Shown here one piece after another: positions 1 to 53,745 of a DNA stretch of 53,745 nucleotides. Source of the stretch: a virus; IMG/VR virus record IMGVR_UViG_3300010400_000009, positions 1-53,745 of that record; one strand, 5' to 3'. The notes beneath the pieces are model-generated. The model did not search any database and was not told the DNA's origin. It worked only from the letters and a program-made list of their open reading frames with translations. How positions within the stretch are numbered: the first letter of the stretch is position 1; the number at the start of each line of letters is the position of its first letter. The position numbers and the translations under genes are program-made.

Positions 1-123
1 CCGAGGCGGTAGGCTTTGATGTGAAAGCCTTAAACGCAAGCAGTGCTTTAAATGCAAATAATATTACTAATGTTAGTTCTAGTTTAAATATTGTTAGTAG
101 CAACTTAAAAAGCGTATCGTCTA
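1..123. repeat. Terminal direct repeat (copy of 53623-53745)
   Basis: All 123 bases match the window end. The repeat lies within a coding gene with no special sequence, so it reflects a circular (or circularly permuted) molecule cut open by assembly rather than a biological end. Confidence 0.95.
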
Positions 124-3100
124 GCTTAGATGTTACTATTGGCGAGGTAACTGCAATTACGGGCTTAACTAGTAGTATTAGTGCTGATTTATTAACAACA
201 AACACAAGTGTAACTACCGTATCTACTAGTTTAAGTTCTGTTAGTTCTACTATTATGTTACTTTCAAGCGGTTTAAGTAACATAAGTTCAAATTTAAGTG
301 ATGTTAAATTAAATATTGATGATGTTAGCAGTAATTTAATTTTAACTAGCTCTAATCTTAGTTTATTAAGCAGTAATCTAAATATAACTAAAACAAATAT
401 AAGCAGCATATCAAATAATTTGAGTTTAACAAGTAGTAATTTATTATTAGTAAGTTCAAATATAAATGATGTATCATCAAATTTAAGTAATACCTCTAGC
501 GTATTACTATTGGTTAGTGATAATTTAGCAAACGGAGCAAATACAACTGCTTTAAGTAGTAATTTATCACTAGTTAGTAGCAGTTTATTAATAAATAATG
601 CGGATAATAGTGCAATATCTAATAATTTAAAAGCGGTAAGCTCTGCATTAAATTTAACAAGCAGTAATTTAAGCAGTGTATCATCTACATTAAACAAAAA
701 TATAGCTGATACTAGTTTTATTAGCTCCGATTTATTAGCATTAAATACTAATGTATTTTTAATTTCTGATAATTTAAGTTCTGTTAGTTCTTCATTAAGT
801 AATACTAGTGCTAATTTAAGCAGCGTATCATCTGCATTAAGTGATGTAATTGTATCAAGTAATAATATTGATGATGTATCCGATACTTTGTATGCTGTAA
901 GTTCAAGCATAATAGACATTAGTAGTAATATTGGTGTAATTTCCTCTATTATTACTACTAATATATCTGCTGTATCTGATACAGTAAACAGCGTAATATC
1001 AAGCCTTAGCCAAGTTTCCAGTACATTAGGTGTAACAAGTGCGGGTTTAAATGCTGTATCAAATACATTAAGTGTTACTAATTCTAATTTAAATTTAATT
1101 AGTGATAATATTAGCTCTGTATCAAGTAGTTTAAGTACAAGTATTTCTAATATTAATGTAATAAGTAGCAATCTTAGCTTAACTTCTAGCCGATTAATAT
1201 CCGTATCTAGTAATATCAGTTTGACTAGTTCCACATTAAATTTAATATCAAATAATGTAAGTAATTTAACATCAAGTTTTAGTATTATAAGCAATAATTT
1301 AAGCTCTGTATCTGATAATTTAATTTTAACTAGTTCCAACTTAAGCTTAGTTTCAAACGCTTTAAGTAATACCAATTCTAATATTGTTTTGATTAGCAAT
1401 AATTTAAGTTTAACCTCAAGTAATTTAGAATTGACTTCTGCGAATTTAAGTTTAACAAACTCCAATCTAAGTTTAGTTTCTAGTGCCTTGAGTAGCACTA
1501 ACTCGAATATTGGCGTAATTAGTAACAATCTAAGCCTTACATCAAGTTGTTTAATTAGCGTATCATCAACCCTAAGTTTAACTAGTTCTAATTTATTGCT
1601 TGTATCGGCTAGTTTAAGCGGAACAATATCTAATATAAGTATAATTAGCAGTAACTTAAGCAGTGTTAGCTCATCTTTAATTGTTACAAATACAAATATA
1701 AGCACTGTATCCAATAATTTAAGCTTAACCAGTAGTAATTTAATTGCAATATCTAATACAGTATCTAATACAATTAGTAATATTGGTGTAATTTCTAATA
1801 ATTTATTGCTTACTAGTTCCAATCTTTCCCTTGTTTCTGCTGGTTTAGTTTTAACTAATTCAAATTTAACACTAGTAAGCGATAATTTAAGTTTAACAAG
1901 TAGCCGTCTTAATTCTGTATCTAATAATCTTAGTAGTACATCGTCTAATTTATTACTTGTATCTAGTAATATCAATAATGTATCAAACTCATTAAGTACA
2001 ACCATAAGCAACTTTACATCATCAATAACATCTATAAGCGGTAATTTAAGCCTTACTTCTAGTAACCTATCTTTGACTAGTTCAACCTTAAATACCGTAA
2101 GCGGCGGATTAAGCACAACAAATAGTAATCTTGGATTAACTAATACATCAGTTTCTGCGGTTAGCGGATTATTAAGTACAACTATTAGTAATTTAGGTTT
2201 AGTAAGTACAAACTTAAGTAATACAGTATCCAATCTTACACTTGTAAGTAATAATTTAAGCAATACTAACTCAAACTTAACTTTAGTATCAACGAGCTTA
2301 AGTACATTAACATCTAATTTTACATTGGTTAGTAACAATTTAAGTTTAACTAGCAGCGGATTAATTGGCGTAAGCTCTACGCTTAATTTAACTAGTAATA
2401 ATTTAAGCTTAGTAAGCTCAAACTTAAGTAAAACTTCCAGCACATTAATTTTAGTATCTAATAGTTTAAGTAGTGTTAGTTCATCTTTAATTTTAGTTAG
2501 TTCTACTATATCATCTATAAGTAGTAATTTAAGTCTTGTTAGCTCAAGATTAAGTTTAGTGAGCAGTAATTTAAGTAGTGTTAGTTCATCTTTAAGCAAT
2601 ACATCTAGTTCACTTGCTACACTGACGGACTTTGCACAACTTAGAACTATACGTGTTTTAGATGATTTTTTAGATTTAAATAGCTGGACTATAGTTACTG
2701 GCGGATTAGGAGAAACAGCAACAGTTGTAAATGGAGCACTTACTGCATATAGCCATTTTGGTGTTGTAGAATTATCAACTAGCGCCGCCACTGGAGGTAC
2801 TGTTTCAATTGAAAAACTGGGACAAAAAACTAGTTACGATGGCAATAATCCCATAACTGTAGATTTGGTATTCGGATTTAGCCATGTAAATGCTAATCAT
2901 CGGTTTTTAATTGGATATTTTAATTCAGTCGGAACGACTGTTGCTTCTATAAATAGTGGTTTTGGTATTGAGTATAATGCGGCAAATAGTGCCAATTTAC
3001 AAGGCATTACATCAACTGGTACAGCTAATACTTTTACACGTGCTAGCTTAGGTATTGCGGCGGCTACTGGCACTGTTTATGTTATGAGAATTGTTGCAAC

Positions 3101-3296
3101 CACTTCTAGTGTTGATTTTTACCAACAAACCAGTTTAAGCAACTTTACATTAATAACAAGTATCACAACATCATTAAATATATTAAATGTTGTTCCTACA
3201 ATTAAACATATTAAGACTGCGGCATCGTCTAATCAAGCAGCTTGGTGTGATGTATTTTATACAGAGCGCGGGTTAAATAAATTTAATTTAATCTAG
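1..3296 (+). CDS. Long heptad-repeat tail fibre (main part; gene starts at 53592 across the circular join)
   Basis: The reading frame is open from base 1 and joins the ATG at 53592 through the terminal repeat, giving a protein of about 1108 residues; the GTG at 21 is only an internal codon. From about residue 25 to 880 it is a Ser/Asn/Thr-rich heptad repeat (typically L-S-x-V/T-S-S-N), with Leu and Val/Thr/Ile spaced as a and d positions, which fits a very long trimeric coiled-coil shaft. The last ~220 residues are different: a Gly/aromatic beta-rich domain resembling lectin or jelly-roll receptor-binding heads. The stop codon overlaps that of the opposing gpF-like gene. A receptor-binding fibre is inferred from architecture and position; the exact family is not recognised. 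Confidence 0.8.
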   Translation, partial: EAVGFDVKALNASSALNANNITNVSSSLNIVSSNLKSVSSSLDVTIGEVTAITGLTSSISADLLTTNTSVTTVSTSLSSVSSTIMLLSSGLSNISSNLSDVKLNIDDVSSNLILTSSNLSLLSSNLNITKTNISSISNNLSLTSSNLLLVSSNINDVSSNLSNTSSVLLLVSDNLANGANTTALSSNLSLVSSSLLINNADNSAISNNLKAVSSALNLTSSNLSSVSSTLNKNIADTSFISSDLLALNTNVFLISDNLSSVSSSLSNTSANLSSVSSALSDVIVSSNNIDDVSDTLYAVSSSIIDISSNIGVISSIITTNISAVSDTVNSVISSLSQVSSTLGVTSAGLNAVSNTLSVTNSNLNLISDNISSVSSSLSTSISNINVISSNLSLTSSRLISVSSNISLTSSTLNLISNNVSNLTSSFSIISNNLSSVSDNLILTSSNLSLVSNALSNTNSNIVLISNNLSLTSSNLELTSANLSLTNSNLSLVSSALSSTNSNIGVISNNLSLTSSCLISVSSTLSLTSSNLLLVSASLSGTISNISIISSNLSSVSSSLIVTNTNISTVSNNLSLTSSNLIAISNTVSNTISNIGVISNNLLLTSSNLSLVSAGLVLTNSNLTLVSDNLSLTSSRLNSVSNNLSSTSSNLLLVSSNINNVSNSLSTTISNFTSSITSISGNLSLTSSNLSLTSSTLNTVSGGLSTTNSNLGLTNTSVSAVSGLLSTTISNLGLVSTNLSNTVSNLTLVSNNLSNTNSNLTLVSTSLSTLTSNFTLVSNNLSLTSSGLIGVSSTLNLTSNNLSLVSSNLSKTSSTLILVSNSLSSVSSSLILVSSTISSISSNLSLVSSRLSLVSSNLSSVSSSLSNTSSSLATLTDFAQLRTIRVLDDFLDLNSWTIVTGGLGETATVVNGALTAYSHFGVVELSTSAATGGTVSIEKLGQKTSYDGNNPITVDLVFGFSHVNANHRFLIGYFNSVGTTVASINSGFGIEYNAANSANLQGITSTGTANTFTRASLGIAAATGTVYVMRIVATTSSVDFYQQTSLSNFTLITSITTSLNILNVVPTIKHIKTAASSNQAAWCDVFYTERGLNKFNLI

Positions 3297-4024
3297 CCAC
3301 CAATTTTACTAATTAACCAACTTAAAAAAGCTTCATATAGTAAGCTTTTTTTTTGTTTTGTATTTTCATTTATTGATTTTTCAACTTGTAAAGCTCTATC
3401 TTTTGCTTTAGTTTCTGCCTCTGAAACGCCAACAGGTATAGACTTTAAACCACGTGTTTTATCATATTGAAAGTCTTTTTCCGCTGGTTCTTGATCGGGT
3501 TTGCTTTGTTTGCCATAGCCTCGTTTAATTGCCTGACTTTCATTTAAAGCTATACGCCTACATCTGCAATTATAGCCGCATAATGGGCTGTTTGTTTTCC
3601 AGAAGGGGTCATCTGCTCTTGCAATAAACCCGTTCCAAGCTTTATGCTGCGGTCTTGTTTTGCTATCATTTACAGCAGAATACATATAATAGCCGTATAG
3701 CTCTTCACTTTCTTTTTGACGTTCATATATACCGCTGTTAAATGCGGATTGAATATTAGTGTGATAAACTGTATACAATCTATTTTCAGGCAATATATTT
3801 TTAGATAAAATGCCTTGTTTCCATGTTTCGAAGGTTTCGCCCGTTTCTAAATTTTTTACTAAGCTATCTAAAATATCACTTAAAGTATTTAAGTTTGATA
3901 TACCCGCAACACTAAAGGTAAGTGTTCTATACTCAATATTAGCCTCACTATAGTAAACGTTTGGCGGTATTATTTTACGCTTTTTTGCCCATGCAATAGC
4001 TTCATCAAACGGGAGTGCTTGCAT
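3293..4024 (-). CDS. Phage head morphogenesis protein, Mu gpF / SPP1 gp7 family
   Basis: A 243-residue minor head protein expected to sit at the portal vertex inside the procapsid. The central part has the family pattern: H-T-N-x-Q-S-A-F near residue 88, D-S-K-T-R-P-x-H near 120, and a cysteine-rich P-L-C-G-Y-N-C-R-C-R segment near 147. The C-terminus is charged. AAGGA lies about 7 bases before the ATG at 4024. It follows terminase and portal, as in Mu-like head operons. Its TAG overlaps the stop of the convergent tail-fibre gene, so it ends the packaging operon. Confidence 0.88.
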   Translation of the reverse strand: MQALPFDEAIAWAKKRKIIPPNVYYSEANIEYRTLTFSVAGISNLNTLSDILDSLVKNLETGETFETWKQGILSKNILPENRLYTVYHTNIQSAFNSGIYERQKESEELYGYYMYSAVNDSKTRPQHKAWNGFIARADDPFWKTNSPLCGYNCRCRRIALNESQAIKRGYGKQSKPDQEPAEKDFQYDKTRGLKSIPVGVSEAETKAKDRALQVEKSINENTKQKKSLLYEAFLSWLISKIGG

Positions 4025-4027
4025 TTA

Positions 4028-4201
4028 TTAATCCTTAGGTACACATACTGCAATTTTTGTAGCATATAAATTTTTATTTTTAAATGCTTGTATTAATTCA
4101 TTACTTGCATTTATACAAGCTTTTTGTGTGTTAAATTCTTGAGATATAGCAGATTGATTGCCATTAAAAATAACTATCATTATCAATATGTATGTAGTCA
4201 T
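4028..4201 (-). CDS. Small exported or membrane-anchored protein (57 aa)
   Basis: A 57-codon gene between the portal and gpF-like genes, preceded by a strong AAGGGGAG ribosome site. The first ~12 residues are hydrophobic (MTTYILIMIVIF), like a short signal or anchor. The rest is polar with two cysteines (residues 29 and 53) that could form a disulfide outside the cytoplasm. The stop lies 3 bases before the next start, so it is co-translated with the head genes. Function not recognised. Confidence 0.65.
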   Translation of the reverse strand: MTTYILIMIVIFNGNQSAISQEFNTQKACINASNELIQAFKNKNLYATKIAVCVPKD

Positions 4202-4206
4202 TTTAT

Positions 4207-5685
4207 TTACTCCCCTTGTTTCTCTGTAACATAGCCGTAAATATCTGCACTTATTAAAGCGTCATGCATTTTGCTAAAATCTTGTTCATGCTCGTATGTT
4301 TCCATTAAACTAGCAAAATTAGCGATTAAATCCTCTTTATTTTTGCTTTTTTTAATGGTTTCTAATACTGCTAGAGCAAACCCTGCTTCATGTGCTTGCA
4401 TAGCTTCATTGTTTAATTGCTCTATACCTTCTTGCTCTTTAGTAAACAAATTTTGCTTACTTAAATTTAGTGATTGATTATTAGTTTTATCTGTATTAGT
4501 TTGAGTGTCAATATTAGTTATAATAATGTCGCCTTCCTCAAAATCATAATGCTTGTCGTAATACTGTTTCTGCGGGCGTACGCCTTGAGTAAATAATATG
4601 CTATCCCTTTCCGCCCTTTCTGTATTCAGATTGATTACTTTGTTATATTCAAATTTAATTCTATCATTTATATTGTTGCAAATTAATACGTGGTTAAGAA
4701 TATCAGAATATAATCCATTTGCAAATACGCTAAAACTACCTATACGCTCCGCTAATATTTCCTTAAGCGTTTTAGCTGCTGCTTGGCTTCCGCTTTTTAC
4801 TTCTGATGTTAAATTTTGCCCTAAAATTAATTTAGTTATTTCTGTACTAATAAATTCTACAAATTGCTTATGTGCGTCGGTTTCAGGCTTAGACACATGG
4901 TTTTCAAAGCTTGAGGCAGTATCAACTATTATTGATAGCGGATTAATTCCCTCCAATTTCTTAGTAATTTCCGCAATTTTTTTCGGGTCGGTCATGCCTG
5001 TTTTAAGAATTCTGCTAGGATAACTTGTACTTTTTAACATCTTTTGCCATGTGTCTAATCCGCCTTGTTTAAGTATAATTAAAGCCGCAACATCAAATAT
5101 TAAGCCGTCGCCTTGCGGTTCAAGATATATTTCTATATTTTTATAACGTTTATATACATATGGGTTTACATATGTTTTAATCCCATTTTTAAAATAATAT
5201 AGCTTGTAATTTAACGTGTCTTGTTTAACTTTATTAAATGGTAATATTCTTAATTCTCTAGGCAGTTTAGGCTCAATCTCTTTGTTAAAATCAAATTCTA
5301 TACATGTATTGCCGTACAATACAGTATTAATTACAATACCTAACATTAAATCTTTAACGTTCAGTTGCTCCATATAATCTGCTATAAATTTTGTATTGCG
5401 GTTTAATTTCGCTCCGTTTTCCATAGTTATTTTGTAGCCTAAGCCGTTTAGTGCGTCTGATATAGTTCTAAAGCTTTGTCCGATTGAATTATCATGTACT
5501 AAAATATCTAACATACTATTTGTTAGTTGTTCACATGTATAAAGCGTTTTAATATGGTTTGATATAATCGGTTGTAGTGTGCTAATTATGTTGTTTATAT
5601 CATCATTTTTAATAACTGTAATTAAATCGTTATTAGTTACTTTTTTAGGCGCTAATGCCTCTTTAATTCTGCTTAATACGCCCAT
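4207..5685 (-). CDS. Portal protein, DUF935 (Mu gp29-like)
   Basis: A 492-residue portal expected to form the dodecameric DNA-entry ring and connect head to tail. Diagnostic of the family are an N-terminal segment with SIGQSFRTISDAL, the motif ITKLILGQNLTSE near residue 285 followed by G-S-Q-A-A-A, and a final ~90-residue acidic/polar region rich in Asn, Gln and Glu. Start at 5685 has AAGGA about 10 bases upstream. It lies directly after the large terminase with a 4-base gap and before the small exported protein and the gpF-like gene, the usual order in Mu-like head modules. Confidence 0.9.
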   Translation of the reverse strand: MGVLSRIKEALAPKKVTNNDLITVIKNDDINNIISTLQPIISNHIKTLYTCEQLTNSMLDILVHDNSIGQSFRTISDALNGLGYKITMENGAKLNRNTKFIADYMEQLNVKDLMLGIVINTVLYGNTCIEFDFNKEIEPKLPRELRILPFNKVKQDTLNYKLYYFKNGIKTYVNPYVYKRYKNIEIYLEPQGDGLIFDVAALIILKQGGLDTWQKMLKSTSYPSRILKTGMTDPKKIAEITKKLEGINPLSIIVDTASSFENHVSKPETDAHKQFVEFISTEITKLILGQNLTSEVKSGSQAAAKTLKEILAERIGSFSVFANGLYSDILNHVLICNNINDRIKFEYNKVINLNTERAERDSILFTQGVRPQKQYYDKHYDFEEGDIIITNIDTQTNTDKTNNQSLNLSKQNLFTKEQEGIEQLNNEAMQAHEAGFALAVLETIKKSKNKEDLIANFASLMETYEHEQDFSKMHDALISADIYGYVTEKQGE

Positions 5686-5689
5686 TTTT

Positions 5690-7267
5690 TTAATTCCTTG
5701 TGTCTGAAATCCAAATACCGCCCATTGAATTTTTTAATACTATTATAGCATGTGTTATAGCGTCTACTAAGTCATCATTTCCGCCGCCTTCACGAAATGC
5801 ACACATATCATTTACGATTAAATCGTATTTACTCCATTCTTTTTGGCTATAATCATCAAAAATATACTCATCTTTTAATTTATCCCATATATAAATATTC
5901 CCCGCGCACCAAATAGGCTCGGTACTTTGCACACGTGCGAACTTGCTATCTTTTGCTTCAATCTCACTTACGCTATATGTGCTTAAATCTCCCCTTAATT
6001 GCTCAATAATAGCCGTTCCGTTTGCTTTATCCTCTATGTGTATATTATGTCTTGTTTGCGGGTGTAGCTCCGCTGTATTCTTTACCATTTGCAGACTTTC
6101 CGAAAAGCTAGCACGTTTTTTGACTATATCTAATATATAAAATTTATTGTTATAGTATGTCATTATCGCCGAAGCCACGCAATCGCTAGTTTTGTTTTTT
6201 TTGAATGCCATATCCCAAAACTGCCCTACGTTGTAAAAATCAGACATTAAACAAGGCAATGGCACTAATGAGTTGTTAAAGTATTCCCGTTTAATTAAAC
6301 CGCCTTCTTTTGGTACTGGGTCTTGCTGATACTGCCCAGCATAACCCCAATTTCCTTTATTGTTTAGCTCAAGTTGCAAAACCCGCTCACCAAAACGGGC
6401 AGGGAATAATAGCTCGCCATGTTTGCGGTTATCCCCAATACTGCGGGGTTTGCTATCATCAAACTTGGCTCTTAAGCATAAATGTGTCCACTCTTTTTCG
6501 CTCTGCCCTTCATCTTTCCGCAATAAATAGCCGCATAAATCATAATCGTGCAACCGCTGCATAATTATAATTTTAAAGCTTCTATCCATATCATTTAAGC
6601 GGTTGCTTAATTGTTGGTTATAGTATTCAATATGTGCGTCTCTTATTGGTGTGCTTAATACGTCTGTTGCAGTAATCGGGTCATCTATGCATAATAAATT
6701 TGCTCTATGCCCAGTAGAACCCGCACCGAAGCTTGTAGAATACCTAAAACCACGGGCATTATTTACATAGTAACCTTTGGCGTTTTGGTCTTTGGCAAAC
6801 CCAAAATTAGGTGCTATTTGTATAAATTCCTTACTAGTTAGTAAAGTACGCATTTTCACGCTATCACGTAATGCTAATGCATTCGCATAACTTGCATTAA
6901 TTATGCTTATTTTTGCATTAAGAAACCATAGCCAGCTTTGAAACATAACATTTACAGTTAAACTTTTCATAAACCCGGGCGGAATATTTATAATAAGATT
7001 ATTCATATTATTAAATAAATATTCAACTTCGGCAGGTGTCAATATAGTATATTCAAAGCTTGCAGCGGTTTTTTTATCAACGAAACGACGTGCTACAATT
7101 TGTAAGTAGTCGCACAATAAGTCAATATGCCAATTATGTACATATATTTCATTGTCAATAACAGGGAAGAAGTGCTGAATAAATGCGGATAGACTAACTC
7201 TTAAATTTTCTTTTAATAAATCATTGTAAGCTTGTTCAAAATTTAAAGAGTTAAAATCAATTTTCAT
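5690..7267 (-). CDS. terL: Terminase large subunit
   Basis: The 525-residue packaging motor. The ATPase half has a Walker A variant IPPGFMKS (residues 95-102) and Walker B L-L-C-I-D-D (191-196). The nuclease half has a QFWDMAF acidic motif near residue 348 and a D-D-L-V-D-A motif near the end. The PPGFMKS form of Walker A lacks the classical G-K but is common in this terminase branch. Its start overlaps the small-subunit gene by 11 bases, which suggests translational coupling. It cuts and pumps phage DNA into proheads through the portal encoded next. Confidence 0.95.
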   Translation of the reverse strand: MKIDFNSLNFEQAYNDLLKENLRVSLSAFIQHFFPVIDNEIYVHNWHIDLLCDYLQIVARRFVDKKTAASFEYTILTPAEVEYLFNNMNNLIINIPPGFMKSLTVNVMFQSWLWFLNAKISIINASYANALALRDSVKMRTLLTSKEFIQIAPNFGFAKDQNAKGYYVNNARGFRYSTSFGAGSTGHRANLLCIDDPITATDVLSTPIRDAHIEYYNQQLSNRLNDMDRSFKIIIMQRLHDYDLCGYLLRKDEGQSEKEWTHLCLRAKFDDSKPRSIGDNRKHGELLFPARFGERVLQLELNNKGNWGYAGQYQQDPVPKEGGLIKREYFNNSLVPLPCLMSDFYNVGQFWDMAFKKNKTSDCVASAIMTYYNNKFYILDIVKKRASFSESLQMVKNTAELHPQTRHNIHIEDKANGTAIIEQLRGDLSTYSVSEIEAKDSKFARVQSTEPIWCAGNIYIWDKLKDEYIFDDYSQKEWSKYDLIVNDMCAFREGGGNDDLVDAITHAIIVLKNSMGGIWISDTRN

Positions 7268-7952
7268 CTTTTTTAGCTTTTTTCATTAATTCTAAAAATT
7301 GCTTTTGTTCTTTTCTATTTAATTTACTTATATCAATATTATTTTTTTCTGCTGGTTTTTCAGGCTCAACCTCGCCCGCTTTATCCCCGTATTTTCTAGG
7401 ATTTAGCTTAGCTAGACTAAACTTTAGCGTATCAACAATTAATTTGTCGCAATTCACGCTTAGCGGGTTAGAATTTAGTGCAACTTCTATCATGTCATCG
7501 TGTGCATTATCAAGTTTTTTAGCATAAGCCATACGATACATGTCGGCAAACGCAGTATGTTTAATGCACCATTCCAAGATTGTACTTCTATCGGGGAAGT
7601 GGGGATTTTCTGCACAAACCCATTTTAAAGGGCGTTTTCCGCTATCGCCTATTGCCTGACAAATTTCTTGTGCTAATTCTAAATTATATAAGGTAGGGCG
7701 ACCACCTTTGTTTTTTTCTATTGGTTCAGTAAGATTATTCTTATTTTTTTCATAATTTAAAATCTCGTTATTTTGCGAGCTTTTAAGGGTTTCCATTAGA
7801 TTTTTGAGTGATGAAACCTCGTCTTTGTCTAATTTCTCGCCTTTCCCTGCTGAATTAATTAATTTATAGAGTTTTGCTTGAAGTGCTTTAAATTCTTTGT
7901 CGTGCTTTTCATTTAAAGTTTGCAAACCCTCTGCATATTCTTTTCTATTCAT
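7257..7952 (-). CDS. terS: Terminase small subunit (Sf6/HTH type)
   Basis: A 231-residue protein. The N-terminal ~80 residues are charged and coiled-coil-like. From about residue 78 there is a recognisable small-terminase domain: G-G-R-P-T-L-Y, a helix with I-C-Q-A-I-G-D-S-G, then ENPHFPDRSTILEWC and FADMYRMAYAKKLDNAHDDM, the Sf6-type helix-turn-helix pattern that binds the packaging initiation site. The C-terminus is lysine/glutamate-rich. It overlaps the methyltransferase stop by 8 bases upstream and the large subunit by 11 bases downstream. Confidence 0.82.
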   Translation of the reverse strand: MNRKEYAEGLQTLNEKHDKEFKALQAKLYKLINSAGKGEKLDKDEVSSLKNLMETLKSSQNNEILNYEKNKNNLTEPIEKNKGGRPTLYNLELAQEICQAIGDSGKRPLKWVCAENPHFPDRSTILEWCIKHTAFADMYRMAYAKKLDNAHDDMIEVALNSNPLSVNCDKLIVDTLKFSLAKLNPRKYGDKAGEVEPEKPAEKNNIDISKLNRKEQKQFLELMKKAKKDEN

Positions 7953-9225
7953 TAAGTAGCTCCGCTTTCTGCCCTGTTAAATTTTCATATCTTTGTAAAA
8001 TTACATCGCAATATTTCGGGTCTAATTCCATTATATAAGCTTTACGCTCTGTTTTTTGACAAGCTATTAGGGTTGTACCGCTTCCGCCGAATAAATCTAA
8101 TACAATATGATTTTTATTAGAGCAGTCTAAAATTGTGTCTGCAACTAATTCAAGCGGCTTAACAGTAGGGTGCATTCCTGCTTCTTCGGCTCTATCCTTA
8201 TTTTTAAAGCTATTTACAATAGGATAATCCCATACATTAGAGCGCGTACGCCCGAATTGCCCTAATTCAAAGTTGTTTATATGTTTTTCATTACCATTTT
8301 TATAAACAAATATAAGCTCATGCTTACTTCTGTAAAAACTGCCCATACCAAAATTGTCTTTATTCCATATGCACAAATTTTTAAGTTCAGTAAATACTCC
8401 ATTGGCTGCATTAATAACATTATGCATATGCCTCCAATCCATACATATATAATGTATACTGCCGTTTGTACTATGAATAATTAGATTATTAAAAGTATCT
8501 TGTAAAAATTGTGTAAATTCCTTATCAGTCATTTCCCCGCTTGCCATTTTAAACTCGCCCATTTCTTTTATGCTATCAAAACCTTTTAAGCCAGTTCCTA
8601 TATTTGCAATCTTTATATTATAAGGCGGGTCGGTAAATACCATATTAGCCTTACTGCCGTTCATCAATTTATCAACATCAGATAGCAAAATAGAGTTACC
8701 GCACATTAATCTATGATTACCTAGCTTGTATATATCGCCGTATTTAGTTTTAGGCTCAATTGGCGGTTCGGGCGTTTCTTCTTCCTCTTCCATGTTTTCA
8801 GGCATAACTTCATCAGGATTTAGCAACTGCTCAAGCTCTCCTTCATCAAAACCGATTAAACTTAAATCAAAATTTAACTCCTGCAACTGCTCAAGCTCAA
8901 CTTTTAGCAGTTCATTATCCCATGTAGAATTTAAAGCAAGTTTATTGTCGGCTATGATATATGCCTTCTTTTGTGCCTCACTTAAATGCGATAATTCAAT
9001 ACAAGGCACTTTTTTAAGTTTTAACATTTTTGCAGCAGATAGCCTACCATGCCCCGCAATTATGCCATTTTCGCCGTCAATTAATATAGGATTGGTAAAT
9101 CCGAACTCTTTTATTGAGGCGGCTACTTGTGATATTTGCTCATCGCTATGTAAACGTGAATTATTAATATAGCCGATTAAATCAGATACATTTTTATAAA
9201 TTATTTGCTGATTTTCATTTTTCAT
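7945..9225 (-). CDS. ParB/Srx-fold domain fused to a DNA adenine (N6) methyltransferase
   Basis: A 426-residue two-domain protein. Residues 1-130 form a ParB-like N-terminal domain with the G-H-G-R motif at 58-61. A Glu/Pro-rich linker follows at about 140-160. Residues 165-420 are a beta-class methyltransferase: DPPY at 199-202 comes before the S-adenosylmethionine motif D-L-F-G-G-S-G-T-T near 385, and DPPY favours N6-adenine as target. There is no ParB helix-turn-helix, so it cannot be a true parS-binding ParB. Such fusions are common beside terminase genes; a role in protecting or marking DNA for packaging is inferred. Confidence 0.88.
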   Translation of the reverse strand: MKNENQQIIYKNVSDLIGYINNSRLHSDEQISQVAASIKEFGFTNPILIDGENGIIAGHGRLSAAKMLKLKKVPCIELSHLSEAQKKAYIIADNKLALNSTWDNELLKVELEQLQELNFDLSLIGFDEGELEQLLNPDEVMPENMEEEEETPEPPIEPKTKYGDIYKLGNHRLMCGNSILLSDVDKLMNGSKANMVFTDPPYNIKIANIGTGLKGFDSIKEMGEFKMASGEMTDKEFTQFLQDTFNNLIIHSTNGSIHYICMDWRHMHNVINAANGVFTELKNLCIWNKDNFGMGSFYRSKHELIFVYKNGNEKHINNFELGQFGRTRSNVWDYPIVNSFKNKDRAEEAGMHPTVKPLELVADTILDCSNKNHIVLDLFGGSGTTLIACQKTERKAYIMELDPKYCDVILQRYENLTGQKAELLNE

Positions 9226-9493
9226 TTTTTGTCTTTTTTATTTGCTTAAATTCTTTTGCAGCTTTATTGTTTAAGTATTTTTTTAGTGCTAAATCGGCAT
9301 TATTGCAACGAATAACTTTACCTAAATTTTTATTAAAAAAAGTAGTTGCTTTATCTTGGAATTTATCGACAAAGTCGATAATTAGAGGCTTGCGGGTATA
9401 ATTGATTTTATTAATACGAATAGACTTACCTTCGTATTTTTTTAAAATATTGTATGCCTCATTGCCGAAATTTTGGAATAATTCATCAATCAT
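9215..9493 (-). CDS. Small basic protein (92 aa), unknown
   Basis: A lysine- and asparagine-rich 92-residue protein ending in a basic tail (KKTKNEK). Its end overlaps the start of the methyltransferase fusion by 11 bases, so the two are probably translated together. The predicted fold is mixed helix/strand, with no motif recognised. The high charge would suit DNA or RNA binding, but that is only a guess. Confidence 0.55.
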   Translation of the reverse strand: MIDELFQNFGNEAYNILKKYEGKSIRINKINYTRKPLIIDFVDKFQDKATTFFNKNLGKVIRCNNADLALKKYLNNKAAKEFKQIKKTKNEK

Positions 9494-9569
9494 TGAATAA
9501 TCTAGCTACAATAGTGTTAATTCTATTATATTACATTAATTTATAAAAAGACATGTTTTATAGGCATAA

Positions 9570-9587
9570 AGCCCTAAAAATAGGGCT
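9570..9587 (-). terminator. Hairpin after the 61-aa gene
   Basis: On the minus strand AGCCCTA, TTTTT, then AGGGCT forms a stem of about 6 bp followed by TTTAT, just after the stop of the 9600-9785 gene. It could attenuate transcription into the packaging operon. The T-run is short. Confidence 0.4.
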
Positions 9588-9599
9588 GATAGAGCTATT

Positions 9600-9785
9600 T
9601 TATAGGGTATAAACCTCCTTTACTTCATAATGAATAATATTAGGGTATGTAGTGCTGTTGTTTAATACAGCATCGCCCGCTAATTTTGCGGTTAAATACA
9701 AAGAATAGTATTGTAGTAATGGTACGCTTCCCGGACTTCCATTAGTAGTATATTCAACTACCCATTTTTGATAAGTTAAAGCCAT
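9600..9785 (-). CDS. Small hypothetical protein (61 aa)
   Basis: First gene of the minus-strand packaging block, with GAGGAT about 10 bases before the ATG. The aromatic-rich sequence (MALTYQKWVVEYTTNG...) is predicted to be mostly beta-structure, with no transmembrane segment and no cysteine. Function not recognised. It faces away from the plus-strand promoter at 9931, so the region between them is a divergent control region. Confidence 0.55.
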   Translation of the reverse strand: MALTYQKWVVEYTTNGSPGSVPLLQYYSLYLTAKLAGDAVLNNSTTYPNIIHYEVKEVYTL

Positions 9786-9930
9786 TTTGTTTGTATCCTC
9801 TTTTTTTTATTGATGAATTAAGCAAATATTATTCGCTCAATTTAATTTTAATAAATCATTTTAATACAGCTTAAAACTATTTTATTTTGTGTGATATTTT
9901 AGATACATGCAAAATAATTTCATAAAAGAC

Positions 9931-9959
9931 TTGTATAATATTATATACTAGTATATAAT
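9931..9959 (+). promoter_or_regulatory. Sigma-70-like promoter with a 20-bp palindromic operator (copy 1)
   Basis: TTGTAT (9931-9936), a 17-base spacer and TATAAT (9954-9959). The spacer and -10 box are covered by the perfect palindrome ATTATATACTAGTATATAAT (9940-9959), centred on CTAG. The same 20 bases lie in the same place in a second promoter at 10679-10707. The geometry implies a repressor that occludes the -10 box. Confidence 0.75.
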
Positions 9960-9998
9960 TATATTAATCAAACCACAAAATATTAAAAGGATTAAAAA

Positions 9999-10286
9999 AT
10001 GAATAAATTATTAAATGTAACTAGCTCTGATGTTGGTACAGGCTGGGATAAAGAAGCTAAATTAGTATGTGAAAGAATGTTTAAGATATTTAATAATCTT
10101 TCAGAATTGGATAAAAGAAAAGCAGATAAAGAGATTGATGATATAGATTTAAGAAATGATTTACATAACGAAGGTAAATCAATTTTATCAGAAATTGAAA
10201 TTCAAGCAATAAATGAAATTGAAAAAGAATTAGGATATGACAACATGAATGGATTGAACCATACTTCATTTGTATTCGAAATTTAA
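9999..10286 (+). CDS. Small acidic early protein (95 aa), unknown
   Basis: Starts 40 bases after the palindromic promoter, with AAAAGGA about 8 bases before the ATG. The 95-residue product is mostly helical and highly charged (Glu/Asp/Lys), with a predicted long helix around residues 25-80. No motif recognised. A strong rho-independent terminator follows directly, so this is a single-gene transcript under its own operator, the layout expected for an early or lysogeny-phase regulator. Confidence 0.65.
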   Translation: MNKLLNVTSSDVGTGWDKEAKLVCERMFKIFNNLSELDKRKADKEIDDIDLRNDLHNEGKSILSEIEIQAINEIEKELGYDNMNGLNHTSFVFEI

Positions 10287-10300
10287 AATAAATAATAAAT

Positions 10301-10327
10301 AAGTGGTCGAATTCGACCACTTTAATT
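10301..10327 (+). terminator. Rho-independent terminator
   Basis: Perfect inverted repeat AAGTGGTCGAATTCGACCACTT (22 bases, written here as two 11-base arms around AATT) at 10301-10322, followed by T-rich sequence. It closes the 9999-10286 transcript. Confidence 0.8.
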
Positions 10328-10421
10328 AATTATATAGGCAGAGTAATAAAAGAAACTCATAAATTTGCTAATTTAGAACAAGCAAGAGATTTTTGTATAC
10401 AAAATTATAAAGGATAAAAAT

Positions 10422-10649
10422 ATGTCAAATTCTCAAAGTCCGCAAAGCAAGGCAACACGCAAAAATACTGCTGCTGAATGGAATAAGAAAAATCGAAAAA
10501 ATGGAAATGTTAAGCAATTTAACGTTACATTAATAGACACATTAGCAATTGAAGCAGTTGCAGAACTACCAAATAAAGCCCAATTCTTAACAAACGTATT
10601 AAGTTTGTATAAAAATGGTTTAATTAGCAATGAAGGCAAAATAATTTAA
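10422..10649 (+). CDS. Putative ribbon-helix-helix DNA-binding protein (75 aa)
   Basis: The basic N-terminus (residues 1-28, Ser/Lys/Asn-rich) is followed by KQFNVTLID, a beta-strand-like segment near residues 31-39, then two short helices (TLAIEAVAEL and NKAQFLTNVLSLYKNG). This strand-helix-helix order resembles Arc/MetJ-type repressors. AAAGGA lies 8 bases before the ATG. It sits between two promoters that share a 20-bp palindromic operator, so it is a candidate for the repressor of those sites. The fold is inferred by eye. Confidence 0.6.
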   Translation: MSNSQSPQSKATRKNTAAEWNKKNRKNGNVKQFNVTLIDTLAIEAVAELPNKAQFLTNVLSLYKNGLISNEGKII

Positions 10650-10678
10650 ATATTCTTGCACTTTGTATAAAAAAGTGC

Positions 10679-10711
10679 TTGACTATAATTATATACTAGT
10701 ATATAATTATA
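10679..10711 (+). promoter_or_regulatory. Strong promoter with an extended palindromic operator (copy 2)
   Basis: TTGACT (10679-10684), exactly 17 bases, then TATAAT (10702-10707). A perfect 28-bp palindrome spans 10684-10711; its central 20 bases equal those of the 9940-9959 operator. The -10 box lies in the right arm, so a dimeric repressor bound here would block RNA polymerase. Confidence 0.82.
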
Positions 10712-10743
10712 TTAATAAAACAAATAATAAAAAAGGTAACAAA

Positions 10744-11004
10744 ATGGCAAGACGCAACTATATACAAAAAAGTTCTGATAATGGAAGTAGCGAAATGAAA
10801 CGTTTGTTTACAATGGCAAACGAACAAATAACTATTTTAGAACTGCAATTACAAAATCTTGATGAAGGCGAATTAAAGAATGAAAAAAATCACAGCATAA
10901 GAAATGAAAAAAGAAATCCTATAGTTGAAAAAATAGAAAAATTAAAAGAAGCTAAATTAAATTATATTTTTTCATTATTTGCTAACGGCTGTATAGTTGA
11001 GTAA
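10744..11004 (+). CDS. Small helical protein (86 aa), unknown
   Basis: The start at 10744 is chosen because AAGG precedes it and because it lies downstream of the 10679-10707 promoter; a longer reading from 10663 would begin before the promoter. The product is Lys/Glu-rich, with a predicted coiled coil around residues 20-75 (MANEQITILELQLQNL). No family recognised. A hairpin terminator follows at once, making this a second single-gene operator-controlled transcript. Confidence 0.6.
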   Translation: MARRNYIQKSSDNGSSEMKRLFTMANEQITILELQLQNLDEGELKNEKNHSIRNEKRNPIVEKIEKLKEAKLNYIFSLFANGCIVE

Positions 11005-11008
11005 AAAT

Positions 11009-11044
11009 CATGTACCCAAAATTGCAAAACGGGTACATGTTTTC
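11009..11044 (+). terminator. Rho-independent terminator
   Basis: CATGTACCC (11009-11017) pairs with GGGTACATG (11031-11039) and is followed by TTTT. It ends the 10744-11004 transcript. Confidence 0.8.
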
Positions 11045-11085
11045 AAAACATAGGTAAATAATGGAGGATTTACCCATAAAAAATA

Positions 11086-11325
11086 TTATTGATTAATAAT
11101 AGAATTGCTATCTGTAGGATTAGGTGTAGGCGTTGGATTAGGGTTGCTTACATCTGATTTATATTCTCTAACCTTACCAATTAAACCAGTTAAAAACTCT
11201 AATTGTTTTATTGTGCTTTCATTAAAACCGTTTTGGTCTAACTCATTACTTGCGTTCTCTGCAGTTTCTTTAATTTCTCTTAACACATCTTTTGTTAAAT
11301 CGCTTACGAATTGTTCTACTGCCAT
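11086..11325 (-). CDS. Small protein with a Pro/Asn-rich tail (79 aa)
   Basis: The helical, acidic N-terminal two thirds (residues 1-58) are followed by a low-complexity tail of Asn-Pro-Thr repeats. AAAGGGGC lies about 6 bases before the ATG at 11325. It lies on the minus strand downstream of the Rep_3 initiator's opposing region, alone between the operator-controlled genes and rep. No function recognised. Confidence 0.55.
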   Translation of the reverse strand: MAVEQFVSDLTKDVLREIKETAENASNELDQNGFNESTIKQLEFLTGLIGKVREYKSDVSNPNPTPTPNPTDSNSIINQ

Positions 11326-11479
11326 TTTTTGCCCCTTTATTTTAATACTTAAAAATATATCCGAGTTTTCATATTAGCAAATTTTGTATAAAAAATCTAT
11401 ACCTTATTTTATTATAGATTTAATGGCTTATTTTTACGCATTTTTTTATCTAGTTAAGGGTAACCTATATCTATTGCTT

Positions 11480-12175
11480 TTAAAGCGATTTTTGAGGCGT
11501 TTGCACGCTGAAATTGATTATATTTACTCTACCACCTTTCTTAATTGGTTCATATATAATTTTTAAATCTGTTACGTCGTTGATTTCTGCTATAGCTGGC
11601 TTTAATAGCATATTATTAAAATGTTTAAATTCTGCATAGCTTTTTTTATCTTTTGCTAGAAAATCATAAATAAATTTAAATGATAAATTGAAATTTTTAA
11701 ATTTAAATGTTTTAGATTTTATTAGCTCATACATTGGTAGGCTGTGAATTCCTTGCAACACATTTAATTTATTTAGGTCTAGCTCCGTATATCCATGCTC
11801 AATATTTTTTTTGCCCGCTGAGTTTTTATAATTAATATTTAAAAAATTAATTAGCTGGCTTGACATCTCAATTTGATAGTTGTTTCTAGTAGCTTTAACT
11901 GCTGAAATATAACAACTAAATTCATAATCCTCGTTTAGATTATTTTCTAATGAGAACATCTCATTTTTCATTAAGCCTAAAAATATTTTTTTTATTTGTG
12001 CATGTGAAAAATTAGAAGGGATAAAGTCGCCTAGCTCTTGCCTGCTTAAATTTATAATATTAGAAGTGAATTTTATTTTTGAAAATTCAAAGATTAGCTG
12101 ATTGAATAGTTTGCGTTGCAGGTTAGTTAGATTATTATTTGCAATTATTGCAAAATTAGGCTTATAGATTATCAT
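11480..12175 (-). CDS. rep: Plasmid-type replication initiator, Rep_3 (iteron-binding) family
   Basis: 231 residues with the two winged-helix architecture of Rep_3/RepB initiators. Visible family signatures are LTNLQRKLFNQLI near residue 16, the inter-domain stretch around HSLPMYELIKSKTF near residue 140, and the C-terminal motif LKPAIAEINDVTDLKIIYEP near 190-210 followed by G-G-R-V-N-I-I-N-F. These proteins bind direct-repeat iterons and open the origin; four 22-bp iterons lie 1 kb upstream at 13173-13260. It is the second gene of a two-gene unit behind the BRO antirepressor, 3 bases apart. It implies replication as a plasmid. Confidence 0.85.
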   Translation of the reverse strand: MIIYKPNFAIIANNNLTNLQRKLFNQLIFEFSKIKFTSNIINLSRQELGDFIPSNFSHAQIKKIFLGLMKNEMFSLENNLNEDYEFSCYISAVKATRNNYQIEMSSQLINFLNINYKNSAGKKNIEHGYTELDLNKLNVLQGIHSLPMYELIKSKTFKFKNFNLSFKFIYDFLAKDKKSYAEFKHFNNMLLKPAIAEINDVTDLKIIYEPIKKGGRVNIINFSVQTPQKSL

Positions 12176-12178
12176 AAA

Positions 12179-12850
12179 TTAATTATTTTTATATTTTGTC
12201 TGAAAATGATTTATTATATTTAATGCCGTTTTTAAATCATCTTTTAAAAGCTGGCTATATTTAACAATACCAAAATAATTATATAATCTATTATAGATTT
12301 TTTTTATAAAAAATGGTAATTCATCATCTGAATTTGCTAACTGGTATGCACGATTTTTAATACCATTTTGTAAAATTAGTTGCTCTTGAGGATTAATTGT
12401 ATCTGCTGTTAAATCCTCTATTTGATTTTCTAATTCATATATTTCATTTTCTAATTGAATTATTATATCGTTACGCCAGTCTATATGATATAGTAGTCTA
12501 TTTCTCTCAGTATCATACATACCAGTTTTTCTTATGGCTGGTAGAACTTCATTGAATACCCAATTTTGAAAATCTATAGCTTCTTTTTTATCAGAACGCA
12601 TAACTAAATAATATAATTGTGGTTCTGTTATAAATGTTGTTTCTTGTGTTCTACCCAGATTGTCAATTATGGGGTAGGTTTTACCGACCCCATCTTTAAA
12701 TCTTAATTTTAATCTAGTACTAATATCATTAATATTTTTAATATTTAAGAAATTGCATATATCTTTTAGACAAAATAATGGGCTGTCAAATGTGCCCAAT
12801 GTACGTAAATTTTTATTTTTAAAAGAAAAAACTTGAAGTTCGTTTATCAT
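12179..12850 (-). CDS. BRO-N domain antirepressor
   Basis: Residues 1-115 match the BRO-N/Ant domain: F-S-F-K-N-K-N-L-R-T, F-C-L-K-D-I-C-N-F-L, a strand with F-I-T-E-P-Q-L-Y-Y-L-V-M-R-S, and F-Q-N-W-V-F-N-E-V-L-P-A-I-R-K-T-G. The C-terminal ~100 residues are a coiled coil (ENEIYELENQIEDL) plus a basic helical tail. Phage antirepressors inactivate the lysogeny repressor. Being cotranscribed with rep, it could link replication control to the lysis-lysogeny switch; that link is inferred. Confidence 0.85.
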   Translation of the reverse strand: MINELQVFSFKNKNLRTLGTFDSPLFCLKDICNFLNIKNINDISTRLKLRFKDGVGKTYPIIDNLGRTQETTFITEPQLYYLVMRSDKKEAIDFQNWVFNEVLPAIRKTGMYDTERNRLLYHIDWRNDIIIQLENEIYELENQIEDLTADTINPQEQLILQNGIKNRAYQLANSDDELPFFIKKIYNRLYNYFGIVKYSQLLKDDLKTALNIINHFQTKYKNN

Positions 12851-13054
12851 ATTTTATCGCTTGTTTATAGGGTGGGCTTGGAGCGGTAGTTCAGGTAAAG
12901 CGTACCCTCACTCCTGCCCATTGAAAAGTTTTATTGCGAACTACTGCAATAAGTAAATTGTATATTTTTTTAATAAGCAAAGCAAGCCAATTTTTAATAA
13001 AAAAAGTTAGCTTAATTTTTTAAAAAAATACGTGCGTCTCGCGCGAAAATGTTT

Positions 13055-13076
13055 AAATAATCACAAGTGATTATTT
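13055..13076. other. Inverted repeat in the origin region
   Basis: AAATAATCAC, two bases, then GTGATTATTT: perfect 10-bp arms. It could be an operator or a terminator for leftward or rightward transcripts; the sequence alone does not decide. Confidence 0.6.
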
Positions 13077-13172
13077 TAGGTTTATAAATTATATTTCTTT
13101 TTTTTATATATTTCTCTTATTTTATCTTATTTGTTGAGGCGACGAGCCTTTTATTCATGCGTCATTTGGCGG

Positions 13173-13260
13173 TTTCAGGTAAAAGAAAAGTGGGTTTCAG
13201 GTAAAAGAAAAGTGGGTTTCAGGTAAAAGAAAAGTGGGTTTCAGGTAAAAGAAAAGTGGG
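13173..13260 (+). repeat. Four 22-bp iterons of a plasmid origin
   Basis: Four perfect, directly abutting copies (13173-13194, 13195-13216, 13217-13238, 13239-13260). Each begins TTTCAGGTAAAAG and ends AAAAGTGGG, one repeat being exactly two helical turns, which is the usual iteron period for Rep_3 initiators. The rep gene lies nearby at 11480-12175. Confidence 0.9.
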
Positions 13261-13345
13261 TTTATTTAAACTAATACATATTTATTTTATGCAATTAATT
13301 ATGTATCATCTACATATTTATTTATACAAAATAAATCATAATATA

Positions 13346-13374
13346 TTGCATAATTATTTATTTTTATATATAAT
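13346..13374 (+). promoter_or_regulatory. Predicted promoter of the early replication operon
   Basis: TTGCAT (13346-13351), 17 bases, TATAAT (13369-13374), about 60 bases before the first plus-strand gene at 13436 and just to the right of the iterons. Confidence 0.6.
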
Positions 13375-13435
13375 GACTTCATAATAACAATAAGAGCATA
13401 GACAATTATTTTATAATTTTTAAAAGGAATGCATT

Positions 13436-13612
13436 ATGTCTGAAAAAAACGAAAATGAGGCTATTTTAAATAAGCTAGAAACCTTAGAAGACAAATTAAA
13501 CAATTTACATTCTACAATTCAAGAGGCTTTAGGTGTAAATATTGTTAAGGTATTAGAGAGCCACCAACGTTCAATAAATATTTTAAGTAAAAATAAGGAA
13601 GATAAAAAATGA
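13436..13612 (+). CDS. Small coiled-coil protein (58 aa)
   Basis: A 58-residue, highly charged helical protein with Leu/Ile heptads (ILNKLETLEDKLNNLHSTI) that should form a coiled coil. TAAAAGGA lies about 8 bases before the ATG. Its TGA overlaps the ATG of the next gene (ATGA), so it is coupled to the O-like replication protein. First gene of the early operon to the right of the iterons. Function not recognised. Confidence 0.65.
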   Translation: MSEKNENEAILNKLETLEDKLNNLHSTIQEALGVNIVKVLESHQRSINILSKNKEDKK

Positions 13613-14391
13613 GTTTAATAGACGCTGCAAACAAAAGAAGGAATGATATTTTAAAAAATTTAATTAAGGAGCAAGTGCAACATTCTTTAGTACATATAAA
13701 TTTTATGAAGTTAGCCAAAAAATACAATGTTAATCGTAATGCCATAGCTAATGATATTAATTTTTTTTTAAAAAATAATATGCTTGAATGGTTTTTACCA
13801 AACGCACAGGTTTATAAGCTTGTTGGTGATAAAAAAACTATAAATAATGAATATCTACCACCTGCAGAAATTAAGCCCAAAATTGAAGCAGAGGCAGAGC
13901 CAAAAAAAATAAATGTTGCTAATAAAAAACAATCTGATAAAGATTTAGACTTTTCTTTAATAAATGTTGATTTTTTTAACGAATTAGAAATAAAATCTAT
14001 TCATGATTTTGTTGCACATAGGCAACAAATAAAAGAGCCATTTACAAAAATAGGATTTTCGGCATTTATTAATAAAGCAAAAAAATTTAAAGAAAAAAAA
14101 TATTGTTTAATACAATGTGTTGAAGACGCTATTGTTGGTTCATGGAAAAGTATTTATCCGCCAAAAAACTATAATAACAATAATGTAAATATTAGGCAGA
14201 TGACTTACAAAGAAATTGACGAGCATAATAGAATAGACGCACTAAGAAGAGATAGAGAAGCCATGAATATCGCAAATAATGCGGTAGAAAGTATTAGTGA
14301 TAAATGGGCGAATAAATATAAAAATAATATTAATGGAGAAAATGAAAATGACAATGGAAATTTACTTACAAGCACTTACAAAAATAGTTAA
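13609..14391 (+). CDS. Replication initiation-type protein (O-like, helix-turn-helix)
   Basis: 260 residues. The N-terminal ~65 look like a winged helix (MKLAKKYNVNRNAIANDINFFLKN), followed by a Lys/Glu-rich linker at about 75-115. A C-terminal helical domain (FNELEIKSIHDFVAHRQQ, then CVEDAIVGSWKSIYPP near 160-180) resembles the C-terminal part of phage replisome organisers that contact helicase or its loader. The downstream gene, overlapping by 44 bases, is P-like. It is not obvious how this O/P-like pair divides work with the Rep_3 initiator. Confidence 0.6.
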   Translation: MSLIDAANKRRNDILKNLIKEQVQHSLVHINFMKLAKKYNVNRNAIANDINFFLKNNMLEWFLPNAQVYKLVGDKKTINNEYLPPAEIKPKIEAEAEPKKINVANKKQSDKDLDFSLINVDFFNELEIKSIHDFVAHRQQIKEPFTKIGFSAFINKAKKFKEKKYCLIQCVEDAIVGSWKSIYPPKNYNNNNVNIRQMTYKEIDEHNRIDALRRDREAMNIANNAVESISDKWANKYKNNINGENENDNGNLLTSTYKNS

Positions 14392-15028
14392 TGAATGTTT
14401 TTTTTTGTATCCAAAACAACAAATTTTTAACGCTTGGAATATAGAAAGTGCTCCTGATTTTTTTGAAAATAAAGCAGATTTATTATTAAAAAAAATAATT
14501 GAATTAAAAATACCAGCAAAATATTTAAAAGATATTACGCATAAATTACAAGAAAATTATGTAAAATATCCGCCTTCATTACTACAACTAATAGATTTAA
14601 TGAAGCCAGTGCATAATTACGAACGTTTATTTAGAACCACCCAGCAAAACGCCATAATTATACAACAATATTTAGACGGCTTAAATAGTCATAGTTTAGA
14701 TAAACTTTGTAAATTTTCTTATAATATTTATGAGAAAATGAAAAGCTTAAAAGGTATAAACATTATATCTAAACAATGGTGTAATGTAAACTGCGGGCAG
14801 ATGGATATAGAATTCAAAAATTGTTCTGATGAGTTTATTGAAGTTTTTAATTTAGTAGATTTTATACAAGAATGCGAACTTTTGCCTATTCCTGCACCAA
14901 TAATCAAAATTGATATTATTAAATCTAAGGCAGAATTAGAGGAAGAGGATAGGATAAATAAGGAAAACATAAAAATATTTAAAGAAGTAATGCAAAGCTT
15001 GTGCGAAAAATTTACTGTAAATACTTGA
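14348..15028 (+). CDS. Putative helicase loader (P-like)
   Basis: Start at 14348 is preferred because GGAG lies 9 bases upstream, inside the end of the O-like gene; earlier in-frame ATGs at 14333 and 14342 lack a placed site. The 226-residue product begins with a helical region typical of lambda-P-like loaders: FLYPKQQIFNAWN, a helical stretch, then E-N-Y-V-K-Y-P-P-S-L-L-Q-L-I-D-L-M-K-P near residue 80. The name rests on that pattern and on position after the O-like gene. The TGA stop is part of the TTGACA box of the RNA-array promoter. Confidence 0.55.
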   Translation: MTMEIYLQALTKIVNECFFLYPKQQIFNAWNIESAPDFFENKADLLLKKIIELKIPAKYLKDITHKLQENYVKYPPSLLQLIDLMKPVHNYERLFRTTQQNAIIIQQYLDGLNSHSLDKLCKFSYNIYEKMKSLKGINIISKQWCNVNCGQMDIEFKNCSDEFIEVFNLVDFIQECELLPIPAPIIKIDIIKSKAELEEEDRINKENIKIFKEVMQSLCEKFTVNT

Positions 15029-15053
15029 CAAATATTCTACAAATATGTAGAAT
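15025..15053 (+). promoter_or_regulatory. Strong promoter of the hairpin / Y RNA / tRNA array
   Basis: A consensus TTGACA (15025-15030), exactly 17 bases, then TAGAAT (15048-15053). Transcription would start near 15060, directly at the first hairpin unit. The -35 box overlaps the stop codon of the P-like gene. The array thus appears to have its own strong promoter. Confidence 0.8.
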
Positions 15054-15065
15054 TATAAATGTGAT

Positions 15066-15125
15066 GTGCTGAAGCTTGCAGTTACTTATCTTGAAAATAA
15101 AACCAACTGTAAGCGATTGTTGCCG
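15066..15125 (+). ncRNA. Hairpin RNA unit 1 of a tandem array (possible minimal Y RNA)
   Basis: GTGCTGA leads into a 10-bp stem (GCTTGCAGTT at 15074-15083 with AACTGTAAGC at 15105-15114, one G-U pair). The loop begins ACTTATC, and the GTTACTTA motif straddles the stem-loop edge at 15081-15088. The 3' flank is TTGTTGCCG. Units 2-4 keep these motifs while the stem sequences differ, which argues for a conserved RNA structure. Confidence 0.55.
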
Positions 15126-15138
15126 TTATGTGATTATG

Positions 15139-15194
15139 CGTGTTGAGTTATACAGTTACTTAATGCTATCTAGTCTGTATACATTTGTTACCGC
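15139..15194 (+). ncRNA. Hairpin RNA unit 2 of the tandem array
   Basis: GCGTGTTGA, then a 7-bp stem TATACAG (15149-15155) with CTGTATA (15175-15181), GTTACTTA at 15155-15162, and TTGTTACCGC after the stem. Same order as unit 1 with a different stem sequence. The GCG and CGC at the ends can also pair. Confidence 0.55.
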
Positions 15195-15210
15195 ATAAAT
15201 GATGATGTTT

Positions 15211-15271
15211 GCGTGCTGAAAAAAATAGTTACTTAATATGGTTTTAAAACACTATTTTTGCTTATTGCCGC
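15211..15271 (+). ncRNA. Hairpin RNA unit 3 of the tandem array
   Basis: GCGTGCTGA, then a 9-bp stem AAAAATAGT (15221-15229) with ACTATTTTT (15251-15259), GTTACTTA at 15228-15235, and TATTGCCGC after the stem. TGCG before and CGCA after can form a lower stem with an internal bulge, as in Ro-binding Y RNA helices. Confidence 0.55.
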
Positions 15272-15280
15272 AATTAAAAT

Positions 15281-15404
15281 GAGTGGTGCAGTAAAAAGTT
15301 ACTTATACAATTGGACTGTTTACTCGGAGGTTCAATCCCTCTGCCATATTTTAAAATATGGTTCTTGGTTAGAGAGTTGTTACTTTTTACGCTTGTTCCC
15401 TCAA
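15281..15404 (+). ncRNA. Y RNA-like RNA with a permuted tRNA-like module (YrlA-type)
   Basis: A terminal stem GTAAAAAGT (15291-15299) with ACTTTTTAC (15382-15390) closes a large loop. Inside, in order, are a T-arm (CGGAGG, loop TTCAATC, CCTCTG; 15325-15343), an acceptor-like perfect hairpin (15344-15361) and a D-arm with a GGTTA loop (stem 15362-15366 with 15372-15376). The canonical TTC and GG loop residues would allow tRNA-like D/T-loop contact. Bacterial Y RNAs have just such a tRNA-mimicking module beside a Ro-binding stem and are encoded next to Ro60 genes; here the Ro60 gene starts 300 bases downstream. Confidence 0.75.
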
Positions 15405-15408
15405 CGTT

Positions 15409-15484
15409 AGCGGGGTAGAGAAGCAGTATCTCGTCGGTCTCATAAGCCGAAGGTCGCTGGTGCAATCCCAGCCCGCCGCTACCA
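15409..15484 (+). tRNA. tRNA-Met (CAT), initiator-like, with unusual D- and T-loops
   Basis: Follows the initiator tRNA layout: acceptor AGCGGGG, D-stem GAGA/TCTC, anticodon arm TCGGT-CTCATAA-GCCGA, variable AGGTC, T-stem GCTGG/CCAGC, encoded CCA. Odd points are that the 3' acceptor strand has an extra base (a bulge or mismatch), the T-loop is TGCAATC with G in place of the universal T55, and the 7-base D-loop AGCAGTA lacks the G18-G19 pair. The neighbouring 15564-15643 RNA has matching deviations. It may be a working tRNA or a tRNA mimic. Confidence 0.65.
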
Positions 15485-15485
15485 T

Positions 15486-15561
15486 GGTTCTATAGTGTTA
15501 ATGGTTAGCACGTAGCATTGTCAATGCTATAGTGTGGGTTCGAACCCCACTAGAACCGCCA
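15486..15561 (+). tRNA. tRNA-Asp (GTC)
   Basis: Complete 76-base cloverleaf: acceptor GGTTCTA/TAGAACC, D-stem GTGT/GCAC with a GG-containing loop, anticodon arm TAGCA-TTGTCAA-TGCTA, T-arm GTGGG-TTCGAAC-CCCAC, discriminator G, encoded CCA. All canonical, unlike its two neighbours, from which it is separated by only 1 and 2 bases. Confidence 0.92.
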
Positions 15562-15563
15562 TT

Positions 15564-15643
15564 GCTAACTTAGCTTAACAGTAAAGCAACTTTTGGCTTC
15601 GGCTTTGAGAAGTATATAGGTGCAATTCCTTTAGTTAGCTCCA
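15564..15643 (+). tRNA. tRNA-like gene with an enlarged, UUCG-containing anticodon loop
   Basis: Acceptor GCTAACT/AGTTAGC (7 bp), D-stem GCTT/AAGC, discriminator T and an encoded CCA all support a tRNA. The anticodon stem ACTTTT/AGAAGT encloses 13 bases instead of 7, GGCTTCGGCTTTG, which contains a GGC-UUCG-GCU mini-hairpin and no clear anticodon. The T-loop is TGCAATT and the D-loop AACAGTA, deviating in the same way as the Met-like RNA. It may be a tRNA mimic, a decayed tRNA or a substrate for the adjacent Ro60. Confidence 0.5.
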
Positions 15644-15665
15644 ACAATCACAGCATATTATCCAA

Positions 15666-22686: not shown

Positions 22687-23253
22687 ATGGCTGAAAATAC
22701 AAACAATACAAATAATACTCAAACTACTTTAACTCACTGGAAAAAATTAACAAACCCCGATTATTTAGGGGCGTATGACTTCCAACCAAACGAGGAAAGA
22801 ATACTAACTGTTAGAAATGTGAAGTTAGAATTAGTTATGGGTAGCTCGGGCAAAAAAGAAAACTGCACAGTGGTTTATTTTAGGGAAAAAAGCAAACCGA
22901 TGATACTAAACGCCACTAATGCAAAAATGTTGCAATTCTTGGCTGGTACGGCTTATATAGAGCAATGGGGCGGGGTACAAATTAAATTAATTGTACAAAG
23001 AGTAGCGGCCTTCGGCGAAATGGTAGACGCATTAAGAATTAAAAAAGAAAAAATACAGCAGGAAAAACAACAACAAGCTAAGCCTATATTAATTTTAGGT
23101 TCTAATAATTTTCAAGCTTGCAAAAATGCTTATATACAAAATCCAGCAAATTTAGACAAAATATTAATTAAATATAATGTAAGCGATGAAGTTTTAGCGG
23201 CCATTAAAAATATAGAAACAAACACAAACGAGGCAAACAATGAAGCAGTTTAA
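22687..23253 (+). CDS. Conserved phage protein next to the exonuclease (188 aa)
   Basis: Start at 22687 is chosen because GGAGG lies 8 bases before it; an in-frame ATG at 22648 lies inside the preceding gene. The fold is mainly beta in residues 20-125 (W-K-K-L-T-N-P-D-Y-L-G-A-Y-D-F, RILTVRNVKLELV, TVVYFREKSKPMILNATNAK, QIKLIVQRV), followed by a coiled-coil linker and a helical tail. Proteins of this look are often found paired with YqaJ-type exonucleases, as here (14-base overlap), so a single-strand annealing or accessory role is plausible but not shown. Confidence 0.65.
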   Translation: MAENTNNTNNTQTTLTHWKKLTNPDYLGAYDFQPNEERILTVRNVKLELVMGSSGKKENCTVVYFREKSKPMILNATNAKMLQFLAGTAYIEQWGGVQIKLIVQRVAAFGEMVDALRIKKEKIQQEKQQQAKPILILGSNNFQACKNAYIQNPANLDKILIKYNVSDEVLAAIKNIETNTNEANNEAV

Positions 23254-23866
23254 AATTAGATGTTCCCAAATTGGTAAAATTATGGGCAATGGCAAAGGCG
23301 GAGAATTAAGCCAAACCTGCAAAACTTACCTTCATGAATGGTATGCAGAGGATAACGAGCCTATCCATTCAAAATATTTAGATAAAGGCATATGGGTTGA
23401 AAATGACTTAATTGATTTCGCAGTGGAGCAGTTAGGGTATGGTATTGGCAGTAAAAATATGTTTAGTGCTGAAAATGATTATATAACAGGTACTTGCGAT
23501 GTATTGTTTGATGATTGTGTAATAGATACTAAGGCTTGCTGGGATAGAAAAAGTTTACACGATATAGCAACTTCTAAAATAGATAGTGATTACGAGTGGC
23601 AGGTTTTAGGTTATTTAGAAATTTATAACCGCAAAAAAGGTATAGTATTCCATGGTTTGCTAAATACGCCAGCAGAAATAAATTACGGTTTAGAAATGGT
23701 ATTTGAGGGCGAAGGCGACCAAGATAAAGAGCGTCGCTGGGTTGGTTTTAATGTGCCGTATAATCCTGAAAAAATACAACAAATTTATGCGAAAGTAGAT
23801 GAATGCAGAAAATATCTAGCCGAATATGATAATCTCATAAAATCAAAATTAGGCAAGGTTTTATAA
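23240..23866 (+). CDS. YqaJ/lambda-type recombination exonuclease
   Basis: 208 residues of the PD-(D/E)XK family. Visible are the N-terminal R-C-S-Q-I-G-K-I-M, the K-G-I-W-V-E-N helix near 52-60, the catalytic core T-G-T-C-D-V near 78-83 with V-I-D-T-K-A near 90-95, and the Q-V-L-G-Y motif near 118-122. It degrades one strand of duplex DNA from an end, feeding recombination with an annealing partner and SSB encoded alongside. Confidence 0.85.
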   Translation: MKQFKIRCSQIGKIMGNGKGGELSQTCKTYLHEWYAEDNEPIHSKYLDKGIWVENDLIDFAVEQLGYGIGSKNMFSAENDYITGTCDVLFDDCVIDTKACWDRKSLHDIATSKIDSDYEWQVLGYLEIYNRKKGIVFHGLLNTPAEINYGLEMVFEGEGDQDKERRWVGFNVPYNPEKIQQIYAKVDECRKYLAEYDNLIKSKLGKVL

Positions 23867-23867
23867 A

Positions 23868-24056
23868 ATGATTTTAATTCAAGAAAAAACAAAAAATAAT
23901 GTTTTGCATGAATTAATCTTAGACGCAACTAAAAAGTTGCATACATCAATTTATGTAACAGTATTTCATGTGCCTACACAACAAATACATGAATATAAAC
24001 CATTTAAAACAATTGAGGAGGCGAAAGCCTTCTTATTAAACTGGGGCGATAAATGA
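23868..24056 (+). CDS. Small hypothetical protein (62 aa)
   Basis: One base after the exonuclease stop. Predicted strand-helix fold with a conserved-looking tail ([21 protein letters not shown]). Its TGA overlaps the ATG of a 31-residue membrane peptide. Unassigned; the position suggests an accessory of recombination or only a passenger. Confidence 0.5.
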   Translation: MILIQEKTKNNVLHELILDATKKLHTSIYVTVFHVPTQQIHEYKPFKTIEEAKAFLLNWGDK

Positions 24057-24148
24057 ATAATGAAATATTATTTATAGTATTAGACATTTTGTGGAAAATG
24101 TTTGTTGGTTTTTGTATTGGTTATACAATTAGAGGTTTATTTTTTTAA
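24053..24148 (+). CDS. Tiny membrane peptide (31 aa)
   Basis: Coupled to the upstream gene by ATGA overlap. The whole product is one hydrophobic helix ([20 protein letters not shown]) ending RGLFF. Too short for family assignment; coupling and hydrophobicity are the only evidence. Confidence 0.45.
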
Positions 24149-24159
24149 GGAGTAAAAAT

Positions 24160-24687
24160 ATGTCTGTAAATAAAGTGATTTTAGTCGGTAATTTAGGAGC
24201 TGACCCTGATGTAAAGTACACAGCACACGGCGACGCAGTAGTTACGCTATCAATTGCAACATCAGAAACTAGGAAGGATAAACAAAGCGGGGAAAAGAAA
24301 ACAGCTACAGAATGGCATAGAGTTGTATTTTTTGGTGACCTAGCTGAAATTTGTAATAAATGGCTTAAAAAAGGTTCGCAGATTTATATTGAAGGTAAAT
24401 TGCGTACAAAAAAATGGCAAGACCAACAGGGCAACGATAGATATACAACTGAAATTTTAGCCGATACTATGCGTATGCTGGGCGGCAATAAAGATAAAAA
24501 TAATCAAGTTGGCACTAGTTATGATGATGAAAACCATTACAACGATAACCGCCAACAACCAACGCCAAACAATGCATATAAAAATAAGGATAGTTACGAG
24601 AAAGCCAAACAAAATGTTGATTATTCTACTAAGCCAATTGTTACTGACGGCAGTTCTGCTTTTGATGACGATGATATTCCATTTTAA
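24160..24687 (+). CDS. ssb: Single-stranded DNA-binding protein
   Basis: 175 residues. An OB-fold at 1-112 opens with [15 protein letters not shown] and continues with [19 protein letters not shown] and a W-Q-D-Q-Q-G-N turn. A polar Asn/Gln-rich linker follows, then the acidic tip D-D-D-D-I-P-F that recruits replication and repair partners. AAGGAG lies 7 bases before the ATG. It coats single strands for the phage replication and recombination proteins encoded around it. Confidence 0.97.
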
Positions 24688-24705
24688 AAAAGTTAAATAA
24701 TAACC

Positions 24706-24731
24706 AAGCCCATTTTTATGGGCTTTTTTTA
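24706..24731 (+). terminator. Rho-independent terminator after ssb
   Basis: AAGCCCA, a 5-T loop, TGGGCTT, then a run of seven T. Textbook form. Confidence 0.88.
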
Positions 24732-24745
24732 TAAGACAAACAATC

Positions 24746-24841
24746 ATGCTGAATAAAATAAATATTAAAACTATATATCCGCCTCCCAAAGAATTAAGGC
24801 GGGTTATTTATAAAACAAAGCTTAAACATATTAAAAAATAG
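24746..24841 (+). CDS. Possible 31-aa basic peptide
   Basis: An open frame in the gap between the ssb terminator and the methyltransferase: basic, with a PPPKELRR turn. No good ribosome site is visible. It may be only leader RNA for the methyltransferase gene. Confidence 0.25.
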   Translation: MLNKINIKTIYPPPKELRRVIYKTKLKHIKK

Positions 24842-24851
24842 AGACATACAA

Positions 24852-25796
24852 ATGATAATACTTAGTTTGTTTGACGGCATATCATGTGCTAGGGTTGCTT
24901 TAGAGCGTGCAAAAATCCCAATTACCGCATATTATGCAAGCGAGATAGATAAGTACGCTTTGCAGGTATCAGAGAAAAATTACCCTGATATTAAAAGGTT
25001 AGGCGATGTTACCAAAATATTAGCAGGCGATATAAATACTTTATTTAAACCTGATTTATTAATCGGCGGTTCGCCTTGTCAAAATTTAAGTGTGGCGGGT
25101 AATGGCATGGGACTTTTAGGCGAAAAATCAATACTATTTTATGAATATGTACGTATTTTACTTTTCACTAAACCAAAGTATTTTATTTTGGAAAATGTAG
25201 CCTCTATGAAGCCAGCAGATAAAAATAAAATATCGGAAGTACTAGGGATTGAAGCCATAATGTTAGACGCAAGTTTAGTTTCGGCACAGAGCCGTAAAAG
25301 GCTGTTCTGGGTTGGTATTTTAGAGGGCGATAAATATATTAAAGCTGATATTTCTATTCCAAAAGATAGAAATATTTATTTAAAAGATATAATCGAAAGC
25401 GGGGAGGTTGATAGGTTAAAATCTTATTGCTTAGACGCTTCTTATTATAAAGGAGCTAGCTGGAAACAATATAAAGAAAGGGGGAGCAGGCAGCTTGTAA
25501 AATTAGGGCATGTAAATAATTCAGATAGCCAAGGTAACCGTATTTACGATTTTAGCGGTAAAAGTGCAACACTACAATCTGCTTCGGGTGGATTAGGTGC
25601 AAAATGCGGATTATACACAGATAGTACAAGCAATGATAATATTATACGCAAACTAACGCCTACAGAATGCGAAACCCTAATGGGATTAGAGAAGGGATAT
25701 ACAAGCGGTATAAGCGATACCCAGCGTTATAAATGCATTGGTAACGCTTTTCATGTAGATATTATAAGTCATATTTTAAAGGAGCTAATTAAATGA
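24852..25796 (+). CDS. DNA cytosine-5 methyltransferase
   Basis: 314 residues with all main motifs: S-L-F-D-G-I (I) at 5-10, G-S-P-C-Q (IV, catalytic Cys) at 73-77, L-E-N-V (VI) at 113-116, Q-S-R-K-R (VIII) at 146-150, then L-T-P-T-E-C-E and I-G-N-A (X) near the end. Full length and apparently active. With the adenine methyltransferase fusion it would protect phage DNA from host restriction. No partner restriction gene is seen. Confidence 0.93.
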   Translation: MIILSLFDGISCARVALERAKIPITAYYASEIDKYALQVSEKNYPDIKRLGDVTKILAGDINTLFKPDLLIGGSPCQNLSVAGNGMGLLGEKSILFYEYVRILLFTKPKYFILENVASMKPADKNKISEVLGIEAIMLDASLVSAQSRKRLFWVGILEGDKYIKADISIPKDRNIYLKDIIESGEVDRLKSYCLDASYYKGASWKQYKERGSRQLVKLGHVNNSDSQGNRIYDFSGKSATLQSASGGLGAKCGLYTDSTSNDNIIRKLTPTECETLMGLEKGYTSGISDTQRYKCIGNAFHVDIISHILKELIK

Positions 25797-25942
25797 AGTT
25801 TGACAAAAAAGCAGAAAATGCAATGCGATTATTAAGCCAGTGGTCGATGATTGGATTATGTGCATTCATGCTTATTACAATGGTTTTATTATCGGCATTT
25901 GCAATTTTTGCAATATATAAATATATGTTTTTCAATATATAA
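25793..25942 (+). CDS. Small membrane protein (49 aa)
   Basis: Its ATG overlaps the TGA of the methyltransferase gene, with AAGGAG about 9 bases upstream. A charged N-terminus of ~18 residues precedes one strong transmembrane helix (MIGLCAFMLITMVLLSAFAIFAIY). Unassigned. Confidence 0.6.
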   Translation: MKFDKKAENAMRLLSQWSMIGLCAFMLITMVLLSAFAIFAIYKYMFFNI

Positions 25943-25993
25943 AATTAATTTATGTATGACAAAAAATACCATACATTAAAAAGGAGCAATAAA

Positions 25994-26626
25994 ATGGGTA
26001 GAGAAATAAGACGAGTGCCTGCTAATTGGCAGCACCCGAAATACATTAGAGAGACATATAGCGGTTATATATTATGTTATAAAGCAATGTGCCAATGGTC
26101 GTATGATGAAGCTATAGAAAGTTATAAAAATCAAATAGAGGAATTTAAAGAAGCCTACAATTTGTATAAAAATGGTTTTATCATGTTTGAAAATCATTGT
26201 GTAACTATAAAGGATTATTGCCAAAAATATATAGATAAATATTTAAAGCCTGCTGATAAAAAATTTAGTGCATACGAGAAGTGCTGGTTAGTTATGGAAC
26301 ATGGGCTTGAAACTGGTACATTAGATATTGAATATATATTTAATATACCAAAATATCCCGACCCGCAACGTTATATGCCAACTGGCGAATGGTATCAATT
26401 GTATGAAACTGTAAGCGAAGGCACGCCATTAAGCCCGCCTTTTGAAACTGCCGACCAGCTTATAGATTGGCTTAGTAATAATTTAGATTATAGAGGCACG
26501 CAATGGAGCAGGGAGGCGGCTACAAATATTTTAAAAGTCGGGTTTGCGGTTAGCCTGATAGTAAATAATGGCGAAATGTATACGCCTGAACAACAACATT
26601 TAATTAAAGAGGCTCAAAATGATTGA
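25994..26626 (+). CDS. Conserved phage protein of unknown role (210 aa)
   Basis: Start at 25994 is set by AAGGAG 8 bases upstream. The opening MGREIRRVPANWQHP is a recognisable conserved phage motif, followed by a helical middle and a C-terminal part with FETADQLIDWLSNNLDYRGTQWSREAA and FAVSLIVNNGEMYTPE, a pattern seen in many phage early proteins without known function. Its end overlaps the exonuclease gene by 8 bases. Confidence 0.65.
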   Translation: MGREIRRVPANWQHPKYIRETYSGYILCYKAMCQWSYDEAIESYKNQIEEFKEAYNLYKNGFIMFENHCVTIKDYCQKYIDKYLKPADKKFSAYEKCWLVMEHGLETGTLDIEYIFNIPKYPDPQRYMPTGEWYQLYETVSEGTPLSPPFETADQLIDWLSNNLDYRGTQWSREAATNILKVGFAVSLIVNNGEMYTPEQQHLIKEAQND

Positions 26627-27323
26627 AAATATAGCAGTTGGCATTGACTTTGAAACTACGGGATTAGATGAAAATAGCCAAATTATAGAGTATGCTTTAG
26701 TTCGCTACTGCACCAAAACAAGCAAGATTATTACTTGCTTATCAAATTTAGTTAATCCTTGTATAGAAATACCACAAGAAGCACAAGAGCTTACAGGCAT
26801 AACTCAAGACATAGTTGAGAGTTATGCAATTTCTTTAGAAACGGCTACTACTCATATTAGTAGCTTTTTATCAAAAGCGACTTATTTAATAGCTCACAAT
26901 GCAGAATTTGAACTATCTTATTTAAATAAATTAAATATTGATTTATCACATTTGCAAATTGTAGATACGATGAAAGATATTGATTATCCAAGCAATATGA
27001 AACATAGAGACCTAGACCGCCTAGCACTTTATCATAAATGCCCAAATTTTGCAGCACATAGAGCATTGCCTGATACGTTAGCTATGATGAATATTCTAGC
27101 TCAATATAATTTTAGTGATGTATTAGCATATAAAGCTATATCAAATATTAAAATAATTTCTTTGGCTGGTTTTGATAAAAAAGACTTAGTTAAAAGCTTA
27201 GGGTTTAGCTGGGACGCTACTTTAAAATATTGGTACATGGATTGCAAAGAAAATAAAGCAGAAAATGTATTTGAATTATTATTGACTAATAATATTAAAT
27301 ACCAAATTTATACTAAGGAGTAA
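26619..27323 (+). CDS. DnaQ-like 3'-5' exonuclease with a small C-terminal domain
   Basis: Residues 1-175 are a DEDDh-type exonuclease: D-F-E-T at 10-13, I-A-H-N-A-E-F near 92-98, and A-H-R-A-L-P-D near 148-154. The last ~55 residues (F-D-K-K-D-L-V-K-S-L-G-F-S-W-D-A-T-L-K-Y-W) match a short domain of DUF5710 type that is often attached to DNA-processing proteins. It probably trims or proofreads DNA or RNA ends. Confidence 0.85.
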   Translation: MIENIAVGIDFETTGLDENSQIIEYALVRYCTKTSKIITCLSNLVNPCIEIPQEAQELTGITQDIVESYAISLETATTHISSFLSKATYLIAHNAEFELSYLNKLNIDLSHLQIVDTMKDIDYPSNMKHRDLDRLALYHKCPNFAAHRALPDTLAMMNILAQYNFSDVLAYKAISNIKIISLAGFDKKDLVKSLGFSWDATLKYWYMDCKENKAENVFELLLTNNIKYQIYTKE

Positions 27324-27327
27324 AAAC

Positions 27328-27558
27328 ATGCATTACGATGATTTAATCGAAAAAGAAGCAAAAATTAATTTAGCAGAACCAGTATTGAATACTAATAATT
27401 CATTACGAGACCATTTTGCTGGGCTATCAATGCAAAATATGCTTAAACATGCATTAAGTTTAAGATATACAGTAATAAATACAGAAAGTATTGCCACAGA
27501 AGCTTATAAAATGGCTGACGCAATGCTAAAAGCTCGTGAATTAAATAACAAGGAGTAA
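27328..27558 (+). CDS. Small helical protein (76 aa)
   Basis: AAGGAG lies 7 bases before the ATG. Resembles small phage proteins with D-H-F-A-G-L-S-M-Q followed by a helix ending A-M-L-K-A-R. Such proteins are widespread and of unknown function. It lies between the exonuclease and the Tim44-like gene. Confidence 0.6.
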   Translation: MHYDDLIEKEAKINLAEPVLNTNNSLRDHFAGLSMQNMLKHALSLRYTVINTESIATEAYKMADAMLKARELNNKE

Positions 27559-27564
27559 TTCAAG

Positions 27565-28665
27565 ATGAGAAAACAAGTAATTATGTTAGTAATAGCGACC
27601 ATGCTATCTAATAATGTTTTTGCCGCTTTCGGCGGGGGCGGGCGTAGTGTAAGTGTAGGGCGTAGCGTATCAGTTTCAAGAAGTGCCACGCCTGCACCTT
27701 CTAGACCAGTTAGCAATAATTCAAATAATAGTACAGTTAGCGGTGGGCGTAATATAGGCGTACAACGTACAGAAGTTACTAATAACTACAGACAACAACA
27801 GCAGGCACAGCAAAGCCAGCCAAATAGCCAAATTATGCCCCAGCAAAGCCAATATACAAGTTCTAGTTATAAACCATATTATGCACAGAATAACAATTAT
27901 GCGTCTCGTACGGATTATAACGATAGAAAATACAGCACTGGGCAGATAGTAGGCGGGGCGGTTGCTGGTATCGCTGCTGGAGCTTTAGCAGGTTATTTAA
28001 TACACAAAGCAACCGACGGAAGTACATATTATACACCGCCTAATAATCCAAGTGTTGCATATAATGCGAACGGGCAACAGTTGCAGGCTGTACCACAAGA
28101 AGCAAAAGCACAAACCATATCAAATAATACGACGCAAGCACAAGTTAGCCCAGCACCTCAATATATGCATTATCCGCAACCGCAAGGCAACGGCAATACA
28201 TGGCTATGGTTTTTATGGCTTATATTTATGCTTATTCTTGGTTTTGTATTATTTATTTTTTTAAAGTTAAATAGATTAAAAAACAATATGACAAATAAAA
28301 TTAATTTCAATCTGCCGACAAAAGATAGTTTAAATAATATTAAATATTCTTTTTTTTCTGATTTACAGAAGGCTTGGAAGCCTAGCTGTGCTAGTGTTGT
28401 GAAATATAATACTACTAAACAATTTTATGAACTCATCGAAAAAGATTTATTAAATGAACCCGAAAATAAAGAAATTGTTATACAAAAATATCAAGCAAGA
28501 TTAGTAAATGCGGATAGCAAAGAGGGAACAATACACTATCAAGCCGTTATATCTGTTAATGGAATTGACGAAAATATAGATGAATTCTGGCATTTTGAAT
28601 ATAAAGACTTTGCTTGGAAGTTAGCAGGTATTGAACAATATAATGAAAATTTAACTATATATTAA
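27565..28665 (+). CDS. Exported Tim44-like domain membrane protein
   Basis: 366 residues: signal peptide (1-21), a Gly/Ser-rich segment (FGGGGRSVSVGRS), a long Gln/Asn/Pro-rich linker, a GGAVAGIAAGALAGYL hydrophobic stretch near 130, a transmembrane helix near 213-232 (WLWFLWLIFMLILGFVLFIF) and a C-terminal Tim44-like domain (DLQKAWKPSCASVVKYNTTKQFYELI to DEFWHFEYKDFAWKLAGIEQ). This matches bacterial envelope proteins with a Tim44 domain. Rare on phages; probably acquired from a host and acting in the envelope. Confidence 0.72.
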   Translation: MRKQVIMLVIATMLSNNVFAAFGGGGRSVSVGRSVSVSRSATPAPSRPVSNNSNNSTVSGGRNIGVQRTEVTNNYRQQQQAQQSQPNSQIMPQQSQYTSSSYKPYYAQNNNYASRTDYNDRKYSTGQIVGGAVAGIAAGALAGYLIHKATDGSTYYTPPNNPSVAYNANGQQLQAVPQEAKAQTISNNTTQAQVSPAPQYMHYPQPQGNGNTWLWFLWLIFMLILGFVLFIFLKLNRLKNNMTNKINFNLPTKDSLNNIKYSFFSDLQKAWKPSCASVVKYNTTKQFYELIEKDLLNEPENKEIVIQKYQARLVNADSKEGTIHYQAVISVNGIDENIDEFWHFEYKDFAWKLAGIEQYNENLTIY

Positions 28666-28685
28666 TTGAATTAAGGAGCTATAAA

Positions 28686-29465
28686 ATGTCGCATTCATAT
28701 TTAACAGTTGAAAAATTACCTACTAGAAATTTTAAAATAAATGATAGTTTAACTATAGTTGTTGAAGAAATCCACGACGATTATTTTAGAACATCTGTAG
28801 AGTTTTATATCGAACATATACAAGGCAGAGCAAAGCATATGATAGGTATGTGGGATAACGCCCGCACAACGTCATTTATCAATCAATTTATTTGTAATAA
28901 TGATGATGTGGATTTATCAAACGTTAGAGTTGGTAAAAAAATCGGCGAGATAGGCGTAGACGGCGGGCAAGTAATGATAGCCGACCCGTGCTATTTCTCA
29001 CATGATGAAAACGAACAAGAACATAATATTCAAAATAGAATACAGTTAGAACAAGCAAGAAACGATGCTATTTACCAACCCACATTACAGGTAAATTATC
29101 CTACTGGGCATGCAGGTTTAGCGGTTATATCAAGTACAAGTTATGGCGATGGCTCTTATGATTGTGTAGACTTAGTTGATGGCTCAAATAGAAAAATTGG
29201 TATAGGCGTAATTTTTGGAGGTTATGAAGAGAATATAAAAAGCCAATTAAATGATAGTGATATTATGCATATCGCAGGAAATTTAGAGCAAATACAAACG
29301 CTTTTAAATAATAAAAGCAAGGATTGTGCATTACAAAAATATCATAGCAAAGAGGACTTAATAGAGGATATGAAGCTGGCAACTGTAGTAATTCAAAATT
29401 TATTAAAATTCCTTGAAGACCCAAACACTAATTATGAAGTTGAAAACAACAAAGAGGATTTATAA
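28686..29465 (+). CDS. DUF4241-like protein (259 aa)
   Basis: The middle of the protein has V-D-G-G-Q-V-M-I-A-D-P-C-Y-F near 96-109 and T-S-Y-G-D-G-S-Y-D-C near 157-166, which match the beta-rich DUF4241 pattern. The N-terminal 90 and C-terminal 70 residues are unassigned and partly helical. AAGGAG lies 7 bases before the ATG. Function unknown. Confidence 0.6.
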   Translation: MSHSYLTVEKLPTRNFKINDSLTIVVEEIHDDYFRTSVEFYIEHIQGRAKHMIGMWDNARTTSFINQFICNNDDVDLSNVRVGKKIGEIGVDGGQVMIADPCYFSHDENEQEHNIQNRIQLEQARNDAIYQPTLQVNYPTGHAGLAVISSTSYGDGSYDCVDLVDGSNRKIGIGVIFGGYEENIKSQLNDSDIMHIAGNLEQIQTLLNNKSKDCALQKYHSKEDLIEDMKLATVVIQNLLKFLEDPNTNYEVENNKEDL

Positions 29466-29834
29466 ATGAGTGGTTTATATAATATGATTTTTGGCACTAG
29501 CCAACTTGCACCATATGTATTGCATATGCTTGGCAAAAAGCCCGAGGATTTTGGCAGAATAAGAGACGCATTTATTAGTAATGGTTATTTACAGGTATAT
29601 ACAAGATGTGGCGGCGGCAACCGAGAAAGCTGCCAACATGTATTCGATGAAATAGCTAAACACCCGCTTTATTCGCATAATGCTGATGATGATTACGATA
29701 CTACATATTGCACTTTCTTTTTTAATATTCCTGATGAATATAAAGAAATATGCAAAGATATTCTTGATATGCCTAGCACATCGGAACGTTGGAAGCAGGC
29801 ATTAGAAGCCATGAGTGATAGTATTAATAAATAG
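29466..29834 (+). CDS. Conserved phage protein (122 aa), unknown role
   Basis: Directly abuts the previous gene, with AGAGGA upstream. Contains a distinctive Y-T-R-C-G-G-G-N-R-E-S near 45-55 and D-D-D-Y-D-T-T-Y-C-T-F near 76-86, a motif pair seen in a widespread phage family of unknown function. A terminator follows, so it ends the transcript from the preceding operon. Confidence 0.6.
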   Translation: MSGLYNMIFGTSQLAPYVLHMLGKKPEDFGRIRDAFISNGYLQVYTRCGGGNRESCQHVFDEIAKHPLYSHNADDDYDTTYCTFFFNIPDEYKEICKDILDMPSTSERWKQALEAMSDSINK

Positions 29835-29845
29835 ATATTAAATAG

Positions 29846-29874
29846 ATACCAAGATATATAATCTTGGTATTTTT
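29846..29874 (+). terminator. Rho-independent terminator
   Basis: ATACCAAGAT (29846-29855) pairs perfectly with ATCTTGGTAT (29861-29870), followed by TTTT. Confidence 0.85.
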
Positions 29875-29885
29875 ATAAGGTAATT

Positions 29886-30278
29886 ATGAAAAAAATATTT
29901 TTAGGCAAATGTTATACTGGCAAGCCCATAAAACAACACGCACTTCATCAAGAAATATACAATACGCAAGGTAGGGATTATTTACTTGTTTATGATAAAA
30001 AAGATTGTACCCCTATTTATGTTTATTACGATATTATTTACACAGAAACTAGCAAATCATGGTGCGATGCTGAAAAGTATAGTGGTAGAGCCTTCCCTCT
30101 TTGTAATGTTGAAAGTATTAAAGAAGCTAAATTGCTTTGTGATAAACACGCACATAGGAATAATGCAGAAAATCGCCGATTATCTAACAATGAGTATGAC
30201 GCAAAAATGAAAACAATTAATAAGCATAATCAAAAGCTTAGAGATAATTTTATGCATAAATTTATGCAGATATATTAA
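29886..30278 (+). CDS. Hypothetical protein (130 aa)
   Basis: TAAGGT lies about 5 bases before the ATG. Beta-rich N-terminal half with aromatic residues and four cysteines (including SKSWCDAEKY and FPLCNVES), then a long basic helix. The cysteines could hold a metal, but no standard zinc-finger spacing was seen. Unassigned. Confidence 0.55.
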   Translation: MKKIFLGKCYTGKPIKQHALHQEIYNTQGRDYLLVYDKKDCTPIYVYYDIIYTETSKSWCDAEKYSGRAFPLCNVESIKEAKLLCDKHAHRNNAENRRLSNNEYDAKMKTINKHNQKLRDNFMHKFMQIY

Positions 30279-30310
30279 TCATTTAAGAAACATATAAATA
30301 TGGGTATAAA

Positions 30311-30616
30311 ATGAAAATAAAATATGATGAATTAATAAAAACATATAACGATAGGGAATGTGTTTTAGATATTGATAAAGTAATTAAAAAATGGAATAGC
30401 TTATTTTGGATAGCCCGCTGGCGAGATTATGATACAAACCAATTCAGTTATAGATTAATAGTTCGTTGGTCGAAAGTCGCAAGGGAGCGGTGCAGAATAA
30501 AATGTACTATTCCTGAAAATCAAGCAAAAGAACTTATTTGTAAATTAAACCTTTTGCCATTCCCTAGTTTTTTTAATAGCGGCACATCTTTTATAAAGGC
30601 AGAGCATGCAATTTAA
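30311..30616 (+). CDS. Hypothetical protein (101 aa)
   Basis: Compact basic protein with a Trp-rich centre (KKWNSLFWIARWRDYDT) and strand R-L-I-V-R-W. Its end overlaps the next gene by 11 bases. No family recognised. Confidence 0.55.
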   Translation: MKIKYDELIKTYNDRECVLDIDKVIKKWNSLFWIARWRDYDTNQFSYRLIVRWSKVARERCRIKCTIPENQAKELICKLNLLPFPSFFNSGTSFIKAEHAI

Positions 30617-31025
30617 CATAATAAACAAAGCTGAACATTATAATACACATTCTAGCGGCATTGAATGTATAGACATAATAGAAAATTTATCTTTTTGCCT
30701 AGGCAGTGCAATAAAATATGTATGGCGTGCTGGCTTAAAATCAGATAATAAAAAACAAGATTTAGAAAAAGCAATTTACTATTTAAAAAGAGAACAGGAA
30801 CGGTTAGAGGAAATTGGCTACATGTATTCACAATTAAATATTAATGTTGATTATATAAATAAAATTTCTTTTGGTGAGGATTTATTAGCCTTATTTTTTC
30901 AAAAAATAAAGGAGCTTACTTTACCTGCAGTAAATAATACTGGGCTTTTTGTGGTTTTCAGTAGTAAAAAAGATAATATTTTATTAAATGAATTGATTAA
31001 ATTTATTAATAAAAATATAAATTAG
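30606..31025 (+). CDS. DUF3310-domain protein (139 aa)
   Basis: The N-terminal ~65 residues match the phage DUF3310 pattern (A-E-H-Y, G-I-E-C-I-D-I-I, F-C-L-G-S-A-I-K-Y-V-W-R-A-G-L-K, D-L-E-K-A-I-Y-Y-L), which in other phages sits in nucleotide-metabolism proteins. The rest is an unassigned helical extension. A terminator follows. Confidence 0.75.
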   Translation: MQFNIINKAEHYNTHSSGIECIDIIENLSFCLGSAIKYVWRAGLKSDNKKQDLEKAIYYLKREQERLEEIGYMYSQLNINVDYINKISFGEDLLALFFQKIKELTLPAVNNTGLFVVFSSKKDNILLNELIKFINKNIN

Positions 31026-31031
31026 ATAAAT

Positions 31032-31051
31032 GCGGGACAACCCGCTTTTTT
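31032..31051 (+). terminator. Rho-independent terminator
   Basis: GCGGG, loop ACAA, CCCGC, then six T. Confidence 0.85.
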
Positions 31052-31066
31052 AATAGGAGCTAAGGA

Positions 31067-31507
31067 ATGAATGAAGTAAAAATACCGCAATTTAAAATAT
31101 ATAATATATCTGAAAAGATAGATAAAGATTTAATTTATATAAACTCAAATGATGAAGTTGTATACATTAGTACTAATAGTAATCATAAAATCTTATATGC
31201 CCAACCCTTATATGATGTTGTTATATGCAGGTTTACAGGCTATTTTTCTAAGCAAAATATACCTTTATATGCTGATGATATTGTGGAAGACGCAAAAGGT
31301 CGAATAATGCATATTACACGCACTAGACCTAATTATATTGGATTTAAACCTATTTATGAGACTAACTTTGATTTTACAAATAAAATGTGGGAGTGGGGCA
31401 TAAATTCTAAAACTAATAAAATAGACTTTAAAAGTTTAATATTAGATGTAGAAATTATAGGCAGTAAGTTTGAAACTCCCGAATTATTGGAGGCTACAAA
31501 TGAATAA
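31067..31507 (+). CDS. YopX-family-like protein (146 aa)
   Basis: YopX-like core: V-I-C-R-F-T-G-Y-F-S near 54-63, then I-P-L-Y-A-D-D-I-V-E-D, a variable strand region and E-I-I-G-S-K-F near the end. AGGAGC lies about 8 bases before the ATG. The next gene is a second member with the same core, so the pair looks like a duplication. YopX proteins are common in phages; the role is unknown. Confidence 0.7.
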   Translation: MNEVKIPQFKIYNISEKIDKDLIYINSNDEVVYISTNSNHKILYAQPLYDVVICRFTGYFSKQNIPLYADDIVEDAKGRIMHITRTRPNYIGFKPIYETNFDFTNKMWEWGINSKTNKIDFKSLILDVEIIGSKFETPELLEATNE

Positions 31508-31529
31508 TGATTTTAGATAAATTAAAAAA

Positions 31530-31545
31530 TGTTTCACGTGAAACA
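31530..31545. promoter_or_regulatory. parS: parS centromere-like site 4
   Basis: Perfect TGTTTCACGTGAAACA, ending 13 bases before the ATG at 31559, just upstream of its AAAGGA ribosome site. ParB bound here could also affect this gene. Confidence 0.92.
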
Positions 31546-31558
31546 CACAAAGGATAAT

Positions 31559-32065
31559 ATGAAAACAACAAATTTTAAGGCATGGGATTATCTAAATAAT
31601 AAATGGTTGGATACTAGTTTTTTATTATTAGATGATAATAATAATATTTTTATCAGAGGTGCTAAAAATTGGCAGAATGATATTAGAAATAATAAAGGAG
31701 GCTATGATACAACAGAATATACTGAACTTATGCCTATCCACCATGTAAATATATGTCGCTTTATAGGGCAATATGATAGTACAGGCAGGGCAATATATGA
31801 AGGAGATTTATATTTTTTAGGGAATAAAAAAGAAACTATCAGAATTATTGAATATAGTAATTATATTCATTATTCTAAACCAATGTGCGGCTTTAATTTA
31901 AATATAAATGAATTATATGCCTGCTTTTCTAGCAAAGATTATTATCCAATATATAACAAACAGGCTACATATTCAATATATGATAATTTAATAATTATAG
32001 GTTCTAAGTTTGACACAGATGTAGAGAAAATTTATAAAGAGGCACAAAATGAGAAAAAAGAGTAA
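31559..32065 (+). CDS. YopX-family protein (168 aa)
   Basis: Start at 31559 is chosen because AAAGGA lies about 5 bases upstream; an ATG at 31529 overlaps the parS site and has no ribosome site. Family landmarks: F-K-A-W-D-Y, V-N-I-C-R-F-I-G-Q-Y-D-S-T-G-R-A-I-Y-E-G-D near 65-85, and I-I-I-G-S-K-F at the end. Paralogous to the gene before it. Its end overlaps the next gene by 17 bases. Confidence 0.78.
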   Translation: MKTTNFKAWDYLNNKWLDTSFLLLDDNNNIFIRGAKNWQNDIRNNKGGYDTTEYTELMPIHHVNICRFIGQYDSTGRAIYEGDLYFLGNKKETIRIIEYSNYIHYSKPMCGFNLNINELYACFSSKDYYPIYNKQATYSIYDNLIIIGSKFDTDVEKIYKEAQNEKKE

Positions 32066-32537
32066 TTATAAGCCTAAAAGTAAGCAGGAGTTGCTTTATA
32101 AACTTAATAGCTTATTTGATAAAAACAAACATCAACCCCTCGAAACTCAAACGATAGAAAAAATTAAATTTAAATTTAATACATTTCATCAGAACATGTT
32201 AAACAACGTATGTACTTTTCAAGATATATTATTTTTAAACGGAATTATTATTATGCTTAAAGTTATATCAGAAAATAGTCGTAGATTAAGTTTAAATGAA
32301 CAATTGCATTTATATATCACTGCTGAACCAGTAAGAAAAGATATTGCCGAAAGACATATGCAAGATAAAATAGCGGGTTATAAAGATGATAAAGAAATAC
32401 AAATATTACAAAAAACTTATACAACAGTTATTAATGCATTAAACAATATGACTAATATTGTATATGATGAATTTATAAACTTAATAAGAAAGGCTCAAGC
32501 CAAAGCTGGAGCGGTAGTAGCAGAGGATTATTATTAA
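32049..32537 (+). CDS. Hypothetical helical protein (162 aa)
   Basis: Last gene of the rightward early region. Basic N-terminus (MRKKSNYKPKSKQELL) and otherwise all-helical with a coiled-coil-like C-terminal half. Its stop overlaps that of the convergent minus-strand gene at 32534 by a few bases. No family recognised. Confidence 0.55.
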   Translation: MRKKSNYKPKSKQELLYKLNSLFDKNKHQPLETQTIEKIKFKFNTFHQNMLNNVCTFQDILFLNGIIIMLKVISENSRRLSLNEQLHLYITAEPVRKDIAERHMQDKIAGYKDDKEIQILQKTYTTVINALNNMTNIVYDEFINLIRKAQAKAGAVVAEDYY

Positions 32538-33037
32538 AAATGTTTAAGTATTATGTCTTTAATTAATACTAAAACCCAGCCAATAATAGAACCTACGACT
32601 AAAAATAATCCCTTGCCTAATTTATTAAAACTAATGCTAGTTAATTCATCAAATTTATCATTTATTGCTTTTATTTCTTTTTCTTGAAGTTTAAGCCTTT
32701 CATCATGGCTTTGTACACATTTTTTTAAATCCACGTTATCCCGTTTTAAATCATTTATAATAATTTCTTGGTTTTGTAAAATTTGTATAATTCTTTGATT
32801 TTCTTTTGATGAATTGACGCGCCATTCCTCTGTTTCCTCTTTAAAATCTCTTTTAAAAGACATTGAAATGTTGTGCTTACTTTCGATTTCCTGACGTAGC
32901 TCTTGCCTAATTACATCAATTTTATTTGATAAATTGCCTGCTATAGAATTGAAATTTGCCGTAACATTATTTAACATGTCGGCAAGTGCTTGATTACTGA
33001 TATAGCTCATATTATTATCGGTTTTTCTTTTTATCAT
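32534..33037 (-). CDS. Coiled-coil protein with a C-terminal membrane anchor (167 aa)
   Basis: A long charged coiled coil (about residues 20-135) ends in one transmembrane helix (LGKGLFLVVGSIIGWVLVLI) and a short basic tail. Such tail-anchored coiled-coil proteins are common in phage lysis regions. It is the last gene of the minus-strand late block. ATGs at 33037 and 33010 are both possible; neither has a clear ribosome site. Possible holin or spanin-like partner; unproven. Confidence 0.55.
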   Translation of the reverse strand: MIKRKTDNNMSYISNQALADMLNNVTANFNSIAGNLSNKIDVIRQELRQEIESKHNISMSFKRDFKEETEEWRVNSSKENQRIIQILQNQEIIINDLKRDNVDLKKCVQSHDERLKLQEKEIKAINDKFDELTSISFNKLGKGLFLVVGSIIGWVLVLIKDIILKHF

Positions 33038-33050
33038 AACATCAAGAAGG

Positions 33051-33117
33051 TGCGGGGTTGTAGCCCCCGCATAGAAAACGCCGAGAGGATTGATTATAAG
33101 CTACAATTATAATCAAT
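33051..33117. other. Two adjacent hairpins between lysis genes
   Basis: A GC-rich hairpin, TGCGGGG (33051-33057) with CCCCGCA (33065-33071), is followed by an AT-rich one, ATTGATTATAA (33089-33099) with TTATAATCAAT (33107-33117). Either may terminate or process the late transcript between 33178 and 33037. The GC-rich stem stands out from its surroundings. Confidence 0.55.
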
Positions 33118-33177
33118 TCTATGTTGCCATAGTGCCATATTTATATTATACATAAGGCATAAAGGGTTTGCTAGATG

Positions 33178-33288
33178 TTATTTTATACATAATAAAAAAA
33201 CTACTACAATCCATGCCCAATGTATATCTAAATTCCCCGTCGCCTTCCATATTACAATCATCAAAAACAAAAAATCTGCATGTATCAT
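33178..33288 (-). CDS. Tiny tryptophan-rich membrane protein (36 aa)
   Basis: Start overlaps the previous stop (ATGA). The 36 residues are two hydrophobic segments around N-L-D-I-H-W-A-W-I-V-V-V. Tiny proteins with a D-x-H-W-A-W-type core are often found in phage lysis cassettes and are thought to sit in the membrane. Role here inferred from position after the endolysin. Confidence 0.5.
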   Translation of the reverse strand: MIHADFLFLMIVIWKATGNLDIHWAWIVVVFLLCIK

Positions 33289-33461
33289 TTAAAAACCAAT
33301 AATTGTCGCAATAATCTTGTTTTATTTATGTCTTGCAATGTTTTTTTAAAATTATTTATTGCGTCTTTTAAATTATAGTCATTTTCTGCCAATGCCTTTA
33401 TTTCTTGTACGATATTATCGCCCTTACCTTTTATTTCATCAGGTATTTTAATTTCTTTCAT
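33285..33461 (-). CDS. Small helical protein of the lysis cassette (58 aa)
   Basis: Coupled to the endolysin by ATGA overlap and to the next tiny gene in the same way. Charged, helical (MKEIKIPDEIKGKGDNIV then EIKALAENDYNLKDAINNF). No membrane segment. Unassigned. Confidence 0.55.
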   Translation of the reverse strand: MKEIKIPDEIKGKGDNIVQEIKALAENDYNLKDAINNFKKTLQDINKTRLLRQLLVFK

Positions 33462-33907
33462 TTCACAATCCCATTTAAATATGCACCTTTACGCATAGTT
33501 AAAGCCTGCAATCTTGGCTTTTTATTACCTTCTTTTAAGCCAATATGCACCCAAGTGCCTTCATAGATAAGCTGGTCGTATGTGATAGTAAACCCGCCTT
33601 CTTTCTGCAATCTTTCGGCTACTTCGTAAGGCGTACCAAATTGAGGGCATATAAAATCACACGCTAAGGCTTTTAAGTGCATACTAGTGCTAGCTCCGCC
33701 AACTGCTTTATTTACTGCTGGGCTTCTGTACATAGAATTTACTATAATCGGCTTGCCTAAAATATTACGCACTTGCTCCATTAGTTCCGCCATACGTTTT
33801 GCGTTTGCCATTAAATTATTAGGTATAGAATTATTTAAACATTTGCGTTCTGCGTATTCCGAACGGGTAAATTCATCTAGTGTAAAGTGTTCGCTTAAAT
33901 TGGTCAT
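33458..33907 (-). CDS. Peptidase M15 endolysin
   Basis: 149 residues of the M15A (VanY/endolysin) family: L-D-E-F-T-R-S near the start, S-M-Y-R-S-P near 58-63, zinc site S-x-H at 77 with A-x-D at 82-84, and W-V-H-I-G near 118-122. It cuts peptide cross-links of peptidoglycan during lysis. No signal peptide, so a holin or pinholin is needed for release; small membrane proteins lie around it. Confidence 0.9.
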   Translation of the reverse strand: MTNLSEHFTLDEFTRSEYAERKCLNNSIPNNLMANAKRMAELMEQVRNILGKPIIVNSMYRSPAVNKAVGGASTSMHLKALACDFICPQFGTPYEVAERLQKEGGFTITYDQLIYEGTWVHIGLKEGNKKPRLQALTMRKGAYLNGIVK

Positions 33908-33934
33908 TTTACTATTATTCCAGTTAAATTATAT

Positions 33935-34237
33935 CTATTTATTAAATCCAAAAAATGCCTTTATTTTATCTAAATAAGTTGTTTTTTTATTATATTTATT
34001 TAGTTTATTAAAAAAGTATATTATAAATTCGTTAAAATCTTTTATGTTTTCCCCCTCAAAATATGCAATAACAACTTTATCTATATTTTCTATTTTAATT
34101 AACTTGAGTTCGCTCTGCTTATTCTTATTAAAACATTTATATAAATTTATAAAAGCATTGATAGATTGTGTTATAGCTTCATACATATTAGTATCAATAG
34201 GCTTGCTAATATTATATTTAAGCTGTAAATTACTCAT
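33935..34237 (-). CDS. Hypothetical protein (100 aa)
   Basis: Helical N-terminal half and a mixed C-terminal half with IDKVVIAYFEGENIKDFNEFIIYFF. Its start overlaps the DUF1353 gene by 8 bases. Lysine-rich, no membrane segment. Unassigned. Confidence 0.5.
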   Translation of the reverse strand: MSNLQLKYNISKPIDTNMYEAITQSINAFINLYKCFNKNKQSELKLIKIENIDKVVIAYFEGENIKDFNEFIIYFFNKLNKYNKKTTYLDKIKAFFGFNK

Positions 34238-34706
34238 CTTGCTTACATATCCTATTTTCTAATTCTAAAATATCTTGCTCATGCATATATCTATTTAATC
34301 TACCATACATAGATTTTAATTCTTGATTGCTTTTCCACGCATTACCGCCGCTTATTCTTAGTATAAAAAATACACGCAAGCAATATCTAACTGAATTTTC
34401 AGGGTTTAACAATAAATTAATTAATAGGCGTATATCTGCCTCATATCTTGTGCAATACTGCTCCCAATACATATGGTCATGCACCAAATACGAACCATTA
34501 TTTAAGCTATCTTTTTGTAAAAATGGCTCTGTAAATGCGGGGCGGCTTGCTCCGTCGTTTAAAAACCCACGCTGGCATAACCTATCTATTCCGTATCTAT
34601 CTTTGTATGCAAATTCTTTAACTACAACAAGCATAGTATTGTTTACCCGCTCCATTTTAGGCATTTTTGCTAGGTAATATGGCGAATTGTTTACATCATA
34701 TGGCAT
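34230..34706 (-). CDS. DUF1353 protein (158 aa)
   Basis: DUF1353 landmarks: a strand-rich start, G-F-L-N-D-G-A-S-R-P near 47-56, Y-L-V-H-D-H-M-Y-W near 73-81, then R-Y-E-A-D-I-R-L-L. Common in phage late regions near tail or lysis genes; function unknown. Confidence 0.82.
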   Translation of the reverse strand: MPYDVNNSPYYLAKMPKMERVNNTMLVVVKEFAYKDRYGIDRLCQRGFLNDGASRPAFTEPFLQKDSLNNGSYLVHDHMYWEQYCTRYEADIRLLINLLLNPENSVRYCLRVFFILRISGGNAWKSNQELKSMYGRLNRYMHEQDILELENRICKQDE

Positions 34707-34708
34707 AA

Positions 34709-34945
34709 TTAAAATCTACCTTTTTTTAAATCTACAAGCTTACTGTATTTATTTTGGTAATGTTTATGCATAATTATATGAATAGCAAAATTACTAATCA
34801 TGACTAGCGTATATAAACTTTTATCTAACTTTAAATAGCAGGCATTCAATATAGTAAATAATATAGCTATTATAAAAGGATATTTTAATAATAAATTATT
34901 CATTCTTATTGTTAAAATCATATCTAATTTATTATAGGTATACAT
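34709..34945 (-). CDS. Membrane protein (78 aa), holin candidate
   Basis: Two hydrophobic helices (about 22-40 and 42-62) with a basic C-terminus (HKHYQNKYSKLVDLKKGRF), the layout of a class II holin. The start lies 3 bases after the lipoprotein stop; in-frame ATGs at 34921 and 34900 could give shorter forms. Location two genes before the M15 endolysin supports holin, but this is inference. Confidence 0.55.
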   Translation of the reverse strand: MYTYNKLDMILTIRMNNLLLKYPFIIAILFTILNACYLKLDKSLYTLVMISNFAIHIIMHKHYQNKYSKLVDLKKGRF

Positions 34946-34947
34946 TA

Positions 34948-35121
34948 CTAAATCATTCCTAAAGCTAAAATATAAATTGTTTTAAGTTGTTTATATTTGC
35001 TAAATGCTTTTTCGGCATATTCAATTAATGGGTCGGCTTTATCATCAACTTTGCTTGTTATGTTTTGAATACTAGCACAGCCGTTTAACATCAAAAATAG
35101 TAATAGGATATATTTTTTCAT
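34948..35121 (-). CDS. Small lipoprotein (57 aa), spanin or lysis-related candidate
   Basis: Lipobox L-N-G-C at residues 12-15 after a hydrophobic signal (MKKYILLLFLML). The mature part is charged with a hydrophobic C-terminus (TIYILALGMI). Start overlaps the upstream TGA (ATGA). An outer-membrane spanin subunit is one option given the lysis neighbourhood. It also shows that the host has a lipoprotein pathway. Confidence 0.65.
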   Translation of the reverse strand: MKKYILLLFLMLNGCASIQNITSKVDDKADPLIEYAEKAFSKYKQLKTIYILALGMI

Positions 35122-35357
35122 TTAATTTCTGTAATTCCTCGTTCCTGCATTTCTTTTTGTATAGCTTCTATTTCTTCCTTACTCATATTTTTAGCTCTTT
35201 CAAGAGCTTTCTCAAATAACTCTTCTATGACATCTGCCTTACTTTTATGAGTATTAGCATTAAATTTAACCGCCCCTTTATCATCTATACAAAAATTTGC
35301 TTCGCCAATTTCAACTCCATTAAATTTTAATGGAGCTTTTCCTGTTTTATTATTCAT
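35118..35357 (-). CDS. Small acidic protein (79 aa), unknown
   Basis: A strand-rich start (LKFNGVEIGEANFCIDDKGAVKFN) and a long helix (SKADVIEELFEKALERAKNMSKEEIEAIQKEM). Coupled to the lipoprotein gene. Unassigned. Confidence 0.55.
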   Translation of the reverse strand: MNNKTGKAPLKFNGVEIGEANFCIDDKGAVKFNANTHKSKADVIEELFEKALERAKNMSKEEIEAIQKEMQERGITEIK

Positions 35358-35418
35358 TTATTTATTAAATCGTATTATGTAGCCTACCATACATTATAAT
35401 ACATTATATGAAATATTA

Positions 35419-35976
35419 CTAAGCCAAAGTATCATTATAATAATTATCAATTATGTTTTTTAATTTTAATCTTAGCTTGGTGTTTGCTTTTGTGAGAGCT
35501 ATATATAATTCCTTGACTTCTGCCATATATACTTTTGCAAACCCTTTGTCGTACTTAATAATACTGTAAGCATTAGCTATTAAATCCGCTACTTTTATTG
35601 TCTGCACTTTATCGCATTGAGTAGCTAAAAAATCCCTATCTATTTTTTTCCTTACTTCCCTATTCCCGTCTTCAAGCTTTGCCTTTTCAGTTAAGCCGAT
35701 TACCATTCTTGCAACTTCCTCACCTAAAAAGGCTTCAATAATATTTATTTCTATTTTTGTATCCTCTATTACATCATGCAACCAAGCTGCGCATAGCATT
35801 TCTTTTGTATGCTCTACAGTTTCAACAATAGCCGCTACTTCTAAACAATGTCTATAATACGGCTCACCTGTATATTTGCGTTTTTGCCCTATTGCTTCAT
35901 GTGCAGTAATTGCCATGATTTTAGCAAGCCTAATTTCTTGTTCTAATTGTGAATACTCAAGAGAATTGTAAGACAT
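35419..35976 (-). CDS. HD-domain hydrolase, (p)ppGpp hydrolase (MESH1/small alarmone hydrolase)-like
   Basis: 185 residues, close to MESH1 length. Landmarks: K-Y-T-G-E-P-Y-Y-R-H near 34-43, W-L-H-D-V-I-E-D-T at 65-73 (HD metal pair and E-D), L-T-E-K-A-K near 95-100, and I-K-V-A-D-L-I-A-N-A near 127-136. This combination is typical of the RelA/SpoT hydrolase domain. It would remove the starvation alarmone and keep the host growing. No synthetase domain. It stands alone between tail and lysis genes. Confidence 0.82.
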   Translation of the reverse strand: MSYNSLEYSQLEQEIRLAKIMAITAHEAIGQKRKYTGEPYYRHCLEVAAIVETVEHTKEMLCAAWLHDVIEDTKIEINIIEAFLGEEVARMVIGLTEKAKLEDGNREVRKKIDRDFLATQCDKVQTIKVADLIANAYSIIKYDKGFAKVYMAEVKELYIALTKANTKLRLKLKNIIDNYYNDTLA

Positions 35977-36025
35977 TATCTACCTTGTTTTTAATACATT
36001 GTATGTTTATTATATCAATATTAAA

Positions 36026-36523
36026 TTAATTATCAAATTTTTTTAAATGTACATTAAAAACATGTTCGATAGTTTCCGCCCAACTTTTAGGTAATCCGCC
36101 TATTTCTGTTGGTAAAAATGGGCGTGCGGGTATCTTACCTATTTTTGCAGACTTAAACGGGTGGCTAGCTCCTTTAAAATACAATGCTTTTTTATTTTTA
36201 GGGAATAACTGCATTGCAGAACGCCCAAATTGGTGGGTAGGTGCATAGATTATGTTTGTACCAAAGTCTATGCGTTCGCCGTTTATTGTATATGCAATAC
36301 TTTTACTTAGATTGCCCGATAACGTCAATATTTGCCCTTCACGCCATTTAAGCGGCTTCCATTTGTTGCCGTACGGGTCTTGCTCATCTTTAAATGCTAA
36401 GGCTATGGTTTCAGTTATTGAGTTGGCTATATCTTTTTTTATCTTTGAGAAATTAGCACCTTTTATATATAACCCTTCTAATTTTTCACGCAAACCCGCA
36501 ATATCAATATTTAATATAGTCAT
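36026..36523 (-). CDS. Phage virion morphogenesis / tail completion protein (Mu gpG / P2 gpS-like)
   Basis: Start at 36523 is chosen because it follows the stop of the tail-tip gene by one base; a longer reading from 36598 would run inside that gene. Landmarks: N-S-I-T-E-T-I-A-L-A-F near 30-40, D-P-Y-G-N-K-W near 45-51, L-T-L-S-G-N-L-S-K-S-I near 62-72, and A-R-P-F-L near the end. 165 residues; helps finish head-tail joining. Confidence 0.82.
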   Translation of the reverse strand: MTILNIDIAGLREKLEGLYIKGANFSKIKKDIANSITETIALAFKDEQDPYGNKWKPLKWREGQILTLSGNLSKSIAYTINGERIDFGTNIIYAPTHQFGRSAMQLFPKNKKALYFKGASHPFKSAKIGKIPARPFLPTEIGGLPKSWAETIEHVFNVHLKKFDN

Positions 36524-36524
36524 A

Positions 36525-39500
36525 TTATGCCACTGTGAAAGTGAATGTTTTGCTTTGCTGTAAATATATAACTGATATATTTCTAGGAATAGCGACAATG
36601 CTTAATTGTGTACCGCTTGCATAACCAACATTTATATAATCGCTGTCTATATCTATGGTTGCGTTAGTTGTAATACTATTATATGTTGCCGCTATTTGTA
36701 ATGTTGCACCTAGGCAGTTTATATTTTCCCAAAATATCTGATTATTATTTAATAATGTCATATTATCTATATATGCAACTGTAACATTTGGTTCATCAGG
36801 AATTGAGACTATACCTTCAAGCCCATACTCTGCCGCATAATATTCTGCTATATCACGTATAGCCGTAATCTTAGCTTCGTAATTTTGTAACGGATTAATT
36901 GCAGTAATTCTATATCTAGAGCCAACATCTGCTTTAGGCGAACCCAAAAATATAAAGTCTTCGGGTATGCTTTCAAAATAACCACTATTAGTATTTAATG
37001 TATAATTATTATCTAAATAATAACTCGCAGCGTTACTATTCCAGTTAGTAATAATTTGCAGGCGGTTATTACTAGTAATAATTGTATTAAATGTTAGTAA
37101 TTCGCCTCTTGGCGTTTTTACTGCCATGTTATAGGCGGTATTTATTGGCTCGCTCAAAGTACATGAAACATCAATAAATTTAACAATGCCTGTATCAATA
37201 ATGAAGGCAGTAATCCGTCCGCTATCTGCCCATTTTGTTAAATCATGCGCCACTTTTATAACATCGCCACGCTCTAATACTAAGCTTTCCGTTCCTGTTT
37301 CAAACTCTAATATTTCTTTATGATAAAATTCACTAGCAGCCGCTAGCCTGCATTCTCTTATCGCTTGTGATGTGTTTGTAACGCCGTATAAATTAATACT
37401 AGCTGTATTTAGTGGATTAGTAACTAATGGTACATTGCTTCTTGTGCTAGCTGGCTGAAAATCATTGTCTCGGTCAATATATGTCATTACATATTCATCT
37501 GCATTTACTTTATTATCGTAACTTAATGTAAATGTTTTTGCTTTAATGTTTGACATACCAAAAATTGCAGTTACTGGGTCATCGGCTCTATGAAATACAA
37601 CGCTTATTTTGCCATTTCTAAGATGATAACTAGCACGTCCAATACTTGCTATTTCTGTAAGTATTTTGTAAGGCTCTTGCGTCCCGTCTAATTCTAAATC
37701 AATATATAACTCTTTTTCATCACAATATGTCGCCCAATCTGCTAATCTTTCAAAATCTATTAAATCATTGGTTACGCCAACGCCAAATATCTGGCTTTTA
37801 TTATTTGCGTGATAACCCAAAAACCAGCCGTCTCTATAAAGAGGGTGGTTTATTGGTGTATTTTCATTAAAATAACCGCCTAAAACAATATATAGATACC
37901 ACCACGCAGGATTGCGTGTTGTTTGCCACGCCCAGCCACGCCCATAAACTGCGGGTAAAAACTGCGTATCGCCTCCGCTAGATTGTAAAACCCATGTTTT
38001 CGCTTCTATTAATACGCTTAATCTATCAATAGAACCGCTTATTTGTTCACTTGCTTGAATTTGTAAAGCAATTCTATTTTGTGCTGGATATTTTATTAGT
38101 TGCTGATTAAATAAATTAATATTATCAATATTAATCTCTTCGTTTATATTACTATTGTTTGCGTCGGGAGTTATTTTCCTTACTGCTAATTCTATATTTT
38201 TATAAACGTTTGGTAATTGTTTATAATAAGTTTTAGTAAATAAATCGCTGTCATTGTTTGAAAGTGTAATATTGTCTAATAACTGCCAGCCGTTGCCATA
38301 TGGCAATTGCTGAGTTAAGCCTGCTACTTTTTCCCTAAAATATATTTCTACGCCAATTGCATAAGCTTCAATTTTGCCGTTAGTATCATTTAAGCGCATT
38401 AAACGCCCGCTAAAGTTTATTTCAATTGTATATACATAGCTTCCGCCTTCTCTGATAATCCAGCTTTGCTGCGGGTCTGTATCATTGCCGTTAAAATCTT
38501 TTGTACGTGATAAACTCGCACCATTTAATATTTCAATTTTTGTCGGATATGCCCCTAATTTTGTTACCCCATTATGCAGATGATTAAATAAACCTTGTTG
38601 TTCCGCTATAGTCGGGGCGTTTTGGTCGGGCGGTAATCCAAAATTTAAGTACCCTATGCCGTAACTATTGCTTATAGGATTAATACCCGCTCCGTCCCAT
38701 GTATAAGTAGGGTGGGCGGCTATAATTGCATTTGTGCTATTTTGTATGTTGTAGTTGTTTGTATTTGCTGTATTTACATAGTTAGCACCTGTATACGTGC
38801 TAACTCCACTATCTTGGTTTGCGTCATCAGGCTTAAAAGTAAATCTATCAATTTTAGCCTGCTTAAAATTTAATAATTTAATCTTGCCTATGCGGTAATC
38901 TGATATATTTAAATCGCCAAAACCTGCATTAAATAATTGTACTAACCTTTGCTGATTTTCAAATTTAAACGCCCCATAATATTGGATTACATTCATCATT
39001 TGCCCAGCACTGCCTGCGAAATTAATAGGCTCTGTACTATAAGCCGTAGTAAATTTGCCTGCGTATCCGTTCGGGTCTATCCAGTCGGGCATTATAAAAG
39101 CTGGCGGAGTTGTTGGAGTAGGGAACGTATTGCCAAACATACCTTTTGCACCTGAAAAGCCGATTGCAATTGCGAACGATTGCATTAAACGCTCAAAAGT
39201 CTGCACTTTTGTTATTTTACTTATTAGCCCGCCCCCTGCCCCCACTGGTTGCCGTGTTTCTTCATCTACAACTACCCATGTATATGGGGCTGTGTATTGG
39301 TCAAATTTATTAGGTTGGTTATAGGTTCTCTGCGGCCCAAAAAATGAATACGTAGAAGTTGTGATATTGCCTGTGCCTGCATCTGTAAAAGTTAAAACTT
39401 TAGTATATGTGGCACTTGCTAAAACTAGACTTGGTATAACTGTCGCCTTCATAAATGGAGCTAATGAAGGTATCAAAATCGGTGTACTATCGTCAATTAT

Positions 39501-40016
39501 ATAATCATTAAAAGAATTCTGACTAAAATCTGGGAATACCCGAACAGAGCCGATTATTAATTGCAATGGCTCATATGGTTTTAATTGATTATTGCCGCCT
39601 GTAATGCCATAATTCTTGCTAGTTTTGCTTTGTGCTTCATTGTTAATGCCATTGCTTGATTTTTTCTTAAGTAAAGCACTTAAAGCAAGATTAACCGCTA
39701 CAACTAATGCTAGCTTAACAAAGAATGCTATTACTGCATGTGCCTTTAAATAAGCTATAAATGCATAAAATGCGGTACTTATTGGTTCGGCAAGTAAATA
39801 TTCTATTTTTAATATATCATCATCATTTATTTTAGTCTCTTTAGCTTCTTGTTCAGTATAAAATAATCCGTTTAAATTTATGCTTATTTCGCCTATGATT
39901 AAGTTTTTTTTATCTAAGAAATCATATATATATGTATTAGTATCAACAATATAGCTTTCGGATATATGATTTTTAGCTAATTGGTCGGTTTTTGTTTGTA
40001 GTGTAAATTTAATCAT
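36525..40016 (-). CDS. Tail tip / host-specificity protein (lambda J-like)
   Basis: About 1163 residues. A hydrophobic patch (AHAVIAFFVKLALVVAVNLALSALL) near 92-116 is followed by N-Y-G-I-T-G-G-N-N and P-L-Q-L-I-I-G-S-V-R-V, the J/central tail-fibre pattern; later parts are beta-rich tail-hub and fibronectin-like. Start 40016 is used because it overlaps the NlpC gene's end; an in-frame ATG at 40031 is possible. It forms the tip that first contacts the cell, with the tail fibres supplied from the opposite strand. Confidence 0.85.
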   Translation of the reverse strand: MIKFTLQTKTDQLAKNHISESYIVDTNTYIYDFLDKKNLIIGEISINLNGLFYTEQEAKETKINDDDILKIEYLLAEPISTAFYAFIAYLKAHAVIAFFVKLALVVAVNLALSALLKKKSSNGINNEAQSKTSKNYGITGGNNQLKPYEPLQLIIGSVRVFPDFSQNSFNDYIIDDSTPILIPSLAPFMKATVIPSLVLASATYTKVLTFTDAGTGNITTSTYSFFGPQRTYNQPNKFDQYTAPYTWVVVDEETRQPVGAGGGLISKITKVQTFERLMQSFAIAIGFSGAKGMFGNTFPTPTTPPAFIMPDWIDPNGYAGKFTTAYSTEPINFAGSAGQMMNVIQYYGAFKFENQQRLVQLFNAGFGDLNISDYRIGKIKLLNFKQAKIDRFTFKPDDANQDSGVSTYTGANYVNTANTNNYNIQNSTNAIIAAHPTYTWDGAGINPISNSYGIGYLNFGLPPDQNAPTIAEQQGLFNHLHNGVTKLGAYPTKIEILNGASLSRTKDFNGNDTDPQQSWIIREGGSYVYTIEINFSGRLMRLNDTNGKIEAYAIGVEIYFREKVAGLTQQLPYGNGWQLLDNITLSNNDSDLFTKTYYKQLPNVYKNIELAVRKITPDANNSNINEEINIDNINLFNQQLIKYPAQNRIALQIQASEQISGSIDRLSVLIEAKTWVLQSSGGDTQFLPAVYGRGWAWQTTRNPAWWYLYIVLGGYFNENTPINHPLYRDGWFLGYHANNKSQIFGVGVTNDLIDFERLADWATYCDEKELYIDLELDGTQEPYKILTEIASIGRASYHLRNGKISVVFHRADDPVTAIFGMSNIKAKTFTLSYDNKVNADEYVMTYIDRDNDFQPASTRSNVPLVTNPLNTASINLYGVTNTSQAIRECRLAAASEFYHKEILEFETGTESLVLERGDVIKVAHDLTKWADSGRITAFIIDTGIVKFIDVSCTLSEPINTAYNMAVKTPRGELLTFNTIITSNNRLQIITNWNSNAASYYLDNNYTLNTNSGYFESIPEDFIFLGSPKADVGSRYRITAINPLQNYEAKITAIRDIAEYYAAEYGLEGIVSIPDEPNVTVAYIDNMTLLNNNQIFWENINCLGATLQIAATYNSITTNATIDIDSDYINVGYASGTQLSIVAIPRNISVIYLQQSKTFTFTVA

Positions 40017-40377
40017 ATGAATAATAGGCATAAAATGGGTTTAATGTATAGACATCTTTTTTAGGTTGTAAAATAGCTGATTTAAAATCTTTATGGGCGT
40101 GCAATATAAATCCGTCTCTAATATCAACATAAACTCCAACATGCCCGATTGTTCCAGCTCTTGAATACATGATAACCGCACACTTATCTATTGGCACATC
40201 AATTTTGTTAGCATATTGAATGTTTTTAAATATTTCATTTTGTTTGTCTATATTATCTACAATATTACAATTAATATTTAAATCAATCCCTAACTCATCT
40301 TGCCAAACTTTCTTAAGCAATCCAGCACAATTAAAATCTTTATATGCATAAATAAGATATTTTTCATACCACATCAT
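40009..40377 (-). CDS. NlpC/P60 tail-tip peptidoglycan peptidase (lambda K-like)
   Basis: 122 residues. Catalytic Cys in D-F-N-C-A-G-L near residue 17, His in I-G-H-V-G-V near 78, and the following L-H-A-H near 93. It helps the tail cross the cell wall. Overlaps both neighbours by a few bases (ATGA with the upstream gene), in the order lambda L-K-I-J. Confidence 0.85.
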   Translation of the reverse strand: MMWYEKYLIYAYKDFNCAGLLKKVWQDELGIDLNINCNIVDNIDKQNEIFKNIQYANKIDVPIDKCAVIMYSRAGTIGHVGVYVDIRDGFILHAHKDFKSAILQPKKDVYTLNPFYAYYSYD

Positions 40378-40841
40378 GAAAATAAGCCCTCGGCGGTTTC
40401 GGGTCTATATGAATATTTAACTGTTCTTGTATCTGTTAAATTATCGAAGTTTAAAGCTATGCTTATTGATGAAGTATCATTTTTTATCGCCCCAACATCA
40501 AATATATAACTATATTCAATAACATCAGGCGAACTACGCATTACTTGTTTTAATATAAGCCTTCCGCCTTTTAAGCCATGGGTTTGCCTTATCTTTGCGG
40601 ATATTTCGGGGTGGTTGTCAATAACCAAGCTAGCCGTCGGGTTTTGTTTATCGCCGCTATCAGGCAATTTAAAATTAAAACCTGCCTGCGTATATAAAGC
40701 TCCATTACTTGCAATATCAATATTATCATTTACTAATCTTAAAGTATTTGGTAATCCTGCATAATAAAGCTCTAATAATATAATCGGTTGTTCGCTTTTT
40801 GAAATTGCATGTATAGCATAATTAAATTCGGCAGACGGCAT
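40374..40841 (-). CDS. DUF1833 tail assembly protein (lambda L position)
   Basis: 155 residues, beta-rich: P-I-I-L-L-E-L-Y-Y near 19-27, N-P-T-A-S-L-V-I-D-N near 66-75, S-I-A-L-N-F-D-N-L near 125-133 and K-Y-S-Y-R-P-E-T-A-E-G-L-F at the end. It lies between the M-like and NlpC genes, as DUF1833 does in many siphophages. Confidence 0.82.
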   Translation of the reverse strand: MPSAEFNYAIHAISKSEQPIILLELYYAGLPNTLRLVNDNIDIASNGALYTQAGFNFKLPDSGDKQNPTASLVIDNHPEISAKIRQTHGLKGGRLILKQVMRSSPDVIEYSYIFDVGAIKNDTSSISIALNFDNLTDTRTVKYSYRPETAEGLFS

Positions 40842-40844
40842 ATA

Positions 40845-41213
40845 TTATTCCCAAACTTCTATTGTTAAATCAATCATATACCCGCCATTTAGTTGGTTAT
40901 ATTCCCCGTTATTTCCACCAGTATATTTGCCTCTATTACCTAGCCTAGCTTTTTGATATATTTGTGTTTTTGGATTTTTCCATATAAAAAATGATGTGCC
41001 TTGTTTTATATCATTTCTGTGCCATGCTCTAAACTGCTCATAATCTGCTAAATTTTCGGCGTAATACGTGGCTGAATAACTAGTTTTTAATTGGCTATTG
41101 ATTACGCCTACCTTCTCGTATCCGTCTTCAAACGTAGTAACAAAAACATTAGGCTCTGTGCTTTCTTTTAAATCGGGAGTTTGTAAGAATAAATAATTAG
41201 GGAATTCTGCCAT
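40845..41213 (-). CDS. Minor tail protein (lambda M-like)
   Basis: 122 residues, beta-rich: E-D-G-Y-E-K-V-G near 30-37, D-Y-E-Q-F-R-A-W near 57-64 and F-F-I-W-K-N-P near 74-80, which fit the phage minor tail protein M pattern. Its start overlaps the tape-measure stop. It caps the tape measure and links tube and tip. Confidence 0.72.
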   Translation of the reverse strand: MAEFPNYLFLQTPDLKESTEPNVFVTTFEDGYEKVGVINSQLKTSYSATYYAENLADYEQFRAWHRNDIKQGTSFFIWKNPKTQIYQKARLGNRGKYTGGNNGEYNQLNGGYMIDLTIEVWE

Positions 41214-44200
41214 TATGCACCTTTAAAATAACGCCCGACTTCGCCCACTTGGTCGATGTCGTCTATAATTACAGACAATACACTTTCTTTAAATAATCTA
41301 GCTCTATCTACTTGCACTCTGCTATTATTATTGTTTATAACTTCAACTTTTATATTTAAACCTTGATTGTTGGCACTATTTGTATTACTATTAGTGCCTA
41401 TTGGTTGCGTGTTGTTTGCCCCTGCAACCAATCCGCCCTCTGCGTATCCTTTTAAACTGCGTATTTTATTTTCTATTTTTTTACCAAAAGTAGGGAATGT
41501 ATTATTTTTTAACTCATTTAGAAAATCTAAACCTAAGGAATTTGTGCTGGCTTTATTTATAACGTAAGAACCTCTTTTAAGCAATCCTGCCTCTTGATAT
41601 TTACCGCCATTGCCTGTATATCCATTTAAATAATCTAGGTTTGATTTCCCTATTTTTGCTACCTCATCAGGAGTAAATACAAATTCGCCTTTATGCCCAA
41701 TACCGCCGATGTTTCCTAAGGGTTCATCTGCTAAACCGCCTGTTGCTCTACCTATGCCGTCTAAGCTAGTTGTCCCGCTACCATATGCCCCAAAGCCGTT
41801 AGATTTTAAATTAGTTCTAAATGTTGCACTTGCTAATAAATCTATAAACAGCCCTGCTATTTGGTTTGTTAAAGCTTTTTGTAAAAGCTGCTGTATCCCT
41901 TCTAATATACTTTGAGTTAAGCGCTTAATTGCTCTAATACCTCGATTGCTTCCGCTTTCTAACTCCGTAAATGCGTTTGTAATTGCACCTATACCAATTT
42001 CGCCTAAATCTTTAAATATATTTTTTAAGTTTTGAAATTCTAAAAGTTTAGTTTTAAATTCATCAATAGAAATTTTAAGATTACTTATGCTTTCTAAATT
42101 TTTATTTATTACATCATCAGTTGCAATTAATTCATCTACATTAATATTATTATTAGTAGTGCGGATTGTTTTTTCACGCTCAATATTTGCCTGCTTCAAT
42201 CGCTCTATTTCTGCTAATTGCACGGGTATTTTTTGCTTTTCTAAATCAAGTAATCTCTTTTGTGCCTGCTCTTGCAAATTTGTAGCGTTAAATGTTTCTG
42301 CAAATGCAGATAATGGGCTACTTGCTATGTTTTGTTGTTTATCTAAATTAATTTTAGTTTGAAGTTCTTTTATATTTCTATCAACTAATTCTAAGGATAA
42401 TTTCCCTTTAATTTCGGGTATATTTAGTTCTTTTTTGTTTTTATCATATTGTAACCCTGTTTTTTTATTATTATAGTCAATATCTAAAACTTGAATTTGT
42501 CCAAATAAATCTATTTTTTTTGCGATAATACTATCCCGCTCTTTTTGGATTTTTGCCAATCCAGCAGTATCTGTTATGCCTTCTTGTATGCGGTTTAATT
42601 CTGCTAAATCCTCATTTAATTGCGTTATTTGTTTAACAAGATTATTTTTTTTACTTTGTGTTTCTGCCGTTAGGTTACCTAATGCTTGCAAATAATAAGT
42701 TTGTGCCGATACCAGCCCATCGCTTAAATTACGTGATAATTCTTGAGACTGCCCGCTTAGGTTAGCAATAAATTTGTCATTATCAACTTTTATTTGTGCA
42801 AATAAAATTTGCCTACTATCCCTTAGTTTTTGTAATGACGCTAATATTTCTTTGTTTTGCTGGTCTTGCCCTTTATCTTTGCTTATTTTTGAGAAATCTA
42901 CGCTTCGCCCGCCTGTAGTAGCTGGCTTTGCTGGTGCTTGCAATAAATTATTATATCCTTTTGCCTCATCAATTCTAAATTGACGTGTAGCGTCCGCTTG
43001 CTCTTTTAATTTCTCGGCATTTAATGTGTCAATTTTAAAGTTAAATGCGTCTGCAAAATAACGCTTAATTTTATTAGCAATATCACGTGCTAAATTGCCT
43101 ATATATTCAAATGCTTTTTGAAAGCCGCCTATAATATCTATGCCGAATAAATTACCGAAATCTTGTATATCTTTTTTAATATTATTAAATAAATATGTGC
43201 CGAACTTCCCTATCTCATTAAAGGCGTAACCAAAAACATTAGCAATTTCATTCGCCGTTTGTGATATTCCTTGCCCAATTGCAATAAAATAGTTTTTAAT
43301 ACCATTAAACACAAGTAAAAATCTATCTGAAACAAAGTCTGCAACCGCAACTAAAGCGTCTTTTATAAAGCTGAATGTTGCGGATATAACTTGCGTAAGT
43401 GTTCGTGTTTGGTCGCCTATAGTTATAAATGTGGTATCAAATATATTTTTAACTTTATCAATTGCGGGCGGAATTAATAAAGCTCCTGCGACCAATAAAC
43501 CTATGCCAGCGGTTACTCCTGCAATAATTGGCAATACTGGTGCTAGTGCTGTGTATAATGCTGTGCCAAACGCTGCTATTGAAGGAATAGACGCTAACGC
43601 ACTCACAGCAACCGCTCCAAATAATCCAATAATAGCAGTTAAACCGCCAATAACAACTAATGTAATCTTAGGGAATTCATTTGTAAAATCTGTTATTGCT
43701 TTTATTGCTGTAGATAAACCTTGAATTAGCGGGCTGATTAGTGGTAAAAAACTATCGCCAATAGATACGCCAAATTCGCTAAAGTTATTTTTTAATATTT
43801 GAAACTGTTTAGCTATACTATCTAAACTGGCAGCATATGCTTTATTTACATTGCCCGCATAATCTGCGACGTTGGCAACCTTAGTTTGTGCAATATTATA
43901 TTGTTCTAAGTTGGTTAGAAGTTTTAATATTGCCTGTGTCTCTTCCCCTGCTGACCCAAAAAGAGTAGCTACCGCATTGTTACGGCTTAGTTTATCTAGC
44001 CCCGCTAATTTACTTAGCAATAAATTTAATGCACCTTGCCCGTCGGTTGTCGCTAGTTTTGAAAAGTCTTTTAAATTAAGTCCAAGTTTAACTATACCTT
44101 CCCTAAAATCCTTGGTTTGTACTTGTGCTGTGCTTAATTTCAACAACATACTATTAATTGCAGTAGCCGCAACTTCGGGAGCACTACCAAAACTTAATAA

Positions 44201-45049
44201 TGAAGCACCAAGAGCGGCTAACTGCTGGGCGGTTAAACCTAAAGCTTGTGCAGCACCTGCTGACCTTTGTACAACATTTATTAAATCACGTTCGGTTACT
44301 TTAGCGGTTGTATCCGCTAACTTATTGATTGCATCGCCAACTAAACGCAATTGCTCTATATTTAAATTATATACATTGCTTATTGCACCAAATGCATTGG
44401 TTGCCGCTTCGGGTAATATTTCAAAAGCTGACGCAACTTGTGATATTAAAAAAGTATATTCTTTTAGTTGTGAAGTCGGGATATTTGCTTGTACTCCGCC
44501 CTTTGCAATTTCTGCTAATTCTGCGGTAGTTAAAGGAATTTGACGAGATAAATCGAGTAAGTCGCTTTTAATTCCGTCTAAAGCTTTATTATCAAAAGAG
44601 CCTATTTGATTAATACCAACTATTGCGTCATGCAATTTTATCGCTTCGCCTGTAGCCGTTGCTAAACCTAAACTTAAAGCACTAAAAGCTATCCCCGAAC
44701 TAACTGCTAAAAATGCGGTTACTTCTTGAGTTAAGCCTTTTAACTCATTGTTTAATTCTTTGGTTTTTTTCTGTAATTCTTGGTTGGCTTTTCTTAATTC
44801 ATTTAAGCTTAGAACGCCTGTATCTTCTAATGCTTTGTAACTATCTTGTAATAGTTTTATTTCCGCTCTTATTGTATTATCAGGCTTCACGTCAAAAGCG
44901 CGCTGCAAGGTTTTAGCAGCGGCCGCAAGCTGTGCGTCTGTGCCTTTTGTAGTAGATTGTAGATTTTTTAACGCATTATCAACACGTTTAATATTTGCAT
45001 TAAAGCGTTCAACGTCTATTAATAACGAGCTTTGTACATCATATGTCAT
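41213..45049 (-). CDS. Tail tape measure protein
   Basis: 1278 residues. Helical N-terminus, then an L-R-L-V-G-D-A-I-N-K-L-A-D core and A-Q-A-L-G-L-T-A-Q-Q-L-A-A-L-G-A typical of TP901-type tape measures, four or more hydrophobic segments around 460-530 (ITLVVIGGLTAIIGLFGAVA and following), and long coiled coils at 720-1000. Near the C-terminus is a G-G-L-A-D-E-P-L-G-N-I-G segment. At about 0.15 nm per residue this predicts a tail near 190 nm. ATG overlaps the stop of the GT frameshift product. Confidence 0.93.
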   Translation of the reverse strand: MTYDVQSSLLIDVERFNANIKRVDNALKNLQSTTKGTDAQLAAAAKTLQRAFDVKPDNTIRAEIKLLQDSYKALEDTGVLSLNELRKANQELQKKTKELNNELKGLTQEVTAFLAVSSGIAFSALSLGLATATGEAIKLHDAIVGINQIGSFDNKALDGIKSDLLDLSRQIPLTTAELAEIAKGGVQANIPTSQLKEYTFLISQVASAFEILPEAATNAFGAISNVYNLNIEQLRLVGDAINKLADTTAKVTERDLINVVQRSAGAAQALGLTAQQLAALGASLLSFGSAPEVAATAINSMLLKLSTAQVQTKDFREGIVKLGLNLKDFSKLATTDGQGALNLLLSKLAGLDKLSRNNAVATLFGSAGEETQAILKLLTNLEQYNIAQTKVANVADYAGNVNKAYAASLDSIAKQFQILKNNFSEFGVSIGDSFLPLISPLIQGLSTAIKAITDFTNEFPKITLVVIGGLTAIIGLFGAVAVSALASIPSIAAFGTALYTALAPVLPIIAGVTAGIGLLVAGALLIPPAIDKVKNIFDTTFITIGDQTRTLTQVISATFSFIKDALVAVADFVSDRFLLVFNGIKNYFIAIGQGISQTANEIANVFGYAFNEIGKFGTYLFNNIKKDIQDFGNLFGIDIIGGFQKAFEYIGNLARDIANKIKRYFADAFNFKIDTLNAEKLKEQADATRQFRIDEAKGYNNLLQAPAKPATTGGRSVDFSKISKDKGQDQQNKEILASLQKLRDSRQILFAQIKVDNDKFIANLSGQSQELSRNLSDGLVSAQTYYLQALGNLTAETQSKKNNLVKQITQLNEDLAELNRIQEGITDTAGLAKIQKERDSIIAKKIDLFGQIQVLDIDYNNKKTGLQYDKNKKELNIPEIKGKLSLELVDRNIKELQTKINLDKQQNIASSPLSAFAETFNATNLQEQAQKRLLDLEKQKIPVQLAEIERLKQANIEREKTIRTTNNNINVDELIATDDVINKNLESISNLKISIDEFKTKLLEFQNLKNIFKDLGEIGIGAITNAFTELESGSNRGIRAIKRLTQSILEGIQQLLQKALTNQIAGLFIDLLASATFRTNLKSNGFGAYGSGTTSLDGIGRATGGLADEPLGNIGGIGHKGEFVFTPDEVAKIGKSNLDYLNGYTGNGGKYQEAGLLKRGSYVINKASTNSLGLDFLNELKNNTFPTFGKKIENKIRSLKGYAEGGLVAGANNTQPIGTNSNTNSANNQGLNIKVEVINNNNSRVQVDRARLFKESVLSVIIDDIDQVGEVGRYFKGA

Positions 45050-45716
45050 AATAATAAATCTTTTATATGTTTCTCAAAATCATCAGTTTTCATATTCCCC
45101 ATGCCCGTTGCTGTAGAATAAACATCTTTAACTACTGCTTTTTGCTCTTCTTCATGCACCAATTCAAGATATAAGCATAATTCATCGGCTGTGTAACTTT
45201 CTATGTCTTTTTGAGAATGCCCGTATTTTTTTAGTTTATTAAGATGACCTAAGAATTGCTTGTGTTCTTGCTCTGAATTGCTTTTGTTAGAATATTGGTT
45301 GCTAGGTGCGTTTTTGCCAACTTTCCCTTAAAATAGTCCTCATTTTTCATGATAATATTAGTACATATTTCTAATATTTCTTCATCATTTAAAGCTTCTA
45401 TTAACTGGGTTTGCTGATATGCTGTCAATTCGTTTAATAAAACCTTAACATCATTTTTAAATCTTAAATTATCCTCAAGCAAATTTAAAAATTCAGTTGT
45501 TAAAGTAATCAGTATTAAATCTTGACTACTTAAAGCTTCGGGCTGTAAAACATTTCTAATACTTTGTAATATTTTACTAATTAAAGTACCATGTCTTGCG
45601 GGTAAAATAACATCGATAGCAAACTCTTTGTCATTCATTGAATGATAAAATCCCCTATTTGCTACATTTAATTTATGTTGTTTTGCGGCTTCACTTAATA
45701 ATAATTCATCTGTCAT
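45046..45716 (-). CDS. Tail assembly chaperone GT fusion made by -1 frameshift
   Basis: Zero-frame translation from 45716 reaches the slippery heptamer GGGAAAG (45321-45327, read G-GGA-AAG). A -1 slip there opens a frame that runs through V-G-K-N-A-P, then LNKLKKYGHSQKDIESYTADELCLYLELVHEEE to a stop at 45046-45048 that overlaps the tape-measure ATG. The product is about 223 residues. The same heptamer is used by lambda G/GT. The -1 frame is blocked by TAA just before the heptamer, so the slip must happen here. Confidence 0.88.
45249..45716 (-). CDS. Tail assembly chaperone (lambda G-like)
   Basis: 155-residue zero-frame product: helical and acidic, with DVILPARHGTLISKILQSI near 35-53. It lies just upstream of the tape measure, the standard place of G. 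It is expected to coat the tape measure during tail assembly; a minor fraction of ribosomes makes the longer GT form. AAGGAG lies about 8 bases before the ATG. Confidence 0.82.
   Translation of the reverse strand: MTDELLLSEAAKQHKLNVANRGFYHSMNDKEFAIDVILPARHGTLISKILQSIRNVLQPEALSSQDLILITLTTEFLNLLEDNLRFKNDVKVLLNELTAYQQTQLIEALNDEEILEICTNIIMKNEDYFKGKLAKTHLATNILTKAIQSKNTSNS
45321..45327 (-). promoter_or_regulatory. Programmed -1 frameshift site GGGAAAG
   Basis: An X-XXY-YYZ heptamer in the correct frame (AAG GGA AAG) within the G gene, exactly between the TAA of the -1 frame upstream and the long -1 frame downstream. Confidence 0.88.
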
Positions 45717-45740
45717 ATTTAGCTCCTTAATATCTTTAAA

Positions 45741-46019
45741 TTATATCGTATTAAGTATAGTATTGGATATAGCAGACTTCCTTTTTTCTTTAACATATGG
45801 ATAAATTAAATTAAAATCTTGTAATCTATCGCCTGTATAGCTTAATCCATTGCTTTGTAATAAGGTAAATCCTTCTAAAAGTACAGCATTAAGCCATTCA
45901 TCTACGCCTTGATTAACAATTGCGTTCAAGTATATATTTAATCCGTTATTATCGGAATTAGGCAATCTTTCTCTTAACATTGCCTCGGTTATTTCGTCGA
46001 TTTCGATTTCAATTTTCAT
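45741..46019 (-). CDS. Small tail-module protein (92 aa)
   Basis: Acidic N-terminus (MKIEIEIDEITEAMLRERL), then helix N-I-Y-L-N-A-I-V-N-Q-G-V-D-E-W and a basic C-terminus. Located between the appendage protein and the chaperones. No family recognised; its place makes it a likely tail-assembly factor. Confidence 0.55.
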   Translation of the reverse strand: MKIEIEIDEITEAMLRERLPNSDNNGLNIYLNAIVNQGVDEWLNAVLLEGFTLLQSNGLSYTGDRLQDFNLIYPYVKEKRKSAISNTILNTI

Positions 46020-46030
46020 AATAATATGTC

Positions 46031-46948
46031 TTATGTTGGATTAATACATTGTAGCGTAAAGAAACTATCGTAAGACAACATAGAGCCTAAATTTGACCCT
46101 GTACCTAATTTAAATTCTATAGTTGCATTTGCTGGCACATTAAAACTTGCTGATGATACTATCACAGTGCTGAATGAATTTATAGGAATATTAATATAAC
46201 TCATACCCATTAAAGCACTATTGCATAATAAAGAATTTTGCAAAGTAACCAATAACGAACCGCTATTGTTTGAAACTACCGCAACTCCTGTGGCTGTATA
46301 TCTACCAGCAACAGCACAAACTAAATAAGGATTAACGCCGTTTGCTGTATAAGTAACGCTTAATTTATCGGTAGAGCTTGAATGTGCTGACTTTAACCAA
46401 CTTTCATTTGCCGACATTGCAACTGTTCCGCCATAATTATTATAACTACGCCAAAAAGGCAGCGCATTTTGCTTTACGTATGGGAATGTGCCGTTTTGGT
46501 TAGTAGTTATGGCTGTATTAGTTATTGTACCGCCCGTAACTGCTGGTGCTGAAAATGTACCACCTGTAACTGCTGGCGTGGTAATGGTCGGGCTTGATAG
46601 TGTAGGAGTTGTTAAAGTAGGGCTGACTAAATTAGCATTGTTTACAACAAAGTTCCAGTTATTGCCGTTTTTTGTATATAAATTTCTTGCTAAACTGCCC
46701 CTGCCCACTAAAATTAAGCCGTCGCCCGAGTAACTTCGCCATGTAGAATTTACAAATACGTTATATGTGCCGTTGCTTATATTCGCCCATGCCGTGCCGT
46801 TGCTTGGCGTGCTGGGCTGGCTTGATTGTACAAAGTCTACAACTCTAACTAATAAATCGCCTATAATTTGCATTTCTTGGTTATAATCCCAACTTTGCCC
46901 ATTAGTATAATTTAAATCTAGATTTGTAGTAGGGTGTAGCGTAGGCAT
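46031..46948 (-). CDS. Virion appendage protein with a DUF2793-like start and C1q-like end
   Basis: 305 residues. N-terminal ~100 residues (W-D-Y-N-Q-E-M near 20, T-A-W-A-N-I-S-N-G near 48-56, N-W-N-F-V near 97) resemble DUF2793-type modules. A middle Thr/Pro/Val repeat (SPTLTTPTLSSPTITTP) forms a stalk, and the last ~120 residues are a beta-sandwich resembling C1q/TNF heads. It probably projects from the tail tube and binds sugars or host surface. It follows the two tail-tube-like genes. Confidence 0.6.
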   Translation of the reverse strand: MPTLHPTTNLDLNYTNGQSWDYNQEMQIIGDLLVRVVDFVQSSQPSTPSNGTAWANISNGTYNVFVNSTWRSYSGDGLILVGRGSLARNLYTKNGNNWNFVVNNANLVSPTLTTPTLSSPTITTPAVTGGTFSAPAVTGGTITNTAITTNQNGTFPYVKQNALPFWRSYNNYGGTVAMSANESWLKSAHSSSTDKLSVTYTANGVNPYLVCAVAGRYTATGVAVVSNNSGSLLVTLQNSLLCNSALMGMSYINIPINSFSTVIVSSASFNVPANATIEFKLGTGSNLGSMLSYDSFFTLQCINPT

Positions 46949-47748
46949 TAATTATTACCTCTTATCATTATAAATGGTGCAGGGTTAGGCATTCCAGCTA
47001 TAAATCCATCGTAGCATTTGCCGCTTAAATTTAAAGGAATGTAACTATCTGCGAAAATATCATAATTAGTGCTATTTAAACCGATTTTTACCTTAGGGAA
47101 TTTGAAAGTTACAAAATTATTGTCTGCTATATTCCTGCCCGCAATAACAAATGCTTTAAAATCGTTGTTTTGGTCTTGATACGGCGTAATTTGTGTATAT
47201 TCGCTCATTGTATAAGTTAAAGTTAAAGAAGCCGCAATATTAAAATCTTTAATAAAAACAATTCTATTTAATATTATTAAATAATCTATTCCCTGTATTA
47301 ACGCTTGAGATGTACTTGTGTTTACTATACTGACATTAGTTAAAGTACCATTTTTAATAATTGCAGTGTCTGCTGGTATATATGTGCTGTATAAATATTC
47401 TGTTACTGTGCTGGCTGTAATTGATGTAACACTTGCCCCTAAAAATAAGCTTAGGTTTTCATTGCTCCAGCATTCTGTTGTAATATCTATACTTACATTT
47501 TTTAACTTTTTACCTACAGAGGAATTGAAACTATTAATATCGGAGTTTATATCAATAGTTTCAATATTAATAACTGCACTAGCAACGCCAAGCTCCCGCC
47601 CAATATCAAACGCACTTATTGAATTAAGCGAAGTATTGCCATATATAGAACCATAGCTTGCACTATAGCCGTATTTACCCGCCCCCGCAGCGTAAGCGTC
47701 TAATAGATAGATAGTAGTTCTATCTAAAGCTATACAACAACTAGCCAT
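46948..47748 (-). CDS. Tail tube-like protein B (266 aa)
   Basis: Start 47748 is set by the overlap TAATG with the preceding gene. It opens M-A-S-C-C-I-A and is beta-rich throughout, with S-I-D-I-T-T-E-C-W near 105 and Q-A-L-I-Q-G-I-D-Y-L-I near 145-155. It resembles the preceding gene in size, Cys-rich start and a shared G-x-D-Y-x-I segment, suggesting an old duplication. Either could be the major tube protein. Confidence 0.65.
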   Translation of the reverse strand: MASCCIALDRTTIYLLDAYAAGAGKYGYSASYGSIYGNTSLNSISAFDIGRELGVASAVINIETIDINSDINSFNSSVGKKLKNVSIDITTECWSNENLSLFLGASVTSITASTVTEYLYSTYIPADTAIIKNGTLTNVSIVNTSTSQALIQGIDYLIILNRIVFIKDFNIAASLTLTYTMSEYTQITPYQDQNNDFKAFVIAGRNIADNNFVTFKFPKVKIGLNSTNYDIFADSYIPLNLSGKCYDGFIAGMPNPAPFIMIRGNN

Positions 47749-48548
47749 TAGGTAGCTCCAACCCAAGTGCCATATTTAAAGTTATTTTTGCTATCAGGCT
47801 TTAATGTAGCCGTAACAGTAATTATATTTGCGTCATCGCCCGAAGCAATAAGCTCAAAGTTACCTGTTAAAGTTAAAGACGCTCGGTAAATTTCAACATA
47901 ATTTTGGTTTTGGTCTACCGCACTTGTATCACCTAATAAGTTCTGTGCGGATAAAAATATACGATAATCACCCGGAGGATTAACAAATAAATCTAATGAC
48001 GTTGTGCTTTGGCTGTTATATGTAACTTGAATGTTGTTAGCTCCTACGCCTGCTGTAATTGTAGGGTTAGGGATTGTACTTGTAGGCGGTATATAAATAG
48101 TAGATGTATCCATAATAATATAATCTGTACCTGCGACATAGGTTGGCGTACCGCTTGCCCCTTTTACAACAATTGTCGGATTTGTAGCCGCTGGTATACG
48201 TAACAATCTAAAATATTCGCCTTTATTTACTGCATATGTTTCAGTTTGTGCTCCTGCTGCGGTAGTAGCCGAGCTTGCAAATAAAGCTGTTTTTAAGTTA
48301 TCTAATTTATGACAACTTAATTGAAATTCTATAGATATTGCATTAATAAAGGGTTTGCTGCACTCTAAGCCTCTTGCTATAGTTTGTTTATTGATAATAT
48401 TGCCTAAAGTGGTGTTATCTGTTGTAATTGTTGCGGCAACTGTATTGCCTACATTTATATAACTATTAACTTTATTGTTAAAGTTATTATAATCTACCAT
48501 GTAAACGTTACCAACGCCTAAATAACAACATTGAGTAGTAATTGCCAT
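47748..48548 (-). CDS. Tail tube-like protein A (266 aa)
   Basis: Beta-rich 266-residue protein starting M-A-I-T-T-Q-C-C-Y. Shared pattern with its downstream partner: an S-I-E-F-Q-L-S-C-H-K near 75 and Y-V-A-G-T-D-Y-I-I-M near 140-150. Position between connector proteins and the chaperones is that of the major tail protein. Long strand-rich C-terminus (RASLTLTGNFELIASGDDANIITVTATLKPD). Confidence 0.68.
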   Translation of the reverse strand: MAITTQCCYLGVGNVYMVDYNNFNNKVNSYINVGNTVAATITTDNTTLGNIINKQTIARGLECSKPFINAISIEFQLSCHKLDNLKTALFASSATTAAGAQTETYAVNKGEYFRLLRIPAATNPTIVVKGASGTPTYVAGTDYIIMDTSTIYIPPTSTIPNPTITAGVGANNIQVTYNSQSTTSLDLFVNPPGDYRIFLSAQNLLGDTSAVDQNQNYVEIYRASLTLTGNFELIASGDDANIITVTATLKPDSKNNFKYGTWVGAT

Positions 48549-48559
48549 TTGTTAAATCC

Positions 48560-48859
48560 TTAAGCTGTGTAATTAATTAATATGTTTGGCTTTTCCTCGC
48601 CTGTTTCTGAAACTATAGGCTCTATAGCTGAATGTGGTAATATTGTTATGCTTGTGCCATTATGTGCAACTGCGTAATCAATTCCGTTTCTGTATAAAGT
48701 GCCTTTATCTAAACTTGTAACTAGAATAGTTGTGCCTGCTTTAAGCGGCGGTTCTAGCGGAATATCTTTGTAAGCACTAGCTATCGCTTGCAAATTTTTA
48801 TCTGTACTAGATATTGGTACGTCTTTTCTAACTGTTACATTTGTATTATTTTCTGCCAT
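48560..48859 (-). CDS. Small structural protein (99 aa)
   Basis: Start at 48859 is used because AAAGG lies about 7 bases upstream and the ATG follows the previous stop by two bases. Beta-rich C-terminal half (A-G-T-T-I-L-V-T-S, G-T-L-Y-R-N-G-I-D-Y-A-V-A) with the same G-x-D-Y element as the tube-like proteins, which hints at a related fold. Unassigned. Confidence 0.55.
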   Translation of the reverse strand: MAENNTNVTVRKDVPISSTDKNLQAIASAYKDIPLEPPLKAGTTILVTSLDKGTLYRNGIDYAVAHNGTSITILPHSAIEPIVSETGEEKPNILINYTA

Positions 48860-48861
48860 TT

Positions 48862-49314
48862 TTAACAACCTTTGCTAAGTTCAAAATCCATTCTAACCTG
48901 TAAAAAAGTGCTTTCTTGGTATTGTATCGGGGTAGTAGATAAATATTCAAAACTGCCAAATTCGCCCATATGTGCCTTTGGTACGTATGTTATTACCCCA
49001 TTTATTTTATTTTTAACGCCTATTAACGTGTCTTTGATTGCTTTAGCAATTGCCCCTGCTTCCTGCATTATTAATTCGGCTTGTCCTTGGCTGTTTCCAT
49101 GCTCAACATTAAAATATATAACCCAGTTTTGCACAATTTTATTCGGTGCTTCTCTTTGCTCATTTTTTAAATAAAAAAATATTCCGTTCCCAGTAGACTT
49201 TAATTCATCTGAGGGCGTACCCTCTAAAATCCAATCAATCCGCCTAATATTTAAAGCTTCTAAATATTCGCTTTCGCATAATCTTTTTTTAAGATGTAAA
49301 CCAAAATCAAACAT
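48862..49314 (-). CDS. Tail terminator / head-tail joining-like protein (150 aa)
   Basis: Mixed fold with R-R-I-D-W-I-L-E-G-T-P, N-W-V-I-Y-F-N-V and a C-terminal F-L-Q-V-R-M-D-F-E-L. The position after DUF1320 and before tube proteins is that of the tail terminator (lambda U / Mu gp37-like). The start overlaps the DUF1320 stop by one base. The family is inferred mainly from order. Confidence 0.55.
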   Translation of the reverse strand: MFDFGLHLKKRLCESEYLEALNIRRIDWILEGTPSDELKSTGNGIFFYLKNEQREAPNKIVQNWVIYFNVEHGNSQGQAELIMQEAGAIAKAIKDTLIGVKNKINGVITYVPKAHMGEFGSFEYLSTTPIQYQESTFLQVRMDFELSKGC

Positions 49315-49823
49315 TATTTAAACCTTTTGTTATAATCCCAAACGCAAACATCATCGCAAGGCGTGCAATTATTAAAATAACTTTTAGGTTGCTCAACATT
49401 AACAACTATACCTGCGTACTCCTCATTACTGATTTTATCGGGTTCAATTCCATTATTACAAACTAAACCAACTTTACTGCTTTTTAAATCATCTAAAAAC
49501 TTAATAGCATTCTCATATCGATACTTAACTTCATCAGTCGACCTAGTTTCATAAAACATGAAAGTTGCAATCCATAATGCCGCATTTTTTAATAAAGCAG
49601 GAACGGAATTATCGGCACATTTTATTGGTAAAGTATAAACAGTATTAACTAAATAAGAGCTTATGATACCCTCGGCGTTTTCTATTGCTTGAAATATTTT
49701 GTCTTCATCAAAGTTATTCCCGTTTACTCTATCGCTAACTTGTGCTAATTTGTTACAACCTAAATATGTTTTTAGGTCTTCTGCTGATATATACCAGCCT
49801 TGAATGCTATTAATACTTGTCAT
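49314..49823 (-). CDS. DUF1320 head-tail connector (Mu gp36-like)
   Basis: 169 residues. Landmarks are Y-I-S-A-E-D-L-K-T-Y-L-G near 11-22, I-F-Q-A-I-E-N-A-E-G-I-I-S-S-Y-L near 43-58, V-Y-T-L-P near 62-66 and A-L-W-I-A-T-F-M-F-Y near 83-92, all typical of DUF1320. It forms the adaptor ring under the portal. Confidence 0.85.
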   Translation of the reverse strand: MTSINSIQGWYISAEDLKTYLGCNKLAQVSDRVNGNNFDEDKIFQAIENAEGIISSYLVNTVYTLPIKCADNSVPALLKNAALWIATFMFYETRSTDEVKYRYENAIKFLDDLKSSKVGLVCNNGIEPDKISNEEYAGIVVNVEQPKSYFNNCTPCDDVCVWDYNKRFK

Positions 49824-49824
49824 A

Positions 49825-53745: not shown

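Follow-up and report, generated by a model that had tools for sequence, protein, structure and literature searches.

The combination of a Rep_3 initiator and tandem iterons is characteristic of low-copy plasmid origins. Known phage-plasmids generally carry their own partition genes as well; a partition system is common in such elements but not obligatory. In phage P1, an antirepressor-type gene and an initiator gene share the kilA-repL operon, in which the repL ribosome site is supplied by the end of kilA (PMC9948254). The integrase-less parABS mycobacteriophages RedRock and Miko have an extrachromosomal prophage, and some such phages also encode RepA (PMC7157519). Outside the phages, SGI1 carries sites that mimic the parS of IncC plasmids, and IncC ParAB confers stability on an SGI1 replicon that bears parS (PMC10954446).

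The window analysed here is the whole 53,745-nucleotide stretch of the virus record IMGVR_UViG_3300010400_000009. Positions 1-123 (+) are repeated exactly at 53623-53745; the repeat is an assembly overlap, giving a genome of 53,622 bp that is closed or circularly permuted, and an uninterrupted 1108-aa ORF crosses the join of the ends. The record is a whole tailed-phage genome with TerL and TerS for packaging, a Mu-type portal, MuF and capsid E for the head, a tape measure and a GpJ-like tip for the tail, and an M15 endolysin for lysis, so that the full packaging, head, tail and lysis set of the original prediction was found in a complete closed genome. Neither a CI-type repressor nor an addiction module was recognised in it. 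Scans with Rep, TerL and portal found no relatives in viral contigs (IMG/VR), and Rep and GpJ queries found none in GTDB genomes, where such scans reach close relatives only; by the queries tried there was accordingly no relative in which to compare conservation of the rep-iteron-parS set. Roseobacter phage CRP-901 was rejected as a close relative (TerL 31%), and similarity of the tRNAs or of the BRO protein was uninformative as to the host. Near the capsid region, between divergent genes at 52409-52468, there is a 31-bp exact tandem repeat, TTTGTTTCATTTTTGCCATTTTTGAAACAAC, whose unit is an inverted repeat (GTTTCA...TGAAAC); it is a candidate late operator. The features on which the following argument draws are collected in Table 1.

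Table 1. Replication and partition features of the phage genome
Feature	Positions	Strand	Basis or detail
ParB_N-like domain fused to N6/N4 DNA methylase	7945..9225	-	no HTH_ParB
Rep_3 replication initiator, 231 aa	11480..12175	-	both Pfam domains (Rep3_N, Rep3_C) above cut-off
BRO (Bro-N + ORF6C) antirepressor gene	12179..12850	-	Pfam, PHROG
Half-iteron TTCAGGTAAA, 10 bp, candidate autoregulation site	12890..12899	+	in BRO-rep leader
Four exact 22-bp iterons GGTTTCAGGTAAAAGAAAAGTG	13171..13258	+	starts 13171, 13193, 13215, 13237
A+T-rich segment (83-85%), candidate duplex-unwinding region	13251..13450		adjoins iterons
Lambda-O-like replication initiator gene	13609..14391	+	phrog_678 2e-12, residues 80-224
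243-aa ORF after O-like gene, putative helicase-loader position	14297..15028	+	position
parS	15666..15681		just upstream of TROVE/Ro60 gene
parS	20635..20650		within 24-bp perfect palindrome between convergent genes
parS	22470..22485		14 bp upstream of ORF 22500
parS	31530..31545		upstream of likely true start (about 31559) of ORF listed from 31529

The Rep_3 initiator claimed in the original prediction carries both winged-helix domains that define the family (PF01051/PF21205) at the Pfam cut-off, Rep3_N scoring 24.4 bits (cut-off 22.4; 26.5 bits in a six-frame search) and Rep3_C 48.1 bits (cut-off 21.1). Among characterised initiators the protein has distant relatives only. Its NCBIfam matches, RepM_Acin (2e-10) and RepE (5e-4), are both well below the curated cut-offs, and its nearest sequence relatives are plasmid entries named 'replication initiation protein', at a weak E of about 1e-5. 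Among 50,697 phage records only three matched up to E = 5, all weakly (E 0.01-0.2): the P1-like plasmid prophage D6 (E 0.02), whose gene bears an annotation of similarity to P1 repA and pfam01051, a phage of C. difficile, and a Lactococcus phage with an annotated RepB-type plasmid initiator. A phmmer search of the PDB with Rep returned nothing meaningful, and a single-sequence AlphaFold model was poor (pLDDT 45) and unfit as a structure-search query.

Upstream of rep, with only 3 bp between them at the junction, is the BRO gene, whose product matches Bro-N (5e-19) and ORF6C (9e-6) in Pfam and an anti-repressor family in PHROG (2e-38). BRO and rep likely belong to the same operon; of the cotranscription originally claimed, what stands is this operon-like layout, a prediction from sequence. 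The further proposal that copy control is linked with induction is speculation, since a lytic replicon of the P1 kilA-repL type would account for an operon of BRO and initiator just as well. Accordingly, BRO-Rep_3 and the iterons might together form a lytic or early replicon, the phage being lytic or only transiently carried. Such a role would fit the position of a gene with an antirepressor domain right before an initiator gene within one operon, the kilA-repL arrangement (PMC9948254); it would also fit the lack of a recognised repressor and the replication-rich appearance of other phages with orphan parS sites. We regard this reading as unlikely, given that an O-like initiator is already present for lytic growth and that Rep_3 with tandem iterons is typical of low-copy plasmid origins. 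The region adjoining rep (9930-10710) holds a pair of perfect, nearly identical palindromes (ATTATATACTAGTATATAAT at 9940 and one of 28 bp at 10684) that overlap promoter-like TTG...TATAAT sequences, and two further palindromes (10301 and 10391) precede a 75-aa ORF at 10422 that resembles a ribbon-helix-helix regulator. It is possible that this is an immunity or copy-control region.

The four exact 22-bp iterons that had been reported lie roughly 1 kb upstream of rep, on the far side of the BRO gene. Tandem Repeats Finder gives 4.2 copies with 100% match at 13171-13263, the fourth copy being followed by a 5-nt start of a fifth. The unit has no match elsewhere in the genome within 6 mismatches, an exact search for the iteron gave a single match, in unrelated coding DNA, and a chance repeat was rejected as an explanation. 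One further copy of the complex half of the iteron is found in the BRO-rep leader; a word as long and as complex occurred in 21 of 3000 Markov leaders and in none of the other 320-bp windows of the genome. The leader of the BRO-rep mRNA at 12866-12915 (-) could also fold into a hairpin of -19 kcal/mol that holds the half-iteron, a weak signal (z -1.6). Near the iterons there is no perfect DnaA box, only boxes with one mismatch (e.g. at 13322), and the promoter scan found no sigma-70-like site there. Of the 'complete plasmid replicon' in the original prediction, Rep_3 and the iterons stand, and a complete, working replicon is a prediction.

A lambda-O-like gene, missing from the original prediction, begins 350 bp from the iterons on the side opposite to rep. 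It is followed by an ORF without a significant family match, whose role as a helicase loader would be deduced from its position. Because the array is flanked by two initiator loci, its use by Rep_3 is something we infer. Lambda O binds iterons, and lambda-type iterons sit inside the O gene. The array could therefore be the origin of the lambda-O-like protein, with Rep_3 an accessory or a relic, and both the short distance to the O-like gene and the location of the most A+T-rich DNA, between that gene and the iterons, are in keeping with this. We find such an arrangement quite improbable, as three lines favour assignment of the iterons to Rep_3 and the rep gene is intact. Two plasmids that share a distant Rep, one of 45 kb with phage genes from C. 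difficile and one of 4.07 kb from E. coli, have repeats with a 22-bp period right before rep; the half-iteron is present in the BRO-rep leader; and the O-like gene, in contrast to lambda, has no iteron-like repeat array in its interior. Judged from these sequence comparisons, the iterons would belong to Rep_3.

The original prediction also held that the phage has no visible integrase or transposase, and the HMM searches agree. Pfam recognised no integrase, serine recombinase, resolvase or transposase among 76 other predicted proteins and the main early genes, and PF00589 and PF00239 were absent from six-frame profile searches of the genome, the controls for which were positive in 14 of 14 and 10 of 14 genomes, respectively. 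Many early genes have no assigned function, so an unrecognised recombinase, or else host XerCD, might still integrate the phage into the chromosome. Such integration is very improbable in light of these searches and of the GTDB scan, which found no chromosomal relatives within its reach of close relatives only. The XerCD/dif route in particular was rejected, the best dif-like match in the genome being no better than shuffled sequence.

The canonical chromosomal parS, TGTTTCACGTGAAACA, occurs four times in exact form in the genome, where about 6e-6 copies would be expected; all four lie in its early half, and the isolated half-site GTTTCAC occurs nowhere else in the genome. The parS sites were part of the original prediction and are confirmed, while a phage-encoded partition system is not: an AAA_31 search found no ParA in the genome, and the ParB DNA-binding domain (HTH_ParB) is likewise absent. 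As both ParA and an HTH-bearing ParB are lacking, the sites are host-type centromeres without a phage-encoded partner, and they suggest that the phage uses the ParABS of its host. The only ParB_N-like domain of the genome is part of a DNA methylase fusion, rejected as a partition ParB for lack of HTH_ParB; nor is the fusion linked to parS, since none of 80 loci (0.81 Mb) encoding its relatives carries the site.

The parS site at 15666 lies beside a tRNA cluster. At 15066-15305, just before the tRNA genes, GTG.TGA......AGTTACTTA occurs four times with spacings of 74, 73 and 70 bp; given this tRNA-sized spacing, they may be tRNA-like units that have become degenerate, or else another repeat array. 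After tRNA-Met and tRNA-Asp there is a third tRNA (15564-15640) with an irregular anticodon arm, which scores 39.9 bits with Rfam and is not called by ARAGORN. The gene for a TROVE/Ro60-like RNA-binding protein (15708-17027) directly follows the tRNA cluster and the parS site.

Viral contigs show a strong excess of canonical parS, mostly unaccompanied by ParA or ParB. The parS motif was found in at least 120 stretches of viral contigs and a 20-bp version in at least 119, while the reversed palindrome, of identical base composition, gave one match in a complete scan. Among the matches listed, 46 virus records of at least 25 kb bear parS, a non-random sample that may include fragments; in these, ParA was found in 1/46, ParB_N in 6/46 (3 over the cut-off), a tyrosine integrase in 5/46, and two to four parS sites in 10/46. 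The three multi-parS records that were checked are all phages: G012 encodes TerL and portal and has three intergenic parS sites, G022 encodes TerL, DNA polymerase and primase and has several orphan parS, and G036 encodes TerL, portal and primase and has four clustered sites. Two high-GC records (G005 and G021) with parS within coding DNA may be host chromosome and were left out as phage examples. G022 and G036 have polymerase or primase and helicase genes with integrase absent, and may be lytic; for that reason the presence of parS does not necessarily imply maintenance as a plasmid.

The sites might therefore serve something other than segregation. They could recruit host ParB/SMC so as to compact the genome, silence genes or position lytic replication, or they could act as a decoy that titrates ParB. 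Orphan parS in phages with lytic-looking replication genes would be expected under such a role, and three of the four sites in the present phage are just upstream of genes. That said, four exact parS sites with a plasmid-type initiator and with neither integrase nor par genes fit outsourced partition, for which the stabilisation of a replicon by orphan parS in SGI1 is a precedent, and we consider a non-segregation role for the sites rather unlikely. It is conceivable, at somewhat less than an even chance, that phages with exact host-type parS but without ParA/ParB form a widespread class, which uses or interferes with host segregation, the present phage, with four parS and a Rep_3/iteron origin, being an extreme case that outsources partition. 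The open-access library that was searched yielded no paper on phages that have host-type parS while lacking ParAB.

Given the above, we slightly favour a temperate phage-plasmid that replicates from a Rep_3/iteron origin, has an O-like lytic module, and outsources partition to host ParABS through four parS sites. Under this scenario, the phage would persist as a circular plasmid in the lysogen, where Rep_3 would bind the four iterons and open the adjoining A+T-rich DNA, and low-copy theta replication would start. Rep may repress its own operon through the half-iteron in the BRO-rep leader, and the lambda-O-like gene probably drives a separate lytic replication. Host ParB would load on the phage parS sites and host ParA would move the phage with the chromosome origins, the model assuming that the host has ParABS. 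Binding of the iterons by Rep, plasmid replication, lysogeny, ParB loading and segregation are thus all predicted steps, and confidence in the model as a whole is moderate because Rep_3 may be an initiator used at induction and parS may recruit SMC or act as a decoy. If the model is true, the need for no more than a few 16-bp host centromeres would account for how small integrase-free phages persist, prophage inheritance would be tied to chromosome segregation, and host ParB/SMC would be a factor exploited by phages. The enrichment of parS against a scrambled-sequence control makes the idea testable at large scale.

The P1/D6-type phage-plasmids, with a RepA of the Rep_3 family, an iteron oriR and a separate lytic replicon, share with the present phage the combination of Rep_3 and iterons in a tailed phage. 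As P1 has two replicons, a second initiator gene is likewise present here, and as in kilA-repL an antirepressor-type gene lies beside an initiator, the BRO gene being upstream of Rep_3 and not of RepL. In contrast to P1 and D6, neither parAB nor an addiction module was recognised here, Rep is only weakly similar (to D6), and the virion genes are unrelated. The 45-kb C. difficile plasmids (e.g. NZ_CP020425) are circular and have a phage gene set and a Rep_3 gene with 22/23-bp repeats just upstream, as here, but they differ in encoding an integrase-family gene and ParM, and a BRO gene next to rep is not listed for them. N15-like linear phage-plasmids (e.g. E. asburiae pJBIWA007_2) similarly have a Bro-N antirepressor gene; their protelomerase and their own SopA/ParB-type partition genes are both absent here. 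RedRock and Miko encode their own ParA/ParB with phage-specific parS, whereas the present phage has host-type parS only. SGI1 is, like this phage, a mobile element with parS sites and no par genes, but it is not a phage, and it hijacks the ParABS of an IncC plasmid rather than that of the host chromosome as proposed here. Rep_3 phage-plasmids (P1 type, D6 and C. difficile) are already known, as are phages that lack an integrase and encode a parABS system (PMC7157519); the present genome departs from them in combining, within a complete phage, a Rep_3/iteron origin with centromeres alone.
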